Of a DNA stretch of 64,000 nt, positions 1 through 64,000 are shown one piece after another. Below the pieces are notes generated by a model, which saw nothing but the letters and a program-made list of their open reading frames with translations, ran no database searches and was not told the origin of the DNA. The translations under genes were made by a program, and so were the position numbers. The stretch's first letter is position 1; every line of letters starts with the position of its first letter. This stretch comes from Wenjunlia vitaminophila DSM 41686 (GTDB lineage Bacteria > Actinomycetota > Actinomycetes > Streptomycetales > Streptomycetaceae): positions 1 to 64,000 of the forward strand of contig NZ_KB904664.1 of NCBI RefSeq assembly GCF_000380165.1, written 5' to 3'.

Positions 1-1
1 A

Positions 2-190
2 TGCCGAGGACGCGGGCGATACCGGCTGATGCCATGTCCGCAACGCCGGGCCACGACCGAGTACCCAAAGCACCCCACGACAGGATCGCGAGCTGTGACC
101 GCAACCCACCTCGTCGCCCTCATCTGGGCCGGCGCCCGCTTCGAGAACGGTCACCTCGTCGAACGCCCCGAGGAACCCGTCGCAGCGTGA
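2..190 (+). pseudogene. C-terminal end of an unidentified protein, cut by the window edge
   Basis: A reading frame enters from the left edge and ends at a TGA at 188-190. The last 30 residues look like real protein: the stretch VTATHLVALIWAGARF is followed by ENGHLVERPEEPVAA. No start or diagnostic domain is visible. It may be the tail of a transposase or other mobile-element protein, given the decayed neighbourhood, but that is a guess. It could also be a chance open frame. Confidence 0.25.
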
Positions 191-268
191 CACACCTCAA
201 CCGACCTGCAAATCGTGACAGTTACTCCTTGCGTTGCCGCGACGCCCACTGCGCGGTAGCTTGCGAGG

Positions 269-1045
269 ATGGAGATCCGAGTGGGCCAGGTCGTGGTCCA
301 CTACGTGGAGCACGGGACCGGTCGACCCGTGCTGGTACTCCATGGCGCCGGCGTCGACCACCGCGAGGCTGAGGCTTGCTTCGAGCCGGTTTTCGACGGC
401 GTTGCGGGGCTGCGGCGGATCTATCCTGACCTCCCTGGAATGGGCTGGACAATCGCTCCCGAAACGCTGCGCAGCGCCGACGATGTCCTCGATACGCTGC
501 TCAACTTCACCGACGAGGTCATTGGCGGGGCGCACCTCCTCATCGGTCACTCGGCGGGCGCGTACTACGCGCAGGCGATGGCCGCGAGGCGCCCGGCGCA
601 GGTCGCTGGTCTGGCGCTCGTCTGTCCGTTGCTGCCAGGTCTGCGCGATGTCCCAGAGCACCGCGTCGTCGCTGGATCGGGTGAGATCGGTGACGACGTC
701 TTCCGGAGCTACTTCGTGATCCAAACCCCGGAGATGCTCGAACGGTACGAACGTTACGTCGCCCCAGCTGCCGCGCTCGTCGACCAGGCAGCGCTCGGGC
801 GAATCGGTGAACGGTGGGCGCTCACCCCCGATCACGCGCCGGCTTACGCGGGTCCGACAGTGGTCGTGGCGGGGCGGCAGGACTCGACGGTCGGGTATGC
901 CGCCGCTGCTGACCTCGTCGACGAATACCCGCACGCCTCGCTCGCCGTGGTCGACGACGCGGGACACGCCCTACCCCACGAGCAACCGGAACTCCTGCGC
1001 ACCCTCCTCGCTGAGTGGCTCGCGCGCGTCGAGCGCTCAAGCTGA
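269..1045 (+). CDS. alpha/beta hydrolase
   Basis: A 258-residue single-domain alpha/beta hydrolase with no signal peptide, so probably cytoplasmic. The strand-loop LVLHGAG near residues 22-28 forms the oxyanion region. The nucleophile elbow GHSAGA places Ser95. Asp205 (RQDS) and His233 (GHALPHE) complete a typical Ser-Asp-His triad. Length is normal for the family. The substrate cannot be read from sequence. The ATG at 269 is preceded only by a weak GCGAGG. The gene stands alone: the next 1 kb downstream has no convincing gene. Confidence 0.85.
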   Translation: MEIRVGQVVVHYVEHGTGRPVLVLHGAGVDHREAEACFEPVFDGVAGLRRIYPDLPGMGWTIAPETLRSADDVLDTLLNFTDEVIGGAHLLIGHSAGAYYAQAMAARRPAQVAGLALVCPLLPGLRDVPEHRVVAGSGEIGDDVFRSYFVIQTPEMLERYERYVAPAAALVDQAALGRIGERWALTPDHAPAYAGPTVVVAGRQDSTVGYAAAADLVDEYPHASLAVVDDAGHALPHEQPELLRTLLAEWLARVERSS

Positions 1046-1830
1046 CCCGAAACAGGCTGGGCCCAGATCAGCATGGTTGCCGGGTTGAGCGCGGGTGGAA
1101 TGTAGGCCAGCACCGTCGGCGACCGATCCAGGACTACGGCGAGTCCCCCAGCAGTGGCGTTGCTCGGGTTATGTGACAGCCGGTCCACAAGTCTTTACTA
1201 TTCCTCGCCTTCTTAGCCTGGAAGGCTGGGTGAAGGTGACCCCGCGGTGGGCGCACATCGTTGCACGCCCAGGGTTTGTACTCATCGGTGGTATCCCCCT
1301 GCTCAACCACAGCGGGAAGCACACAGCCAAGCGGATGCGGCCCTGGAACGTCCCCGAGGGGAGCTACCACAGGCTCGCAGGCGTCCGCGAGGTTTCCGAA
1401 GAGTCCAAGCAAGCGATGGTAGGTTCAGACAGTGTGGCGGCTTCTGTGGCCGTCCCGCTGCCCGGTCAAGAGCCACGGGTATAGCCCTTATCTCTTGATC
1501 TTCGAAATACCGAAAAAGACCCTGGTGCTGGTTGGGCGACCCGCCGGGGTTTTCTGCGCGCGTCCGTCTCGGACGGTATCCGAACGATTACACGGCACGC
1601 CATCCACATGGTCACCAAGTCTGATCTTTGTCCGCTCGGGTCACGAAACCCGACCGACACCCAGACAAGATCTCGCACGTGCATTTGCATGAGCGCGCCA
1701 CAGGCACGTGCCACGCGGCATCAGCGAAGCCCTTGCGCCCACTGATCGCAAATGACCACCGATGTGATTTCCTGATCACCCGGTGGATAACTTTCCTCGC
1801 CTGAAAAGATGAGCGCCGCCATGGCCTGCT

Positions 1831-1862
1831 GGTTTCTCCCAAGGTGCGTCTTGGGAGAAACC
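1831..1862. repeat. perfect 13-bp inverted repeat (hairpin)
   Basis: GGTTTCTCCCAAG at 1831-1843 is exactly complementary to CTTGGGAGAAACC at 1850-1862, with a 6-nt loop. No T-run follows on either strand. It could be a terminator, a mobile-element end or a remnant regulatory hairpin. Confidence 0.55.
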
Positions 1863-1972
1863 CGTGTTGGGCCGCCGGCGGCCGCAGTTGCTCCTCGTCC
1901 GTCCCCTGGCACCCATCTTCCAAGAGCGGCGAGCTGGTCCAGGAGCCGGGGCGAGAACTCCGGCAACGAGCT

Positions 1973-2023
1973 GGTTCAGTGCAGAGCACCCCCGATGTCC
2001 CGGGGGCTGCTCTGCACTGAACC
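1973..2023 (-). terminator. long hairpin, likely terminator of the endonuclease I gene
   Basis: GGTTCAGTGCAGAGCA at 1973-1988 pairs perfectly with TGCTCTGCACTGAACC at 2008-2023. The inner arms CCCCCG and CGGGGG extend the stem. It begins 36 bp past the stop of the minus-strand nuclease gene. There is no U-tract, which is usual for high-GC actinobacterial terminators. Confidence 0.7.
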
Positions 2024-2058
2024 GGATAGGCTCGACGAGGCGGGGTCTTCGTGGCTGA

Positions 2059-2892
2059 TCACCAGATGGCGTCGACCCACTCGGGGTGGTCGATGAACGG
2101 GTTGCGGTTGTGCTGGTACTGGTCGTATATGACCTGGTTGCGATGCTCCTCGAAGGCGTCGGGCGGGTCCTGCAGGCTCCACTGCTTCAGGACTGACAGT
2201 CGGCCGATGGCGGGGGCTGATCCGTTGTTCACCTGGTCGTTGGGTTCGAGGTCGGCGAACCCATCGTCGCCGTCGTAGCGGACCGCCATGTAGAGGATCA
2301 TGCGGGCGACGTCGCCCTTGACCGCGTCGCGGGGTTCGAAGGAGTCGCTGTCGGTGTAGTTGCCCGGCGCTTCGGACAGCTGCTGGCCACCGTTGTCGAA
2401 GTCCTTGTTGCCGCGGGTGCTGTTCACCGACACGTCAGTGGGCCGCAGGTGGTGGATGTCGGTGCCCGGGCCTGTGACGGTGCCGAAGTCACCGTGCGAC
2501 TTGGCCCAGACGTGCTCGCGGTTCCAGTCGTCGGCGTCGCCGCCGTTGGCCGTCTTGGACTGGGACCGACCGGTGTACAGGAGGATCACGTTGGCCGGGT
2601 TGTTCGGGTCCTCGTCCGTGCTCCGCAGGGCGTCCCAGACCTGGGAGTACGACAACGTGCTCTGCTTGCGGATGATCGTGTGCAGGGCCGCTTTCAGTTC
2701 CGGGCCGGTCTTGCCGACCGCGTCCTGATAATAGGTGTCGTCCAGCACCTGCACAGCAGTTCGATCGCTCCAATCGGTGACGGTGGACGAGGTGTCGGTG
2801 GCGACAGCCGCCGAAGGGACGGCTAACGCGGCTGCCACGGCGGCAACGACCAACGGGCGTCGCCAGGAACGGCGCGAGGGTTGAGCGGACAT
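2059..2892 (-). CDS. secreted endonuclease I family nuclease
   Basis: A 277-residue exported nuclease. A basic start and hydrophobic stretch (residues 10-32, cleavage near AVAT) form a signal peptide. The catalytic core follows the EndA/NucM beta-beta-alpha metal pattern: NREHVWAKSHG around residues 124-134 with His127, TDIHHLRPTD around residues 144-153, and NSTRGNKDF just after, which supplies the metal-side asparagine. Such enzymes make unspecific cuts in extracellular DNA or RNA. The ATG at 2892 has GAGAGGA about 12 nt upstream. It is monocistronic and ends before a strong hairpin. Confidence 0.9.
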   Translation of the reverse strand: MSAQPSRRSWRRPLVVAAVAAALAVPSAAVATDTSSTVTDWSDRTAVQVLDDTYYQDAVGKTGPELKAALHTIIRKQSTLSYSQVWDALRSTDEDPNNPANVILLYTGRSQSKTANGGDADDWNREHVWAKSHGDFGTVTGPGTDIHHLRPTDVSVNSTRGNKDFDNGGQQLSEAPGNYTDSDSFEPRDAVKGDVARMILYMAVRYDGDDGFADLEPNDQVNNGSAPAIGRLSVLKQWSLQDPPDAFEEHRNQVIYDQYQHNRNPFIDHPEWVDAIW

Positions 2893-3682
2893 GGCGGGGG
2901 TGTCCTCTCTTAGTCGATATTCAGCGCATCAAACAAATGTTCCCCTGAATGTGGACTATCGAAGCCTCAGTAGGGCTCTGAAAGAGAGACAAGGCGGTAG
3001 TGCCATGGCGACCAGGCGGTGCGGCTACTCACACACCCAGCCCACCCCGCTCGAACCGCCCACCCGACCTCTCAACACACCCACAGCACCCCAGGCCAGC
3101 CAGCGCCCGGTACACCAACAAACCCCCTCCGAGCCTCAGTTCTCCGGGGCGGGTGTCGGCCGTCAGGCCGAACTTGCGGCTCAACCAGGAGCACGGGCCC
3201 TTCGGCCTGCCTCAGGGCGCTGTTCGGACCCGTAGGCCGCCGGTCAGAGCTCCGGGGTGCTCGTGTTCTCGAGGTCGTTCGGTGGGAGAGGGATTCGGGC
3301 AGCGACGGTGACGTCCAGCGCGGGGCAGGCCGAAGCCGCTGTTCGGCGGGTTCTGGGGCGGGAGGGGGGTCGTGCGTCGGGAGGGTTCACGGTTCGCGTC
3401 TGGGCCGCGGTGCCGGACTCGAGACGATTGCGCCCGGGCTGGCGATCGGGGCCCAGTGCCCGCCGGCTGCTGTCGCGGAAACGCGACGGTTCCCGACGCC
3501 TTCGCGACACGTTCGGTGGGCCGCTTGGCCGTCGGGCACCGGCAGCGTCTAACCCCGAGACCCGTCGCCGGCGGCCCGACCCCTCGACCCTCTCTTCGAG
3601 GACGCCGGGCCCCCGTTGCCGAGGAAGCTCGTGTCGCGTGCGCGCCCGTGTCACAGGATCACCGGAACAGGAAAGCTCGATC
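2893..3682. other. 790 bp without a supported gene
   Basis: This holds the upstream region of the nuclease gene (its ribosome site lies just right of 2892) and then C-rich, low-complexity sequence. Open frames run across it on both strands but have no start signal or recognisable protein features. It leads into the frameshifted gene at 3683. Confidence 0.55.
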
Positions 3683-4255
3683 ATGGCCTCACTGAGCTAC
3701 GACGTCGTCGCAGACCCCGCCCCGTTGGCGTCCCGGACCGGGACACCAGCCGTGGGAACGGTGCACGTACTGGTCTCCAATCCCAACACGTACCACGTGA
3801 AATGGCACTCCACCGAGGTGGAGGTGCCCTTCGGCTCCGGCACGGGTGCCCTGACGTCCGACCACGCGGTGATCACACCGGAGATCACCCCGAGAAACTG
3901 TTCGCCGGCGGAGCGAACCCGACGTTCGACTGGGACCCGACGCGCGGCACACTTGGCTCCTCTGGCCCCCTTGGCGCCTTCACGGCGAAGGACACCAAGG
4001 AGGTCGACATGCCTCCCGGCAGTTCTCCGACCAGGAGGGCCCGGTCCTGCTGCGGGTGAACCAGGACGCCGAGGGCAGCTCTCGGGGGCGCACGACCCGC
4101 CCCGTCAGGCTCGCCGCACTCGAGAAGGCCGCGCAGGTCCCGACCGACTTCCGCCCGGAGAAGTCCCAGGTGGACAAGGGACAGAACCTCGGCCTCCTGT
4201 GGGACGGACCCGACGACCTCACATACACAATCGCCCTTCCGCGGGTGTCAACGAC
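3683..4255 (+). pseudogene. conserved hypothetical protein broken by two frameshifts
   Basis: Coding continues across three frames. It starts at ATG 3683 with MASLSYDVVADPAPL and runs to about ITPEI (near 3885). It resumes in a second frame with EKLFAGGANPTFDWDP to about 4015. A third frame then carries FSDQEGPVLLRVNQDAEG through GLLWDGPDDLTYTIALP near 4240. The three pieces read as one compact protein of about 185 residues with beta-rich character and no membrane segment. The family is not recognised. A GGAAAG lies upstream of the ATG. The two breaks and the decayed end make function unlikely. Confidence 0.6.
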
Positions 4256-4504
4256 TCCAGGACCGCCCATTCAGCGTCGGACAGGTCGAACCGCCTCGTC
4301 ACCGCTAGGGTGGCCACGAGGTCTCCGCTGTCTGGTTCTTCTTGGTCGATGAACCCTCTACCGGAGACCTCGCTACGTCCAAGTCACGACACGCCGCCGC
4401 TCACAGCACTTCGAAACACGCCCTAAGTGCCAGCAGCCGGCAGGGAAGTCGGTTGGCCCGGTGGGAGCCGATCAGGCCCCTGGGGCGGGTGAAACCTCGC
4501 ACCA

Positions 4505-4818
4505 GACACCACCCTTGACGACTGCGGTACCGGCAAGACCCACACGCTCATCGTCTGGGCATGGAGGTCGCCATGAAGGGCTACCGAATCCGCTGCACGT
4601 TGGTGACGAAGCTGGTGAACGAACTGGTCGAGATGGCCGACAAGAAGCAGCGGAACAAGATCACCGCCCGCTACGGCCGTGTTGACCTGTTCTGCGTCGA
4701 TGCGGCGCTTGCGCCGCTCGGCTGCGAGCCGTTCGTCCTGATCGGTTGGAAGGGGCAGGCCACGATGGGTGGGGAAGTCCGCACGTGCGCGGGCGAAGGT
4801 GCCCATCGATCGTCGTGA
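4505..4818 (+). pseudogene. IS21-family IstB ATPase remnant
   Basis: A Walker A motif GTGKTH is encoded at 4526-4543 in one frame that soon hits a stop. The next frame picks up GMEVAMKGYRIRCT, then LVNELVEM, KKQRNKITARYGRVDLFCVD. This order (P-loop, then the conserved LVNEL helix and the RYxRVDLLxxDE Walker B region) is that of IstB, the helper ATPase of IS21 transposition. The Walker B acidic pair is degraded to DAALAPL. The C-terminal half and the IstA transposase are missing, so this is a dead insertion-sequence scar. Confidence 0.7.
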
Positions 4819-5343
4819 TCGGTGGTGGCCCTCGGCAGCCCGGCGGCAGCACCGCCCCTTACTGGGCAGCGACAGCCCGTAAGGGGCGGGTCGGACGCCG
4901 GCACCGTCGGAAACCGACCATGGCCACTGAGCCCGGCAGCCGGCAATGCCATCGGCTGGTGGCGACGCGCCGGCGGGAGGCCCGCCACGGGACGGTCTCG
5001 GCGGCAGCGGGCCGTTACGCGAGCACACCACCGGCCGGTGGCCGGCGGAAGGACACCACGCCTGGCACCATGCGGTGACATGCAAGCGGACGACAGCGGG
5101 CATGGTGAAGCACTGCGGTTGTCCTCGGGTCGGCCTGCTACTTGTCACCAGCGGTACGGACAACGTTGCTGTTGTCACCAAGTCCAGCGCTCAGCCGGCC
5201 ACCCGGACTGCACGACCTCCGTGTCCGGCAACCCCTGCGCCCTGTTCGGTACGCCGCTTGTCAGGGCTACCACCGACGCAGCGTCGCCACGGCGGCGCCG
5301 GGTCCCAAAGACCGCGTCCCGGACCGTTTGCCACCACGGACTC
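4819..5343. other. 525 bp without a supported gene
   Basis: Nothing coding is supported between the IstB remnant and the MerR-type promoter of the aldo-keto reductase gene. Confidence 0.5.
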
Positions 5344-5374
5344 TTGACCTGGAGCGCGCTCCAGATCCGAGCAT
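5344..5374 (+). promoter_or_regulatory. MerR-type promoter/operator of the aldo-keto reductase operon
   Basis: TTGACC at 5344-5349 is followed by the perfect 16-bp palindrome CTGGAGCGCGCTCCAG at 5349-5364. A possible -10, GAGCAT, lies at 5369-5374 after a 19-bp spacer. Over-long spacers with a dyad between -35 and -10 are the hallmark of MerR regulation, and a MerR gene is the second gene of the operon. The predicted transcript start falls at about 5381-5382, on the ATG, implying a leaderless mRNA. Confidence 0.7.
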
Positions 5375-5381
5375 GGAGGGC

Positions 5382-6320
5382 ATGAACACCACCAATCGCC
5401 AGATCATCCTCGGAACGATGGACTTCGGCACCCGCGTCGACCCTGACCGGGCCTTCGCGATCCTCGACTCCTTCGTCGCCGGCGGCGGGGTCTGGCTCGA
5501 CACCGCGAACTGCTACTCCTTCTGGACCGACCCCCGTGGCATCGGCGGCGCGAGCGAGCGCCTCATCGGCTCGTGGCTGCGGGCCCGCCCAGGGAAACGC
5601 GACGCGGTGCGGATCGCAACCAAGGTCCGACAGAACCCGCTGGTCCCGCACTCCTGGCCGGAAAGCGCCGAGGGGCTGTCCGCCCGCGCCATCCGGGCCG
5701 GCGTGAAGGAAAGCCTGGGCCGGCTCGGCGTCGATCACGTGGACCTGCTCTGGGCCCACGCTGAGGACCGCACCGTGCCGCTGGAGGAAACGGTCGGCGC
5801 CTTCGGCGAGTTGGTCACCGAGGGGGTGGCCCTGCGGGTCGGGGCTGCGAACCATGCCGCCTGGCGCGTCGCGCATGCCCGGTCGCTCGCGCGGGAGCGG
5901 GGAGTGGAGCCGTGGACCGCCCTGCAGTTGCGCTACTCACTCGTCCAGCCACGCCCGCTCACTTCCGTACCGGAGGCCGGCCACCGGATGCTCGCCGCCG
6001 AGGACCTGGACCTCGCGAGGTCGGAAGGACTCTCCGTGTGGTCATACAGCTCGCTGCTGTGGGGTTCGTACGTGCGCGCGGATAAACCAATACCGGAAGC
6101 CTATGATCACCCCGGGACCGCCCGAGTGCTCGCAGTCCTGGAGGAGATCGCCGGCGAGCTCTCGGCCACTGCGAACCAGGTCGTCCTCGCATGGCTGATG
6201 CGGCAGGGCATCGACCCCATCGTCGGCGCGAGCCAGGTGGGGCAGATCGAGCAAGCACTCGCCGCACGCCATGTGCGGCTCACTGACGAGCATCTGGCGC
6301 GTTTCGCCGAAGCGCGGTAG
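5382..6320 (+). CDS. aldo/keto reductase
   Basis: A 312-residue (alpha/beta)8 NADPH-dependent oxidoreductase. The catalytic tetrad is visible as Asp40 and Tyr45 (LDTANCYSFW), Lys81 (IATKVRQ) and His126 (LLWAHAED). The C-terminal SYSSLLWGSY and VVLAWLMRQG with GASQVGQIEQ form the cofactor-binding barrel end. The substrate is unknown. An ATG at 5373 is also in frame, but the promoter position favours 5382 as a leaderless start. It is co-transcribed with the MerR gene 20 nt downstream, which probably senses the substrate or a related electrophile. Confidence 0.9.
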   Translation: MNTTNRQIILGTMDFGTRVDPDRAFAILDSFVAGGGVWLDTANCYSFWTDPRGIGGASERLIGSWLRARPGKRDAVRIATKVRQNPLVPHSWPESAEGLSARAIRAGVKESLGRLGVDHVDLLWAHAEDRTVPLEETVGAFGELVTEGVALRVGAANHAAWRVAHARSLARERGVEPWTALQLRYSLVQPRPLTSVPEAGHRMLAAEDLDLARSEGLSVWSYSSLLWGSYVRADKPIPEAYDHPGTARVLAVLEEIAGELSATANQVVLAWLMRQGIDPIVGASQVGQIEQALAARHVRLTDEHLARFAEAR

Positions 6321-6340
6321 CGGCGGTTCCAAGGAGTTCC

Positions 6341-6688
6341 ATGACCACCCTCACCCCGGCAGCGGCCGCCGACCGCACGGGCGTCTCCATCGACACGCTG
6401 CGCTACTACGAACGCGAAGGGCTCATCGGCCCGATCCGGCGTACCGCCGGCGGGCGCAGGGAGTACACCGAGGACGACCTTTTCTGGATCGGCCTGGTCA
6501 CGTGTTTCCGCGAGGCCGGCCTCGGCATCGCGGACCTGCGTGGATTCGTCGCCATCCTGCGCGCCGAACACCCTCCCGAGGACCGGGTCGCCTTCCTCCT
6601 CGAACGCCGTACGGCCCTGGAGAAGCAGGTGGCGGCGCTGCGCCGGGCCATGAACGTCCTTGACGAGAAGATCGCCTACTACAGCTGA
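6341..6688 (+). CDS. MerR family transcriptional regulator
   Basis: A 115-residue MerR protein. The winged helix-turn-helix covers residues 6-50, with the signature GVSIDTLRYYEREGLI, followed by RREYTEDDLFWI. A long dimerisation helix runs to the end (RRTALEKQVAALRRAMNVL). No C-terminal cysteine metal site is present, so it is of the AdhR/NmlR-like aldehyde or small-molecule type rather than a metal sensor. It follows the aldo-keto reductase by 20 nt with GGAGTTCC upstream of its ATG. It likely acts at the palindrome at 5349-5364. Confidence 0.9.
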   Translation: MTTLTPAAAADRTGVSIDTLRYYEREGLIGPIRRTAGGRREYTEDDLFWIGLVTCFREAGLGIADLRGFVAILRAEHPPEDRVAFLLERRTALEKQVAALRRAMNVLDEKIAYYS

Positions 6689-6914
6689 GCGCCAACAGCG
6701 CCGCACTCAGCTCGCACCTGCCCACCACACACCGCGGACACACGGACGACTTCTCCTGCTGCCGGACCCCCACGCCGTTTCGACGCCCCCGCCGAGCAGC
6801 AGGTCAAGGCGATCACCACGGCTCGCGGCCCCGCGGGTGACCACAAGCCTGCCTGTGTGGCAACCCGCTTGCTTCGACTCACGGCGGCGGGCGGCCGCTG
6901 GACCCCTTGCCCGG

Positions 6915-7256
6915 TCAGTAGGAGACGTCGAAGTAGCCGCTGCCGGTGAGAGCGACCTGGGGCCGTGGCGCGGCGTCCGCCGCCCTTGACGTGAACTCCC
7001 GCAGTCCTCCGGCGACGATGTCCCGCATCTGCTGGTCGGTGGCACCCTGTTGCTGGGCGTCGAACAGGCGGCGGGCGGAGGCCGGCGGGTGGGTACCAGC
7101 CGTCTCGATCCGGTCGACGATGGGCTTGGGCGGGTGGTTCGCGGTCGCCGGTGCGGCAACGCTCCACCGAGCGCTGGCTGACCCCGACCTCCACCGCAAC
7201 GAGCTTGGTGGTCTTCAGCTACCCCACCGGAAAGTTGATGCGGACCTTGAAGCCCT
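6915..7256 (-). pseudogene. possible telomere terminal protein (Tpg-like) remnant
   Basis: Reading leftwards from about 7256, one frame encodes FKVRINFPVG, a stop, then LKTTKLVAVEVGVSQRSVER. After a frameshift near 7140 the next frame gives PPKPIVDRIETAGTHPP and RRLFDAQQQGATDQQMRDIV, then GYFDVSY and a stop at 6915. A helix-turn-helix ending in VSQRSVER, followed by a RLFDAQ helix and an IDYxDVSF-like end, resembles Streptomyces Tpg proteins that cap linear replicons. The middle part is missing and the frame is broken, so it is not functional. The assignment rests on remembered family patterns, not a search. Confidence 0.4.
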
Positions 7257-7323
7257 GGGCGGCTGGCGGGTGAACGCCTCCTGCTCAACCCCGCTCGACA
7301 GCGTCTGGATCTCCGCCCACCCG

Positions 7324-7716
7324 TCAGTTCCCGTCCGTGAACGAGCTGCGGCCGTGGCGCCGCGGGATCATGCGGGCGGCTGCAGCCGGGGCGAGGTCCA
7401 CGACCAGGCGCTCGCCCACACCCGAGGGCGTGGTGGCCTCGGGTGAGAGGTAACCAAGGCTGCGCAGCTCGCGGACCGCTTTGCGGAAGGCCTCGCGGCC
7501 CTCGGCGGCCAGGCGCTCGTCGCGGGTCAGGGAGACCAGTTCACTGACCGTGGGCTCCTGCCCGGGGGTGTAGCCGGTGGCGAGTTCGGCCAAGACACCA
7601 CGGGCACGCCAGGTCAGGCGCATGTCCCGCATCGCCCGCGCGAACAGCACCGGGTCATGGCTGGGCGCGGCGGCGGGGACCGGCCACCGCGGGGGCGGGG
7701 CAGTGGGGGTGCTCAT
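7324..7716 (-). CDS. small winged-helix DNA-binding protein, function unknown
   Basis: A 130-residue protein with a proline-rich N-terminus and a helical DNA-binding-like core: DPVLFARAMRDMRLTWRARG, then TVSELVSLTRDERLAAEGRE, then VRELRSLGYL and a wing-like segment with GERLVVDL. This resembles the helix-turn-helix proteins of actinomycete plasmids and integrative elements that act in replication or transfer control. The ATG at 7716 has a good AAGGAG 9 nt upstream. It lies next to the possible Tpg remnant, which suggests a plasmid-derived patch. Confidence 0.65.
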   Translation of the reverse strand: MSTPTAPPPRWPVPAAAPSHDPVLFARAMRDMRLTWRARGVLAELATGYTPGQEPTVSELVSLTRDERLAAEGREAFRKAVRELRSLGYLSPEATTPSGVGERLVVDLAPAAAARMIPRRHGRSSFTDGN

Positions 7717-7991
7717 CGGTCACGACTCCTTCGGTGCAGTTCGGTGTCCGTGCCGGCTCCAAGCCCGGACGGCGCGAGTGCTGGCGTCGGCGGCTACGGC
7801 CTTACCCACCTTCGCCCAAGACGGCATCGCCGCCCTTGACGTGCCGGGCCGGATACAGAACCCGATCCATCAACCCGACCACCCACAGCATCAACCGGAC
7901 ACCCTCCAACTTCCCCGAACTTCGAAGCCCGACACGGAACCCCCCGGACCGCGGCCCCCAGCGGTGGGGTCGGCAGTCGCCGCGCCGCTCC

Positions 7992-8723
7992 TCAGAGCTG
8001 GGTGATCGGGCGCATCGCAAGCCCCTCGGTACCGGCCCAGCCGTTCACCCGCGCCGCGTCATCGACGGAGACCGTGTCGAGGCCGTCGGGCAGGTCGAAG
8101 ATGAGCGTGCCGCTCAGCTCGGTGCCCTCGCCGGCGACCAGGGTCGCGGTGAAGCGGTCGGACTGGTCGTACTCCGCCTCGCCTCCCTCGTCGTTCCCGA
8201 AGACGTACAGGCCGGCGTAGGCCTTGCCGCCTCCCTCGACGATGACGGGTTCGGTGTCCGGCTCCCCGAGCGTCTCGACGATCGGGGCGTCGTTGCCGGC
8301 CTTGAGCCGCACCTGCGGCGCGTCGTTGAGGACGCACGGCGTCCTCGCGCCGTTGGTGACGGTCAGCAGGAAGTGGCGGGGGGTTTCCCCAGGCTCGTCT
8401 TGGAGCTCAACCGCGGTGGTGAGCCCGTCCGCCTCGCAGTCCGCATACGACGTGCCGTTACCGCCGCCGGTCTCGCCGCTGTCCTCGGTCTCGGTGGCCA
8501 TCGGGCTGCTGTCGGTCCCGGAGTCGCCCGCGGGCGCGGTGGTCTGCGGCGTGCCCCCGCCGGCCGACGCGGAGCCCGAGGGAGCCGCGGTCGGCGGCGC
8601 GGCGGCCTGGTCGTCGTCCTGGCAGGCGGTGGTCGTCAGCAGAACCGCGACCACGGCCGCGCCCAGGACAGCGCCACGCAGGCCTGCACGCGGTGAACCG
8701 TCCCTGGCTGTCCTCGAGTTCAT
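7992..8723 (-). CDS. DUF4232 domain lipoprotein
   Basis: A 243-residue exported lipoprotein. An N-terminal basic segment and hydrophobic core end in LLTTTAC, a lipobox placing the lipid cysteine near residue 35. A low-complexity Ala/Pro/Thr/Ser linker follows (to about residue 90). The rest is an Ig-like beta domain with two cysteines (ADCEADG and TPCVLND), matching the actinobacterial DUF4232 family of unknown function. I chose the ATG at 8723 rather than the upstream one at 8771 because it directly precedes the signal sequence and has a purine-rich site. Confidence 0.85.
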   Translation of the reverse strand: MNSRTARDGSPRAGLRGAVLGAAVVAVLLTTTACQDDDQAAAPPTAAPSGSASAGGGTPQTTAPAGDSGTDSSPMATETEDSGETGGGNGTSYADCEADGLTTAVELQDEPGETPRHFLLTVTNGARTPCVLNDAPQVRLKAGNDAPIVETLGEPDTEPVIVEGGGKAYAGLYVFGNDEGGEAEYDQSDRFTATLVAGEGTELSGTLIFDLPDGLDTVSVDDAARVNGWAGTEGLAMRPITQL

Positions 8724-9382
8724 CCCGTTCCCTTTTCCCCCGTGACCGGCCCAGAACCGGTCCGCGTGCAAGCAACCTCGTTATTGTCGCCGTGTGGGGA
8801 AGCCGGTTCGCCAGCATCCCGCGTCTGTTACAGCCCTCGTACGAACCAGCAGTCACGGCGTGACCGGGGCGACGCAGCGCCACCCTGAGGCGCGTCGGGC
8901 CACAGCCAGCAGGTGACCTCGGCAACCAGAACCAGTCAGCCGTCGCCAGCTCGCGGTAGGACACCGCGGCCGGGTGCTGCTGTAGTGGCCCAGGTTCTTC
9001 CGGCCTCGGGCGCTGGCAGCGTACAGCCGGCCGTGGCCACGGCCCTGGGGGCCAGGGCCCCGTTGCGAGATCCGCGTGGGAAGCCGGCAGGGCGTTCTTC
9101 CGTTCCAGGTCAGGCCCGATCCACGGCACGCAGCCAGCGAACCAACGCGCGAGGGGCCTGCCGGCAGCAGGCGCCCAGCAGCCATGGATCGCCGATCGGG
9201 CCAGGTCGGCAGTTGGGCAGTGACGCTGAGGACCACGAGAAGACAACGAACAACCCCGGTCCCCCAACGGCAAGCCCACGGCAGGACCAGCTTCCGGCAG
9301 GCCAGCAGGGCAAGGCGGAGACCGCAGCGCCGCAGGCCAGCGGCTCACCACGCCGACCCCACGGCCGCAGGGAAGGTCAAGA
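8724..9382. other. 660 bp of degenerate sequence
   Basis: No intact gene. On the minus strand, protein-like fragments switch frames repeatedly. One piece reads GRGHGRLYAASARGRKNLGHY, and the adjoining frame continues SYRELATADWFWLPRSPA. This pattern fits a heavily decayed gene, perhaps an insertion-sequence transposase, but the family cannot be named. Confidence 0.4.
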
Positions 9383-10351
9383 TCAGACCCAACCTCGCCG
9401 TGTGGCTTCCACGCCTGCGTGGAAGCGGCTTCTCGCCTGGAGTGCGGTGAGGAGGTTCTGCACGCGCCGACGCACGGTTCGGGTGGTGATGTCGAGCTGC
9501 CTGGCGATCGCCTCGTCCTTCATCCCGGCGGCAAGCAGGGTCAAGACCTTCCGTTCCTCCTCGCTCAGCCCAACGGTGGTGCCGCTCATGGGCACGGCCC
9601 GGCTCCAGGAGACCTCGAACAGCATCACCAGGCCGTCAAGGAGCGGAGAGGAACGCACGAACAGTGCCTTGGTGTTCTGGGGTTCGCGGTCCAGCGTGAT
9701 CACTGCGGCCGTTCGGTCCGCGATCGCCCCTCTGAAGGGCAGCTCGGGATGGATGCGGGCCTGGAGTCCGTTGATCGAACTGCGCTCGGCGCTCACGTCG
9801 GACGTCAGACCGTCGGGGTCACAGAGCTGCCGGAAGCCCACTCCGCGTAGAAGTGCGGCCCTCTCCATGCTGCCGATCTCACCGGTGATGTAGGGAGCGG
9901 TGTCCCACATGAGGATCTCGCCACGGGCGTCACGCAGGAGTTGGTGGTACCGGTGCCCGACGTCCTCCCAGGTGTCCAACTGGTCGAAGCAGCGGTCGCC
10001 GTCGTCGGTGCGCAGGGAACGGCGGTATCGCTCGTGCAGGTGTGGCAGTGAACCACGGATCTGGAGCAACTCTGTCTCGTGTTTGAGGACCAGCTCCCGA
10101 AGGGCGCGATCGGGGTCGGCCGCGGTCCACCCGGCGCCGGTGTCCCCGGCCGCTGCCAGAACGTTTGCGCGCAGGGCCAAGCCTTGTGCGCGCAACCAGT
10201 CGAGGATCACGGTCGCCGACTCGGGCGTGTGCCCGGTGTCAAGGGCGAGGTCCGTCGTTGTGGCCGTCCCCCGGTCGAGGAGGGCGAGGTAGATCGCCTC
10301 TGTGCCGTCCGGCATGCCGAGACCGGCCAGTGCTGACAACTCCTGGGGCAT
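9383..10351 (-). CDS. TrmB/LuxR-type transcriptional regulator
   Basis: A 322-residue regulator. The N-terminus (about residues 5-65) has a TrmB-like winged helix (GTEAIYLALLDRGTATTTDL). A central sensor-like domain of about 180 residues follows. The C-terminus is a LuxR helix-turn-helix (GLSEEERKVLTLLAAGMKDE, then ARQLDITTRTVRRRVQNLL). There is no receiver domain, so it is not a phosphorelay regulator. Start at ATG 10351, with GAGGAAAGG 6 nt upstream. It is divergent from the secreted subtilase gene 140 bp away, an arrangement repeated in many streptomycetes, so it probably controls that protease. Confidence 0.85.
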   Translation of the reverse strand: MPQELSALAGLGMPDGTEAIYLALLDRGTATTTDLALDTGHTPESATVILDWLRAQGLALRANVLAAAGDTGAGWTAADPDRALRELVLKHETELLQIRGSLPHLHERYRRSLRTDDGDRCFDQLDTWEDVGHRYHQLLRDARGEILMWDTAPYITGEIGSMERAALLRGVGFRQLCDPDGLTSDVSAERSSINGLQARIHPELPFRGAIADRTAAVITLDREPQNTKALFVRSSPLLDGLVMLFEVSWSRAVPMSGTTVGLSEEERKVLTLLAAGMKDEAIARQLDITTRTVRRRVQNLLTALQARSRFHAGVEATRRGWV

Positions 10352-10491
10352 CACGGGCCTTTCCTCATACGGACAGAGTCCGCTTGTTGACCGCCCACCT
10401 GCCTGGTCATGCACCGGACACGTGGGAAAGCATCCTCCGGTAACCGGGCGGGGGTGTCCAGCCCTGGTCCGGCCCGAAGGAGGAGTTCTCT

Positions 10492-13400
10492 ATGAGACAC
10501 CTGAGACGGCTCAGGGCAGGTGCCGTGTTCGCGGCAGTTGCCGCGGTAGTCGCAGGAGCAGTCCTGGCGGAACCAGCCGTTGCGGAACCTGAACCCGCCG
10601 GTCAGCCAGTGAAACCCGGCTCCGCCCCACAAGCCGGCCCGACGTCGGCGCAGATCACGCTGATCACCGGCGATGTTCTCACCGTGCGCAGTATCGACGG
10701 GGACCACAAGGCGGTCAGCGCGGACAAATCCGGGCCCTCGCACGGCATCGTGTCGCTCTACGAGGAGGACGGCCACACCTACGCCCTCCCGTCCGCCGCT
10801 CAGGAGGGTGTCAACAGCGGCCGCATCGACCGCGATTTGTTCAACATCGACACGTTGATGAGCAACGGATATGGCATATCCAAGTTGATTCCCGTCATTG
10901 TCGACAACCAGGACAGCGCCAAGGCGCCGGCGATGCCCGCGCGGGCGCAAGGAGGCCGTGCGCTCAAGAGCATCAACGCGCTGGCGGTCACCGTGCCCAA
11001 GAGTGGGACGAGGGGTTTTTGGGCCAACTACGACAGCGCGGCCGACTTGCGTGCGCGGGGGGTCGACCGGATCTGGCTCGACGGCAAGGTCTCGGTGGAC
11101 CTCGCCGAGTCGGTTCCCCAGATCGGTGCACCCGACGCCTGGAAGGCCGGATTCGACGGCAAGGGTGTCACCGTCGCCGTACTCGACACCGGCGTCGATG
11201 CCACGCACCCCGACCTCGAGGGCCGGATCTCCCAAACCAAGAACTTCAGCGCGAGTAAGGACGCCTTCGACCGCGTCGGCCACGGCACCCATGTCGCTGC
11301 GACCGTCGGCGGGAGCGGCGCGGGCAACGGCCACAGCGGAGTCGCGCCCGGTGTCGACCTGATGATCGGCAAGGTGCTCGGCGACGATGGCTCCGGCACG
11401 TTCAGCTCGGTCATCGCCGGTTTGGAGTGGGCGGCTGGGAACGGTGCCGATGTGGTCAACATGAGTCTGGGCAGCGACGTCCCGGACGACGGCAGCGGCC
11501 CCCTCAGCGCGACCATCGATGAGCTCACCGAAGAGACGGACACCCTGTTCGTGGTTGCTGCGGGCAACACCGGCCGTCGGACCATCGGCAGCCCCGCGTC
11601 CGCAAGCGAGGCACTCACCGTCGGCGCCGTGTCGAAGGCGGACGCGCTCGCCACCTTCTCCACCCGCGGGCCTCGCAGCGGCGACTTCGCGGTCAAGCCC
11701 GAAATCTCGGCCCCGGGGGTCAGCATCGTGGCGGCCCGGGCGGCGGGTACCAGCATGGGCACCCCCGTCAACGACCACTACACCTCTGCGAACGGCACCT
11801 CAATGGCCACCCCGCACGTCGCTGGGGCCGCCGCCATCCTCAAGCAGCAGCACCCGACGTGGTCCGCCCGCGAACTCAAGGCCGCCCTGGTCACCACCGC
11901 CAAAGCAGGCAGCTACCAGGTTGCCGAAGGCGGCGTGGGCCGCGTCGACCTCACCCGTGCCGTGTCCCAGAAGGCATACGGCACGCCCGCAGCCGTGAAC
12001 CTCGGGGCCATCCGCTACGCCGAGGCCGGTGACTACGAGCCAGTCAGGCGTGAGCTCACCCTGCACAACTCATCCGACAGCGACCGCACGTTCACCATTG
12101 ACGACGACGGGGTCAACGCCAGCGGGGAGAGAATGCCGGACGACGCGGTGACCGCGTCAAGCACCTCGGTCACGGTGCCCGCCGGCACGTCCGCCGATGT
12201 CACCATCAGTGTCGACCCGAACCTGCTGGCGCGGAACACGTACTACAGCGGCCGAGTGTCGGCCACGGCGGAGGACGGCACTGCCGTGTTCTTCCCCCTC
12301 TCCTTCCTCATGGAGAAGCTGATGTACGACGTCACCATCACCGGCATCGGCGGCGACGGCGCCGCCGCCGGCGGCCCCAGCCAGGTGAGGCTGTTCGCGA
12401 CGGGGTACGGGGCGTCCTCGACGTTCAACGCCGAGGGCACAGCACGTCTGCGGGTGGAACCAGGCGAGTACATGATGTACGCGAACATCTTCACGCCTGA
12501 CGCCTCTCGCTCCTGGACCGAGGAGGCGACGGCAGCCTTCGACTCATCGCTGACCGTCGACCGCGACGTCACCATCACTCTCGATGCCCGCAAGGCAACC
12601 CCGGTCACGGTGGACACCGGTCACGCCACCGAGTGGCGAGGTGGCGCGTTCAACTACAACGGCTACATGACGCTGCTTCCCGGTGACATCAAGCGCGTCT
12701 CCACGCTGCCCTCACCGGGCGGCAGCAACGACGAGTTCGTCCTCGACTCCTCCCTCACGGCTCCCGTCCTGACCGCGAAGGTGGAAGCGGACAAGCCGCT
12801 CAGCCTCACCCCGACCCAACTGGACGGCGCCAAACAGTTCAGCGGCGAGCGCACACTCGAGGTCGTTGATGCCGGGACCGGAACTCCCGCCGAATACCGC
12901 GGGATCAACGCGCGCGAGAAGATCGTCCTGGTCACCCGGTCCCCCGACGTCCCGATCTCCGAGCAGATCGACACCGCGGCCGAGCACGGGGCGGCCACCG
13001 TGGCGGTCGCCAACAACACCCCTGGCCGTCTCGTCGCCGCTGCCGGCTCCACCGCCGTACCGTCCTTCGCGCTGTACGGGGAACAGGGCGAGCAACTCGC
13101 CGCACGGGCCGCCCTCGGCGACCTCCGCATCGAGCTGAAGGGCACCCCCTACAGCCCGTTCCAGTACGACCTCGTCCACACGGTCAGGTCGATCCCGCAG
13201 GACGGTCTGAAGTTCGTCGCCGACGAGACCAACACGGCGCGCATCGACGCCGACTACTACGCCCACGCCCAGCAGGCCGGCAACCTGCACCAGGCATTCG
13301 GCCGGGCCGGACTCCCCTACTTCGCCACCACCACGGTCCCGATCCGACTGGGCGCCCCGCACCAGGAGTACGTCACCGCCGACCCCAACGCCCGGTACTG

Positions 13401-14175
13401 GACGGGTGCCGAGATCACCGGTTCCAACGGCATCGCCACGTTCGACCGTGGTTGGCGCACCTTCAAGGCGGGAGAGCGGCACAAGGTCAACTGGTTCAAA
13501 CAGGTGGCCAACCCCACCCGCGGTGACACCTGGTTGGACCAGGGCTACTCCTCGGCAGTCGGTGACTACCTCTCCATCGGCGCCGAACCGTTCCCGGACG
13601 GCGAGCCGTGGCACCGGCCGGCCCCGGGGTGGAACGACAGGATGTCCGTGGTCCTCTACCGCGGAGACAACGAAGTCGGTCGCACCGACAACTACTTCTA
13701 CAAGACCTTCTACGTCGATCTCGAACCGGGTACCTACCGGGCGGTGCAGAAGATCGACCGTGACGCCCCGGGTTGGGAGTTCTCATCGTCGCTCACGACG
13801 GAGTGGACCATCAACATCACCAGGACGGGGGTCATCTCCCACATCCCGATGCCCAGGCTGACTTACGACGTGGCCGTCAACCTGCACAACCGGGTCAAGG
13901 CAGGCAAGAAGCAGGCGATCACCGTCCGAGCCACGCTGCCGAGCACCGACGGCAAGGTCACCGGCGTCAAGACCTGGGCGTCCTACGACGACGGCGCCAC
14001 CTGGTCCCCCGTCGCACTCGCCCCCTCCCGCAAGACCGGCGAGCTCACCGGCACGCTGAACCTTCCCCGCGTCACCGCGACATCGGGCTACGTAACCCTG
14101 CGGACCCAGGCAACGGACGCGTCGTCGGGCAACACCATCGACCAGACCGTCAAGCGGGCCTTCGGCCTGGAGTGA
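10492..14175 (+). CDS. secreted S8 family subtilisin-like serine peptidase
   Basis: A 1,227-residue exocellular protease. The Sec signal peptide is residues 1-31 (ends EPAVAEP). A propeptide occupies roughly residues 32-200. The subtilase domain has Asp232 (LDTGVDATHP), His264 (GHGTHVAATV), oxyanion Asn359 (AAGNTG) and Ser437 (GTSMATPHVAG). Long beta-sandwich regions and a PA-like segment (about residues 780-890) follow. The size and architecture match large streptomycete subtilases. Start at ATG 10492 with AAGGAGG 8 nt upstream. It ends in a strong terminator and is divergent from the TrmB/LuxR regulator. Confidence 0.95.
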   Translation: MRHLRRLRAGAVFAAVAAVVAGAVLAEPAVAEPEPAGQPVKPGSAPQAGPTSAQITLITGDVLTVRSIDGDHKAVSADKSGPSHGIVSLYEEDGHTYALPSAAQEGVNSGRIDRDLFNIDTLMSNGYGISKLIPVIVDNQDSAKAPAMPARAQGGRALKSINALAVTVPKSGTRGFWANYDSAADLRARGVDRIWLDGKVSVDLAESVPQIGAPDAWKAGFDGKGVTVAVLDTGVDATHPDLEGRISQTKNFSASKDAFDRVGHGTHVAATVGGSGAGNGHSGVAPGVDLMIGKVLGDDGSGTFSSVIAGLEWAAGNGADVVNMSLGSDVPDDGSGPLSATIDELTEETDTLFVVAAGNTGRRTIGSPASASEALTVGAVSKADALATFSTRGPRSGDFAVKPEISAPGVSIVAARAAGTSMGTPVNDHYTSANGTSMATPHVAGAAAILKQQHPTWSARELKAALVTTAKAGSYQVAEGGVGRVDLTRAVSQKAYGTPAAVNLGAIRYAEAGDYEPVRRELTLHNSSDSDRTFTIDDDGVNASGERMPDDAVTASSTSVTVPAGTSADVTISVDPNLLARNTYYSGRVSATAEDGTAVFFPLSFLMEKLMYDVTITGIGGDGAAAGGPSQVRLFATGYGASSTFNAEGTARLRVEPGEYMMYANIFTPDASRSWTEEATAAFDSSLTVDRDVTITLDARKATPVTVDTGHATEWRGGAFNYNGYMTLLPGDIKRVSTLPSPGGSNDEFVLDSSLTAPVLTAKVEADKPLSLTPTQLDGAKQFSGERTLEVVDAGTGTPAEYRGINAREKIVLVTRSPDVPISEQIDTAAEHGAATVAVANNTPGRLVAAAGSTAVPSFALYGEQGEQLAARAALGDLRIELKGTPYSPFQYDLVHTVRSIPQDGLKFVADETNTARIDADYYAHAQQAGNLHQAFGRAGLPYFATTTVPIRLGAPHQEYVTADPNARYWTGAEITGSNGIATFDRGWRTFKAGERHKVNWFKQVANPTRGDTWLDQGYSSAVGDYLSIGAEPFPDGEPWHRPAPGWNDRMSVVLYRGDNEVGRTDNYFYKTFYVDLEPGTYRAVQKIDRDAPGWEFSSSLTTEWTINITRTGVISHIPMPRLTYDVAVNLHNRVKAGKKQAITVRATLPSTDGKVTGVKTWASYDDGATWSPVALAPSRKTGELTGTLNLPRVTATSGYVTLRTQATDASSGNTIDQTVKRAFGLE

Positions 14176-14193
14176 CCCCACACCGCTCCCACC

Positions 14194-14233
14194 CTGTGGG
14201 TTGCCCCGGAAGCATCTCCGGGGCAACCCACAG
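14194..14233 (+). terminator. terminator of the subtilase gene
   Basis: CTGTGGGTTGCCCCGGA at 14194-14210 is perfectly complementary to 14217-14233 with a 6-nt loop, a 17-bp stem 18 bp past the stop codon. A short TTGCTTC follows. Confidence 0.9.
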
Positions 14234-14631
14234 TTGCTTCGCTCCGTGCGTCGTACGGCCACCGTCATGGCGTTTCCCGAGCAGCGGACTTGCCGCCGTC
14301 CGCGCGCTGTTCACGACGACCTCACCTCCAGCAGAGACCCTCGACGGTTTCCGTCCGGGCCAACGAGACGGGCTCCTGCGCCGAACAACTCGCCGCCGTC
14401 TCGGCGCTGGGCACCGGCCGGGCGGGACGGACGCGACCGGCCGACCGCTCGACCTGCCAGACGCGCCAGTGCACGCAGCGCCCCGGTGCTCACGGCGCTC
14501 GAAGTCCCGTGCTGTCCCGTGCCGCCGAGGCCCCTGGCCGGTGAGTCCTTCCTCCGGTCCGGGAGCCGAGATCGATTGTCAGTGGTGGGTGAGATGGTAG
14601 GTGCATCAAGTCGGAATGAGGGGGAGCGGTC
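14234..14631. other. 400 bp without a supported gene
   Basis: No gene is supported between the subtilase terminator and the VWA gene. The last 60 bp are A/G-rich and should contain the promoter and ribosome site of the VWA gene, but no clear -10/-35 pair was identified. Confidence 0.5.
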
Positions 14632-15672
14632 ATGACCGGGAACCAGAACTACATCAATCACGTTGCCCTTGTGCTGGACGCCAGTTCGTCGATGTCGCAC
14701 CTGAGCCGAAAGGCCGTCGAAGTCGCCGACCAGCAGATTGCCTATCTTGCCCGCCGGTCGAGGGAACTGGACCAGGAAACACGCGTCACGGTGTACGTCT
14801 TCGCGGACAAGGTGGAGTGCGTCATCTACGACAAGGACGTGCTGCGGATGCCGTCGCTGAAGCAGCTGTATCGGGTCGGCGGAATGACGGCCCTGCTGGC
14901 GGCCGCACTGAAGTCACAGCGGGAGTTGGCTCAGACCGCTCAGCTGTACGGCGACCACAGCTTCCTGACGTTCGTCCTCACTGACGGGCAGGAGAACGCA
15001 AGCCATCGCTGCCCGGATGCCCCGACCAGGGACCCGCGTGAACTCGTTGATGCCGTGGCCACAATGATCAAGAAGCAGGAGGACAACTGGACGCTGGCCG
15101 TCCTCGTGCCTGACCAGATGGGCAAGCGCGAGGCCATGCGGTGCGGTTTCCCGAAGGACAACATCGCCATCTGGGACGCCACGAGCACACAGGGTCTGGA
15201 GGAGGCCGGGCAGGTCATCCAGCAGGCCACGGAAAAGTTCATGATGGGCCGCGCCCAGGGTATTCGGGGATCGCGGGCGGTATTCTCCACGGGTGCGGAC
15301 GCGGTCAACAAGGACACCATCAAGGCGGCCGGCCTCACCCCGGTGAATCCGTCGCAGTACCAGCTGATCCCGGTGGCTCGTGACGCGGCGATCCGCGACT
15401 GGGTCATAGAATGCGGGCACACTTACCGTACTGGTGGCGCGTTCTACCAGCTGAGCAAGTCGGAGAAGATCCAGGCACAGAAGCAGATCGCGGTGCTGGA
15501 GAAGAAGACGGACCGGGTTTACACGGGGCCCGAGGCCCGAGCCCTGCTCGGCTTGCCGGACGTGGAAGTTCGCGTCAAGCCGGACCACAACGACGACTTC
15601 ACGATTTTCGTGCAGAGCACCAGCGTCAACCGGAAGCTCGTGCCGAACACGCGGCTGCTGCTCATGCTCTGA
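14632..15672 (+). CDS. VWA domain-containing protein
   Basis: A 346-residue cytoplasmic protein with an N-terminal von Willebrand A fold. The metal-ion-dependent adhesion site is complete: DASSSM (residues 17-22), a threonine in the GGMTALL loop, and LTDGQENASH later. Such domains bind a partner protein through a divalent metal. The C-terminal third (YRTGGAFYQLSKSEKIQAQK to the LLLML end) has no known domain. There is no signal peptide. Start at ATG 14632 with a GGGGGAG site. It appears monocistronic. Function is unknown. Similar stand-alone VWA proteins occur in actinomycete accessory regions. Confidence 0.85.
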   Translation: MTGNQNYINHVALVLDASSSMSHLSRKAVEVADQQIAYLARRSRELDQETRVTVYVFADKVECVIYDKDVLRMPSLKQLYRVGGMTALLAAALKSQRELAQTAQLYGDHSFLTFVLTDGQENASHRCPDAPTRDPRELVDAVATMIKKQEDNWTLAVLVPDQMGKREAMRCGFPKDNIAIWDATSTQGLEEAGQVIQQATEKFMMGRAQGIRGSRAVFSTGADAVNKDTIKAAGLTPVNPSQYQLIPVARDAAIRDWVIECGHTYRTGGAFYQLSKSEKIQAQKQIAVLEKKTDRVYTGPEARALLGLPDVEVRVKPDHNDDFTIFVQSTSVNRKLVPNTRLLLML

Positions 15673-16299
15673 GGCCGTGGAAAATGCCCGGTCGGCCGAG
15701 GGCTTCGCGGTTCTGAAGTCTCCCACTGCGTTGGAGTCGGCGGCTCGGGCCGCGCCCCGGTCCCGTGGGGCCGGGACCCGGCCCGAGGGGTGCGGAAGAG
15801 CGGCGGGGGCAGCTAGGCACGCCGGAGTCGGCGGGAGGGCTCCGGCGGGGTGGCGGTGGAGCGCGGCGGCCGGACAGGTAGGACTGCTGGCGTTGGCGCA
15901 GGAGAGCCGGGCACCCCCTGGCGTGGCCGGGCGGACTGGCCACGTGGACGGTGGTCGAACAGCTCCACGCGGAAGCGGCACCAGAGCGTCCCGGGGACGC
16001 TGGGCGCACGGCACGGGGAGCAGCCGATCCAGCCGGAGGGTTCACGACCGCATCGCGGCAGCGCCGCGCGGGCGGGCCCGGGCGGGTGTCCCGGCAGGCA
16101 CGTAGGACGGTCGCCGCCGGCGTCTGGTGCCGCGATCCGGCCCTTCTGCCCCCCGGATTCGTTCGGCGCCTTCCTGACGCGCCCAGCCTGGGCAGGGACG
16201 GCCTCGTGGGCGAAGTCCGGCCACATGTGGATCGAACCAGCCACAACCTTTCCTCCCGTCCAGTGGTCACGTTCCCGATTCACCACGGATTGGAGAACC
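15673..16299. other. 630 bp without a supported gene
   Basis: Long open frames exist in several phases because of the high GC, but none has a credible start or fold. The last part is the upstream region of the FG-GAP gene, whose ribosome site GGAG lies at 16292-16295. Confidence 0.5.
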
Positions 16300-17526
16300 T
16301 TGAGACACAGAACCCATGCAGTGGCCGCAACCGCGGCTGCCTGCCTGCTGTCCGTCCTCGCGGTACAGGTCCCGGCACATGCGGACCAGGCCACCCGCCA
16401 GAGCGGATCAGAGGCACGGGCGGGCGACGACTTCAACGGCGATGGCTACCGCGACCTGGCCATCGGCACCCCTGACGCCACCGTGAACGGCCGTGCCGCG
16501 GCCGGCTCGGTGGTCATCAGCTACGGCACGCCCCAGGGCATCGACCCGGCGCGGCGAACCGTCATCACGCAGGACAGCTCCTTCATACCCGGCGCGGCCG
16601 AGACCAGTGACAAGTTCGGCACCTCGATCAGCAGCGGGGACCTGGATGGTGACGGCTACGCCGACCTCGTCGTCGGTTCCCCGGGCGAGGACATCAGCGA
16701 GGGGCCCGATCAGGGGTCGGTCTCGGTGATCTGGGGCGGCGCCAACGGGCCCACCGGCTCCCGAACGCTCACTGGGCGCTCGTCGGACTCCTCCCCGGGC
16801 GAATTCGGTCGCACCGTGGTCGTCGGCCGGTTCACCGGCGACGGCAAGCCGGATGTGGCGGTCGCGGGCTACACCGACGTGTGGCTCGCCTCGGACATCA
16901 CCAAGGCCGGGGACGCGAAGATCGATCACATCTACGCCTATGACCTGGGGCCCTTCCACCACAAGACCATCATGAGCGGGACCAGCGGCGACGCGAACGG
17001 CGACGGCCGCGACGAGCTGGTCGTCTTCGGCCAGACGGCCTACACCGCACTGTTCACGCAGGTCAATGACGAGTTCCAGGTCGTCTGGTGGGAGTTCGGC
17101 CTGGGCAGCGCCGGCGACTTCGGGGACATCAACCACGACGGGTACGAGGACCTGGTCCTCGGCATGCCGTACATGGACGACGAGACCGGCAGGGCCCAGA
17201 TCTGGTGGGGCGACTCCGACGGGTTCGGCGGTCCCGACGGGCCCGACCCGGGGCAGGTGACCACTCTGAGCCAGTACGCTTGCGGTCTCGGTGACAGTGA
17301 GTTAGGCGACCAGTTCGGGCACACCGTGCGGCTGTACGACGCGAACCGGGACGGGTTCGGGGACCTCGCTGTCACCGCGCCCTATGAGAACGCGAAGGAC
17401 GGCGCGGTCTGGCGGCTGCCCGGCACCGCCAACGGACTCACCGCCGTCGGGAGCCAGTCCTTCGACCCGCCCCGGCTCGGGGTGAACTCACCCGGCGCCA
17501 GATTCGGCCTGGTGCTCAACCGGTGA
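16300..17526 (+). CDS. secreted FG-GAP repeat (integrin alpha-like beta-propeller) protein
   Basis: A 408-residue exported protein. The start is taken as TTG 16300 (GGAG 4 nt upstream), which opens directly into a signal peptide (RHRTHAVAATAAACLLSVLA, cleaved near AHAD). The mature part is a run of FG-GAP repeats with Ca-binding loops: DFNGDGYRDLAIG, DLDGDGYADLVVG, DANGDGRDELVVF, DINHDGYEDLVLG, DANRDGFGDLAVT. These form a seven-bladed propeller of the integrin alpha type. The role is likely extracellular binding. An upstream in-frame ATG exists but lacks a ribosome site and would disturb the signal peptide. Confidence 0.88.
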   Translation: MRHRTHAVAATAAACLLSVLAVQVPAHADQATRQSGSEARAGDDFNGDGYRDLAIGTPDATVNGRAAAGSVVISYGTPQGIDPARRTVITQDSSFIPGAAETSDKFGTSISSGDLDGDGYADLVVGSPGEDISEGPDQGSVSVIWGGANGPTGSRTLTGRSSDSSPGEFGRTVVVGRFTGDGKPDVAVAGYTDVWLASDITKAGDAKIDHIYAYDLGPFHHKTIMSGTSGDANGDGRDELVVFGQTAYTALFTQVNDEFQVVWWEFGLGSAGDFGDINHDGYEDLVLGMPYMDDETGRAQIWWGDSDGFGGPDGPDPGQVTTLSQYACGLGDSELGDQFGHTVRLYDANRDGFGDLAVTAPYENAKDGAVWRLPGTANGLTAVGSQSFDPPRLGVNSPGARFGLVLNR

Positions 17527-17782
17527 GTCGCTGTCCGGCCCGTCCTGCAGTCCTGGACGGGCCGGACGCCCGTCGGGGCCCGTGGGGCACCCTGTCCGGT
17601 CGCGTCCACAACGCTCCAGGCGGAAGGGGAGTAGGTAACCGGCCGCCCGCGTACCGGTGCTGCCGGCGACCGCCTCCTTGTTGATCACTGGGGTCTGGTC
17701 GTGCACGCCCTGGACCGTCAGACTCTCCTGCCATGATCACAGCATCCAGGGAACCCTGGGGCCGACCTGGCAGGGAGATGGG

Positions 17783-18148
17783 ATGATGACTGGTTCTGGA
17801 TCGCGTGAACGGGCTGTGCAGCCTGAGGACCTGAGTCGGTTCGTTGTGGATCGGCTCAATGCAGCGGATGTGGACGGGCTGGTGGCGCTGTACGAGCCGG
17901 ACGCGGTGCTTGCCCTGCCGGATGGCAGAGTCGCCACAGGCAGCCAGGAGATCCGTCAGGCGTACGAGCAACTTGTACTGGACAGGCCGGTGTTCACTCC
18001 GGGGGAGCAGCAGCCCACGCTCCGGAACGGGGACCTGGCCCTGACCTCGGTGCGTCTGCCAGGTGGTGGAGCCACGGTGGAGGTCGCCCGCCGACAACCT
18101 GATGGCACCTGGCTCTGGGTGATGGACCAGCCCAGGGTTCTCGGATAG
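17783..18148 (+). CDS. NTF2/SnoaL-like domain protein
   Basis: A 121-residue protein with the cone-shaped NTF2 fold of the SnoaL/DUF4440 group. It opens with a helix (VQPEDLSRFVVDRLNAADV), then DGLVALYEPDAVLALPDG, a central helix (EIRQAYEQLV), and C-terminal strands ending DGTWLWVMDQP. Members act as isomerases, hydrolases or ligand binders, and no catalytic assignment is possible here. Start at ATG 17783 with GGGAG upstream. No operon partner is evident. Confidence 0.8.
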   Translation: MMTGSGSRERAVQPEDLSRFVVDRLNAADVDGLVALYEPDAVLALPDGRVATGSQEIRQAYEQLVLDRPVFTPGEQQPTLRNGDLALTSVRLPGGGATVEVARRQPDGTWLWVMDQPRVLG

Positions 18149-18317
18149 GGGGTGCCTGTCAGGCCTTGACGCCGTTGGGACCCCGCCGGAGGACTCCGCA
18201 CTCCACTGCGTCCTTGTGAGCCGCGGCCTCGAACTCCGCTGTGGCGGAGGTACCGGGAGATGAGCGTGCCACCGTGCTCGGAGGAGTGGGCTGCCCGCGG
18301 CTGTGTCGGCTGGCGCG

Positions 18318-19118
18318 TCAACCGGTCCGGGCGGAGCCGGCCGGGGGATCGGGTTCCTCGTGGCGCCGACGTGCGAGGTGGACGGTGATGTCGGCGGCCA
18401 CCTCGATCCTGTCCGGCAGAACCCGCATGATCTGGCGGAGCACCTGCTCTCGCTCCGGGGCCGGCAGGACGAGATAGGCCGAGACGGTGGAGAGATAGCC
18501 AACGTAGTCGCGGGCACTCATCGTCAAGCGTCGTTCGATCACGGACTGTTGAACACCGGTGAACCACTGCGCCCGTTGGAGTTCTGTGCCCGGCCACTGC
18601 ATGGGGTGATCCGGAGACGTCCCGTCCGGGGACGGGATCCCATCGCTTTCCAGGAATGGTGCTCGTGCCGCGCGAACAGCTTCCTCCACGGCTGGGTCAG
18701 CCAGTTGGATCGCCCCTCCACATGAGGCGAACACGCCACCCGGCTCCAGTAGCGCGGCCATCCGTGACCACCGGCCCTCCGGGTTCGTCCAGTGCAGCGC
18801 TGCCGCCGCGAGGACCAGCCCGTACCGCTCGCCCGGCTGCACGTCCTCGAAGGCAGCCCGCACCGTCCTGACGTCCGCCGGCACGTGTTTCCGCAGCTCG
18901 TCAAGCATGGCCCCATCAGGGTCCGTCGCGGTGACCATGACCCCGCGCTGGGCGAACAGGCGGGTTGCTTTGCCTGTCCCAGCGCCGATCTCGAGGACGG
19001 TCCGCAGCGGATGGCCCACATAGGCCCTCACCACGTCGAACAGCTCCACGGGGTACCCCGGCCGGTAGCGTTCGTAGGACTCCGCCACCACTCCGAAGCT
19101 CAGTGCGCGACCAGACAT
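18318..19118 (-). CDS. class I SAM-dependent methyltransferase
   Basis: A 266-residue methyltransferase. Motif I LEIGAGTGKAT binds SAM near residue 43, TATDPDGAMLDEL is motif II, and LVLAAAALHWTNP is the post-motif III segment. The N-terminal SYERYRPGYP is typical of the small-molecule methyltransferase group related to UbiE/Tam. The substrate is unknown. I prefer the second ATG at 19118 (AGGA 9 nt upstream), though ATG 19127 is also in frame. It lies between two small, unrelated genes. Confidence 0.85.
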   Translation of the reverse strand: MSGRALSFGVVAESYERYRPGYPVELFDVVRAYVGHPLRTVLEIGAGTGKATRLFAQRGVMVTATDPDGAMLDELRKHVPADVRTVRAAFEDVQPGERYGLVLAAAALHWTNPEGRWSRMAALLEPGGVFASCGGAIQLADPAVEEAVRAARAPFLESDGIPSPDGTSPDHPMQWPGTELQRAQWFTGVQQSVIERRLTMSARDYVGYLSTVSAYLVLPAPEREQVLRQIMRVLPDRIEVAADITVHLARRRHEEPDPPAGSARTG

Positions 19119-19190
19119 GCCGAGCATCCTGACATGACCTGCGCCATCGGCGCTTGATCTGCTGCACGACCAGGACGCGAACTGATGTCA

Positions 19191-19612
19191 CATGAGGCGC
19201 ACAGATCGGGAAAAGGACGGCCACCGCCGGCAACCCCACCAACCTCTCCTATGACGATCTTGACGTCGGCTTCGGCTCCTCCATCGCCGTCGCCGACGTC
19301 AATGGGGACGGTTACGCGGACATCGGCGTCGGTGTCCCCGGCGAGGACATCGGGTCCTCCGTCAACGGCGGCAGGGTCGTCCTGGTCAAGGGAGAATCGG
19401 TGTCCTGCGACCCCATGCTCGCCGCGTCCTTCCACCAGGGCACCGCGGGCATGCCTGGGAGCGTCGAGTCCGGGGACCAGTTCGGCCTCGCCGTCCACCT
19501 CCTGGACACCAGCGGCGACCGGCTCCACGACCTCGCGGTCACCGCGCCCGGCGAGAACCAGGAGGACGGCGCGGTAGGGGAGCTGCCGGACACAGCCTCC
19601 GAGCGGGTGGAG
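19191..19612 (+). pseudogene. FG-GAP repeat fragment
   Basis: An open frame without a start codon encodes two FG-GAP-like repeats: FGSSIAVADVNGDGYADIGV with GVPGEDIGSSVNGG, then SGDQFGLAVHLLDTSGDRLH with DLAVTAPGENQEDG. It opens just after an in-frame TGA near 19188. The downstream end runs into the IMPase gene coming from the other strand. It resembles the C-terminal half of the protein at 16300-17526 and is probably a detached piece of a second copy of that gene family. Confidence 0.7.
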
Positions 19613-20410
19613 TCAGGATGGGTTGCCACCGCCCGCCCGGTGGTCGGAGAGGACCGCGAGGACGGCCGGGTGCAGTGCGGGTGCGGCAGCGACGAAGCTG
19701 GACGAGGACGCGGTCCACGGGTCCCCGTCCGCGTTGGTGACGAGCGCTCCTCCTTCCCGGGCGATCAGTGAGCCCGGCAGGAGGTTGTTGGCGTCATGGC
19801 CGTACTCCCAGAAGACATCCACGTGCCCGGAACCCACCTGAGCGACCTGGAGGGCTGTCGGGCCAAGGTTGCGGACGGCCAGCGTGTGGCGCAGCATCGC
19901 GGTGAGCGATGTACCCGCCCGTTCCGGTTCCAGGTTGAACGGCGGCTGACTCGTGCAGGCCAGTGCCGCGGGGAGTTCCTTCGCGGACGTCGTGATCCGG
20001 CGCCCGTTGAGGAAGGCCCCGTGGCCTTTCACCGCGGTGTAGAGCATGTCGAGCCGGGGCGCCCACAGCACCGCGAGCACGGGCGCACCGTCGGCAACCA
20101 GGGTGATCGTGACGCCCCAGTGGGGCAGGTGCCGCAGGTACTGGACCGCGCCGTCCACCGCGTCACACACCCAGACCTCGCCGCGTTCCGGGACCGTCGT
20201 GCCGATCTCGTCCTCGCTCCACGCGGCCTGCGGTCGCACCGCGGCGAGACGCTGGCGCAGCAGTGCACCGGCGGGCTCGTCGACCGTGGCGAACGTTCGC
20301 ATGACCGACGCCATGTCGCCGCCCGTCCCGGCGGGGCGGTGCTCCTGTACGTAGTCGCCGACCTCGCGCGCGATCCGGACGACCTGCGGCAGCAGGTGCT
20401 GATGGCTCAT
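19613..20410 (-). CDS. inositol monophosphatase family protein
   Basis: A 265-residue Mg-dependent phosphatase of the IMPase/FIG superfamily. Metal ligands are seen as SEDEIG (Glu67/Glu69 region) and VCDAVDGAVQY (Asp83, Asp86), the counterpart of the usual DPIDGT. The third metal site is near GHDANNLLPGSLIAREGG. The variant DAVDGAVQ suggests a substrate other than simple inositol phosphate. Start at ATG 20410 with GGGGAG 8 nt upstream. It is divergent from an Lrp-type regulator 87 bp away that probably controls it. Confidence 0.88.
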   Translation of the reverse strand: MSHQHLLPQVVRIAREVGDYVQEHRPAGTGGDMASVMRTFATVDEPAGALLRQRLAAVRPQAAWSEDEIGTTVPERGEVWVCDAVDGAVQYLRHLPHWGVTITLVADGAPVLAVLWAPRLDMLYTAVKGHGAFLNGRRITTSAKELPAALACTSQPPFNLEPERAGTSLTAMLRHTLAVRNLGPTALQVAQVGSGHVDVFWEYGHDANNLLPGSLIAREGGALVTNADGDPWTASSSSFVAAAPALHPAVLAVLSDHRAGGGNPS

Positions 20411-20497
20411 GGTTGTTTCTCCCCTCGGTGGAGCATTTCGCCTCAGGGGTAGCATTCGGGAGGGGTTGGAGGCCCTGGAGGGCGGCGAGGGTGACGG

Positions 20498-21472
20498 ATG
20501 CAGGACTCGGGCAGCGCGCACACGGCGGATTCGGTCGTCTCCCTTGATGGTCTGGATCGGCGCATCGTGGGGGCCCTCCAAGTCGACGGGCGGGCGGAGA
20601 CCTCCCGGATCGCGACCGTCCTGGGCGTTTCCGCCCGCACGGTTGCCCGCCGCCTCACACGCATGCGCGACGCGCGTGTCCTCACGGTCGTCCGCACCGT
20701 GGTGGCGGAGCAGAGTGTCGGCGCAACACTGCTGCGTGTACGGGTCCTGCGCGGCAGACTCCGAGCCATTGCTGACTCGTTCGCCAGGCGCCCGGACGTG
20801 GGATCCGTCGACATCGTGGTGGGCGGTGAGGAGATCGACGTCCTCGTCACCGCGGGCCCCGCCGACCGCGACCGGCTGCTCTTCCACCAGCTTCCGGCCA
20901 CGGGCGCCATCACCTCGACCACCGCGCACAGCGTCCTGCACACCTTCGCCGACGCGGCCGACTGGCGGACCGACGCGCTCACGCCAGGCGAGGCCGCCGC
21001 TCTGGCTCCGCGCTCGCAGAACACGACAGCGCACACGCCCGACCGCCTGGACCTTCGGCTGCTCGACCTGCTCGCCGAGGACGCCCGTCTCCCCCACACC
21101 GCCCTGGCCCAACGCACGGGCGCTTCCGAGAGCACCGTCCGACGGCGCCTGCGTCACCTGTCGGAGGGCGGGATGCTGCGCACACACGTCACCATCAACC
21201 CGCGCCTGCTCGGACTGGCCATCGACGCCAACCTGTGGCTCGAGGTCCCGCCGGCCCACCTCCACGGGGCTGGTCAGGCGCTCGCCGCTCATCCGTACAC
21301 GCACGCCGTCGCGGCCACCACCGGCCCGGCCAACCTGGTGGCGGCGCTCTACTGTCCCGACCTGCAAGCGCTCTACGACTTCACCGCCAACGTCCTCGGG
21401 CCGCTGGGCATCGCGCGTGCCGAGACCAACGTCATCGCCGAAACGGTGAAGCGGGTGGGGGCCCGTCAGTGA
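20498..21472 (+). CDS. Lrp/AsnC family transcriptional regulator (double module)
   Basis: A 324-residue regulator with two Lrp/AsnC units in tandem. The first helix-turn-helix is near residues 18-60 (LDRRIVGALQVDGRAETSRI) and the second near 183-230 (LDLRLLDLLAEDARLPHTAL, then TGASESTVRRRLRHL). Each is followed by a RAM-like ligand-binding domain. Duplicated Lrp proteins of this length are common in actinomycetes. It is divergent from the IMPase gene, which is the likely target. Confidence 0.88.
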   Translation: MQDSGSAHTADSVVSLDGLDRRIVGALQVDGRAETSRIATVLGVSARTVARRLTRMRDARVLTVVRTVVAEQSVGATLLRVRVLRGRLRAIADSFARRPDVGSVDIVVGGEEIDVLVTAGPADRDRLLFHQLPATGAITSTTAHSVLHTFADAADWRTDALTPGEAAALAPRSQNTTAHTPDRLDLRLLDLLAEDARLPHTALAQRTGASESTVRRRLRHLSEGGMLRTHVTINPRLLGLAIDANLWLEVPPAHLHGAGQALAAHPYTHAVAATTGPANLVAALYCPDLQALYDFTANVLGPLGIARAETNVIAETVKRVGARQ

Positions 21473-21695
21473 TCTCGGGAACTGCTCGTGAGTGGTCGGT
21501 GGGTGCGAGCGGTGACCACCAGACGTCGGCCTCACGACCCGGGGGACGAACGGTTCCGGCAACGCCGTCCACGGACTACCCAGGGCCCTGACGTCATGTC
21601 GCAGGGCGCGGCGGCGTGCGGTGTGCCGGCCCCCGGGGCGAGTCCGGTGACGGTTGGTCGCCGGTGAGGGGATTGGTGTGGCGTCGGCGGGTTGC

Positions 21696-22532
21696 TCAGG
21701 TGAGGGCGAGGAGGCTGACGGCGACGGCGGCGGCGCCGAGGCCGACGAGCTGGCCGCGGTGGATGCGTTCGGCGAGCACGCAGCGGGCGAGCAGCACCGT
21801 GCCGGCCGGGTAGAGAGCGGTGATCACGGCGACGACGGCGAGGTCCCCGTTGCGGGCGGCGAGCAGGAAGAGCAGGTTCGCCACGGAGTCCAGCACGCCC
21901 GCGGCGGCCGACATCGCGTGGGCGGGCCGCTCGGGGCCGAGCCTGCTGTGCAGCAACCCGGCCGCGGTCAGGGTGACGGCCGAGGAGACCGCCCGGCCGA
22001 CGATGAGCGGGGCCACCCCGCTGTCGGTGGGCGCCTGGTGCAGGAAGACCAACTGTAGGGCGATGGCGGCGCCCGCGCCGAAGGCCAGCAGCAGCGCGGA
22101 ACGTGAGGGGCGCGCCGCCCCGGCGCCGTGTCCGGCGCTGACCAGGACCACCGCCACCAGCGCGAGGGGCAGGCCCACCAGTCCGGTGACGGCCAGGTGC
22201 TCGCCCTGCAACAGGCCCACGCCGACGGGCAGGGCTGCGGACACCAGGGCGGTCACGGGCGACAGCACGTTCATCGGGCCGATCGCCAGGGTGCGGTAGA
22301 GCAGGGCGAACGCGGCAGCCGAGGCGATGCCCGACGCCGCGCCCCAGCCGAGGGCTCCGGTGCTGAACGAGGCGCCGAGCACCGGCCAGAGCAGCAGCTC
22401 GACCGCGAGGCTGGCCGGGGCGGCGACCATCACGGTGCGCAGCACATGGGCCTTGCGGGCGCCGAGCCCGCCGAGGAAGTCCGCGCACCCGTAGACGAGC
22501 GAGCTGCCCAGTGCCAGCAGCAAAGCGATCAC
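21696..22532 (-). CDS. EamA/DMT family transporter
   Basis: A 278-residue membrane protein with about ten predicted helices in two EamA halves. It begins MIALLLALGSSLVYGCADFL and ends with the helix pair LVGLGAAAVAVSLLALT. The family exports amino acids, nucleosides or other metabolites by exchange or proton drive. The substrate is unknown. It is divergent from an XRE-cupin regulator with a repeated operator between them. Confidence 0.88.
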   Translation of the reverse strand: MIALLLALGSSLVYGCADFLGGLGARKAHVLRTVMVAAPASLAVELLLWPVLGASFSTGALGWGAASGIASAAAFALLYRTLAIGPMNVLSPVTALVSAALPVGVGLLQGEHLAVTGLVGLPLALVAVVLVSAGHGAGAARPSRSALLLAFGAGAAIALQLVFLHQAPTDSGVAPLIVGRAVSSAVTLTAAGLLHSRLGPERPAHAMSAAAGVLDSVANLLFLLAARNGDLAVVAVITALYPAGTVLLARCVLAERIHRGQLVGLGAAAVAVSLLALT

Positions 22533-22557
22533 AGCGCGTCCCTTACCATTCCAGCAG

Positions 22558-22606
22558 AACGACCAGATGGTACGACGTAACGACCGCGCAGGTCAACCAA
22601 ACGACC
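22558..22606. promoter_or_regulatory. three AACGACC repeats at 21-bp spacing between the EamA and XRE genes
   Basis: AACGACC occurs at 22558-22564, 22579-22585 and 22600-22606, exactly two helical turns apart. The outer copies extend to AACGACCAGATGGT and AACGACCGCATGGT, each holding ACC-N4-GGT. A regulator would sit on one face of the DNA. The XRE-cupin protein encoded next door is the likely binder. Confidence 0.65.
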
Positions 22607-22648
22607 GCATGGTTCATTGAAGTGGCCCGGTAGTGAGGACGTGATCAG

Positions 22649-23233
22649 GTGGCAGAAACAGCCGCAGCCCTACGGACGGTCGCGCACAACGTTCGGGCGG
22701 CCCGCATCCGCGCGGGTCTGTCCCTGGACGAGCTCAGCCGGCGCGCCCAGGTCAGCAAGGGCGCCCTGGTGGGGCTGGAGAAGGCCCAGGGGAACCCCAA
22801 CCTGGCCACCCTGGTCCGGCTGGCCGACGCCCTGGGCGTCTCGGTGTCCGCACTGATGCAGGGGCCACCCGAAGGGCGGGTCCGCATCGTGGCCGCCGAC
22901 GCCGTGGCACCGCTGTGGACGGGGGAACGGGGCAGCGAGGCCCGGCTCATGCTGACGACCTCGGGGCCAGCCCCCGTCGAGGTGTGGCGCTGGTGCCTGG
23001 AACCGGACGAGGAGTACCCCAGCCACCCCCACCAGGCCGGGGTCGTGGAGACCGTCAGCGTCACCGCCGGCCGCATGGCCCTGGTCGTCGACGGCACGGA
23101 GCACACCGTCGAGGCCGGACAGACCGCCACCTTCGACGGCGACACCTCACACACCTACCGCGGCTCGGGAACCGGACCCTGCCACCTGATCATGACGGTC
23201 CACCTGCCGCCCGGACCCGCTTCCACCACCTGA
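22649..23233 (+). CDS. XRE-family regulator with cupin sensor domain
   Basis: A 194-residue regulator. The N-terminal helix-turn-helix (residues 10-65) reads NVRAARIRAGLSLDELSRRA, then VSKGALVGLEKAQGNPNLAT. The C-terminus is a cupin with the metal-site pattern HPHQAGVVETV and GDTSHTYRG. The class includes PuuR/SutR-like regulators that sense polyamines, amino acids or sulfur compounds. It is divergent from the EamA transporter and flanked by a three-repeat operator, so it likely controls export of its ligand. Confidence 0.9.
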   Translation: MAETAAALRTVAHNVRAARIRAGLSLDELSRRAQVSKGALVGLEKAQGNPNLATLVRLADALGVSVSALMQGPPEGRVRIVAADAVAPLWTGERGSEARLMLTTSGPAPVEVWRWCLEPDEEYPSHPHQAGVVETVSVTAGRMALVVDGTEHTVEAGQTATFDGDTSHTYRGSGTGPCHLIMTVHLPPGPASTT

Positions 23234-23353
23234 TCCCCACACACGTGAGGGGGGCCGTGCGTCCCCACGGCCGGTCCGGCCCCGGGTGTGCCGCGCCCGT
23301 GCCGGAACGCCCCCGGCCCTCGGTGCCGACATCGCCGGTCCGCTCGTGGGCGC

Positions 23354-23399
23354 TACTCCCCCGGGAGTACTGCCCCGCCAGGGACACCCCTGGCAGTAC
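23354..23399. promoter_or_regulatory. overlapping inverted repeats upstream of the MMPL gene
   Basis: TACTCCC at 23354-23360 mirrors GGGAGTA at 23363-23369. GTACTGCC at 23367-23374 mirrors GGCAGTAC at 23392-23399, with CCAGGG/CCCTGG nested inside. The sites lie 90-135 bp before the MMPL start. They look like an operator for a regulator encoded elsewhere, or an mRNA leader hairpin. Confidence 0.55.
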
Positions 23400-23488
23400 G
23401 GGCCACTTCGGTCGTCGGAGCGACGAGTCCGACCTCCTGGTACCGGAAGGCTGGTCATGACCCGGAATCCGAGGGAGAGGGGTGGCCC

Positions 23489-25594
23489 ATGCGGGCCGAA
23501 CAGGGGAAGCGGGCGGCACACCGGGGGCGGTTCGTGCCCTGGGTCCTGCTTGCGGTGTGGCTGGTGGTGCTGGTGCTCGCCTCGCCGCTGGCCGGGAAGC
23601 TCGCTGACGTACAGCAGAACCGGGCCGTCGACTATCTGCCGGCGAGCGCCGACTCCACGCAGGTCGCGAAGATCCAGGACAGGCTGCCAGGCGGCGAGTC
23701 CACGGATCTGGTCGTGGTGTACCACCGCGACGGCGGGCTGACGGACGGCGACCGACGCACCGCCGCCGGGCAGATCGACGAGATCGCCGCCGCGCACGAG
23801 CTCACCGCGCGCCCGCGGGCCATCCCCTCCCGGGACGGCGCCACGCTGATGTACCCCGTGTCCACCACCGCGCCCGGTCAGGACACCGAGGCCAGGAACG
23901 CCCTGGTCGACGACGTCCGCGAGACCGTCCAGGGCACGGACGGGATGACGGCCGAGGTGGGCGGGCCCGGTGGACTGCAGGCCGATTCGAGCGAGGTCTT
24001 CAAGTCGCTGGACGGCCCGCTGCTCTACACCACCGTGGCGGTGGTCGCCGTCCTGCTCATCCTCATCTACCGCAGCCCCCTGCTCTGGCTCGTGCCCCTG
24101 CTCACCGCCGGCGCCGCCAACTTCATCGCGATGGCAGCGGCCTACGGCCTGCACGAGTGGTTCGGCACCACCATCACCGGTGCGAACAACGGCGTGATGA
24201 CCATCCTGGTCTTCGGTGCGGGGACCGACTACGCACTGCTGCTGGTCTCCCGATACCGCGAGGAACTCCGCCGTGTCGAGCGGCCCCACGACGCCATGCG
24301 CGCCGCTCTGCGCGGCTGCGGCCCCGCGATCCTGGCCTCGTCCGGCACCGTCGCCGCCGGCCTGCTCTGTCTGCTGGCAGCCGACCTGAACAGCAGCCGC
24401 GGCATGGGCCCGCTGGGCACCGTCGGTGTGCTCAGCGCGCTGCTGGCCATGATGACCCTGCTGCCCGCACTGCTGGTCCTCCTGGGCCGCCGGGCGTTCT
24501 GGCCGCTGGTCCCGGCCTTCGGCAGCGAACCGAAACAGCGGCGGTCGATGTTCTCGGCCATGGCCGGCTCGGCCGGCCGCCGGCCGGTCACCACGCTGGT
24601 CGCCGGCGCGGTGGTGCTCGGCGCTGTGGCTCTGGGCGCCCTCAACCTGCAGGGCAGCCTGAAGAACGAGAACTCCTTCACCAACACCCCGGAGTCGATC
24701 GCCGCGACGCAGACCCTGGCCGCCGCCTACCCCGAGCGCAGCAGCCAGCCCATCGAGGTGATCGTGCCGGCCGGCAGGGCCGACCAGGCCCTGGAAGAGA
24801 TCAACGACACGGACGGCGTGGCCAGTGCCGAAACCCGCCGCACCGGCGCGGGCTGGGCCGAGATCGCGGTGATCGCCACCGCCCCGCCCGAGTCCCCCGG
24901 CGAGACCGCCACGATCCACGCCCTGCGTTCAGGGACGGTGACGGAACTCGGCGGTTACGTGGGCGGACCCAGCGCACAACTGATCGATCTCAAGGACACC
25001 AACGCCAGCGACCGCAACGTCATCGTGCCGCTCGTCCTGGGCTCCGTCCTGCTCATCCTGATCGTCCTGCTGCGCAGCCTCGTCGCCCCGCTGCTCCTGG
25101 TGGGCGCCGTGGTCGCCGTGTGGGGCGCGTCGCTCGGCATCGGCGGGCTGGTCTTCGAGCCGGTCCTCGGCTTCCAGGGCAACGACCCGGCGCTGCCGTT
25201 GCTGTCCTTCGTCTTCCTGGTGGCGCTCGGCGTCGACTACAGCATCTTCCTGATGCACCGGATGCGTGAGGAGTCGCTGTCCGGCCTGGCGCCCGAGGCG
25301 GCAGCCCTCAAGGCGCTGCGCACCACCGGTGGCGTCATCGCCTCGGCCGGGCTGGTGCTGGCGGCGACCTTCTCGGTGCTGACCAACATGCCGCTGGTGT
25401 CGCTGGTGGAGCTCGGCTTCGTCATCGCGGTGGGCGTGCTGCTTGACACCTTCCTCGTGCGGACCTACCTGGTCACCTCGGCCAGCGTGGCGCTGGGGCG
25501 GAGGATGTGGTGGCCGGGGGCGCTCTCCAAGGAGCCGCCTGCGCAGGAGACCCAGCCGGTGCCTCCGGTACAGGAGCCCGCGGCGCTGCGCTGA
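23489..25594 (+). CDS. MMPL family RND transporter
   Basis: A 701-residue inner-membrane transporter in two RND halves, about 12 helices, with a large extracytoplasmic loop after helix 1 and another after helix 7. The paired Asp-Tyr proton-relay motifs are present in both halves: GAGTDYALLLVSRYREE and ALGVDYSIFLMHRMREE. Proteins of this group move lipids, siderophores or drugs outward. I chose ATG 23489, after the purine-rich GAGGGAGAGGGG. The cargo is not readable. A two-component system follows. Confidence 0.92.
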   Translation: MRAEQGKRAAHRGRFVPWVLLAVWLVVLVLASPLAGKLADVQQNRAVDYLPASADSTQVAKIQDRLPGGESTDLVVVYHRDGGLTDGDRRTAAGQIDEIAAAHELTARPRAIPSRDGATLMYPVSTTAPGQDTEARNALVDDVRETVQGTDGMTAEVGGPGGLQADSSEVFKSLDGPLLYTTVAVVAVLLILIYRSPLLWLVPLLTAGAANFIAMAAAYGLHEWFGTTITGANNGVMTILVFGAGTDYALLLVSRYREELRRVERPHDAMRAALRGCGPAILASSGTVAAGLLCLLAADLNSSRGMGPLGTVGVLSALLAMMTLLPALLVLLGRRAFWPLVPAFGSEPKQRRSMFSAMAGSAGRRPVTTLVAGAVVLGAVALGALNLQGSLKNENSFTNTPESIAATQTLAAAYPERSSQPIEVIVPAGRADQALEEINDTDGVASAETRRTGAGWAEIAVIATAPPESPGETATIHALRSGTVTELGGYVGGPSAQLIDLKDTNASDRNVIVPLVLGSVLLILIVLLRSLVAPLLLVGAVVAVWGASLGIGGLVFEPVLGFQGNDPALPLLSFVFLVALGVDYSIFLMHRMREESLSGLAPEAAALKALRTTGGVIASAGLVLAATFSVLTNMPLVSLVELGFVIAVGVLLDTFLVRTYLVTSASVALGRRMWWPGALSKEPPAQETQPVPPVQEPAALR

Positions 25595-25607
25595 CCGCAC
25601 CAGCGGG

Positions 25608-25647
25608 GGCTGCCGGCCCCGGGGAGGACTCCCAGGGGCCGGCAGCC
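25608..25647 (+). terminator. hairpin between the MMPL and histidine kinase genes
   Basis: GGCTGCCGGCCCC at 25608-25620 is perfectly complementary to GGGGCCGGCAGCC at 25635-25647. It begins 14 bp after the MMPL stop and ends 24 bp before the kinase start, so it probably terminates or attenuates between the two genes. Confidence 0.75.
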
Positions 25648-25671
25648 GCCACGATCAGGGAGGATGGGGCC

Positions 25672-26898
25672 GTGTTGACTGTCACAGTGCGCCGGGCGCG
25701 GCGCCGGTTCAAGCAGCCCTCGCGGCAGGACTGGCTGACCACCGCCGTCATCGGCGCGCTGACCGTGCCGATGGCCTTCGTCGCCCGGGACGACGGGAAG
25801 GTGACCGACACCCTGGGCTGGGTGCTGCTGGCGGCGATGGTGCTGCTCACGGCCTGGCGTCGGCTGTATCCGCTGGGCGCGCTCCTGGCGCTGGCGCCCA
25901 TCCAGGGCCTGTACCACTTTCTGGACAACGCCCCCACGGCGCCGGTGGTGGCCTCCGTGGTCATCCTCTACTCGCTGGCGGTGGCCGGCCCGCGCCGCCG
26001 CACGTTCGTCGTCGTCCCGGCTCTGCTGGTGCTCACGCTGACGATGATGATGAACGTGAACGTGCACCAGGGGCTGGAGCTGGTCCGCACCTCCGGCTGG
26101 ATCCTGGCGTGCACCCTGCTCGGCGAGGCGGTGCGGGTGCACCGCAACTACGTGGGCGCCATCGTGGAGCGGGCGGAGCGTGCCGAGCGGACGCGCGAGG
26201 AGACGGCCGCCCGCCGGGTCGCCGAGGAACGTCTGCGCATCGCCCGTGATCTGCACGACCTCCTCGCCCACAGCATCACCCTCATCGGCATACAGACCTC
26301 TGTGGCCGCGCACGTGCTCAACGCCGACCCGGCACGGCTCGACCGCGACACCCTGGCCCAGGCGCTGGACGGCATCGCCGACACCTGCCGGGAGGCCCGG
26401 GGGGAGCTGAAGCGGACGCTGGAGGTGCTCCGGGCCGAGGAGGACAGCGGGCCGCCGCCGGGCCTCGGCGGGCTGGCCGACCTCGTCAGGGCGGCGGAGT
26501 CGGCGGGGGCCACTGCGTCCCTGGTCGTCGCGGCGGACGGGGAAGTGCCCCCGGCGGTCGGCGCGGCGGCGTACCGCATCGTGCAGCAGGGGCTGACCAA
26601 CGCGGTGCAGCACGCCGGGCCGGCGGTGGGCGTCCAGGTCTCCGTCCGCCTGGACGAGGCGTCCTCGGCGCTGCTGGTGGACGTCGTCGACGAGGGCTCG
26701 CCCGCGGGGGACACGGCCACGGACCGGCCGCCCGGTTTCGGCCTCGTCGGCATGCGGGAACGGGCCCGGAGCGTCGGCGGCACGGTGGTGGCCGGCCCGA
26801 GGGCCGACGGCCCGGGCTTCGCGGTCCGCGCCGTGCTGCCCTGCACAGGGGCCGCGGAACCAGCCGGACTCGACATGGGAGAGCTAGCGCATGACTGA
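25672..26898 (+). CDS. sensor histidine kinase (NarL-type, HisKA_3)
   Basis: A 408-residue sensor kinase. Four to five membrane helices fill residues 1-155 with very short loops, so it senses in or at the membrane. The dimerisation box RIARDLHDLLAHSITLIG carries the phosphorylated His. The ATPase end has QQGLTNAVQHAG (N box) and GFGLVGMRERARSVGG (G box). The GTG start at 25672 has GGGAGGA upstream. It overlaps the response regulator by 8 bp, so translation is coupled. Confidence 0.92.
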   Translation: MLTVTVRRARRRFKQPSRQDWLTTAVIGALTVPMAFVARDDGKVTDTLGWVLLAAMVLLTAWRRLYPLGALLALAPIQGLYHFLDNAPTAPVVASVVILYSLAVAGPRRRTFVVVPALLVLTLTMMMNVNVHQGLELVRTSGWILACTLLGEAVRVHRNYVGAIVERAERAERTREETAARRVAEERLRIARDLHDLLAHSITLIGIQTSVAAHVLNADPARLDRDTLAQALDGIADTCREARGELKRTLEVLRAEEDSGPPPGLGGLADLVRAAESAGATASLVVAADGEVPPAVGAAAYRIVQQGLTNAVQHAGPAVGVQVSVRLDEASSALLVDVVDEGSPAGDTATDRPPGFGLVGMRERARSVGGTVVAGPRADGPGFAVRAVLPCTGAAEPAGLDMGELAHD

Positions 26899-27604
26899 GG
26901 CCATCCGCGTCGTGCTGGCGGACGACCAGCACCTCGTTCGCTCCGCCTTCGCGATACTCATCGCCGCCACCCCCCACATGGAGGTCGTGGGCGAGGCCGC
27001 CAACGGCAGGGAGGCCGTGGAGCTGGCCCGCACCGCGCGGGCCGACCTCGTCGTGATGGACATCCGCATGCCCGAGCTCGACGGCATCGAGGCCACGCGA
27101 CAGATCGCTGCCGACGAGGACCTCGCCGGCGTGAAGGTCCTCGTCCTCACCACGTACGACACCGACGAACACATCATCGACGCCCTGCGCGCGGGGGCCT
27201 CCGGTTTCCTGGTGAAGGACACCAAGCCCCGGGACCTGCTCGACGCCATTCGCACCGTCGCGGCCGGCGAGGCCCTGCTCTCCCCCGGCCCCACGGCCCG
27301 CCTCCTCGAGCGGGTGGTCAGGACCCACCCGGGCATCGCACCGGTGCAGGACCGGCCGGAGGTTCTGAGCGCGCTGTCCCCCCGCGAGCGCGAGGTCCTG
27401 ACCCTGGTCGCCCGCGGCCTGAACAACACGGAGATCGCCGAGGCCCTCGTCCTGTCCCCGCTCACCGCGAAGACCCACGTCAGCCGCATCATGGGCAAGC
27501 TGGGAGCGCGTGACCGGGCGCAACTGGTGGTACTCGCCTACGAGTCCGGGCTGATCACCCCCGGCGAGTCGGACCACGCGCGGCGAACCGCACACGGCGC
27601 GTAG
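26891..27604 (+). CDS. NarL/FixJ-type response regulator
   Basis: A 237-residue response regulator. The receiver domain (residues 5-120) has the acidic pair in LADDQ (residues 9-13), phospho-acceptor Asp57 (VVMDIRMPE) and Lys in FLVKDTKP. The C-terminal LuxR helix-turn-helix is LSPREREVLTLVARGLNNTE, then LSPLTAKTHVSRIMGKL. It is the partner of the kinase it overlaps. By position the pair may control the MMPL gene upstream. Confidence 0.94.
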   Translation: MTEAIRVVLADDQHLVRSAFAILIAATPHMEVVGEAANGREAVELARTARADLVVMDIRMPELDGIEATRQIAADEDLAGVKVLVLTTYDTDEHIIDALRAGASGFLVKDTKPRDLLDAIRTVAAGEALLSPGPTARLLERVVRTHPGIAPVQDRPEVLSALSPREREVLTLVARGLNNTEIAEALVLSPLTAKTHVSRIMGKLGARDRAQLVVLAYESGLITPGESDHARRTAHGA

Positions 27605-27646
27605 GGCGCGACGGCGTCGCCACCGAACGGCGGGGGCGGGTGCCGG

Positions 27647-30496
27647 TCAGGCGGGGAGCGGCCGGGTCACGTCGTCGAGGATCTCCAGCAGGTGCCGGTA
27701 CGGGTGACCGGTCGCCCTGGTCATGCCGAGTTCGCAGGTGCGGTTGACCGAGGCGTGGGCGGCGGCCTGGTGCTGTCGGACGGCGAGGGACTCGGCCCTG
27801 GTCGCCGAGGCGGTCAGCTCCGGGTGCAGCAGCCCCCGGTCGCCGGCGAAGGCGCAGCAGCCCCAGTCCTCCGGCTGGACCACCTCCTCGGCGACCGTGG
27901 CGGCCACGCGCAGGAGCGCCGGGTTCAGGCCGAGCTGGGTGGAGGAGCAGGTGGGGTGGACGACGACCGAGGGGAGGCGGCGGGCGGCGGGCAGGCGGGG
28001 CAGGATGGTGGAGTCGACGAACGCGACCGCGTCCACGACCTCGATGTGCTCCTCGGCGAGCATGTGGAGCAGGCCCTCGGTGCAGGAGGCCGCATCGACC
28101 ACCACGGGCAGCTCACCGCCGTTGGTGGCCCGGTGCAGCACCGGCACGACCCGCGCGCGCATGGCCGCGTAGCCGTCGGTCAGTCCCTTGGACTTCCACG
28201 GCGTGCCGCAGCACAGTGAGGCGATGCCCTCCGGCACCCGGACGTCGGTGCCGGCCCGTTCGCACAGGGCCAGGAACGCCTCGGTGACGCCGGGTCCGGA
28301 TTCGGGGTCGGCGGGCCCGAACATCGTGGAGATGCAGGCCGGGAAGTACACCGCCCGCGGGCCCCCGGCGCGTGCGGGAAGGCGCCGGCTGCCGCCGCGA
28401 GGCAGGTCCGGGGACCAGGCGGGCACGGCGTCGGCACCGAGCAGCGCCCGTCCGGCGGAGGTGACGGCGGCGGGCAGGGGCGCCGGCACGGTGCGGGCGG
28501 CGGTGAGCGCCGTGGCCGCTGTCCTGGTGACGCCGTCCCAGTGCCTGGCGGCGAACGACCACAGCCTCCGCTCGGTTCGGCCGCGCTGTTCGGCGCGCAG
28601 CCGCCGGGTCAGGTCGCCGGTGTCGATGAGCACGGGACAGGCGGTCCGGCACATGCCGTCCACCGCACAGGTCTCGATGGCGTCGTACTGGTACTCGCGC
28701 TCGAGCCGGGCGAGCAGATCGGTGTCTCCGGCCGCCTGCGCGCGGGCCATCTCGCGGCGCAGCGCGATCCGCCGGCGCGGGGTGGTGGTGAGGTCCTGGC
28801 TGGGGCAGACCGGTTCGCAGTAGCCGCACTCCACGCAGCGGTCCACTTCGGACTCGACGGTGGGGACGGACTTCAGGTGGCTGATGTGGGCGCTGGGGTC
28901 GTCGTTGAGCAGGACGCCGGGGTTGAGGAGCCCTGCTGGGTCGATCAGGCGCTTGGTCTCGCGCATGACCTCGTGGAGTTCGTCGCCGTACTGGCGGCGT
29001 ACGTACGGCGCCATGATGCGGCCCGTGCCGTGTTCCGCCTTGAGCGTGCCGCCCTGGCCGAGGACGAGGTCGACGAGGTCTTCGGTGAAGGCCAGGTAGC
29101 GGGTGAGCAGTTCGTCCCGGTCGAAGTCCTCGTTGAGCAGGAAGTGGATGTTGCCGTCCTTGGCGTGGCCGAAGATGACGCTGTCGGTGTAGCCGTGACG
29201 CTCGAACAGCTCGGTGAGGTCCGTGCAGGTCGGCAGCAGCCGGTCGCCGGGGACGGCGATGTCTTCCAGGAGCGCGGTGGTTCCCGAGGGGCGGGCTCCG
29301 GCGACGGCGGCGTACAGGCCCTTGCGGATGTGCCAGAGCGCGGCACGGGTGCCCGGGTCGGCGCTCAGTTCTCCGGGAGCCGTCAGGGGGAGGCTGTGGA
29401 GCAGGGCGGCCGATGCCGCGGTGCGGTCCCGCAGGTGCTCGGCGGTCGGCTGCTGGTGCTCGACCAGCAGCGCGGCGTGGTCGCGGACGGTGAGTTCCCG
29501 CAGGTCCTCGGTGGCCCGCGGGTCGCGCTGGGCGACCCGCAGGCTGGTGGCGTCGAGGAGTTCGACGGCGGCGAAGCCCGCGGCGACGAGCTCCGGCAGG
29601 GCGCCGGTCGCCGCGGCGAGGTCGGGGAAGAGCAGGAGTCCCGTGGCCGCGTGCGGGTGGGCGGCCACGGTGCGGAAGGTGGCCTCGGCGACGAAGGCGA
29701 GCGTGCCCTCGCTGCCGATGACGAGGTGGGTGAGGATGTCGACGGGGCGGGTGTGGTCGACGAAGGAGTTCAGCCCGTAGCCCATGGTGTTCTTGATGGA
29801 GTACAGGCGGCGGATCGTCGCGAGTGACGTCGGGTTTCCCCGCACGCGGTCGCGGAGCCGCGCGAGGCCCTCGTGTATCCGGGGTTCGAGGGTGCGCAAC
29901 TGGTCGTCGGCGTCCGGAGCCGCGGTGTCCAGGACCGTTCCGCTGGGCAGGACCAGGACGGCCGACTCCAGGGTGCGGTAGGTGTTGAGCTCGGTGCCGC
30001 AGGCCATGCCGCTGGAGTTGTTGGCGACCACGCCGCCGATGGTGCAGGCGGACTCGCTGGCCGGGTCGGGCCCGAGCTTGCGGCCGTACCGGGCGAGCCT
30101 GGTGTTGACGGCGCGGACGGTGGCGCCCGGCTGGACCCGTACGCGGGTGCCTTCGTCGAGGATCTCGACGCGGCGGAAGTTGCGGCGGGTGTCGACCAGC
30201 ACGCCGTCGTTCGTTGCCTGGCCCGAGAGGCTGGTGCCGCCGGAGCGGAACGTCAGCCGCAGGCCGTGGGTGGCGCTGGCGCGGAGCAGCGCCGCCACCT
30301 GGGTCGCGTCCCGGGGGGCGACCACGGCCTGCGGCACCAGCAGGTAGTGCGAGGCGTCGTGGGCGAAGGAGAGCCGGTCGGAGGCGCGGGCGGCGACCGT
30401 GCCCGGTGCTGCTTCCTCCAGGTGGGTCAGCAGCGACGCGTCAACGGTGGGCAGGTGGTCGCTCCGCCGCGGGGGGCGACGGTCAGTGTGCTTCAC
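27647..30496 (-). CDS. FAD-binding and Fe-S-binding D-2-hydroxyacid dehydrogenase-type flavoprotein
   Basis: A 949-residue fusion. Residues 1-520 are a GlcD/Dld-like FAD (PCMH) domain (RSGGTSLSGQA, GGVVANNSSGMACG) with the FAD-oxidase C-terminal cap (FGHAKDGNIHF, AEHGTGRIMAPYVRR). A two-cluster ferredoxin segment follows (CVECGYCEPVCPS near 550, CAVDGMCRTACPV near 612). The last third is a GlcF-like CCG domain (SLCCGTPWKSKG near 760, WGCCAFAGDRG near 880). Such enzymes oxidise D-lactate, D-2-hydroxyglutarate or glycolate and pass electrons to the chain. It is divergent from an IclR regulator. Confidence 0.92.
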   Translation of the reverse strand: MKHTDRRPPRRSDHLPTVDASLLTHLEEAAPGTVAARASDRLSFAHDASHYLLVPQAVVAPRDATQVAALLRASATHGLRLTFRSGGTSLSGQATNDGVLVDTRRNFRRVEILDEGTRVRVQPGATVRAVNTRLARYGRKLGPDPASESACTIGGVVANNSSGMACGTELNTYRTLESAVLVLPSGTVLDTAAPDADDQLRTLEPRIHEGLARLRDRVRGNPTSLATIRRLYSIKNTMGYGLNSFVDHTRPVDILTHLVIGSEGTLAFVAEATFRTVAAHPHAATGLLLFPDLAAATGALPELVAAGFAAVELLDATSLRVAQRDPRATEDLRELTVRDHAALLVEHQQPTAEHLRDRTAASAALLHSLPLTAPGELSADPGTRAALWHIRKGLYAAVAGARPSGTTALLEDIAVPGDRLLPTCTDLTELFERHGYTDSVIFGHAKDGNIHFLLNEDFDRDELLTRYLAFTEDLVDLVLGQGGTLKAEHGTGRIMAPYVRRQYGDELHEVMRETKRLIDPAGLLNPGVLLNDDPSAHISHLKSVPTVESEVDRCVECGYCEPVCPSQDLTTTPRRRIALRREMARAQAAGDTDLLARLEREYQYDAIETCAVDGMCRTACPVLIDTGDLTRRLRAEQRGRTERRLWSFAARHWDGVTRTAATALTAARTVPAPLPAAVTSAGRALLGADAVPAWSPDLPRGGSRRLPARAGGPRAVYFPACISTMFGPADPESGPGVTEAFLALCERAGTDVRVPEGIASLCCGTPWKSKGLTDGYAAMRARVVPVLHRATNGGELPVVVDAASCTEGLLHMLAEEHIEVVDAVAFVDSTILPRLPAARRLPSVVVHPTCSSTQLGLNPALLRVAATVAEEVVQPEDWGCCAFAGDRGLLHPELTASATRAESLAVRQHQAAAHASVNRTCELGMTRATGHPYRHLLEILDDVTRPLPA

Positions 30497-30614
30497 GGCT
30501 GTCCTCCGAACCGTTCGAGCCGACGCGGTCCTGACCCGCGTGCCACTGCGCGCTGCGGAGCTTCATCCCGGATCTTTCCAATAATCGGTACGTCGATCTA
30601 CCATCTGGAACGTC

Positions 30615-31481
30615 ATGAAGCATACGCAGAGGTCCCACGGACCGACAGACCCCGGGGGTGCAGGCGTCGCAGCACCGGCGGACAGCGGCCGGCTGGTGGG
30701 GTCCGACCGGGTCCTGGCCGTCCTGAAGGAGCTGGCCCGGCATCCCGACGGGGTGGGGCTCGACGAGCTGACCCGGGCGATCGGCAGCCCCAAGCCGACG
30801 GTGCACCGGGCGCTCGGCGCGCTGCGTCGGGCGGGCCTGGCCGACCAGGACGTCCGCGGTCGCTACCTGCTCGGCGACGAGTTCCTGAGGATGGCCTTCA
30901 CCCACCACGAGGCCCGCCCCGAGCACGTGCGCATCCGCCCGGTCCTCGAGGCGTTGGCCCACCGGTTCGGCGAGACCGCGCACTACGCGGTCCTCGACGG
31001 CCGGGAGGTCGTCTACCGCGCCAAGGTCGATCCACCCGCCGGCGCCGCCCGGTTGACCTCGACGGTCGGCGGCCGCAACCCAGCTCACGCGACGGGCGTG
31101 GGGAAGCTGCTGCTCGCGCACGAGTTGCGAGGGCTCGAGCAGGTGGAGGCATGGGTCGGCGACGTGCCGCTGGTGCGGCGGACGCCGCGGACCCTGTGCA
31201 CGGCCGGGGAGCTGGACCGCGAGTTGCGGGCCATCCGGGAACGGGGATACGCCGTGGACGACCAGGAGAACGAGGCCGGTGTCAACTGCGTCGCCCTTCC
31301 CGTCTACGCCACCTCACCGGCCGCACCCTGCGGGGCGGTGAGCGTCAGCGCCCTGGCGTACCGGACGCCCCTGGGTGTCCTGACCGACGCGGTCGACGAG
31401 GTCCGCGGCGTCCTCGGTGCCCTGGGTCAGGGCGCCGGGCTCGCCGCCCACACCGGCTCCGACGCCTCCGGCCGCACCTGA
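30615..31481 (+). CDS. IclR family transcriptional regulator
   Basis: A 288-residue IclR protein. The N-terminal winged helix (residues 30-85) has VLAVLKELARHPDGVGLDEL and GSPKPTVHRALGALRRAGLA. The C-terminal effector domain shows TSTVGGRNPAHATGVGKLLL and the closing pattern AVSVSALAYR. IclR members next to 2-hydroxyacid dehydrogenases usually respond to the carboxylate substrate. It is divergent from the flavoprotein gene over 118 bp, where TTCCA and TGGAA half-sites lie near 30580 and 30610. It ends in a clear terminator. Confidence 0.9.
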   Translation: MKHTQRSHGPTDPGGAGVAAPADSGRLVGSDRVLAVLKELARHPDGVGLDELTRAIGSPKPTVHRALGALRRAGLADQDVRGRYLLGDEFLRMAFTHHEARPEHVRIRPVLEALAHRFGETAHYAVLDGREVVYRAKVDPPAGAARLTSTVGGRNPAHATGVGKLLLAHELRGLEQVEAWVGDVPLVRRTPRTLCTAGELDRELRAIRERGYAVDDQENEAGVNCVALPVYATSPAAPCGAVSVSALAYRTPLGVLTDAVDEVRGVLGALGQGAGLAAHTGSDASGRT

Positions 31482-31495
31482 GCCCGGCGGTCCGC

Positions 31496-31523
31496 CGCGC
31501 CGGAACGCGCGTGTTCCGGCGCG
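31496..31523 (+). terminator. terminator of the IclR gene
   Basis: CGCGCCGGAAC at 31496-31506 is perfectly complementary to GTTCCGGCGCG at 31513-31523 with a 6-nt loop, 14 bp past the stop codon. No U-tract. Confidence 0.85.
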
Positions 31524-31602
31524 GGGAAGGGGGTGGTTCCGGGCCCCGTCCCGGAGGGCTGCCGGGGTCGGCGCTGGGCGCCGGGTCGGCCATCCTTGAG
31601 TC

Positions 31603-32637
31603 ATGCGTGCCGCCCGCCTGATCCGCATGGCCCTCCTCGTGCAGTCGAGCCCCGGTGTGACCGCCGCGGCACTCGCCCGTGAGCTGGAGGTCTCCGAGCG
31701 CACCGTGATCCGCGACGCCCAGGCGCTGCAGGAGGCGGGCGTTCCCATCCGGTCCGAACGCGGTCGGGCCGGCGGCTACCACCTGGCGCCCGGTCACCGG
31801 ACCCGGCTCACCACCCTCCACCCCACCGAGGCGGAGACGCTCTACCTCTCGGGTCTGCCGACGGCCCTGCGCGACCTCGGGCTGTCGGACGCGGCGGACA
31901 CGGCCCGGCTGAAGCTGTCGGCCACCCTGCTCCCGTCGCTGCGCGCGGCGGCCGAGTCGTCCACGCGCCGCTTCCACCTCGACGCCCCGGCCTGGTTCCG
32001 CGAACCGTCGGCACCGGAGCTGCTGCCGGAGCTGGCCCGCGCCGTGTGGTCGGACCGCACCGTGGAGCTGGCGTACGCGCGGCCGGGCCGGGACGGCGCG
32101 CCGCCCCGTGTGGTGACCCGCCTGCTGGAGCCGTACGGGCTCGTCCTGAAAGCGGGGGTCTGGTACGTCGTGGGCCGAGTGCCCGGTGGGCGGGCGGGTC
32201 ACGGGGGCGCCTGGCGTACGTACCGCGTCGACCGCGTCACGGCGCTCTCGCCCGCTGCCGGGGTCGACCAACCCTTCGTCCGCGACCCGTCCTTCGACCT
32301 CGCCACGCACTGGCAGGCGTGCGCTGCGGGATTCGCCCGGGCGCTGCTGCGCACGACCGTCACCGTGCGTCTGTCCGAGCGGGGCCTTCGCCGCCTGCCC
32401 GCCGTGGTGGACCCGGCCGGCGTCGGCGAGGCGCTGGCCTCGGCGACCGCGCCGGACGCCGCCGGGCGCGTCACGCTCGACCTTCCGGTGGAGTCGGAGG
32501 ACGTCGCCTTCGGCCAGCTCACCGAGCTGGGCGCGGACGCCGAGGTGCTCGCCCCGGCGGGTCTGCGCTCCCGCTTCCGCGAACACGCCCGGCGCCTCGC
32601 CGCCCTGTACGGTGCCGAGCCGGAGGGTCAGCGGTAG
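31603..32637 (+). CDS. WYL-domain transcriptional regulator (DeoR-like HTH)
   Basis: A 344-residue regulator. The N-terminal helix-turn-helix (residues 1-60) includes LARELEVSERTVIRDAQALQ and GRAGGYHLAPG. A WYL domain (residues 140-230) has VELAYARPG, LEPYGLVLKAGVWYVVGR and AWRTYRVDRV, the basic ligand-binding face. A WCX C-terminal extension follows. WYL proteins sense nucleic-acid or nucleotide-like ligands. Its end overlaps the convergent SDR gene by 10 bp, so the two transcripts are partly antisense. Confidence 0.9.
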   Translation: MRAARLIRMALLVQSSPGVTAAALARELEVSERTVIRDAQALQEAGVPIRSERGRAGGYHLAPGHRTRLTTLHPTEAETLYLSGLPTALRDLGLSDAADTARLKLSATLLPSLRAAAESSTRRFHLDAPAWFREPSAPELLPELARAVWSDRTVELAYARPGRDGAPPRVVTRLLEPYGLVLKAGVWYVVGRVPGGRAGHGGAWRTYRVDRVTALSPAAGVDQPFVRDPSFDLATHWQACAAGFARALLRTTVTVRLSERGLRRLPAVVDPAGVGEALASATAPDAAGRVTLDLPVESEDVAFGQLTELGADAEVLAPAGLRSRFREHARRLAALYGAEPEGQR

Positions 32638-33587
32638 TCGTCCGGCGTGCCCTCCTTGCCGCCGTACTTGACGTCCTGGAAGTACCCCCAGGCGTCGGGC
32701 TGGCTGCCGTCCACGTCGCGTACGCCGTATGCGCGGGCGAGTTCTCCGCTGGAGGTTGACTTCCCGTTCCAGCGGGCGGCCCGGTCCGGATCGGCGGCGA
32801 GGGCGGCGACCGCGCGGCCGAGGTAGGACGGCGACTCGGCGATGCCGAAGTCCGGTTCCTGGGCGACGGCGTCGCGCCAGTTCGCCTCGGTGACGCCGAA
32901 GTGGGTGAGCATCTGCTCGGAGCGCAGGAAGCCCGGCGTGACGGCGACCGCCGTGCCCCCGTACTCCGCGAGTTCCTCACCCAGCCCGAAGGCGATCCGG
33001 ATCGGGGCGTTCTTGGCGAGGTCGTAGTAGAGGTTCTCGCGGTAACGGCGGTTGAACGCCGCCGTGCCGTCGGTGACCTCCACGTGCAGGGGTGCGTCGG
33101 AGCGGACCAGGAGCGGGAGGGCGAGTGCCGCGGTGATCACGTGTGAGCGCACCCCGAGTTCCAGGATGCGCAGGCCGTCGGCGAGCGGCGTCTCCCAGCT
33201 CTTCTTGCCGAAGACGGAGCCGACGAGCAGGTGCTCGCCGCCCCACAGGTCGTTGACGAGGATGTCGAGCCGCCCCTGCTCGTGGTCGATCCGCTCGACG
33301 AGGGCACGCACCCGCTCCTCGTCGAGGTGGTCGGTGGGGACGGCGATGCCGGTGCCGCCCGCCGCTGTGACCAACTCCGCGGTCTCCTCGATGGTCTCCG
33401 TCGTCCGGCCGACCTCGCTGACGTGCTTGCGGGTGGTGCGGCCGGTGACGTAGACGGTGGCGCCGGCGCGGCCGAGTTCGACGGCGAGGGCGCGTCCGGC
33501 CCCTCGGGTGGCGCCGGCGACGAGCGCGATCCGGGCGGTGAGCGGGCCTTCCTGGCCAGGGTGCTGGGTGTCGGTGTTCTTGTGCAT
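32628..33587 (-). CDS. SDR family oxidoreductase
   Basis: A 319-residue short-chain dehydrogenase-like protein. The Rossmann nucleotide motif is VAGATRGAGRALAVELG (variant TGxxxGxG) and YVTGRTTRKH suggests NADP. The NAG-equivalent is NDLWGGEH and the catalytic region is RYRENLYYDLAKNA with Tyr and Lys in a YxxxK-like arrangement. A long C-terminal tail ends GYFQDVKYGG. The chosen start is ATG 33587, with only a weak site. A strong dyad 19 bp upstream (33606-33630) is probably its operator. It is convergent with the WYL gene. Confidence 0.85.
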   Translation of the reverse strand: MHKNTDTQHPGQEGPLTARIALVAGATRGAGRALAVELGRAGATVYVTGRTTRKHVSEVGRTTETIEETAELVTAAGGTGIAVPTDHLDEERVRALVERIDHEQGRLDILVNDLWGGEHLLVGSVFGKKSWETPLADGLRILELGVRSHVITAALALPLLVRSDAPLHVEVTDGTAAFNRRYRENLYYDLAKNAPIRIAFGLGEELAEYGGTAVAVTPGFLRSEQMLTHFGVTEANWRDAVAQEPDFGIAESPSYLGRAVAALAADPDRAARWNGKSTSSGELARAYGVRDVDGSQPDAWGYFQDVKYGGKEGTPDDYR

Positions 33588-33605
33588 GTTTCTACGGTGC
33601 ACGCC

Positions 33606-33630
33606 AAAGGTGACAGTTTCCGTCACCTTT
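33606..33630. promoter_or_regulatory. dyad AAAGGTGAC-N7-GTCACCTTT upstream of the SDR gene
   Basis: Nine-bp arms at 33606-33614 and 33622-33630 are perfectly complementary. The position, just upstream of the SDR start, favours an operator. On the plus strand the dyad is followed by T4 (33631-33634), so it could also stop plus-strand transcripts. Confidence 0.6.
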
Positions 33631-33680
33631 TTTTGGTGTTTCCGGTCGGCCGGGCGGTCGGTCGGGGCCGCAGCCGCGTT

Positions 33681-34571
33681 TCACGGGTCGTGCCGGTCCC
33701 GCGGCGTGATGTGGAGGACGGCGAGGAACGCCGACGCCGCTGGCGTGCGGCTGAACCGGCTCCAGACGACGTACTCCACACGGGTCGGCGCGTCAGTCAC
33801 CTCGATGGTGACCACGCCAGCGAGCTGGGGCGCGTAGGCGGAGGGGAGCATGGCCACGCCGAGTCCCTGCCCGACGAGTCGAGCGATGAAGTCCGCGCTG
33901 GTCACTTCGAAGGCGACGTCACGGCTGAGACCGGCGGCCCAGAACGCCTGGTCGGACTGGGCACGTCCGGCTGTCCCGGCCGGTAGGTCCACGAAGACCT
34001 CGGCGGAGAGCCTGCGGAGGTTGACCGCTGGCTCTTCGGCGAGTGGATGGTCTGGTGCGACGACGGCGACGAGTCGTCCACGGGCGAGCTCCCGGGCGGC
34101 GACGCCCTGGGGCCGCTGCGTGGTCGGCAGCCCGAGGAACGCCACGTCGATGGCTCCCTGCCTGACCTGCTCGACGAGGTCCTCGCTCGCGCCCACACGC
34201 AGGCTGACGCGCACGTGGGGGTACTGCTCGCGGAAATCGTGCAGCGCAGCCGGGATGTCCACCGCGGCGACGGTGGGGATCAGGCCCACGGCGAGCCGTC
34301 CGCGCACCTCTCCGACGGCCGCGGCGACCTCGGCGGCCGCGCGCTCGGCGGCGTCCAGACACTGGCGGGCGGCCGGGAGGAACGCTTCACCGGCCGGCGT
34401 CAGCCGCACTCGGCGGCTGGTGCGCTCGAAGAGCCTCGCGCCCAGTTCCCGTTCCAGGCGCGCGATTTGGTGACTGAGGGCGGACTGGACGACCAGGCAC
34501 CGTTCGGCGGCCCGGGTGAAGCTGTTCGTCTCGGCGACGGCGACGACGTACCGCATCTGCTGGAGCTCCAT
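33681..34571 (-). CDS. LysR family transcriptional regulator
   Basis: A 296-residue LysR protein. The helix-turn-helix lies in residues 1-60 (MELQQMRYVVAVAETNSFTR, then VVQSALSHQIARLERELG, LFERTSRRVRLTPAG). The effector domain follows (RLAVGLIPTVAAVDIPAALH, QGLGVAMLPS). I prefer ATG 34571 over the upstream in-frame start because the HTH begins there as usual. It is divergent from the EamA/NAD-binding operon 78 bp away, which it likely controls. Confidence 0.9.
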   Translation of the reverse strand: MELQQMRYVVAVAETNSFTRAAERCLVVQSALSHQIARLERELGARLFERTSRRVRLTPAGEAFLPAARQCLDAAERAAAEVAAAVGEVRGRLAVGLIPTVAAVDIPAALHDFREQYPHVRVSLRVGASEDLVEQVRQGAIDVAFLGLPTTQRPQGVAARELARGRLVAVVAPDHPLAEEPAVNLRRLSAEVFVDLPAGTAGRAQSDQAFWAAGLSRDVAFEVTSADFIARLVGQGLGVAMLPSAYAPQLAGVVTIEVTDAPTRVEYVVWSRFSRTPAASAFLAVLHITPRDRHDP

Positions 34572-34649
34572 GAGTCCATCTTGGATTGAGATCGATGTCT
34601 TGACAAACATGCATTGGATTCATTGATCGCTTGGTATGAGACTGCGGGT

Positions 34650-35603
34650 ATGACAAATCCAGCAGAACCGAGGGGTTCCGGAGGAACCAGCGGTGCTCCC
34701 CTCGGAGATCTGCCCCGTACCGCCCTGACGGCGTTCGCCCCCCTGGTGTGGGGCACGACCTACGTCGTCACCACCGAGCTCCTCCCAGGCGGACACCCCC
34801 TGTTCGCCGGACTCCTGCGCGCGCTGCCCGCCGGCCTGGTCGCACTGGCCATCACCCGGACGCTGCCGCGCGGGGCCTGGTGGGGCAAGGCCACCATGCT
34901 CGGCGTGCTGAACATAGGACTGTTCTTCCCGCTGCTGTTCACCGCGGCCGAACGGCTGCCGGGAGGCGTTGCCGCGACGTTGGCCGCCGTCCAACCGCTG
35001 GTCGTCGCCGTCCTGGCCGCGACCGTCCTGCACCAGAGTCCTTCCGCGTGGCACCTCCTGTGGGGCGTGACGGGGGTGGTGGGCGTCGGCCTGGTGGTGC
35101 TCGGACCACACGCGGCACTGGACGTCGTCGGGGTCGTGGCGGGTCTTGGGGGCGCCGTCTCGATGGCGCTCGGGGTGACCCTCACCAAACGCTGGGGGCG
35201 CCCCGCCGGGGTCGGTCCCACCGCCTTCGCCGGTTGGCAACTCACCGCGGGAGGGCTGTTCCTGGTACCCGTCACGTTCCTCGTCGAAGGGTCCCCTCCG
35301 GCGATCGATCCGACCGCCGCCGTGGGCTACCTCTGGCTGGGTCTGGTGGGCGGTCTGCTCGCCTACGTCCTGTGGTTCCGCGGCATCACCACTCTGCCCG
35401 TCAACTCCGTCGCGGTTCTCGTCCTGCTCTCGCCGCTGGTCGCCGCCGCCCTGGGAGCCGTCGTGCTCGGCCAGACGCTCGGCCCGGTCCAGCTCGTGGG
35501 GTTCGGGCTCTCCCTCGCCGCGATCGGCGCCGGACAGCTTCCCCCGCCCGGCCGCTCACCCGACTCCGTTTCCCCACCCACACCGAGAGGGACACCTCGA
35601 TGA
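34650..35603 (+). CDS. EamA/DMT family transporter
   Basis: A 317-residue membrane protein with about ten helices in two EamA repeats (TALTAFAPLVWGTTYVVTTE, PLVVAVLAATVLHQSPSAWH, WLGLVGGLLAYVLWFRG). It resembles the YedA/RhaT-like exporters usually controlled by an adjacent LysR. I chose ATG 34650, close behind a TATGAG element at 34635-34640, so the mRNA may be nearly leaderless. Its stop overlaps the next gene by ATGA (35600-35603), so the two are translationally coupled. Confidence 0.9.
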   Translation: MTNPAEPRGSGGTSGAPLGDLPRTALTAFAPLVWGTTYVVTTELLPGGHPLFAGLLRALPAGLVALAITRTLPRGAWWGKATMLGVLNIGLFFPLLFTAAERLPGGVAATLAAVQPLVVAVLAATVLHQSPSAWHLLWGVTGVVGVGLVVLGPHAALDVVGVVAGLGGAVSMALGVTLTKRWGRPAGVGPTAFAGWQLTAGGLFLVPVTFLVEGSPPAIDPTAAVGYLWLGLVGGLLAYVLWFRGITTLPVNSVAVLVLLSPLVAAALGAVVLGQTLGPVQLVGFGLSLAAIGAGQLPPPGRSPDSVSPPTPRGTPR

Positions 35604-36238
35604 AGATCGCCGTCGTCGGAGCCGCGGGCATGGTCGGCTCACGCGTCGTCAGGGAAGCCGCGGACCGGGGCCATGCCCTCGTCGCGGTGTTCCGGAGAGA
35701 CCCGTCAGCCGTCCTGCCGCCCGGGGTGACCGCCGCTGTGGGCGACGCCAACGACCGCGACCTCATGAGCGGGCTGTTCGACGGCGCCGACGCGGTCGTG
35801 GCAGCGACCCGCCCCGCCCCCGGGAACGAACACACCGTGGTCACGACCACCACGGCGCTGCTCGACGCGGCGGCGACAGCCGGGGCGCGCATCCTCGTCG
35901 TTGGCGGCGCCGCCCCCCTCCTGGTCCCGGGACGCCCCGGCCGGCTCGTCATCGACAGTCCGGAGTACGTTCCCCACCAGTGGCGCTCCATCGCCGCGGC
36001 CAGCGCCGCACAACTGGACGCCTGCCGAGCACACCCGGCCGACTGGGTCTATCTCAGTCCACCCGCCGTCCTCGAACCCGGACGTCGCACCGGCGCGTAT
36101 CGACGCGGCACCACCACCCTCCTCACCGGCGCCGACGGCACCTCGCGCATCTCAGCCGAAGACCTCGCCGTGGCCGTCCTCGACGAACTGGAGGACCCCC
36201 GCGCGGACAGACACTTCACCGTGGGTTGCTCGGCCTGA
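35600..36238 (+). CDS. NAD(P)-binding (NmrA/SDR-atypical) protein
   Basis: A 212-residue Rossmann protein. The N-terminal MKIAVVGAAGMVGSRVVREA is a classic dinucleotide loop, GDANDRDLMSGLFDGADAVV follows, and ILVVGGAAPL lies mid-protein. The C-terminal RISAEDLAVAVLDELEDP is the tail of the YwnB/NmrA group. There is no SDR YxxxK catalytic pair, so it may be a redox sensor or NADPH-dependent flavin/quinone reductase. It overlaps the EamA gene by 4 bp, indicating one operon under the LysR regulator. Confidence 0.88.
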   Translation: MKIAVVGAAGMVGSRVVREAADRGHALVAVFRRDPSAVLPPGVTAAVGDANDRDLMSGLFDGADAVVAATRPAPGNEHTVVTTTTALLDAAATAGARILVVGGAAPLLVPGRPGRLVIDSPEYVPHQWRSIAAASAAQLDACRAHPADWVYLSPPAVLEPGRRTGAYRRGTTTLLTGADGTSRISAEDLAVAVLDELEDPRADRHFTVGCSA

Positions 36239-36345
36239 CGAGGGTGACGGGGCCGGTGCGACCTCCGAGGGGCGGCCGCCCCGGGACGGTCCCCAGGAAC
36301 GCCCCGGACGGCCGTCAGCCGCTTCCGCGGAGCATGCTGGTCCGC

Positions 36346-36987
36346 ATGAGTGATCACGCACAGCACGACTCCGTACGCCACAGCTACGACACTGTTGCCG
36401 AGGAGTACGCGGCCCGGTTGCACGACGAGCTCGCCGGGAAGCCGCTCGACCGGGCACTCCTCACCTGCCTGATGGAGCAGACGGAACCCGGCACCGCCAT
36501 CGCTGACCTGGGCTGTGGCCCCGGACACGTGGCGGCCTGGCTCGCCGCGAACGGCGCGCGTGCGGTCGGGATCGACCTGTCCGCGGGCATGGTCGAAGCC
36601 GGCAGCCGCCGGTTCCCCCGGGTGGAGTTCCGGGAGGGTGACCTGCTGGACCTTCCCGCCTCGGACGGCGAGTTCGGGTCAGCGGTCGCCCTGTACACGA
36701 TCATCCACCTCCGCCCCGGTGACCTGCTGCACGCCTTCGGGGAAGCGGCGCGGGTGCTGCGTCCCTCCGGACTCCTCCTGCTCTCCTTCCACATCGGTGA
36801 CGAGGTCCTACACCTGGACGAGTGGTGGGGGCATGACGTGGACGTCGACTTCCGTTTCCTCGAGCCCGCGCACGTCGCCGGACTCCTGGAAGCGGCCGGG
36901 TTCGTCGTGGAGATGCGCCTGGAACGCTCCCACTACGCCCACGAGGTCGAGACCCGCCGGGCGTACCTGCTGGCTCGCCGCACCTGA
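36346..36987 (+). CDS. class I SAM-dependent methyltransferase
   Basis: A 213-residue methyltransferase. Motif I IADLGCGPGHVAAWLA (from residue 52), GIDLSAGMVEAG (motif II) and LYTIIHLRP (post-III) are intact. The C-terminal LEAAGFVVEMRLERSHYAHE is typical of the UbiE/small-molecule group. The substrate is unknown. ATG 36346 begins the usual N-terminus. An in-frame ATG at 36333 is possible. The 107-bp gap from the upstream gene suggests its own promoter. Confidence 0.87.
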   Translation: MSDHAQHDSVRHSYDTVAEEYAARLHDELAGKPLDRALLTCLMEQTEPGTAIADLGCGPGHVAAWLAANGARAVGIDLSAGMVEAGSRRFPRVEFREGDLLDLPASDGEFGSAVALYTIIHLRPGDLLHAFGEAARVLRPSGLLLLSFHIGDEVLHLDEWWGHDVDVDFRFLEPAHVAGLLEAAGFVVEMRLERSHYAHEVETRRAYLLARRT

Positions 36988-37242
36988 CACCGACCGCCGC
37001 AACCGCCGGGGGGCGGCGCGGGTTCCTGCGCGTTCGGGCCGGCGACGATCCGCACCGGGCCTTACCGTTCTTCGTCGCCCGTCACGACGCTGACACACCA
37101 CCGCGGTGGAGGACCGCGGTGGTGGGGGGCCGGCCGTGGAACGGGGTCGAACCCCGAGTGGCCCGGCGGTGGTGCGCAGCCGGGCAGCCGCCGGGAGCCG
37201 GTCCCCGGCGGGCGTTCTCCCGGCCCGGCGTTCATCGGGCCG

Positions 37243-37824
37243 TCAGCATCCCTTCCACGCCGTCGTGTGGTCGTGCGGGTACGTGCGGCCGCAGAAGGCC
37301 GGCGGATGGGAAACCCAGTTGCTGCCCGACCAGTGCTGGGTGGAGATGTGCAGGTGGCACCCCGATGACTGGCCCTTGTTGCCGGTGTACCCGACGATGG
37401 TCGTCGTGCCGACGGTCTGGCCGACACTCACATTGATCGAGTCCATGTGCATGTACTTGAGCCGCCACTGCACCCCGTTGATGTATTTCGTCATGGTGAG
37501 GCGGCCGATCGTGTGGTCCACCGTGGCGACCGTCATGCCGTCCCAGATCGGGTAGAGCCGCTTGTAGCAGGGCGAACCCTTGAGGGCGAAGTCCAGTGCG
37601 TAGTAGTCGCTGTAGTGCGAACCGTTGTAGTAGTCGACGTGCAGGCCCTCGCCGTACCAGGAACCGGTGATGGTCCACGACTCCGAATAGTGCCACGGAG
37701 ACGCCGAGGTCGACCCGTTCGGCGACGGGGTGGAACTGGAATGTGCGGCAGCCTGCGGCGCCAACGTGAGACACATGAAAAGGACCACGAATACGCCGAC
37801 CAACCGCTGAACGAGATTTTTCAA
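37243..37824 (-). CDS. secreted M23-type (LytM) peptidase domain protein
   Basis: A 193-residue exported protein. The start is TTG 37824, 6 nt after a perfect GGAGGA, and opens the signal peptide (KNLVQRLVGVFVVLF, cleaved near QAAAHS). The mature part is a short LytM-like beta barrel: HYSDYYALDFAL gives the first metal ligands, LKYMHMDSINV the middle strand, and GCHLHISTQ the HxH. It may cut peptidoglycan cross-links or other Gly-rich peptides. Two cysteine pairs are likely disulfides. An upstream ATG would add 27 residues before the signal peptide and is less likely. Confidence 0.82.
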   Translation of the reverse strand: MKNLVQRLVGVFVVLFMCLTLAPQAAAHSSSTPSPNGSTSASPWHYSESWTITGSWYGEGLHVDYYNGSHYSDYYALDFALKGSPCYKRLYPIWDGMTVATVDHTIGRLTMTKYINGVQWRLKYMHMDSINVSVGQTVGTTTIVGYTGNKGQSSGCHLHISTQHWSGSNWVSHPPAFCGRTYPHDHTTAWKGC

Positions 37825-37989
37825 GGAACATCCTCCGAAATTCTCGACCGGGGGTGCGCGGGCTGGCTGCACCACGCCGGCAGAAAATAGCAGCAGGATC
37901 TTCACGAATCAATGGGCCATCAACCGGCCAGAGGCTTCACTCCAATAATTCGGTTATGCCCCGAGTTCTGTTGAACCACTCGTTTCGAC

Positions 37990-38159
37990 ATCGACGATAT
38001 CCCTCGATGTTCGGCTAAATACTCCGGTCGCGGATCAGTGAGCGCGTCGGCCAGGACCGGCTCGGGGAGAGCCCCGTGGCCACCCGTTCGGCCGCGGCGT
38101 GCGGGGCCGCGGCGTCGGTCGCGTCGACGCACAGCGCCAGCGCGAACCGACCGGCGGGG
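37990..38159 (-). pseudogene. possible TetR-type regulator C-terminal remnant
   Basis: Immediately after the hydrolase stop the minus strand encodes FALALCVDATDAAAPHAAAE and RVATGLSP in one frame. A second frame continues with PVLADALTDPRPEYLAEHRG. This reads like the last helices of a TetR-family regulator with one frameshift. The DNA-binding half is absent. The assignment is weak. Confidence 0.3.
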
Positions 38160-39023
38160 CTACGTCTGGAGCCCCGCCGACCCGGGTGACGTGCGCACCA
38201 CCGGCGGCGCGGGGTCCCCGCCTCGGGCAAGGCTCCCCAGGAAGGAGGCCAGGGCGGCGTCGAACCGCTCCGGGCACTCGAGGTTCGGCAGATGACCCGC
38301 GCGCGGTATCACCGCGAGCTCGGCGTGGGGAATCCGCTCCGCGAGCAGGCGTGCGTCGGGGATCGGCGTGAACACGTCCTGCTCGCCCACGACCACCAGC
38401 GTCGGCACGGTGACGTTCGGCAGCATCCCGACGTAGTCCGGTCGTTCGGCCCGCCCGCGCAGCGCCGCGGCGGCACCCTCGGGGGAGGTGGCGCGCATCA
38501 TCGTCAACACCGCTGACGCGACGTGTGGGTGGGTTTCGACGACGTGGGGGGCCACCATCGAGGACAGCACCTCCTGCGCGTACGGCGCCATGCCCTCACC
38601 GAGCAACCGGTCCGCCATGGCGTTGCGCCGCGCCCTGCCCTCCTCGGTCTCCGCGGGGGCGGAGGTGTCGGCCAGGACCAGGGCTCGAATCCGTTCGGGG
38701 AACAGCCGGTGGAACTCCATCACTATCTGCCCGCCCATGGACAGGCCGCCGAGCACCACCTCCGCCACGCCCAGGTGGTCCAGCAGGGCCGCGATGTCCC
38801 GGGCGAAGGTGGTGAGCGTGGTCCTGCCGGGAACGACGGTGCTCTCTCCGTAGCCGCGCAGGTCCGGGACGATCACCCGCCATCCGGCCCGGCTGAACGT
38901 GTCGAGTTGCGGGCGCCACATGCTCCGGTTGAACGGGTGGCCGTGCACCAGGACCAGCGGCTGCCCCGCACCCTGGTCGTCATAGGCGACGGTGACGCCG
39001 CCGCCGAGTGTGGCTGTGCTCAT
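38160..39023 (-). CDS. alpha/beta hydrolase
   Basis: A 287-residue alpha/beta hydrolase of the epoxide hydrolase/lactonase-like group. HGHPFNRSMW is the oxyanion loop, GGLSMGGQ carries Ser95, and Asp216 (VVGEQDVFTP) and His244 (RAGHLPNLE) complete the triad. A cap domain fills residues 125-200. There is no signal peptide. It is divergent from a MocR regulator 185 bp away. The intergenic GTGCAAT repeats suggest that regulator may act here. Confidence 0.9.
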   Translation of the reverse strand: MSTATLGGGVTVAYDDQGAGQPLVLVHGHPFNRSMWRPQLDTFSRAGWRVIVPDLRGYGESTVVPGRTTLTTFARDIAALLDHLGVAEVVLGGLSMGGQIVMEFHRLFPERIRALVLADTSAPAETEEGRARRNAMADRLLGEGMAPYAQEVLSSMVAPHVVETHPHVASAVLTMMRATSPEGAAAALRGRAERPDYVGMLPNVTVPTLVVVGEQDVFTPIPDARLLAERIPHAELAVIPRAGHLPNLECPERFDAALASFLGSLARGGDPAPPVVRTSPGSAGLQT

Positions 39024-39124
39024 CGTGGGTGATCCGCCTCTCGCAACAACGCCCGTTTCCGCCGAGTTGTCCCGGCATCAGCCGTCTCGGGGCGTTCCCG
39101 ATGTTAGGCACCTCCCCCTACTCG

Positions 39125-39154
39125 GTGCAATAGAAGAATTGCTCTCAGTGCAAT
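39125..39154. promoter_or_regulatory. GTGCAAT repeats between the hydrolase and MocR genes
   Basis: GTGCAAT occurs at 39125-39131 and 39148-39154, 23 bp apart. An inverted ATTGC lies between at 39138-39142, giving GCAAT-N6-ATTGC. Direct repeats plus one inverted half-site are typical of MocR/PdxR-type operators. Confidence 0.55.
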
Positions 39155-39208
39155 ATTGAGGAACCATGAGCGATTGCATGCTTGGAGGAACGCAGTCCGG
39201 AGGTGCTG

Positions 39209-40537
39209 ATGGGCAACTACCAGGTGATCGCCGACGAGCTGGCCGCCGAGATCAACGCCGGGCGTCTGCGCCCGGGGCAGCGGCTGCCCCCTCAGCGCAG
39301 GTTCGCCCGACAGCACGGGATCGCCAGCTCCACGGCGTCCCGGGTGTACGCCGAACTGGTCAGGCGCGGACTCGTCACCGGCGAGGTCGGGCGGGGCACC
39401 TTCGTACGGGCCGGAACCGCGGCTCCCGAACCGGCGCTGGCCGAGCCGGCAACGGCCAGGGTCGACCTGGAGCTCAACGTCCCGGTGCTCGCGGACCAGG
39501 GCGCCGTGCTCGCCGCGGGGCTGGCCCGGATGACCCGCCCCGACGTGTTGGCCAACGGCCTGCGCCCGATCGGCGCCGCCGGGACGGAGGCGGCACGGCG
39601 GGCCACCGCCGCACTGCTGGCCCGCGCCGGCTGGGCCCCGGACCCGCGGCATGTCCTGTTCGCCGGCAACGGACGGCAGGCCATCGCCGCGGCCCTGGCA
39701 GCGGTCGTTCCCGCCGGTGAGCGCCTGGGTGTGGAGCGCTTCACCTATCCGGTGGTCAGGAGCATCGCTGCCCGCCTGGGCATCAGGCTGGTCCCCCTGG
39801 ACATGGACGAGCACGGGGTGTTGCCGCAGGCGGTGACCGAGGCGTCGCCGCTGCGCGCCGTCTACCTGCAGCCCGCCGTGCACAACCCGTTGGGCACGAC
39901 CCTGCCCGAGCACCGCCGTGCCGTCCTTGCCCGGGTGCTGCGCGAGGCTGATCTGTGCGCCATCGAGGACTCCGTCTACGGGTTCCTAAGCACGGACCTG
40001 CCGCCGCTCGCGGCCCGCGCGCCCGAGCGCACCATCCTGGTGGACAGCCTCTCCAAGCGGGTCGCCCCCGGCCTGACCCTCGGGTTCCTGGTGGCTCCGC
40101 CGGCGATGGTGCCGTCCGTGGCCTCGGCCCTGCGCTCGGGGGGCTGGGCCGCCACCCGGTTCCCGCTCGAGGTGGCGACCGGATGGATGACCGAGGGCAC
40201 GGTCACCTCGCTGAGCCGGGCCAAGTTCCTCGACGCCACCGAGCGCCAGCGGATCGCCGCCGCGCAACTGGCCGGGTTCACCGTGCGCGCCGACCCGCAC
40301 GGATACCACTGCTGGTGGGAGCTGCCCCCGCCCTGGCGCGCCGACACCTTCGTGGCCGCCGCCGCCCGTCACGGCGTCGCGGTCACCCCCGCCGCCGCGT
40401 TCACCGTCGACCCCGGTCACGCCCCCGGGGCCGTCCGGCTCGCTCTGGGCAGTCCCGGCCACGACGTCCTCGCCGAGGCCCTGGGCACCCTGGCCGCCCT
40501 CGCCAGGACCTCGCCAGAGGACGTCGTCACGGAGTAG
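39209..40537 (+). CDS. MocR/PdxR-type regulator (GntR HTH fused to aminotransferase fold)
   Basis: A 442-residue chimera. The GntR winged helix (residues 1-75) has DELAAEINAGRLRPGQRLPP and SSTASRVYAELVRRGLV. The rest is a fold-type I aminotransferase-like domain that binds PLP: YLQPAVHNPLGTTLPEHRRA, DSVYGFL, and the Schiff-base lysine in LVDSLSKRVAPG. Such proteins sense PLP together with an amino-compound. The ATG at 39209 follows GGAGG by 5 nt, which decides it over an upstream TTG. It is divergent from the hydrolase. Confidence 0.9.
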   Translation: MGNYQVIADELAAEINAGRLRPGQRLPPQRRFARQHGIASSTASRVYAELVRRGLVTGEVGRGTFVRAGTAAPEPALAEPATARVDLELNVPVLADQGAVLAAGLARMTRPDVLANGLRPIGAAGTEAARRATAALLARAGWAPDPRHVLFAGNGRQAIAAALAAVVPAGERLGVERFTYPVVRSIAARLGIRLVPLDMDEHGVLPQAVTEASPLRAVYLQPAVHNPLGTTLPEHRRAVLARVLREADLCAIEDSVYGFLSTDLPPLAARAPERTILVDSLSKRVAPGLTLGFLVAPPAMVPSVASALRSGGWAATRFPLEVATGWMTEGTVTSLSRAKFLDATERQRIAAAQLAGFTVRADPHGYHCWWELPPPWRADTFVAAAARHGVAVTPAAAFTVDPGHAPGAVRLALGSPGHDVLAEALGTLAALARTSPEDVVTE

Positions 40538-40631
40538 CGGCCCCGACCCGGCGGTCACGGGGACCTCCGCCGCGCCGGCGGGTCCCGGTGCCCCGGGGCA
40601 CGGTCACCGGGGACAGGGGCTGTTCGGCGGG

Positions 40632-41501
40632 CTACACGGCCTGTTGGGAGGCGGCGACGTCGGGGTGGAGGTCTCCCAGGGTGAGCCGGTGGGTGGGGGC
40701 CCCGGGCACCACGACGCGACTGTCCACGTGGTGGTCCGGGCCGATGTGGAGCAGTTCCCCGGGTGACAGCAGGCGCCAGTGGGGGTTGTCGTCCATCCGT
40801 TCGCTGGCGATCACCACTGCGGCGGTGGCGGCCAGGTCACGGGAGTGGACGCGCATGCGGCCCGCGGTGCCGCTGTGGTCCAGGTGGCGCGCCCCGTGCT
40901 GACCACCCGCGGGGCGGTGCAGGACGTAGAGCTTGTGGGTCTCGGGGTACCGCAGCGCCCAGAGGTGCTCGGGGTTGACCATCACCAGGTTCAGCGCGTA
41001 GACGGGCAGGTTGCGGGCGATCCATCCCGCGGCACGGGTGATGCCCGCGGTGACGTCGCCGCCGTGGGCGCGGATCTCCCGGGTGATCAGGGCGAAGAAC
41101 CGTTCGGAATCGGTGTCCCCCGCCACCAGCTCCCGGTCAGGACCGAGGTGGGCCTCCAACGCGTCCAGGCCCTCGATCACGCCATTGTGGGCGAACAACC
41201 GCCCGTCCTGCGCGAACGGGTGGGTGTTGCGGGGCACGAGACCGCCGGTGGACGCGTAGCGGATGTGGGCGACGAACGTCGCGGACTGCACCTGCTTGGC
41301 GTCCGTGGCGAACGCCGAATCCCGGTACGCGGCCATGGGTGCCTTGTCGACCCGCGGAGTGCCGTCGACGTCGAAGAACCCGATGCCGGTCCCGTCCGGC
41401 TCGCGGTGGCTCTGGTCGCGCAGGCTGTCCGGAGCGTCCATGAGCCAGAAGGTGGCGTGGGTGCGCCACGGCGCACTGGTGAGACCGAACAGACGACACA
41501 T
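40632..41501 (-). CDS. class II glutamine amidotransferase (EgtC/YafJ-like)
   Basis: A 289-residue Ntn-hydrolase. After removal of Met1, Cys2 (MCRLFGLTS) is the nucleophile. HIRYASTGGLVPRNTHPF and LFAHNGVIEG bind glutamine and its amide, and AGDTDSERFFALI is the conserved GATase II helix. No synthase domain is attached, so it either releases ammonia and glutamate from glutamine or a gamma-glutamyl compound, or partners another enzyme. It lies 97 bp downstream of glutamate decarboxylase on the same strand, so it could feed that enzyme with glutamate. Confidence 0.88.
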   Translation of the reverse strand: MCRLFGLTSAPWRTHATFWLMDAPDSLRDQSHREPDGTGIGFFDVDGTPRVDKAPMAAYRDSAFATDAKQVQSATFVAHIRYASTGGLVPRNTHPFAQDGRLFAHNGVIEGLDALEAHLGPDRELVAGDTDSERFFALITREIRAHGGDVTAGITRAAGWIARNLPVYALNLVMVNPEHLWALRYPETHKLYVLHRPAGGQHGARHLDHSGTAGRMRVHSRDLAATAAVVIASERMDDNPHWRLLSPGELLHIGPDHHVDSRVVVPGAPTHRLTLGDLHPDVAASQQAV

Positions 41502-41598
41502 CCTGGACTCCTCCGTCAGTAGTGCGGCGCGCACCCGCTGCACCACCGGCCGCGAACGTCGGGGCGGTGGGCCCGTCGGGGGTCGGGGCGCACGGCGG

Positions 41599-43038
41599 TC
41601 AGTGGTGGCCCGGAGAACGAGGGTTCTTCGTCTCGGCGCCGTGGGCGAACCCGCCGGCGTCCTCACCGCGGTGAGGCCGGCCCTGGCGCTCCAGGCGGGG
41701 CAGGGCCCGGCGCAGGTCGGCGACCAGCAGGTCAGCCAGGTCATGGCTGAAGCCGTTGCGCACCACGATGCGCAGCACGTGCAGATCGGTGCGGTTGGCG
41801 GGAAAGGAGTAGGCGGGCACCAACCAGCCACGCTCGCGGAGCGCGCAGGAGACGTCGTAGACGGTGGTCCCCTCCTGTCCTTCGCGGAGGGTGAAGGCGA
41901 ACACCGGGAGCTCGGTGCCGTCGGTGATCAGCCGGAAGGGTCCGAGCTCAGCGATGCGCAAGGCCAGACGGGTGGCGACGTCCCGGCAGGTCTGCTGGAC
42001 CCGCCGGTAGCCGTCGAGGCCGAGACGCAGGAAGGTGTAGTACTGGGCGACCACCTGTGCCCCTGGTCTGGAGAAGTTCAGCGCGAACGTGGGCATGTCG
42101 CCGCCGAGGTAGTTCACATGGAAGACGAGGTCGTCCGGGAGTGCCTGCGTGTCGCGCCACAGAGCCCAGCCCACGCCCGGCATCACCAGACCGAACTTGT
42201 GGCCAGAGGTGTTGATGGAGGCGACCCGCGGCAGCCGGAAGTCCCAGGTGACGTCCGGGTCGAGGAACGGTGCGACCATCCCCCCCGAAGCGCCGTCAAC
42301 ATGGATCGGGATGTCCCAGCCGGTGCGTCGGTGCAGGTGGTCCAGGGCGGTGGCGAGCTCCGCGACGGGTTCGTAGCTGCCGTCGAAGGTGGAACCCAGG
42401 ACCGCGACGACGCCGACGGTGTTCTCGTCGCACAGCTCCACCGCGGCCCGCGGTGACAGGTGGTAGCGGTCGCCCTCCATCGGCACGTAACGGGGTTCGA
42501 CGTCGAAGTAGTTCGCGAACTTCTCCCAGCAGATCTGCACATTGATGCCCATCACCAGGTTGGGCCTGTCCGCGGGGCGGCCCTCCGCGCGGCGGCGGTT
42601 GCGCCAGCGGCGTTTGAGGGCGAGACCGGCGAGCATCGCCGCCTCACTGGAGCCCGTCGTCGAGCAGCCGACGACCTGCCGCGGGTCGGGGGCGTGCCAC
42701 AGCCGGGCCAGCATGTGCACGCACCGCGTCTCCAGTTCCGCGGTCTGTGGGTACTCGTCCTTGTCGATCATGTTCTTCTCGGCGCACTCGCCCATCAGCC
42801 GGAGCGCCTGCGGCTCCGCCCACGTCGACACGAACGTCGCGAGGTTCAGCCGGGCGTTGCCGTCCAGCATCAGCTCGTCGTGGACGATCTGGTAGGCGGT
42901 GTCCGGATCCATCTGGTCGCGGGGCAGGGCATGCCGCGGAACCCGCAGCGGCTCGCGGCTGAACACCGGGTTCACCAGCAGGTCCGGATGGTCGTCGAGG
43001 TCGCTCGGCGCACCGTAGTCCGGGTGTTTCAACGGCAT
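41599..43038 (-). CDS. gadB: glutamate decarboxylase
   Basis: A 480-residue PLP-dependent decarboxylase, close to the usual 460-470 of bacterial Gad. GCSTTGSSEAAMLAGLALKR (from residue 124) binds phosphate, IPIHVDGASGGMVAPF holds the Asp to the pyridine nitrogen, and INTSGHKFGLV carries the PLP lysine Lys281. It converts glutamate to GABA while consuming a proton. ATG 43038 is chosen for the conserved Gad N-terminus (MPLKHPDYGA). It is followed by the amidotransferase. No glutamate/GABA antiporter is nearby, so a GABA shunt or intracellular pH role are both possible. Confidence 0.94.
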   Translation of the reverse strand: MPLKHPDYGAPSDLDDHPDLLVNPVFSREPLRVPRHALPRDQMDPDTAYQIVHDELMLDGNARLNLATFVSTWAEPQALRLMGECAEKNMIDKDEYPQTAELETRCVHMLARLWHAPDPRQVVGCSTTGSSEAAMLAGLALKRRWRNRRRAEGRPADRPNLVMGINVQICWEKFANYFDVEPRYVPMEGDRYHLSPRAAVELCDENTVGVVAVLGSTFDGSYEPVAELATALDHLHRRTGWDIPIHVDGASGGMVAPFLDPDVTWDFRLPRVASINTSGHKFGLVMPGVGWALWRDTQALPDDLVFHVNYLGGDMPTFALNFSRPGAQVVAQYYTFLRLGLDGYRRVQQTCRDVATRLALRIAELGPFRLITDGTELPVFAFTLREGQEGTTVYDVSCALRERGWLVPAYSFPANRTDLHVLRIVVRNGFSHDLADLLVADLRRALPRLERQGRPHRGEDAGGFAHGAETKNPRSPGHH

Positions 43039-43287
43039 CGGCGAGAACTCCTGTCCTGACCGTGTGTGCGGTGGCGGTGCCCGGTTCCGGAGGGTCGCCG
43101 GCGACGCGGGTCGGCGCCGGGCGGGGGACCCGTTGGATCGTCGTTCCCGTCGGGTGGCGCTGGATGTTCCCGGGCGCAAGAGGGGTACCCGGGAGTTGGC
43201 CGGAACACGCAGTGCGGCGCCCGCACCACCGCGAACGGGCGAACTGGCCGCTCCGGAGGAGCGCTCGGCCCCGGTCGCCTCCTCGGC

Positions 43288-44916
43288 TCACGGGGCCGGC
43301 CGCTCATGCCGGTGCGAGCGCGGAAACCAGGTCGGACGCGGACAGCAGACGGACCCGGTGGCGTCCACACCGGCCGGGTACACGGCGAACACCTCGCTGC
43401 CGTCCGGGCAGGGGAGATCACCGCGCAGCAGCCACGCCAGCCGCGCCTGCTCGGGTGCCACCCCGGGCAGGTCGTCCGTGGTCGGGGTGCCGATGCGGGA
43501 GGCGAACGCCGCGGTGTCCTCTCCGTCGCGGCGCCGGTAGGCGCCGTGGGAGCCGTCGGGGTACCGCACGAGAACGGTGTGTGCCGGCGCGGCCGCCTGC
43601 CACGTGGTCAGCTCACCGATGCTGACCCGGGCGGCGGAGGTGAACGGGCCCACCATCGCCCGTCCCAGTGCGGCCAGGCGTCCACGTGGCGGTGCACCGC
43701 GTGGTGGGTACCGGTGACGCCCTTGACGACGTCGAGCCAGCGCAGCTCAGGAGGCGGACCCTCGAGCCGGCGGCGGTGGCGGACGTCAACGGCCGCGCGA
43801 CCACGCGTAGCCGTCGGGACAGGGCGTCGTCGGTGAGGCGGAACTCCCGCATTGCCGCGAAGGCGAGCGCCACCCGCGGGTAGCGGTCGGCGTACTCGAA
43901 CGGGTGCAGGCACTCCGCGGCGCGCTTCCAGGCGGCGGAGTGGCGACGCAGGTCCTCGGCCACAGGGTCGGGTCCAGGCCGTCGAGGATGCCCAGCAGCG
44001 CACGGCGCTGCGGCCGGGACACGCCGGTGACGCGCGGGACGGTCACCAGGCCCGCGTCGCCGCCGCGGTGCGCCGCAAGCAGGCGCAGCACGTCGGTCGC
44101 GGTGTTGACCAGGGCCTTGGCCCCCGGCAGCGTCACCGGGTGGGCGGCCGGCTCCCGGAGCAGCCAGGCCAGGAGCAGGGCCTTGGTCTCCCGGCCCGGG
44201 ACCGCCGCTGGCAGCCAGGACACGTCGGTGGGGTCCCGGGTGGCGAGCAGCACCCGGAGGTGTTCGGAGTCCTCGGGGCCCAGTGCGGCGCCCCGGGCGA
44301 GCAGGGCGTCCAGTTCGTTGCCGGCGTCCGCGGCGCGGTCCGCGAGGTGACCGCCGTGGGCGAGCACCCGCGGCCGGTCCGGCAGGGCCCGCCGTGCCGG
44401 ACCGGCGGGACGCCGGTGCCGTGGCTGCCGCAGGAACGGGTCACCCGCGTCGATGCGGCGGTGGCATATCGGGCAGGCGGAGAAGTCCGCGCCGTCGAAG
44501 CAGGCGCGGCACACCGGGTGCGCGCACGGGGAGACCGGGTGGACGGTCCCTTCGGTACCGCACAGCGCGCACGGCTGACGTGGGGACTGCGACAGCAGCG
44601 CCGCGACACGGTCGGCGTAGAAGGCGACCGTGTCCGTCACGGTGCTGTCAGGGAATCCGCGGATCAGTGGGACGTGGTCACGGTCGGCGCCCAGCACGCG
44701 GTCGATGTCGGCCAGCAGGTCCCTGCCGGCCTCGGCGAGGGCCGAGGGGGTCAGCGCGGTCAGGGCCTGACGAAGGGGGGCCGACACCAGGTAGCCGCGC
44801 TCGAGGAGGTCGGCCTCCAGCAGCGTCACACCAGCGACCGTGTCCACCGCCGGGGCGGTGTCCGCGGACCGCGGCGCGTCGGGAGCCGGCAGGCAGACGG
44901 CTCCACGGCGGGACAA
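43288..44916 (-). pseudogene. broken MXAN_6230/SCO0854-type RING domain protein
   Basis: Coding pieces of a protein normally near 800-900 residues are compressed here. The N-terminal part (44916 to about 43970) includes LLEADLLERGYLVSAPLRQA and a RING-like zinc site CALCGTEG, SPCAHPVCRACFDGADFSAC, PICHRRI. A second frame continues VAEDLRRHSAAWKRAAECL to about 43750. A third gives LRWLDVVKGVTGTHHAVHRH, and a fourth SIGELTTWQAAAPAHTVLVR with GAYRRRDGEDTAAFA to the end. Several hundred central residues are missing and the frame breaks at least three times. The start is uncertain (TTG 44916 or an upstream ATG in another frame). Not functional as one protein. Confidence 0.75.
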
Positions 44917-44999
44917 CAGGACGGCGGCGAGACCAGGACGGCCCCCACGGCCGCCGTGGTTCCCGTCGTCGTGGTCGATGCCATGCTTTGGTCCTCCCC

Positions 45000-45734
45000 C
45001 CTCTTCTGTCCGTGCGGCCCGGGGCCGATGGCGATCACAGGTGCCGACGAGCCGCGCTTTCCTTGGTGACCCGTGGCGTCAGCGCTCAGGTTTTCACGCG
45101 GTTCCCGGGAACGCGGAAGGAAATACCGGAAGCGGTACACCACTTCTCTTCTCCGTCCCGGGCTCTCCACGAGAACGAACAAGCCGAGGGTCGTTCGTCG
45201 GAAAAGGTAGCGACATCAAGGAAAGCGGCACCGGCGCCGATGGCGTGGTTGTCGCGGAGCCCGGGCGGCGGTGTGGCGCTGCGGTGAGGTCCGCACGGGA
45301 CCGTCACGGTGCGGGCCGATCCGGATGCTGCGCGATTCGGCGGCTGATGCGATTCGGGTGCTGGTGCCCTTGGGTGCGGGGCGGGAAGTGAGAACGCTCG
45401 GCATCTTTAATGAGGTACTGGAGAAGGAAGCGCGCTCGGAGCCGCCCCGCGGAACTGAAACTAACGCACCGGTCCCGGGTGCCGCACCGGAGTATGTTCC
45501 CCGCCCGCCGCCATTCGGCGGGGGCCGTTCCCGGAAAGTCCGCACGCCCCCTGGAGGGTGGGATCGGCCCGGTCACGTCAGGTGGGGAACGGGGCGGTGC
45601 CGAGGTGGGCGTCAGGGTGAGCTGGCCCGGTGTCGGCGTGCGTCGCGCTCCACCCGGACCCGGGGCGTAGCAGGGTGTGAACGGGCCGCCTCCGAGGCGC
45701 CCACTCGAGCAGGGGCGCGAACAGGAGGAGCGAG
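45000..45734. other. 730 bp without a supported gene
   Basis: No gene is supported between the RING remnant and the SpoIIE gene. A weak dyad (ACGAAC at 45175-45180 with GTTCGT at 45193-45198) is the only visible structure. The last 25 bp contain the GGAGGAG site of the SpoIIE gene. Confidence 0.5.
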
Positions 45735-47012
45735 ATGGCAGGGGCACGAGCCCGCGGTCATGCCGAGCACGAATGGCCCCGGTGGGGTGGGGCCCCGCCT
45801 CCCACCTGGGTCCGCATGATCCCGGTCGTGCTGCTGCTCGCCCTCGCCGTGGTGAACACGGTTCTGGAGAACAGGCCGAACCTGGGGCTTCTCCTCGCCG
45901 CGATCCCCCCGTTGGCGGCACTGTGGTACGGGCCTGTCGCCACCGCGGTGTTCGGCGCCGCCGCGCTGGGCATCCTGCTCCTGCCCATGGTGCAGTCCCA
46001 ACAGCCCGCCAAGACCGACATCGTGGTCATCGCCTCCGTGTCCCTGGCCAGTGCCTTCTTCGCCCAGGTGCGCATGCGTCGTGAGGCGCAGCTCGTGAGC
46101 GTGCGGACCGTGGCCGAAGTGGCCCAGATGGCCGTGCTGCCGCCGCTGCCGGAACGCGTCGCCCACGTGCGCTGCGGCGGCATCTACCGGGCGGCCCTGC
46201 GGGGGACACTGGTCGGCGGGGACCTGTTCGACGTGCGACGCAGCCCGTACGGCGTACGGGCCCTGGTCGGGGACGTCCAGGGGCACGGGCTCGCCGCGGT
46301 CGACACCGTCAGCGCCATCCTCGGCGCGTTCCGTGAGGCCGTGCTGGACATGCCCGACCTCGCCGGCGTCGCTGACCGACTCGACCGCCGACTGCTCGTC
46401 GACGCGGCCGACGCCCGCGACGAACGCCACACGCGGAGGTCCGGGGGTTCCCCCGCCGCCCAGACGGTCCGGGCGGCGGCGGACGACCGGGTACTGGGCA
46501 CCGTCATCGCGCAACACGACCGGAGGAAGCAGGACGACGGCCCCGAGAGCTCCGAGTTGCTCGCCACGGCGGTCCTCCTGGAGTTCCCCAGCGGGCAACC
46601 CGTGGTCCGGGTGATCTCCCGGGGACACCCGCCCCCGCTCCTCCTGCGGGGGAACCACGCCGCGGAACTGCCCGTCGAACCGGACACGCCGTTGGGGTTG
46701 GGCATGCCGGTGCCCGCCCCGTCCGCGACACTCACCATGACGCTGCGCCCCGGCGACCGGCTCCTGGTGCACACCGACGGCCTCACCGAGGCGCGCAACA
46801 CCGCCGGTGAGTTCTACCCCCTGAAGCAACGGCTGGCCGTCCTCACCAGCCCCCGTCCGAACGGGGCGGACGCGTCCGAGGGCACGGCCCGTCCTCCCAG
46901 TGACCCCGCGATCCTGGTCAACATGATCTGGCACGACGTCATCACCTTCGCTGGCGAGATCCAGGACGACGTGGCCGTGCTCGCCTTCGATCCCGACCTC
47001 CCCCCGGTCTAG
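45735..47012 (+). CDS. membrane-anchored PP2C/SpoIIE-type serine phosphatase
   Basis: A 425-residue protein. Two or three helices (residues 27-105) anchor it in the membrane. A SpoIIE domain follows with metal and catalytic motifs GGDLFDV, VGDVQGHGLAAV, LLVHTDGLTEARN and IQDDVAVLAF. An unusual hydrophilic insert (about residues 233-275, ERHTRRSGGSPAAQTVRAAA and on) interrupts the domain. Such phosphatases act on anti-anti-sigma (STAS) proteins in stress control. No anti-sigma or STAS partner is adjacent. The ATG at 45735 has GGAGGAG 4 nt upstream. Confidence 0.9.
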   Translation: MAGARARGHAEHEWPRWGGAPPPTWVRMIPVVLLLALAVVNTVLENRPNLGLLLAAIPPLAALWYGPVATAVFGAAALGILLLPMVQSQQPAKTDIVVIASVSLASAFFAQVRMRREAQLVSVRTVAEVAQMAVLPPLPERVAHVRCGGIYRAALRGTLVGGDLFDVRRSPYGVRALVGDVQGHGLAAVDTVSAILGAFREAVLDMPDLAGVADRLDRRLLVDAADARDERHTRRSGGSPAAQTVRAAADDRVLGTVIAQHDRRKQDDGPESSELLATAVLLEFPSGQPVVRVISRGHPPPLLLRGNHAAELPVEPDTPLGLGMPVPAPSATLTMTLRPGDRLLVHTDGLTEARNTAGEFYPLKQRLAVLTSPRPNGADASEGTARPPSDPAILVNMIWHDVITFAGEIQDDVAVLAFDPDLPPV

Positions 47013-47256
47013 CTCCACGGTTGTGACGGGGCGGGGGCGCGGGCATCGCCGGGAGGCCGCGCCGAGGACGTCCTGGCGGACGGTGGTGGCAGCGGGGTGG
47101 CGGATGTTGCCGTGGGCGGAACCGTTCGACTTCGGGTTTCCGTGATACTGGTGACACCGAGCCAGGGGAGTTCACGGGTCGGTGACGGCGCGAGTCGGTC
47201 CAGCACCGGCCTGGACGCCGGGGCCCGCAGCCGTTGTCCGTCACGGGGGAATCACC

Positions 47257-48237
47257 ATGACCGAACCAGCGCAGCACGCACGACCCGTTCCGCCATCCGG
47301 CGCGCCGGGGGTGCCACCGGTCCCGCCGCAGCCACCGACCGCGCCGCCTCCTCCCACCAGCACGCCCACGGCCCACCTGGCGGTGCCCGCCGCACCGACC
47401 AGCACGCCCACGGCGCACCTGGGCGTGGTGGCCGCACCCAGCAGTACACCCACGGCCCACCTGGGCACGGTGGTCCCGGTGCAGCAGACCCCCCGTCCGG
47501 GTCCTGACAGCCCTCCCCCACCGTCCCATCCTCCGACGGCCCCGCCCCTGCCGGGCGACGTGTCCGACGCACGCTGGCGGCCCCCGAGTGCCGGGCTGCT
47601 CGGCGGTGACACCCCGCCCCCGGACACCTCCGGCTCCGATGACCCGCGGTCAGCCAGGCCGCGTCGCTGGGTGGTTCCCGTGCTGGCCGGCGCGGCGCTG
47701 ACGGCCGCGGTGGCGGTGACCGTGGCCGTGGTGGCCACCGGTGGGGAGCAGGAGCACCGGCGGAGCCCGGCGGCGGGCGAGCGGCCGTCCACCTCCGCAT
47801 CGCCCTCCAGCCCGGTCCAGGCGCCACCGTCCGAGCCCACGGCCGCGGCGCCTGCCCCGAGGAGCCCGGCCCCGGCCACCTCCACGCCGACACAGGACGT
47901 GGCGCCGTCCCCGACGGACGAACCCGAGCCCTCGCCCACCCGGACACCTCCCGCCCGGGTGGTCACGGAGTACTACACCGCGATCAACGAGGGTGACTAC
48001 CGGCGGGCCTGGGACCTGGGGGGCAGCCACTTCGCGGACTCCTACGAGGAGTTCGCCGCCGGTTTCTCCGAGACCGAACACGTGCGGGTGGAGATCGTCA
48101 GCGTGGAGGGCACGTCGGTGCGGGTGCGGATCGACGCCACCGAGACGGGCGGGCACCGGTACTTCGCGGGTGCCTACACCGTACGCTCCGGCGTCATCGT
48201 CGACGGCGACGTGCGGGCGGCGGAGGCGTGGGGCTGA
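47257..48237 (+). CDS. proline-rich single-pass membrane protein with NTF2-like extracellular domain
   Basis: A 326-residue protein. Residues 1-145 are Pro/Ala/Thr-rich and carry three 14-residue repeats around STPTAHLG (residues 34-75). A single helix follows (RRWVVPVLAGAALTAAVAVT). After it comes a Ser/Pro-rich linker and a folded C-terminal domain (VVTEYYTAINEGDYRRAWDL, then SYEEFAAGFSETEHVRVE) of the NTF2/DUF4878-like type. The topology suggests cytoplasmic Thr-rich repeats and an outer domain, reminiscent of Ser/Thr-kinase substrates. Start at ATG 47257 with GGGGGA upstream. Function is unknown. Confidence 0.82.
   Translation: MTEPAQHARPVPPSGAPGVPPVPPQPPTAPPPPTSTPTAHLAVPAAPTSTPTAHLGVVAAPSSTPTAHLGTVVPVQQTPRPGPDSPPPPSHPPTAPPLPGDVSDARWRPPSAGLLGGDTPPPDTSGSDDPRSARPRRWVVPVLAGAALTAAVAVTVAVVATGGEQEHRRSPAAGERPSTSASPSSPVQAPPSEPTAAAPAPRSPAPATSTPTQDVAPSPTDEPEPSPTRTPPARVVTEYYTAINEGDYRRAWDLGGSHFADSYEEFAAGFSETEHVRVEIVSVEGTSVRVRIDATETGGHRYFAGAYTVRSGVIVDGDVRAAEAWG
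47356..47481 (+). repeat. three 42-bp tandem repeats within the proline-rich protein gene
   Basis: Units begin at 47356, 47398 and 47440, each encoding a 14-residue unit with the core STPTAHL. The first two start identically (ACCAGCACGCCCACGG); the third is diverged at its start. An in-frame expansion-prone repeat. Confidence 0.85.
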
Positions 48238-48422
48238 ACCGTCCGGCGGAGGGCGGCTGAGGGGTCGGGCCCGCTGCGGGAGGGGAGCGCCGAAGCGGGT
48301 GGGTCACCAGTCGGGGGAACGTGACCGCTGCCGAACGGGGGGTGTCCTTCGCGGTCCGCATGCGAGGTGACGAAGTGGGGTACGCGCGCCGGTGACCTGT
48401 CCCGAGCAGTGGGAGGCGCGCC

Positions 48423-50909
48423 GTGGACGCTTCGGTTGACCGGATCGCGGACCCCTGGGGAGGACGCACGCCCTACGGCCCCGGCACCGCCTGGCCCGTC
48501 CGCACCGACACGTACCTGGAGGACGGAGTCGCGCCGCAGGACGTGGACCAGTGGGTGCAGACCTCCTCCCTGCTGCACTCCAACGGGGACGCGATGGACG
48601 TCGCGGTGCGCGACGGCAGGATCGTGGGGGTGCGGGGGCGCGGGGCGGACCGGGTCAACCGCGGACGTCTGGGACCCAAGGACCTGTTCGGGTGGCAGGC
48701 GGTGGCCTCCCCCGCCCGACTCACCCGGCCGCTGGTCCGGGACGGTGACCGCCTGGTGGAGTGCGACTGGCCCACCGCGATGGACCGCGTCGTCACCCGC
48801 TCCAAGGAACTGCTGCGGCAGCGCGGGCCGAGCTCGATCGGCTTCTACACCAGCGGACAGTTGTTCCTCGAGGAGTACTACACCCTGACGGTCATCGCCC
48901 GGGCGGGCATCGGCACCAACCACCTGGACGGCAACACCCGGCTGTGCACGGCGACCGCCGGCGAGGCCCTGAAGGAGACCTTCGGCTGTGACGGCCAGCC
49001 CGGCTCGTACACCGACGTGGACCACGCCGACACCATCGCCCTCTTCGGCCACAACATGGCCGAGACCCAGCCGGTGCTGTGGGCGCGGGTCCTGGACCGG
49101 CTGGCCGGGACGGCACCGCCCCGCCTGGTCTGCGTGGACCCCAGGCCGACCCCGGTGGCCCGCCGGGCCCAGGTGCACCTCGCGCCCCGCGGGGGCACCA
49201 ACGTGGCCCTGCTCAACGCCCTGCTGCACGAGATCATCCGGACCGACCGGGTGGACCACGCCTATGTGCGGGCCCACACCGTCGGCTTCGAGGAGCTCGC
49301 CGACCGCGTCGCCGACTGCACCCCGGAGTGGGCCGCGCGCATCTGTGACGTCCCGGCCCGGGCGATCAGCGAGGCGGCCGACGTCATCGGCACCGCGGAG
49401 CGGTTGCTCTCCACGGTCCTGCAGGGTGTCTACCAGTCGCACCAGGCCACCGCGGCGGCCGTCCAGGTCAACAACCTGCACCTGCTGCGGGGGATGTTGG
49501 GCCGGCCGGGCTGCGGGCTGCTCCAGATGAACGGTCAGCCCACCGCGCAGAACACCCGTGAGTGCGGAGCCAACGGAGACCTGCCCGGGTTTCGCAACTG
49601 GGAGAACGACGCGCACGTGGCCGAGCTCGCCCGGGTGTGGAACGTCGCCCCGGAGGCCATCCCCCACTACGCGCCGCCGACCCCGGCCATGCAGATGTTC
49701 CGCTTCGCCGAGGCGGGGTCGTTGCGGATGTTGTGGATCAGCGGCACCAATCCGGCGGTGTCCCTGCCGGAACTCGCCCGCGTCCGCGCCATTCTCGCCC
49801 AGGAACGCCTGTTCACCGTCGTCCAGGACCTGTTCCTCACCGAGACCGCCCGCCTCGCCGACGTGGTGCTGCCCGCCGCCACCTGGGCGGAGAAGACCGG
49901 CACCTTCACCAACGCGGACCGCACGGTGCACCTGTCGGAGAAGGCGGTCGATCCTCCGGGGCTCGCCCGGGCGGACCTGGACATCCTGCTCGACTACGCC
50001 CGCCGGATGGACTTCCGGGACAGGGACGGTCAGCCGCTGGTGCACTGGCACGACCCGCCGTCGGCGTTCGAGGCGTGGAAACTCTGCAGCGCGGGTCGGC
50101 CGTGCGACTACACGGGCCTCAGCTACGAGCGTCTGCGCGGCGGCAGCGGCATCCAGTGGCCCTGCACCGACCAGGCCCCCGAAGGCACCGAGCGCCTCTA
50201 CACCGACGGCATCACCTGGGCGGGCGCGGACGTCAGCGAGACCTACGGCAGGGACCTGGTCACCGGCGCCTCGGTGAGCGAGGTGGAGTACCGGGCGTTG
50301 AACCCGGACGGCAAGGCCGTGCTGAAGGCCGCCGAGTACCTGCCGCCACACGAGGAGACGTCCGAGGAGTTCCCGCTCCAGCTCAACACCGGTCGTACTC
50401 TCTACCACTTCCACACCCGCACCAAGACCGGGCGCGTCCCCCAGCTCGACGCCGCCGCCCCCGACGTGTGGGCCGAGCTGTCCCCCGCCGAGGCCGAGGC
50501 CCGCGGGCTCGCCGAGGGGGACCTGGTGGAGGTCACCACCCGGCGCGGCTCCGTCCGGGGCCGGCTCAGGGTCACCGCGATCCGCGACGGCATGGTCTTC
50601 CTGCCCTTCCACTACGGATACTGGGACGCCCCCGGTGGGGACCGCCCGGCCGTGGGCGGTGCCGGGCGGGCCGCCAACGAGACCACCGTCACCGACTGGG
50701 ACCCGGTCTCCAAACAGCCGCTGTTCAAGATCTCCGCAGCGAGGATCACCCTGGTGGAGCACGGCGACGGCACCCCCGCGCCGGCACCGACCACCACCGC
50801 CTCGGCGCCCGTCGCTCCCGCGGACGTCCCCGCCACGGTCGGCGGCGCCCTGGCACACGCGTCCCAGGTCGTGCCCGACGCCGAAGCAGGCGACGGGAGC
50901 CGGTCATGA
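48423..50909 (+). CDS. molybdopterin oxidoreductase lacking the N-terminal Fe-S cluster
   Basis: An 828-residue Mo/W-bis-MGD enzyme of the DMSO-reductase superfamily, related to assimilatory nitrate reductase and formate dehydrogenase. The cofactor regions are intact: GNTRLCTATAG with Cys175 as likely metal ligand, FGHNMAETQPVLWARVL, MNGQPTAQNTRECGANGDLP, DVVLPAATWAEKTGTFTN, and the C-terminal PFHYGYWDAP and SKQPLFKISAARI. Where relatives have CxxCxxxC the sequence is TSSLLHSNGDAMD (residues 48-60), and the fourth cysteine is Gly in GRLGPKDL, so no [4Fe-4S] can form. There is no Tat signal, so it is cytoplasmic. GTG start with GGGAGG 6 nt upstream. Coupled by ATGA to the next gene. Confidence 0.92.
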   Translation: MDASVDRIADPWGGRTPYGPGTAWPVRTDTYLEDGVAPQDVDQWVQTSSLLHSNGDAMDVAVRDGRIVGVRGRGADRVNRGRLGPKDLFGWQAVASPARLTRPLVRDGDRLVECDWPTAMDRVVTRSKELLRQRGPSSIGFYTSGQLFLEEYYTLTVIARAGIGTNHLDGNTRLCTATAGEALKETFGCDGQPGSYTDVDHADTIALFGHNMAETQPVLWARVLDRLAGTAPPRLVCVDPRPTPVARRAQVHLAPRGGTNVALLNALLHEIIRTDRVDHAYVRAHTVGFEELADRVADCTPEWAARICDVPARAISEAADVIGTAERLLSTVLQGVYQSHQATAAAVQVNNLHLLRGMLGRPGCGLLQMNGQPTAQNTRECGANGDLPGFRNWENDAHVAELARVWNVAPEAIPHYAPPTPAMQMFRFAEAGSLRMLWISGTNPAVSLPELARVRAILAQERLFTVVQDLFLTETARLADVVLPAATWAEKTGTFTNADRTVHLSEKAVDPPGLARADLDILLDYARRMDFRDRDGQPLVHWHDPPSAFEAWKLCSAGRPCDYTGLSYERLRGGSGIQWPCTDQAPEGTERLYTDGITWAGADVSETYGRDLVTGASVSEVEYRALNPDGKAVLKAAEYLPPHEETSEEFPLQLNTGRTLYHFHTRTKTGRVPQLDAAAPDVWAELSPAEAEARGLAEGDLVEVTTRRGSVRGRLRVTAIRDGMVFLPFHYGYWDAPGGDRPAVGGAGRAANETTVTDWDPVSKQPLFKISAARITLVEHGDGTPAPAPTTTASAPVAPADVPATVGGALAHASQVVPDAEAGDGSRS

Positions 50910-51397
50910 ACGGCGTCGGCCTCGCCCTGCGCGCCCTGGACCACGGGGAGCGGCGCCTAGAGCACAGGTTCCTCGCCGCCGCGCAACGCCACCGCACCGA
51001 GCACGAGTTCTGCCACGTCGCCGGGGACCTCGCCCGCTGGTCCCGGGAACACCACACCCGGCTCGTCGCCGTGGCGGCCCAGCGCGGCCTGAACCTGCGC
51101 TGGCCCTCGAGCAACCGCTCGTCCGACCTGCTGGCCGGGGTGCGGACCAGGGCCGCGGAGGCCGTCGGGCGCCGTCCTGAGCCCGGTCTGCTGCTCCTGC
51201 GTGACCTGCGCGAGCTGTACCTCGCCGCCTCCAGGAACTCCCTGCACTGGGAGATGCTGGCCCAGGCCGCGCAGGCGACCAGGGACACCGGGCTGCTGGA
51301 CGTCGTCTCCCGCTGCCACCCGCAGACCCTGCGACAGGTCCGCTGGACCAACACGATGATCAAGACACTGTCCCCCCAGGTGCTGACGGGGTTGTGA
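50906..51397 (+). CDS. helical partner protein of the molybdopterin oxidoreductase, function unknown
   Basis: A 163-residue, almost all-helical protein without membrane segments. It begins MNGVGLALRALDHGERRLEH, then RHRTEHEFCHVAGDLARWSR with EHHTRLVAVAAQ, and later LYLAASRNSLHWEMLAQAAQ. The spaced His/Glu pairs hint at a four-helix, ferritin- or hemerythrin-like bundle, but no metal motif is proven. Its ATG overlaps the oxidoreductase stop by 4 bp, so the two are translated together and it is probably a subunit, electron-transfer partner or maturation factor. Confidence 0.78.
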   Translation: MNGVGLALRALDHGERRLEHRFLAAAQRHRTEHEFCHVAGDLARWSREHHTRLVAVAAQRGLNLRWPSSNRSSDLLAGVRTRAAEAVGRRPEPGLLLLRDLRELYLAASRNSLHWEMLAQAAQATRDTGLLDVVSRCHPQTLRQVRWTNTMIKTLSPQVLTGL

Positions 51398-51638
51398 GGA
51401 GGACGGCTCGGTCGGTGAGGCCACCCAGTCCCCACACCCAGGCACCCGGGCCCTGCCCCTCGGCCACGGGGAGCAGCCGGAACGAGGTGCGGGACCCGTT
51501 GTGTAAGGTGCCGGAAGCGCCACCCGCGGCTCCGTCCCGTCGAACGCTCCCGTCAACCGGGCCCACCTCCGTGGCACACCCGCACGGGACACCAGGACGT
51601 CCCTTTCCCCGTCCGAACCAACCCGAGGGACAACCACC

Positions 51639-52280
51639 GTGTCCATCCGGCCAGAGCGCGCCAACGTCGACCCGGTCTCCCACGAGGCACCTGTTCCCGA
51701 CGCCGAGCGCGTCACCCGCCACGAGGACTGGTACGCCCGGGACATCTCCGGTTGCAGCTACACGCGGCACACCTTCCTGGACACCGACTTCACCGAGGTC
51801 GTCGAGCACGGAGCGGTCTTCACGGAGTGCACCTTCGCCAACGTTCGGTTCAACGCCTCCCGGCACACCGCCGCGGCGTTCACCAACTGCACGTTCCGCC
51901 GCTGCACCTTCTTCGACACCGCCTTCACGGACTGCAAGATGGTCGGCAGCCTGTTCCAGATGTCGGAGTTCACCCTGTTCCGGGTCGAGGGAGGGGACTG
52001 GTCCTTCACCGGCTTTCCGGGGGCCGATCTGCGCAAGGCGCACTTCGACGGCCTTCGCATGCGGGAGGCCGACCTCACCGGGGCACGGCTGGAGGAGGCA
52101 ACGCTGACGAACACCGACCTGTCCGGTGCCATGTGGCACAGCGCGAACCTGACCGGGGCCGACCTCCGCGGCACCGACCTGTCCGCGCTGGACCCCCTCA
52201 CCGTGCGCCTGCGGGGCGCACGGATCGACCTGGCGCAGGCGGCCGTCATCGCCTCGGCCCTCGGTCTCGACGTCGGCTGA
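51639..52280 (+). CDS. pentapeptide repeat protein
   Basis: A 213-residue right-handed quadrilateral beta-helix protein. Repeats of the A(D/N)LxX or F-centred form run from residue 45 to 190: TDFTEV, CTFANVRF, CTFRRCTFFDTAFTDC, GADLRKAHFDGLRMREADLT, GARLEEATLTNTDLSG, SANLTGADLRGTDLS. The family includes MfpA/Qnr DNA-gyrase protectors; the cysteine-rich F-type coils here match McbG/QnrB-like members only loosely. The GTG start at 51639 has GAGGGA upstream. Monocistronic. Confidence 0.88.
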   Translation: MSIRPERANVDPVSHEAPVPDAERVTRHEDWYARDISGCSYTRHTFLDTDFTEVVEHGAVFTECTFANVRFNASRHTAAAFTNCTFRRCTFFDTAFTDCKMVGSLFQMSEFTLFRVEGGDWSFTGFPGADLRKAHFDGLRMREADLTGARLEEATLTNTDLSGAMWHSANLTGADLRGTDLSALDPLTVRLRGARIDLAQAAVIASALGLDVG

Positions 52281-52359
52281 CAGGACGGGGGCGAAGCGCC
52301 GGGACGCGCGGTCCACGGCTCCGGGACAGGCGGAAGCCCACCGCTGACCAGGAACTGCG

Positions 52360-52388
52360 TTGCCGGGCAGGTGGGCAGCGGCTAGCGT
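52360..52388 (+). promoter_or_regulatory. sigma70-type promoter for a leaderless GNAT mRNA
   Basis: TTGCCG at 52360-52365, a 17-bp spacer, and TAGCGT at 52383-52388. The expected transcript start, 7-8 nt later, falls on GTG 52396, so the mRNA would have no leader. Confidence 0.75.
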
Positions 52389-52395
52389 GCGCCCG

Positions 52396-52884
52396 GTGCA
52401 GATTCGACAGTTCACTGACGCCGACTGGTCCCAGGTGTGGCCGATCGTCCGGGACGTGGTGCGCGCCGCGGACACGTTCACCTACGACCCCACCATGACC
52501 GCCGAGCAGTCGCGTGCGACATGGGTGGAGCAGCCGCCGGGGCTGACGGTGGTGGCGGTGGAGGGCGACCGTGTCATCGGCACCGCGAAGATGGGTCCCA
52601 ACCGTCCCGGCCCGGGGGCGCACGTCTCGACGGCGAGCTTCATGGTGGCTTCCGGGGCGCGGGGGCGCGGGGTGGGTGGTTCGCTGTGCCGGTTCGCGTT
52701 GGACTGGGCGCGGCAACAGGGCTACGCGGGCATGCAGTTCAACGCGGTCGCCGAGTCCAACCACGCGGCGGTGGCGCTCTACCGGCGGCTCGGCTTCAGG
52801 GTGGTCGGCACGGTGCCCGGGGCTTTCGCCCACCCGACGCGGGGGCGGGTCGGCCTGCACGTGATGTACTGCCCGTTCGGCTGA
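52396..52884 (+). CDS. GNAT family N-acetyltransferase
   Basis: A 162-residue acetyltransferase. QIRQFTDADWSQVWPIV opens the fold, VVAVEGDRVIGTAKMGPN is strand 3-4, and the acetyl-CoA loop is VASGARGRGVGGSLCRFAL, followed by FNAVAESNHAAVALYRRLGF. The group (PhnO/MnaT-like) acetylates small amines or antibiotics. The GTG at 52396 is chosen because the promoter ends 7 bp before it. GTG 52387 is the alternative. A terminator follows at 52940. Confidence 0.88.
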   Translation: MQIRQFTDADWSQVWPIVRDVVRAADTFTYDPTMTAEQSRATWVEQPPGLTVVAVEGDRVIGTAKMGPNRPGPGAHVSTASFMVASGARGRGVGGSLCRFALDWARQQGYAGMQFNAVAESNHAAVALYRRLGFRVVGTVPGAFAHPTRGRVGLHVMYCPFG

Positions 52885-52939
52885 GGCGGGTCGGGGGTCC
52901 GTGCCACGGCGGGGAGCCGGAACCGCCCGTCACGCGAGC

Positions 52940-52961
52940 AACCCGGCGCTGGCGCCGGGTT
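52940..52961 (+). terminator. terminator after the GNAT gene
   Basis: AACCCGGCGC at 52940-52949 is perfectly complementary to GCGCCGGGTT at 52952-52961 with a 2-nt centre. It lies 55 bp past the stop and 140 bp before geosmin synthase. Confidence 0.8.
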
Positions 52962-53046
52962 CACTCGTTCGCGTGGAGTTCCGGTCCGGCACCTGGGCAG
53001 GGTGAAGGCGAAACCCTCACCATTACTTAACGCGTCGTGTCGATGA

Positions 53047-55497
<2,451 letters not shown>

Positions 55498-55554
55498 GGG
55501 CTGTCTGATAAGTAGCGCCGCCCGGGGCGCGCCGCTTGGCGCCCGCGAAGACCA

Positions 55555-55582
55555 CCGGCCCCCGCCTGGCGGTGGGGGCCGG
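55555..55582. terminator. bidirectional terminator between geosmin synthase and the tail module
   Basis: CCGGCCCCC at 55555-55563 is perfectly complementary to GGGGGCCGG at 55574-55582 with a 10-nt loop. It lies between two convergent units, 58 bp after geoA and 66 bp after the last tail gene. Confidence 0.7.
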
Positions 55583-55647
55583 GCCGGCCAGGCGGCGCCC
55601 CGGTGGGCCCCGGCCCCGGCGTCGACGGGCTGGCGGCGCGTCCCCGG

Positions 55648-55833
55648 TCAGGGTTCGGGCTGCCCGGTTCCGTCGGTGGCTGGTTGTTCCACCTCGGACG
55701 CCGGTGAGGACGGAACCGCCGTCACTGATCCCGGCGGGGCTCCCACCTTGCTGTTGACGTAGGTGGTCAGCCGGTGCACCTCCCGTTCCAGCGCCCTGAT
55801 CCGGTCCACGATGTCCTCCGGAAGATTCGGCAT
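55648..55833 (-). CDS. small coiled-coil protein at the end of the tail operon
   Basis: A 61-residue protein. Residues 4-30 form an amphipathic helix with heptad pattern (LPEDIVDRIRALEREVHRLT). The rest is a disordered Pro/Ser/Thr tail. Short proteins beginning this way sit after the minor tail genes of many actinophages. They may be trimerisation stalks or chaperones of the tip. It follows the tail-tip gene by 30 bp and is the last gene before the terminator. Confidence 0.7.
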   Translation of the reverse strand: MPNLPEDIVDRIRALEREVHRLTTYVNSKVGAPPGSVTAVPSSPASEVEQPATDGTGQPEP

Positions 55834-55863
55834 CGGCTCACCTTCCCGACGGTGACTGAGGCC

Positions 55864-56949
55864 TCATCGGGCCTCCTCCAGGTACAGTTCCGCGGTCTCC
55901 GCGCGCCCCCGCTCCGCTCCCGTGACCTTGATCCCGACCACCCGGTAGTGCGCGTCGAGCCCCTCGTGGAACCACACGTCCCTGATCCGCAGCCGCACCG
56001 TGCGGCCCAGCGGCGACGCCGTGTCGCCCGACCTGCGCCGGATCCGCACCGAGGGGATCACCACAGGACCGCGCAGGGCGGCCAGGTCTGCCCGCGCCAG
56101 GGCGTTCAGGGCCGCCTTGTCGGTGACCGTGCTGTGGTCGGACGTCGTGTCCAGACGCGGATATCCCGCGGCGATGAGGTCGCCGGCGACCTGCTCGTCC
56201 GAGATGACCGGCCGGTCCCCGCCCGGCGGGGTTCCGCCCCTGGCCCGGGCGGTGGTGCCGCCCCGGGTCGCGTCCCTCGGGAACGCGTAGGAGATCACGT
56301 CTCCTGGCAGGTCGAGTAGCAGGGGTTCGCTGCCCACCTGGATTCGGGGGGAGCCCAGGCGGAGCCGCTTGACCCGCCGCCCGGTGGCCGGGTCCCGGTA
56401 CACCGCGATCCAGGTCTCGAACCCGGGCTCCATGCCCGCGAGTTGACCGATCGCCTCCTCGACCAGGGTTTCGTCGCCGTCCCGGTAGGTCACGCTGCGC
56501 AGCGCCCCGGAGGTGAGCGGGTCGTACTCCACCCCGATGGCGCCGCCCTCCGCCGCCTGCATGTGGTCCCAGAGCCGACGGACGACCTCGAGTTGGTCGG
56601 TGGCGGTGAACGTCAGGTCCGCGCGGATGTAGCGGCGGCCCGCGTACGAGTCGAACGTCGCCGCCTGGAGCGCCACCGTGGTGATGCCGCGGTCGTCGGT
56701 CGCCGGGGTCAGGGTCCACACGATGCCGCCCCAGCACGGCTCACTCCCCCGCTCCAGGTACACCGCGGTGCGCCCCTCCACCACCTGGCGCACCCGAGCG
56801 GCGACACGCCCGTTGGGAACGACCAGGGTGCCGCTGAGCGATCCGGGTTTGCCGATGTAGTCGTCGTACTCCACATCACGCAGCGGCAGCACGTCGATGG
56901 CCTGGTCGGTCCGCAGGTCGGTGAAGACGGCGCGGTAGGGGGCGTCCAC
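55864..56949 (-). CDS. siphovirus tail-tip protein (Gp37-like/Tal region)
   Basis: A 361-residue tail-tip protein. The N-terminal half is beta-rich (YRAVFTDLRTDQAIDVLPLR, YIGKPGSLSGTLVVPN), then TFDSYAGRRYIRADLTFTAT and a long middle domain. It ends in TVRLRIRDVWFHEGLDAHYR and GIKVTGAERG, like the base-hub proteins that follow Dit in siphophages (ReqiPepy6 Gp37-like family). I chose GTG 56949, which starts just after the upstream stop at 56954-56956. An ATG at 57006 would overlap the previous gene by 53 bp. Confidence 0.75.
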   Translation of the reverse strand: MDAPYRAVFTDLRTDQAIDVLPLRDVEYDDYIGKPGSLSGTLVVPNGRVAARVRQVVEGRTAVYLERGSEPCWGGIVWTLTPATDDRGITTVALQAATFDSYAGRRYIRADLTFTATDQLEVVRRLWDHMQAAEGGAIGVEYDPLTSGALRSVTYRDGDETLVEEAIGQLAGMEPGFETWIAVYRDPATGRRVKRLRLGSPRIQVGSEPLLLDLPGDVISYAFPRDATRGGTTARARGGTPPGGDRPVISDEQVAGDLIAAGYPRLDTTSDHSTVTDKAALNALARADLAALRGPVVIPSVRIRRRSGDTASPLGRTVRLRIRDVWFHEGLDAHYRVVGIKVTGAERGRAETAELYLEEAR

Positions 56950-56953
56950 CGGG

Positions 56954-57997
56954 TCAGGCCACCGGGTCGACGCGGACGAAGCGGTTGTCGAACTCGGCCT
57001 TGACACCGGCGGCGGAGGACTGGTGGACGGCCGTCGCCGTGTAGACGACCCCGGGGGTCAGCCCGCCCACCGGGTACATCGTGCAGATCGACGCCCTGCC
57101 GTTGCCCGAGAACTGAGCCGAGCGCTCCTGGACCGGGGGCAGGATCTCGGTGCCGGTGCTCTCCTGCCGCACCCGGAACGACATGGTGGCGACGTTGCTG
57201 CCTTCCACGGCGGTGAGCGCCCCGACCGTGACGTGCACCCATCCCCGGGCGGGCGCGACGAACCTCGCGGTCAACGGGGTGTCGGGCCCGCCGGTGAGCG
57301 TCTCCACGAAGGTGGTGGAGGTGGTGTAGCCGTAGTTGAACGAGTACCGCAGGACGGCGTCGGGGATGTACTGCCGCCAGGCGGCGCCGTCCCAGCGTTC
57401 GAGCCGGCCGTTGACGTCGCGGTACTGGCCCACGTGGGCCCCGTCGTCCCGGGCACCGCCGGCCGGGACGATCCCGCCGAGCGCCGCGGTGTACCGGCGC
57501 CGGTCGGTGATGGCCGAGGCCCAGATGATCCCGTTGGCGGCGGAGGCCCCCGCCGGCACCGTCACCTCGTACAGCAGTTCGGCGTTCTCCGGCACCGCGG
57601 GCGGGGCAGGGGGCGCCGCCGGGGCTCCCGCCAGGACCTCCAGCGTCGCCTCGTACCGGCCCGACCCGTCGTAGTCGGTATCGTGGACCCTGACCACGAC
57701 GGCGTCCACCCGCGGCAGCGCGGCGTCGCCGTCGACGAACGTCAGCAGGGTGTCCGCGTCCACGGTGACCGGGTAGCCGCCCTGGGTGGCGGTGGAGGTG
57801 CCGGGAACCCACACCTGGCCCGGGGAGAGCCTGGCCTGCATGCTGGTGGCGGCGGTGCCGGAGAGCCGCAGGCCCCCGATCACGCACCCCGCCCTGGCCA
57901 GTAGGGGCCCGGTGGATGCCATGGCCAGGCCCACGGCCAGCCGGGTGTCCTCGCGGGTCTGCCCGTTGGGCAGGTGCCAGGCGGAACGAACGGTCAT
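56954..57997 (-). CDS. phage minor tail/tip protein
   Basis: A 347-residue protein. It opens with RSAWHLPNGQTREDTRLAVG, followed by strand-rich SGTAATSMQARLSPGQVWVP and VTVDADTLLTFVDGDAALPR. This N-terminal arrangement is common to tail-tip proteins of streptomycete phages and chromosomal tail clusters. The C-terminal part (RSAQFSGNGRASICTMYPV) is jelly-roll-like and may bind a surface ligand. The ATG at 57997 has GAGGAGG 5 nt upstream, which decides it over an earlier ATG. It lies between Dit and the hub protein. Confidence 0.75.
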   Translation of the reverse strand: MTVRSAWHLPNGQTREDTRLAVGLAMASTGPLLARAGCVIGGLRLSGTAATSMQARLSPGQVWVPGTSTATQGGYPVTVDADTLLTFVDGDAALPRVDAVVVRVHDTDYDGSGRYEATLEVLAGAPAAPPAPPAVPENAELLYEVTVPAGASAANGIIWASAITDRRRYTAALGGIVPAGGARDDGAHVGQYRDVNGRLERWDGAAWRQYIPDAVLRYSFNYGYTTSTTFVETLTGGPDTPLTARFVAPARGWVHVTVGALTAVEGSNVATMSFRVRQESTGTEILPPVQERSAQFSGNGRASICTMYPVGGLTPGVVYTATAVHQSSAAGVKAEFDNRFVRVDPVA

Positions 57998-58038
57998 CGA
58001 CGCCTCCTCGGTGCTTGTCGGTGTGGCCGCGGCACCCA

Positions 58039-58959
58039 TCACCACTCGGCCGAGCGCCAGGTGACGGTCGCGGTCGCGAGTTGGGCGTCCCCCGAGTCCG
58101 CCCGGAACGCGAGGTGCGAGGTGCCCGGAGGAAGGGTGAACGCCTCCTCCGGGGCGCTTCCGCTCGCCGCGGTGTGGCGGCGCGAGGCGGTGCCGTTGAA
58201 CAGCACGGTGCCCTCCGCTGTGTCGACTTCCAGCACGTCGTCCTGGGCCAGGGTGAGCACGTACTCCAGCCAGTCGCCGGTGGTCCGGTTCGCCAGCCTG
58301 GGCCGGGTGCACGGACCGACGAAGGTGATCAGGGGGTGGGCGGGGGCGCTGCCGGTGTTGTCCACCGCCAGGTCCCCCAGGGACAGCGGAGCGCCCCAGT
58401 CGAGCGGCCAGGTCAACGGCCAGGACAGACCGGGCTCGGGCTGGGGCAGGTGGACGGTGCCGCGCCGCTGCGCGGCCTCGTAGCGGCGGGGGTCGCTGGC
58501 CTTCCACTGGATGGTCAGCTTGGCCAGACGGCTGGTCAGGAACTGCCGGTCCGTGGGGACCACCCGCTGGGTGACCCTGGCCCGCACCGCCAGGGTCTCC
58601 CCGTGCAGCCGAACGGCCAGCCACTGTTCCTCGTCACGCACCGCGGTGGCGGCGCGCAACGCCCGCAGCGAGGCGAGCACCTCCCCGGGTCCTGCGCCGG
58701 AGGCCGGGGCGAACCACACCTGGGCGGTGACGGTGCGGGGCTGCGCCCACTGGGAGCCCGGCCAACCGCCGTGCCCCACCGGTCGGTCGGCGTCCGAGGT
58801 GTCCAGGGCGGGGAGCTCCTCCCAGCCGGTGATCCCTTCCGCGGCGATCCAGTAGCCGGTTCCTGGGCCCATGAGCAGGTCGGCCCACTGCACCTGCCCG
58901 TCCACGGTGATCAGCGCCCCCGGCTCGGCCGCGGCGGCGTCCGTGGTGTCGATGGCCAT
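58039..58959 (-). CDS. phage distal tail protein (Dit-like)
   Basis: A 306-residue tail protein. The N-terminal half has the Dit beta core (TVTAQVWFAPASGAGPGEVL, AVRLHGETLAVRARVTQR, SRLAKLTIQWKASDPRRYEA). This links the tube to the tip as a hexamer ring. The C-terminal half (PLITFVGPCTRPRLANRTTG, VDTAEGTVLFNGTASRRH) is the galectin-like second domain. The start lies 1 bp after the tape-measure stop, with GAGGGGG upstream, so translation is coupled. Position directly after the tape measure is diagnostic. Confidence 0.82.
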   Translation of the reverse strand: MAIDTTDAAAAEPGALITVDGQVQWADLLMGPGTGYWIAAEGITGWEELPALDTSDADRPVGHGGWPGSQWAQPRTVTAQVWFAPASGAGPGEVLASLRALRAATAVRDEEQWLAVRLHGETLAVRARVTQRVVPTDRQFLTSRLAKLTIQWKASDPRRYEAAQRRGTVHLPQPEPGLSWPLTWPLDWGAPLSLGDLAVDNTGSAPAHPLITFVGPCTRPRLANRTTGDWLEYVLTLAQDDVLEVDTAEGTVLFNGTASRRHTAASGSAPEEAFTLPPGTSHLAFRADSGDAQLATATVTWRSAEW

Positions 58960-58960
58960 G

Positions 58961-60256
58961 TCACCCCCTCGCCTTCATCAGGAACATCAGCTCCTCCGCG
59001 GTCTGCCGGGCGCTGGAGCCGGGCGCCTCGTGGTAGTGCTCGATGACGAACCCACCGTGGCCCCCGGACGAGCCGGGCCCGACGGTCCGTGCCCCGCCGC
59101 CGGCGGCGAGCAGGCTGTTCAACCGGCGCAGCGGCAGCACCGCCTCGGCCTGCCCGGCCTCGGCGAGCAGGGCGAGGGTGCCGCCGGGACGGGGCAGCAC
59201 GATGCCTCCGCCGGCGAGGGTGGGGATGGTGGGGAGGTTGACGCCGAAGGACTTGCCGCCGGCTGGTGGGGGAACCCAACTGGGAATGCTGACCTTGATG
59301 CGGTTCAGGGCGCCGATCGCCCGGTTCACCAGGCCGATGACGCCGTTGATGGGGCCCCTGACGGCTCCGACCACCGCGCTGAACGCGCCTCGGACGATGT
59401 TCGCCAGCCCGCGCAGCGCGCCTTGGATGCCGTTCCGCGCGGCGCGGAAGGCTGCCGGGACGCGCTGCGAGAAGAAGTCCAGCAGGGGGCGGATCACGGC
59501 CGTGATGGCCCGGACGGCGGTGGTGATGATGGTCTTGTAGATGGTGAAGTACGTCCGCACCACCGTGGACAGCACCCTCAGCACCACCGTGAACGCCGTC
59601 CTGATCGCGTTCCACGACGCCTGGACGACCACTCTGATCACTCGGAACGCGGTGGTGATGATGGTCCTGTAGATGGTGAAGTACGTCCGCACCACCGTGG
59701 ACAACACCCTCAGCACCACCGTGAACGCCGTCCTGATCGCGTTCCACGACGCCTGGACGACCTGTCTGGCCACCCGCATGGTCGTGTTGATCACCTGGCC
59801 GATGATCCGGAATGCGCTCTGCACGATCCGCTGGACCGTCCTGGACTGCATGGCCATGTCCACGAGCTTCATGATCAGCGGCATCAGCAGCGCCAGCACC
59901 AGCCCGAAGACGTTGCTCTTCATGGCGGTGTTGAGGCCCTTCTGAGCAGTGGTCACCCCTTGGAGGCCGGTCTTCATCCGCCCCATGAGCCCGCCGCCGG
60001 TGGCGGCGCTGCGCCCGGCGGCGGCCATCGACCTGCCGCTGCGGGCAACGCTCTGTTCGGCGGCTCGAGCCTGCTGCTTGAGGCCGCCCATGGATTGGGA
60101 AGCTCCCTGGACACCGGCCTTCACGTGTGCGACCGAACCGGACGCCCCGGTGGCCGAGGCACGTAACCCGGTGAGGGACGCGCTCGCCTGCCGCGTGGAG
60201 GACGCGAAACTGCGTACGGCAGTGGTCGATGAGCGCAGCGCGGCTGTGAGTGACAT
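58961..60256 (-). CDS. phage tail tape measure protein (short)
   Basis: A 431-residue helical protein that sets tail length and sits in the tube lumen. It begins with Ser/Ala/Thr-rich helices, then GGGLMGRMKTGLQGVTTAQK, a hydrophobic helix pair (NVFGLVLALLMPLIMKLVDM), a region of 44-residue repeats (QASWNAIRTAFTVVLRVLST, VVRTYFTIY, TIITTA), Ala-rich helices and a compact C-terminus. At about 0.15 nm per residue it predicts a tail of only about 65 nm. There is no peptidase or muramidase domain. The ATG at 60256 has GAGGAAGAG upstream. Confidence 0.85.
   Translation of the reverse strand: MSLTAALRSSTTAVRSFASSTRQASASLTGLRASATGASGSVAHVKAGVQGASQSMGGLKQQARAAEQSVARSGRSMAAAGRSAATGGGLMGRMKTGLQGVTTAQKGLNTAMKSNVFGLVLALLMPLIMKLVDMAMQSRTVQRIVQSAFRIIGQVINTTMRVARQVVQASWNAIRTAFTVVLRVLSTVVRTYFTIYRTIITTAFRVIRVVVQASWNAIRTAFTVVLRVLSTVVRTYFTIYKTIITTAVRAITAVIRPLLDFFSQRVPAAFRAARNGIQGALRGLANIVRGAFSAVVGAVRGPINGVIGLVNRAIGALNRIKVSIPSWVPPPAGGKSFGVNLPTIPTLAGGGIVLPRPGGTLALLAEAGQAEAVLPLRRLNSLLAAGGGARTVGPGSSGGHGGFVIEHYHEAPGSSARQTAEELMFLMKARG
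59517..59762 (-). repeat. near-identical 114-bp duplication inside the tape measure gene
   Basis: 59517-59630 and 59649-59762 match at almost every base, with a 132-bp period (44 codons). The duplication keeps the reading frame. High DNA identity, not just protein similarity, implies a recent event. Confidence 0.88.
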
Positions 60257-60297
60257 CTCTTCCTCTTCTGATGGGTGATGGGTCGGCCGCTCCCCGG

Positions 60298-60999
60298 TCA
60301 GACCAATGCGTTCTCCACGTCCGTCACTCGTGACCGCAGTTCCGTCATTTCCTCCCGGAGGCTGCGTGTCTTCTCCACGGTGGCCCTACGTGCGGACTCC
60401 GCGTCCTGCTCGTCCTGGTGGATTCCCTGCACGACCGCGGCCATCCGGAGCCGGCTGGCCCTCACCCGCGCCTCCGCCCTCTGGGCCTGCGCCTGCAACT
60501 GCCGCACCGCGGCGAGCTCGCGCCGGAGCTGCCTCTCGTTACTGTCCGCTATCCGTTCCCAAGCGGCGCGCCCGGGGCTGCCCTGGGGGTACCGCTGGCT
60601 CTCCTGCCTGGAGAAATCCAGGTGCTGGCGGGTCCGCTCCGCGCCCTCCAACCTGCTGCGCACCCTCTCGACGGAGGCCTCCAGACGCTGGGTGCGGCGC
60701 GAGAACCTGCGCTCCGCCACCTCCAACCGCTGCTCGGGGGACTGGGCACGGCGGAACGCCATGACTTGGCGCCCGGCCACGAACACACCGGTTTCATCCA
60801 CTTTCAGGACGGAGAACCCGAGGTTCGCGATGGAGAACGCGCCCAGAGCCGCCGCGAAGTCCGCCTTGCCCCATCCGGGCTCGATCTTGGCCTTGTACTC
60901 ATCGACCTCGACGCCGAGCTTCTCCACCTCCTGCTTCAGCCTTCTCAGCATGTCGATGACGGGTCCGTCGTCGTCCTTCTTTTCCTTTCCGTTCGTCAT
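60298..60999 (-). CDS. coiled-coil protein between the tail chaperones and the tape measure
   Basis: A 233-residue charged protein. Residues 12-40 form one helix (IDMLRRLKQEVEKLGVEVDE), a short middle segment follows (KADFAAALGAFSIANLGFSV), and residues 85-233 are a nearly continuous coiled coil (RLEASVERVRSRLEGAERTR, ELAAVRQLQAQAQRAEARVR). The family is not recognised. Its place before the tape measure suggests a scaffold or chaperone that coats it, or an extra tape-measure part. ATG 60999 lies 18 bp after the chaperone frame ends. Confidence 0.8.
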   Translation of the reverse strand: MTNGKEKKDDDGPVIDMLRRLKQEVEKLGVEVDEYKAKIEPGWGKADFAAALGAFSIANLGFSVLKVDETGVFVAGRQVMAFRRAQSPEQRLEVAERRFSRRTQRLEASVERVRSRLEGAERTRQHLDFSRQESQRYPQGSPGRAAWERIADSNERQLRRELAAVRQLQAQAQRAEARVRASRLRMAAVVQGIHQDEQDAESARRATVEKTRSLREEMTELRSRVTDVENALV

Positions 61000-61016
61000 G
61001 CCTGCTGCCCCCTGTC

Positions 61017-61442
61017 TCACGCACCGAAGAACTGCGCCAGCTCGGCTCCGGACGGCCCCCTGACGGTGGAGCTGTCCCGCGCGGGCGTGCCCCCCGGCGT
61101 GGGCGCTCCTCCCGCTCCCGGCCGCGGCACCGCCTCCGGAGGGTCGAGCGGGTCGGCGTACTCGTCGCGGTTCACCGAGGCGAACATCCAGTTGCCGATC
61201 GCCAGGTGGTCCACCGCGGCCGCGAGCAGGTGGTCGGTGAGGGTCCACTCGGCCCGTTCGCCTTCGTGGGCGCGGGCGAAGGCGGACTCCGGAGGGAGGT
61301 GTCTCACCAGCACCGCGAGCCGGCGCGTCGTCAGCGTCCCCCGGTGCCAGTCGAGCAGGTCCATCCCGTAGTACCGCAGCAGGTCCGCTTCCAGTGCCTC
61401 GGCGTACTCCTCGACGAGTACGCCGAGGCTCAGCCTTCCCCC
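61017..61442 (-). CDS. tail assembly chaperone, -1 frameshift extension (GT-type)
   Basis: An open frame with no credible own start. In the -1 phase relative to the upstream chaperone it continues GRLSLGVLVEEYAEALEADL, then LRYYGMDLLDWHRGTLTTRR, LAVLVRHLPPESAFARAHEG and a Pro/Gly-rich end GPSGAELAQFFGA. The core with YYGxDLLDxxRG is that of the second chaperone frame of actinophage tails. A fused product of about 234 residues would start at 61720 and slip at 61436-61442. Both products chaperone the tape measure. Confidence 0.75.
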   Translation of the reverse strand, partial: GGRLSLGVLVEEYAEALEADLLRYYGMDLLDWHRGTLTTRRLAVLVRHLPPESAFARAHEGERAEWTLTDHLLAAAVDHLAIGNWMFASVNRDEYADPLDPPEAVPRPGAGGAPTPGGTPARDSSTVRGPSGAELAQFFGA

Positions 61443-61720
61443 ACGCCGAGGCCCGTCTCCTCGCCGTAGGCGGACAGGATCGCACTGATGTCCTGGACAC
61501 TGACATCGTGCCCACACAGCCGGTCGTACTGCTCCTGGCCGAGCAGCAGCGCCATCAGGCCGTCGAGGTCGTTGTCGTCGAGCGCGGCCAGGGCCTTGGC
61601 TGAGCGGCGTGGGATCTCCGTCGGCAGCGAGAACCGTTCCCCGTCCACTTCGAACTCCCAGGCCAGTCCGAGTGCCTCCAGGCGCTGGGCGCGTGCGGCG
61701 TTGACGTTGAACACGGGCAT
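61430..61720 (-). CDS. tail assembly chaperone (G-type)
   Basis: A 96-residue acidic protein starting MPVFNVNAARAQRLEALGLA. It has a strand pair (WEFEVDGERFSLPTEIP) and a helical C-terminus (DLDGLMALLLGQEQYDRLCG, VQDISAILSAYGEETGL). This is the usual first chaperone, placed between tube and tape measure. The ATG at 61720 follows GGAGAGG by 4-5 nt. The stop TGA at 61430-61432 directly follows a G/A run that can slip. Confidence 0.82.
   Translation of the reverse strand: MPVFNVNAARAQRLEALGLAWEFEVDGERFSLPTEIPRRSAKALAALDDNDLDGLMALLLGQEQYDRLCGHDVSVQDISAILSAYGEETGLGVGEG
61436..61442 (-). promoter_or_regulatory. putative -1 ribosomal frameshift site
   Basis: On the minus strand the heptamer G-GGG-GAA sits one codon before the chaperone's TGA. 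Slippage by -1 re-pairs GGG perfectly in the P site and enters the extension frame with no stop until 61017. It is less ideal than GGGAAAG because the A-site re-pairs as GGA. Confidence 0.6.
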
Positions 61721-61748
61721 GGGGCCTCTCCTGTCTCGGGCGGCAGGT

Positions 61749-62327
61749 TCAGGACGTCGGTGCGAACGCGGGGTCGTTCATCAACCAGGTGGCCAGCGGG
61801 GTGGCGTTGTCCACGGCCAGCGCGGTGAACGTGACGCCGAGCTTGACGGCGGCGGTCCGGATGAGCTGGAACTCCTCGGTCTCGGTGACCTGGCCCCTGC
61901 GGATGACGAAGCGGTAGGTGATCTGGTTGCCGTCCGAGAACTCCACGCCGAGCATCCGCTCGTCCTCCTTGGGCTCGGCCACCACCTGGTACCGGTACAC
62001 CTGGGAGCCCGCCGACGTCTCCTCGACCGCGTCCCCTCCGAAGAAGAAGGGCAGGGTGTCCTCGTTGAACTGGAGGAGCTGGAACTTCACGGTCAGGTCG
62101 CGGTCGGAGTAGACGAACCGGGCGGGACTCACCGACTGCCAGGTGTCCACCGGGTCGATCTTGTCCTTCTTGTTGAACTTGACGCCGTCGGTGGTGGTGT
62201 AGCCCAGGTCCCGCCACTCCGCGGACCACGCGGTGGTGACGTCGGTCGGCACGCTGCTGCCGAGCGGGGCGGTCAGGACCCGGCCGGTCCCGGCGACACG
62301 GATCTCGTTCGGGTTCATTCCGGGCAT
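61749..62327 (-). CDS. major tail tube protein
   Basis: A 192-residue protein that forms the hexameric rings of a non-contractile tail tube. It begins MPGMNPNEIRVAGTGRVLTA, followed by the tube-like PTDVTTAWSAEWRDLGYTTT, a central barrel (DLTVKFQLLQFNEDTLPFFF), YRYQVVAEPKEDERMLGVEF, and the end ALAVDNATPLATWLMNDPAF. The pattern matches actinophage tube proteins. ATG 62327 has GAGGAG 6 nt upstream. No sheath gene is beside it, so the tail is siphovirus-like. Confidence 0.85.
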   Translation of the reverse strand: MPGMNPNEIRVAGTGRVLTAPLGSSVPTDVTTAWSAEWRDLGYTTTDGVKFNKKDKIDPVDTWQSVSPARFVYSDRDLTVKFQLLQFNEDTLPFFFGGDAVEETSAGSQVYRYQVVAEPKEDERMLGVEFSDGNQITYRFVIRRGQVTETEEFQLIRTAAVKLGVTFTALAVDNATPLATWLMNDPAFAPTS

Positions 62328-62407
62328 GCGAGGCTCCTCGGGCGGCTGGTCGTCAGGCGGCTGGTCGCGCGGGCGACGTTCGGCACGGTTCGGCGGGCGC
62401 CCCGTGT

Positions 62408-62815
62408 TCAGGCGGGGCGGACGAACAGGCGGGTGGTGGAGAAGTAGCGGCTGGCCCCGGCGTGCAGGTGATCGGGGAGCCAGCGCGGGCCCTCCGTCTC
62501 CGCGACGTCGGTGACGTAGGCGGTGCCGTAGGTGGTCCCACGCACGGTGAGCAGCGCGGTGCGGGTGGCCATGGCGAGGGTGTGCGCCGTGGGCTTGTCC
62601 GGGCCGTACACCTCCAGATCGATCAGCGGCTGGTCCAGGTGCAGGTCCTCGACCCAGGTGCCGCCGGAACGGGAGACCAGGACGGTCCGCTGGGTCCCGT
62701 CGAAGTCGGGCGGGGTGCGGTTGTCCACGACGACGCCGGTCAGTTCGGGTCGGTTCTTCAGATGGTCCACAACGAGGCGTTCGACGTCCGGGAAGATCAC
62801 CGGTGGCTGGGTCAC
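62408..62815 (-). CDS. tail terminator protein
   Basis: A 135-residue protein of the tail-completion/terminator type that caps the tube. VIFPDVERLVVDHLKNRPEL is the N-terminal helix. LVSRSGGTWVEDLHLDQPLI, DLEVYGPDKPTAHTLAMATR and the final TRLFVRPA complete the alpha/beta fold. The GTG start at 62815 has AAGGAG 7 nt upstream, a strong site that overrules longer frames. It is the first gene of the tail transcription unit; a hairpin lies 67 bp upstream of it. Confidence 0.82.
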   Translation of the reverse strand: MTQPPVIFPDVERLVVDHLKNRPELTGVVVDNRTPPDFDGTQRTVLVSRSGGTWVEDLHLDQPLIDLEVYGPDKPTAHTLAMATRTALLTVRGTTYGTAYVTDVAETEGPRWLPDHLHAGASRYFSTTRLFVRPA

Positions 62816-62881
62816 CTGCCCACTCCTTGTTGTCGTCAGGCCGTCCAGGCGGCGGACCTGTCCCGGGCGGGCGCAGAGCGA

Positions 62882-62924
62882 AGCGGCGGAGCCGTGACCC
62901 GTTGCCGGGCACAGCTCCGCCGCT
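62882..62924 (-). terminator. hairpin between the HTH gene and the tail genes
   Basis: AGCGGCGGAGC at 62882-62892 is perfectly complementary to GCTCCGCCGCT at 62914-62924, 4 bp past the HTH stop. It probably ends the short zinc-ribbon/HTH transcript. Confidence 0.65.
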
Positions 62925-62928
62925 GGCA

Positions 62929-63192
62929 TTAAGTGTGATTGCCCGACTGCCCGCGCACAACACCCCGGTCGGAAACCGCGGACAGCCGGTGAGTTCGGAC
63001 GCGTCCCCGCGCGGCCCGTTCGGCCGCGAACACGTCCTCGATCCGGTACAGGAACGCCCGGCCCCGCCGTCCCGCGGGCTTCAGGTGGCGCAGTTGCACC
63101 CACTTGCGGATGGTGGCCGGGGTGACGCCGACCTCGGACGCAGCCAGGGCGGCGGTGAGCAGCGGGGCCCGCGGGCTGGGTACGGTCCTCAT
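62929..63192 (-). CDS. small HTH DNA-binding protein (excisionase/MerR-like fold)
   Basis: An 87-residue protein with a MerR/HTH_17-like winged helix: LLTAALAASEVGVTPATIRK, WVQLRHLKPAGRRGRAFLYR, IEDVFAAERAARG. The basic wing suggests DNA binding, as in phage excisionases and small regulators. ATG 63192 overlaps the upstream stop by ATGA, so it is coupled to the zinc-ribbon gene. It could regulate the tail genes just downstream. Confidence 0.82.
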   Translation of the reverse strand: MRTVPSPRAPLLTAALAASEVGVTPATIRKWVQLRHLKPAGRRGRAFLYRIEDVFAAERAARGRVRTHRLSAVSDRGVVRGQSGNHT

Positions 63193-63860
63193 CGGGCCAC
63201 CACGCCGGGAACCTGGGCCTGGTCGTACAGGGCCGCGGTCAGTTCCTCCGCGGTGGCGCCGCAGCGCGCGGCGAGTTCCCCCCACTCGTCCTGCGGCCAG
63301 CAGTGGCGGTGCGCCGTGTCCAGGCGGCAGTCACACGCCGGTGCGGCGCAGCGGCACGCGGGGTTGACGCACAGCACCGCCCGGCGCAGCGGGAAGACGC
63401 GTAAGGAAACGGAGTCACACAGCGGGCACCGCCGGCGCAGTCGCACCACGGGTTCGGCGTCGCCGAGCGCCCGGTCGCAGCGCCGGGTGAGCGCGCTGAT
63501 CTCGTCGAGCACCTGTCGCAGCAGCACGGGGTCGTCGCCCGCCCGGTCCAGGAGCGCGGCGATCCGCCCCAGTCTGACCTGGACCGTTCCCCGGCTCCCC
63601 GGCGGCAGCCCGCACCTGTCGCGGAGGGTGTTCTCGAGCCGCAACACCCGCTCGGTGACGTACTGCACCGCCTCGGACACGTTCAGTCGCACAGGGGTCC
63701 CGGGGCCGTGTCGCTCGCGGCGGCCCTGGCCACGGGTGGGCGTGGGCGTCTGGTGGCTGGGTTCGAGTGCGTCCAGCAGCTCCGGGAACCGCCGGGCGAG
63801 GGCGGCGAGCCACTGGTCGGCTCTGGCACGGTCAGGATGCGGGCAGGTGCGCTCGCTCAT
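63189..63860 (-). CDS. zinc-ribbon protein of phage-type neighbourhood, function unknown
   Basis: A 223-residue protein. The N-terminal two-thirds is helical and Arg-rich (ADQWLAALARRFPELLDALE, VQYVTERVLRLENTLRDRCG). The C-terminal third carries a cysteine/histidine cluster: RCPLCDSVSLRVFPL, LCVNPACRCAAPACDCRL, TAHRHCWPQDEW. Such a knuckle likely binds one or two zinc ions and nucleic acid. Similar proteins next to small HTH proteins occur in actinophages. ATG 63860 has a GGGGG run upstream. It is the first visible gene on this strand; further genes may lie past the window edge. Confidence 0.75.
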   Translation of the reverse strand: MSERTCPHPDRARADQWLAALARRFPELLDALEPSHQTPTPTRGQGRRERHGPGTPVRLNVSEAVQYVTERVLRLENTLRDRCGLPPGSRGTVQVRLGRIAALLDRAGDDPVLLRQVLDEISALTRRCDRALGDAEPVVRLRRRCPLCDSVSLRVFPLRRAVLCVNPACRCAAPACDCRLDTAHRHCWPQDEWGELAARCGATAEELTAALYDQAQVPGVVAR

Positions 63861-64000
63861 CGGGACCCCCAGGTCGTCTGCGGACGACGGCTGGCTGGCG
63901 CCTCGGTTCGCGGGAACCCGTGATGGTGCACTGTCCGCGTGCGGGGGTGCCCGCCCGACGCCGCAGCCATCGATCCTCGGCTTCTCGGTGAAGGGTAGGG

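What the first reader, a model, noticed from the sequence alone, without database searches (positions are those of the whole stretch)
55648..62815. Self-contained tail-only module: prophage end or non-contractile tail particle
Seen: terminator, tube, chaperones, coiled coil, tape measure, Dit, two tip proteins and a 61-residue protein form one minus-strand unit bounded by hairpins at 62882-62924 and 55555-55582. The genes just upstream are a zinc-ribbon and an HTH protein instead of head-tail connectors. Known: siphophages place connectors and capsid directly before the terminator gene. Inference: the unit could be a domesticated F-type tailocin or injection particle, regulated by the small HTH protein. 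No lysis gene is visible, so release would need another route.
Basis: partly seen in the sequence, partly recalled or inferred. Interest (0 to 1): 0.8.

Follow-up and report, generated by a model that had tools for sequence, protein, structure and literature searches.

The report
Headless siphophage-tail module of Streptomyces
This streptomycete chromosome carries a complete set of genes for a short, non-contractile virus tail without any virus head, one of a widespread and apparently undescribed family of tail-only particles in Streptomyces that resemble F-type tailocins (tail-shaped bacteria-killing weapons), here in a compact form that has lost its lysis genes and DNA-damage switch.

Summary
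Window 55648-63860 (minus strand) encodes terminator, tube, a frameshifted chaperone pair, coiled-coil protein, tape measure, Dit, two tip proteins and a 61-aa protein, preceded by HTH and Zn-ribbon genes. Reading on to the contig end (80 kb) shows only ordinary chromosomal genes; the genome's real prophage lies on another contig. So it is a tail-only module, not a prophage end.

It belongs to a conserved family: about 60 of 395 Streptomycetaceae genomes carry it, often between rpoC and rpsL. Most copies also have an XRE repressor, WhiB, endolysin and holin-like genes, and 17-21 have strong LexA-type boxes: the layout of an F-type tailocin. The window belongs to a 12-locus clade (support 100/100) that lacks repressor, lysis genes and LexA box, yet its tail genes are under purifying selection.

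New details: a near-invariant promoter-plus-hairpin before the tail operon, a hypervariable mosaic coil gene, and a TNF/C1q-type lectin-like tip domain. Particle formation and killing are untested.

The parts
63189..63860 (-). Zn-ribbon protein (223 aa), conserved putative regulator of the tail module
   Evidence: family found in 65 loci before the HTH and terminator genes; no convincing Pfam, PHROG or NCBIfam match
62929..63192 (-). small MerR/AlpA-like HTH protein (87 aa)
   Evidence: phrog_2474 E 5e-15, HTH_17 E 1.5e-5; in 65 loci
62932..62960 (-). promoter-like TTGTGC-N17-CACACT; consensus in 68 loci TTGCGn-N17-CACAnT; overlaps the 3' end of the HTH gene
62882..62925 (-). hairpin at the predicted 5' end of the tail mRNA, with near-invariant left arm CAGCGGCRGAGCTGYGCCC
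   Evidence: the 19-mer occurs once each in 47 of 395 genomes, nearly always just upstream of the tube gene
62408..62815 (-). tail terminator (135 aa, GTG start)
   Evidence: phrog_123 E 1e-23
61749..62327 (-). tail tube protein (192 aa)
   Evidence: PF25681 E 1e-63; 60 genomes with 46-100% identity
61430..61720 (-). tail assembly chaperone, short form (G-like, 96 aa)
   Evidence: phrog_10551 E 4e-21
61436..61442 (-). GGGGGAA -1 slippery site
   Evidence: conserved in every locus listed; fusion product 234 aa
61017..61517 (-). T-like chaperone extension (made by -1 frameshift from the short form)
   Evidence: phrog_3656 E 8e-29
60298..60999 (-). hypervariable long coiled-coil protein (233 aa)
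   Evidence: 27-57% identity where most neighbouring genes are 68-98%, omega 0.5-1.3; sharp drop and mosaic alleles; two long helices in the model, pLDDT 74
58961..60256 (-). tape measure protein (431 aa)
   Evidence: phrog_1535, phrog_3981; 385-391 aa in the other type A relatives
59503..59766 (-). 132-nt tandem duplication in the tape measure gene (+44 aa), not in relatives
58039..58959 (-). distal tail protein Dit (306 aa)
   Evidence: PF22768 E 4e-8, phrog_5577 E 5e-84
56954..57997 (-). tip protein 1, likely receptor-binding protein; C-terminal TNF/C1q-like jelly roll (residues 213-347)
   Evidence: phrog_3398; Z 12.6, rmsd 2.3-2.5 over 117 residues to lectin PLTL; more variable than the other tail genes
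55864..56949 (-). tip protein 2, hub-like minor tail protein (361 aa)
   Evidence: phrog_1885 E 3e-66
55648..55833 (-). 61-aa protein corresponding to the N-terminal stub of the fibre found in full-size relatives
   Evidence: residues 1-27 match phrog_9849 E 1e-3; the L054 homologue matches it over full length E 7e-71
55555..55582 (-). hairpin between the convergent tail operon and terpene synthase, possible terminator

Best explanation
The locus is a compact, maintained tail-only element that makes a short non-contractile (siphophage-like) tail without a head. Shown: complete tail gene set, conserved chaperone frameshift site, conserved promoter-hairpin before the operon, no head, packaging or integration genes beside it, purifying selection on tail genes, and nesting inside a family of larger elements with tailocin layout. 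Inferred: (1) a sigma70-type promoter starts the tail operon at the hairpin, aided by the HTH and Zn-ribbon proteins; (2) tube, chaperones and a 431-aa tape measure build a tail of about 65 nm (0.15 nm per residue, general knowledge), capped by the terminator instead of a head; (3) Dit, the hub protein and the lectin-like tip 1 form the tip and bind a sugar on a target cell; (4) as in F-pyocins and monocins the particle kills related cells by breaching the membrane, with the variable coil and tip proteins setting specificity or avoiding self-harm. This copy lacks its own repressor, LexA box, endolysin and holin, so particles would be made without DNA-damage induction and freed when hyphae die or through lysins encoded elsewhere in the genome.
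For: Tail families. No head genes on the rest of the contig; capsid only on the prophage contig C55. 77 related rows (a few species counted twice) form one clade apart from three prophages. Full-size relatives carry XRE repressor, WhiB, Amidase_2 endolysin and holin-like genes and often sit between rpoC and rpsL. Strong LexA-type boxes in 17 loci at score 8.4 or more (21 at 8.1 or more), none in the 12 type A loci. In S. venezuelae a LexA-controlled 'predicted prophage cluster' is induced 190- to 526-fold by mitomycin C, and its gene spacing fits XRE-WhiB-Zn-HTH-fam19-terminator (PMC9380542; identity inferred). Tail gene omega mostly 0.1-0.3 in type A. Slippery site conserved. Lectin-like fold of tip 1. 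Solitary endolysin paralogues in the genome.
Against: No particle, expression or killing data. Type A lacks the lysis cassette and SOS control expected of tailocins. L045-L047 lack the Zn-ribbon and HTH genes and the hairpin. The 61-aa protein looks like a truncated fibre, which could mark decay. The solitary lysins are not shown to act on this module.
Confidence: 0.7

Rival explanations
1. The compact module is a non-contractile counterpart of the Streptomyces contractile injection systems: a cytoplasmic, non-lytic particle that acts in the producer itself (programmed hyphal death, development, stress) rather than an exported weapon.
For: Loss of repressor, LexA box and lysis genes in the whole 12-locus type A clade while tail genes stay under selection. 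Streptomyces contractile systems are reported to be cytoplasmic and linked to cell death or development (abstracts: PMC10066040, PMC10020575, PMC11126660). This genome also has a sheath gene on another contig.
Against: Tip 1 keeps a variable lectin-like domain, which suggests an outside target. No inner-membrane docking protein is recognised in the module.
Confidence: 0.2
2. It is the end of an ordinary or decaying prophage.
For: Genes are of siphophage origin; the 61-aa protein is a stub of a longer fibre.
Against: No head, packaging or integrase genes beside it. Same tail-only layout at unrelated chromosomal sites, often between rpoC and rpsL. Purifying selection. Only one genuine hit for its cis element among 2.9 million viral contigs, itself a head-less tailocin cluster.
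Confidence: 0.04
3. The module supplies alternative tails to the resident C55 prophage or another helper (a satellite-like tail donor).
For: A full siphoprophage is present in the same genome.
Against: That prophage has its own tail genes, including a 1729-aa tape measure, and its tube protein is only distantly related. The module occurs at sites with no phage genes.
Confidence: 0.03

Closest known systems
F-type tailocins: F-pyocin (Pseudomonas), monocin/ftb (Listeria), rhizoviticin (Allorhizobium)
   Same: Head-less siphophage tail gene set with regulators; full-size Streptomyces relatives also carry endolysin, holin-like gene and LexA-type boxes.
   Different: Actinomycetota host (PMC10811719 names only F-pyocin, monocin and rhizoviticin as F-types and only Bacillota tailocins among Gram-positives); own promoter-hairpin, Zn-ribbon/MerR/WhiB/XRE control set, rpoC-rpsL location, very short tape measure (about 385-431 aa). 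The window copy lacks lysis genes and SOS control.
Streptomyces contractile injection systems (CIS, SLP)
   Same: Domesticated phage-tail particles common in Streptomyces.
   Different: Those have a sheath and contractile baseplate; no sheath is recognised in this module. The genome's sheath gene is on contig C27.
Temperate siphophages and prophages of Streptomyces (e.g. Kromp, C55 prophage, L116-L118)
   Same: Order terminator-tube-chaperones-tape measure-tip; nearest phage tube is Kromp with 38% identity.
   Different: Phages have packaging, portal, capsid and connector genes upstream and, in C55, a 1729-aa tape measure; the module has none of these.

Membership tests
F-type tailocin | complete non-contractile tail assembly set (terminator, tube, chaperones, tape measure, Dit, tip) | tested here: met
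F-type tailocin | no capsid, portal, terminase or integrase in the locus | tested here: met
   (contig 44-80 kb)
F-type tailocin | lysis cassette in the locus | tested here: not met
   none in the window module or in L037-L047; present in most other relatives
F-type tailocin | SOS/DNA-damage control | tested here: not met
   no LexA-type box above chance upstream of regulators or terminator gene and no XRE repressor; seen in many relatives; consensus scan only
F-type tailocin | receptor-binding tip | tested here: inconclusive
   lectin-like fold of tip 1 C-terminal domain; sugar binding not shown
F-type tailocin | bactericidal head-less particles | not testable with these tools
   needs electron microscopy and killing assays
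contractile injection system / R-type tailocin | tail sheath gene in the locus | tested here: not met
   no sheath match among module proteins; the only sheath gene found in the genome is on contig C27
intact siphoprophage | head, packaging and integration genes next to the tail genes | tested here: not met
   contrast C55 prophage

The most novel reading that the evidence does not exclude
A clade of Streptomyces keeps, under selection, a streamlined head-less siphophage tail that has shed its repressor, LexA box and lysis genes, and uses it as a non-lytic particle in the producer's own life cycle or for release by hyphal death: a non-contractile analogue of the Streptomyces contractile injection systems, with a hypervariable coil protein as specificity factor or cargo.
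Probability: 0.25. Interest if true: 0.88.

Novelty: new variant of a known kind. Interest (0 to 1): 0.72.

Why it matters
F-type tailocins are known from very few bacteria, and none was found reported from Actinomycetota (PMC10811719; searches). About 15% of sampled Streptomycetaceae species carry this family, often at fixed places such as rpoC-rpsL, where tools may call it a prophage or virus (L130 in IMG/VR is exactly such a cluster). It suggests a second, non-contractile class of tail particles in antibiotic-producing bacteria, offers an identity for a strongly mitomycin-induced S. venezuelae 'prophage' cluster, and provides a natural experiment in losing lysis and SOS control while keeping the particle.

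Tried and rejected
Prophage end: rejected by the flanks and by synteny. Hairpin at 62882-62924 as terminator of the HTH gene: rejected as its main role, since the same element follows rpoC in L049-L051, L070 and L072. bldA control through TTA codons: in the window the Zn-ribbon and tape measure genes each contain a TTA codon, but the relatives do not, so it is not a conserved feature. Relocated lysis genes: no endolysin match on contig C30; paralogues on C63 and C46 are solitary and the C55 one belongs to the prophage. Empty-site comparison: terpene synthase neighbourhoods of G001, G006, G008 and G009 are not syntenic with the window, so insertion could not be dated. Genome-wide terminase (PF03354) and portal (PF04860) searches were negative although a prophage exists on C55, so these models miss this phage type and their silence says little. 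A search of solved structures by sequence with the tube protein, and NCBIfam, gave nothing. The model of tip 1 is poor before about residue 190. Literature on vnz_21525-21550 beyond PMC9380542: none in the library. Absence of a fold from the VIA list was not used as evidence.
Full report
Observation. One search lists the open frames; assign them. On the minus strand from 62815 to 55648 lie terminator (phrog_123), tube (PF25681), two overlapping chaperone frames (phrog_10551, phrog_3656), a coiled-coil protein, tape measure (phrog_1535, phrog_3981), Dit (PF22768, phrog_5577), tip 1 (phrog_3398), tip 2 (phrog_1885) and a 61-aa protein. Upstream are an 87-aa MerR-like HTH protein and a 223-aa Zn-ribbon protein. 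G+C of the module is 0.71, close to the flanks at 0.72-0.73. The two chaperone frames share GTG GGG GAA ahead of the short form's stop; this GGGGGAA heptamer is present in every locus listed and gives a 234-aa fusion by -1 slippage. This is strong evidence that tails are, or recently were, assembled.

Surroundings. The window is G000:C30:1-64000 of a 6.43-Mb streptomycete draft; the contig ends at 80,197. To the right are a divergent secreted Amidase_2 protein, VOC, Nudix, VanX-like, S4, PanD, P450, SDR and SARP-like genes; to the left a two-domain terpene synthase (geosmin-synthase-like) and other chromosomal genes. None is a head, packaging or integration gene. The genome's capsid gene is on contig C55 in a separate siphoprophage with a 1729-aa tape measure. 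Pfam terminase and portal searches were negative although that prophage exists, so they carry little weight.

Relatives. A tube-protein search found 81 of 395 Streptomycetaceae genomes at E 1e-8, 60 of them at 46% identity or more, and 22 named Streptomyces loci; IMG/VR gave none by protein. I called genes in the window and 82 loci with a simple codon-based finder and clustered them. The consensus full-size element reads XRE repressor (divergent), WhiB, Zn-ribbon, HTH, terminator, tube, chaperones, variable slot, one or two tape measures, Dit, one or more tip-1 proteins, tip 2, fibre (phrog_9849), Amidase_2 endolysin, holin-like protein and a small membrane/coil protein. About thirty loci have rpsL, and often rpsG and fusA, on one side, with rpoC on the other where the stretch reaches it; others sit near dnaK-grpE-dnaJ. 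No head gene family is part of it. Three prophages found with the same query (L116-L118) have a row of other phage genes directly upstream of the terminator, including a homologue of the C55 capsid. One IMG/VR 'virus' (L130) is exactly this cluster from XRE to the last small gene, with no head. A looser tail-only cluster with lysis-like genes occurs in another actinobacterial family (L141).

The window's subtype. A tree of terminator, tube and short chaperone puts the window with eleven Streptomyces loci (L037-L047) at 100/100 support; that clade lies within a set of 17 at 96/90, inside lysis-bearing elements when rooted on the prophages (the root branch is long). The clade (type A) lacks XRE, WhiB, endolysin, holin and the full fibre; the 61-aa protein corresponds to the fibre's N-terminus. 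Three members also lack Zn-ribbon and HTH. Strong LexA-type boxes occur upstream of the regulators or terminator gene in 17 full-size loci at score 8.4 or more and in 21 at 8.1 or more (99% shuffled level 7.9), and in no type A locus (best 7.2). A TTGCG palindrome over the tail promoter, a candidate repressor operator, was matched in 33 of 54 loci with XRE, in none of the 12 type A loci, and in 2 of the other 14 loci without XRE in the stretch held, both cut short on that side (the pattern is ad hoc). Yet pairwise omega for tail genes in type A is mostly 0.1-0.3, so the tail is maintained.

Promoter-hairpin. In 68 loci TTGCGn-N17-CACAnT is followed at once by CAGCGGC[G/A]GAGCTG[T/C]GCCC, a loop of variable length and a pairing right arm. 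One stem position changes G-C to A-U in six of 40 sequences; most of the left arm never varies, so covariation is limited. The 19-mer occurs once each in 47 of 395 genomes, nearly always just upstream of the tube gene, against 3 hits for the reversed control, and in two viral contigs, one of them L130 and the other an unrelated low-GC chance match. Because it persists when rpoC is the upstream gene, it belongs to the tail operon. The predicted transcript would start in the hairpin; its role (mRNA stabiliser, attenuator or operator) is open.

Variable parts. The coil gene falls to 27-57% protein identity between species whose other tail genes are mostly 68-98% identical, with omega 0.5-1.3; DNA identity drops from about 97% to about 45% at its edges, and N- and C-terminal alleles are shuffled. 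In some relatives the slot holds a collagen-like repeat protein (L054). This pattern suggests recombination under diversifying pressure. Tip 1 is the next most variable; its C-terminal domain (213-347) models as a TNF/C1q-type jelly roll, with lectins PLTL and BC2L-C among the best matches (Z about 12), while its first 190 residues are not reliably modelled. The window's tape measure carries a 44-aa tandem duplication not seen in relatives, which would lengthen the tail by about 7 nm if the usual 0.15 nm per residue holds (general knowledge).

Mechanism and rank. The design, relatives and maintenance fit a head-less tail that works like an F-type tailocin. I do not file the window copy as a full member because two usual features, lysis cassette and SOS control, were tested and not met here, though they are met in its sister elements. 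The S. venezuelae link rests on published numbers (vnz_21525 526-fold, vnz_21545 and vnz_21550 190-fold after mitomycin C, with LexA sites; PMC9380542) and on gene spacing; I could not place those genes in sequence. The main rival is an intracellular role like that of Streptomyces CIS. No paper found in the held library describes this family; preprints and most subscription papers were not searchable, so novelty is provisional.

Noticed in passing
L048, L052, L053, L055, L077, L082-L099 and others: Full-size tail-only elements with XRE, WhiB, endolysin and holin-like genes sit beside rpsL-rpsG-fusA and rpoC in roughly thirty Streptomycetaceae loci.
   Followed up: yes
window 62882-62960 and upstream of terminator genes in 68 loci: Near-invariant promoter plus 5' hairpin cassette, once per genome, without an Rfam match at gathering thresholds.
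   Followed up: partly
window 60298-60999 and homologues: Coil gene is hypervariable and mosaic inside an otherwise conserved operon.
   Followed up: partly
many full-size loci (e.g. L054, L080-L112): Two tandem tape-measure paralogues of similar length; purpose unknown.
   Followed up: no
G000:C55 (L127, L128): Separate siphoprophage with capsid, tail, 1729-aa tape measure and endolysin.
   Followed up: partly
G000:C63:17483 and G000:C46:28344: Two solitary Amidase_2 endolysins, about 70% identical to tailocin endolysins, among chromosomal genes.
   Followed up: partly
G000:C27:82603-83121: Tail sheath gene, so the strain probably also has a contractile injection system.
   Followed up: no
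L130 (IMGVR_UViG_2862207470_000003): A viral-database contig that is entirely a head-less tailocin cluster.
   Followed up: yes
L141 (G716, another actinobacterial family): Tail-only cluster with a different gene order, WhiB and HTH in the middle, and lysis-like genes.
   Followed up: partly
PMC9380542, vnz_21525-21550: LexA-controlled, strongly mitomycin-induced S. venezuelae 'prophage' cluster whose spacing fits this family.
   Followed up: partly
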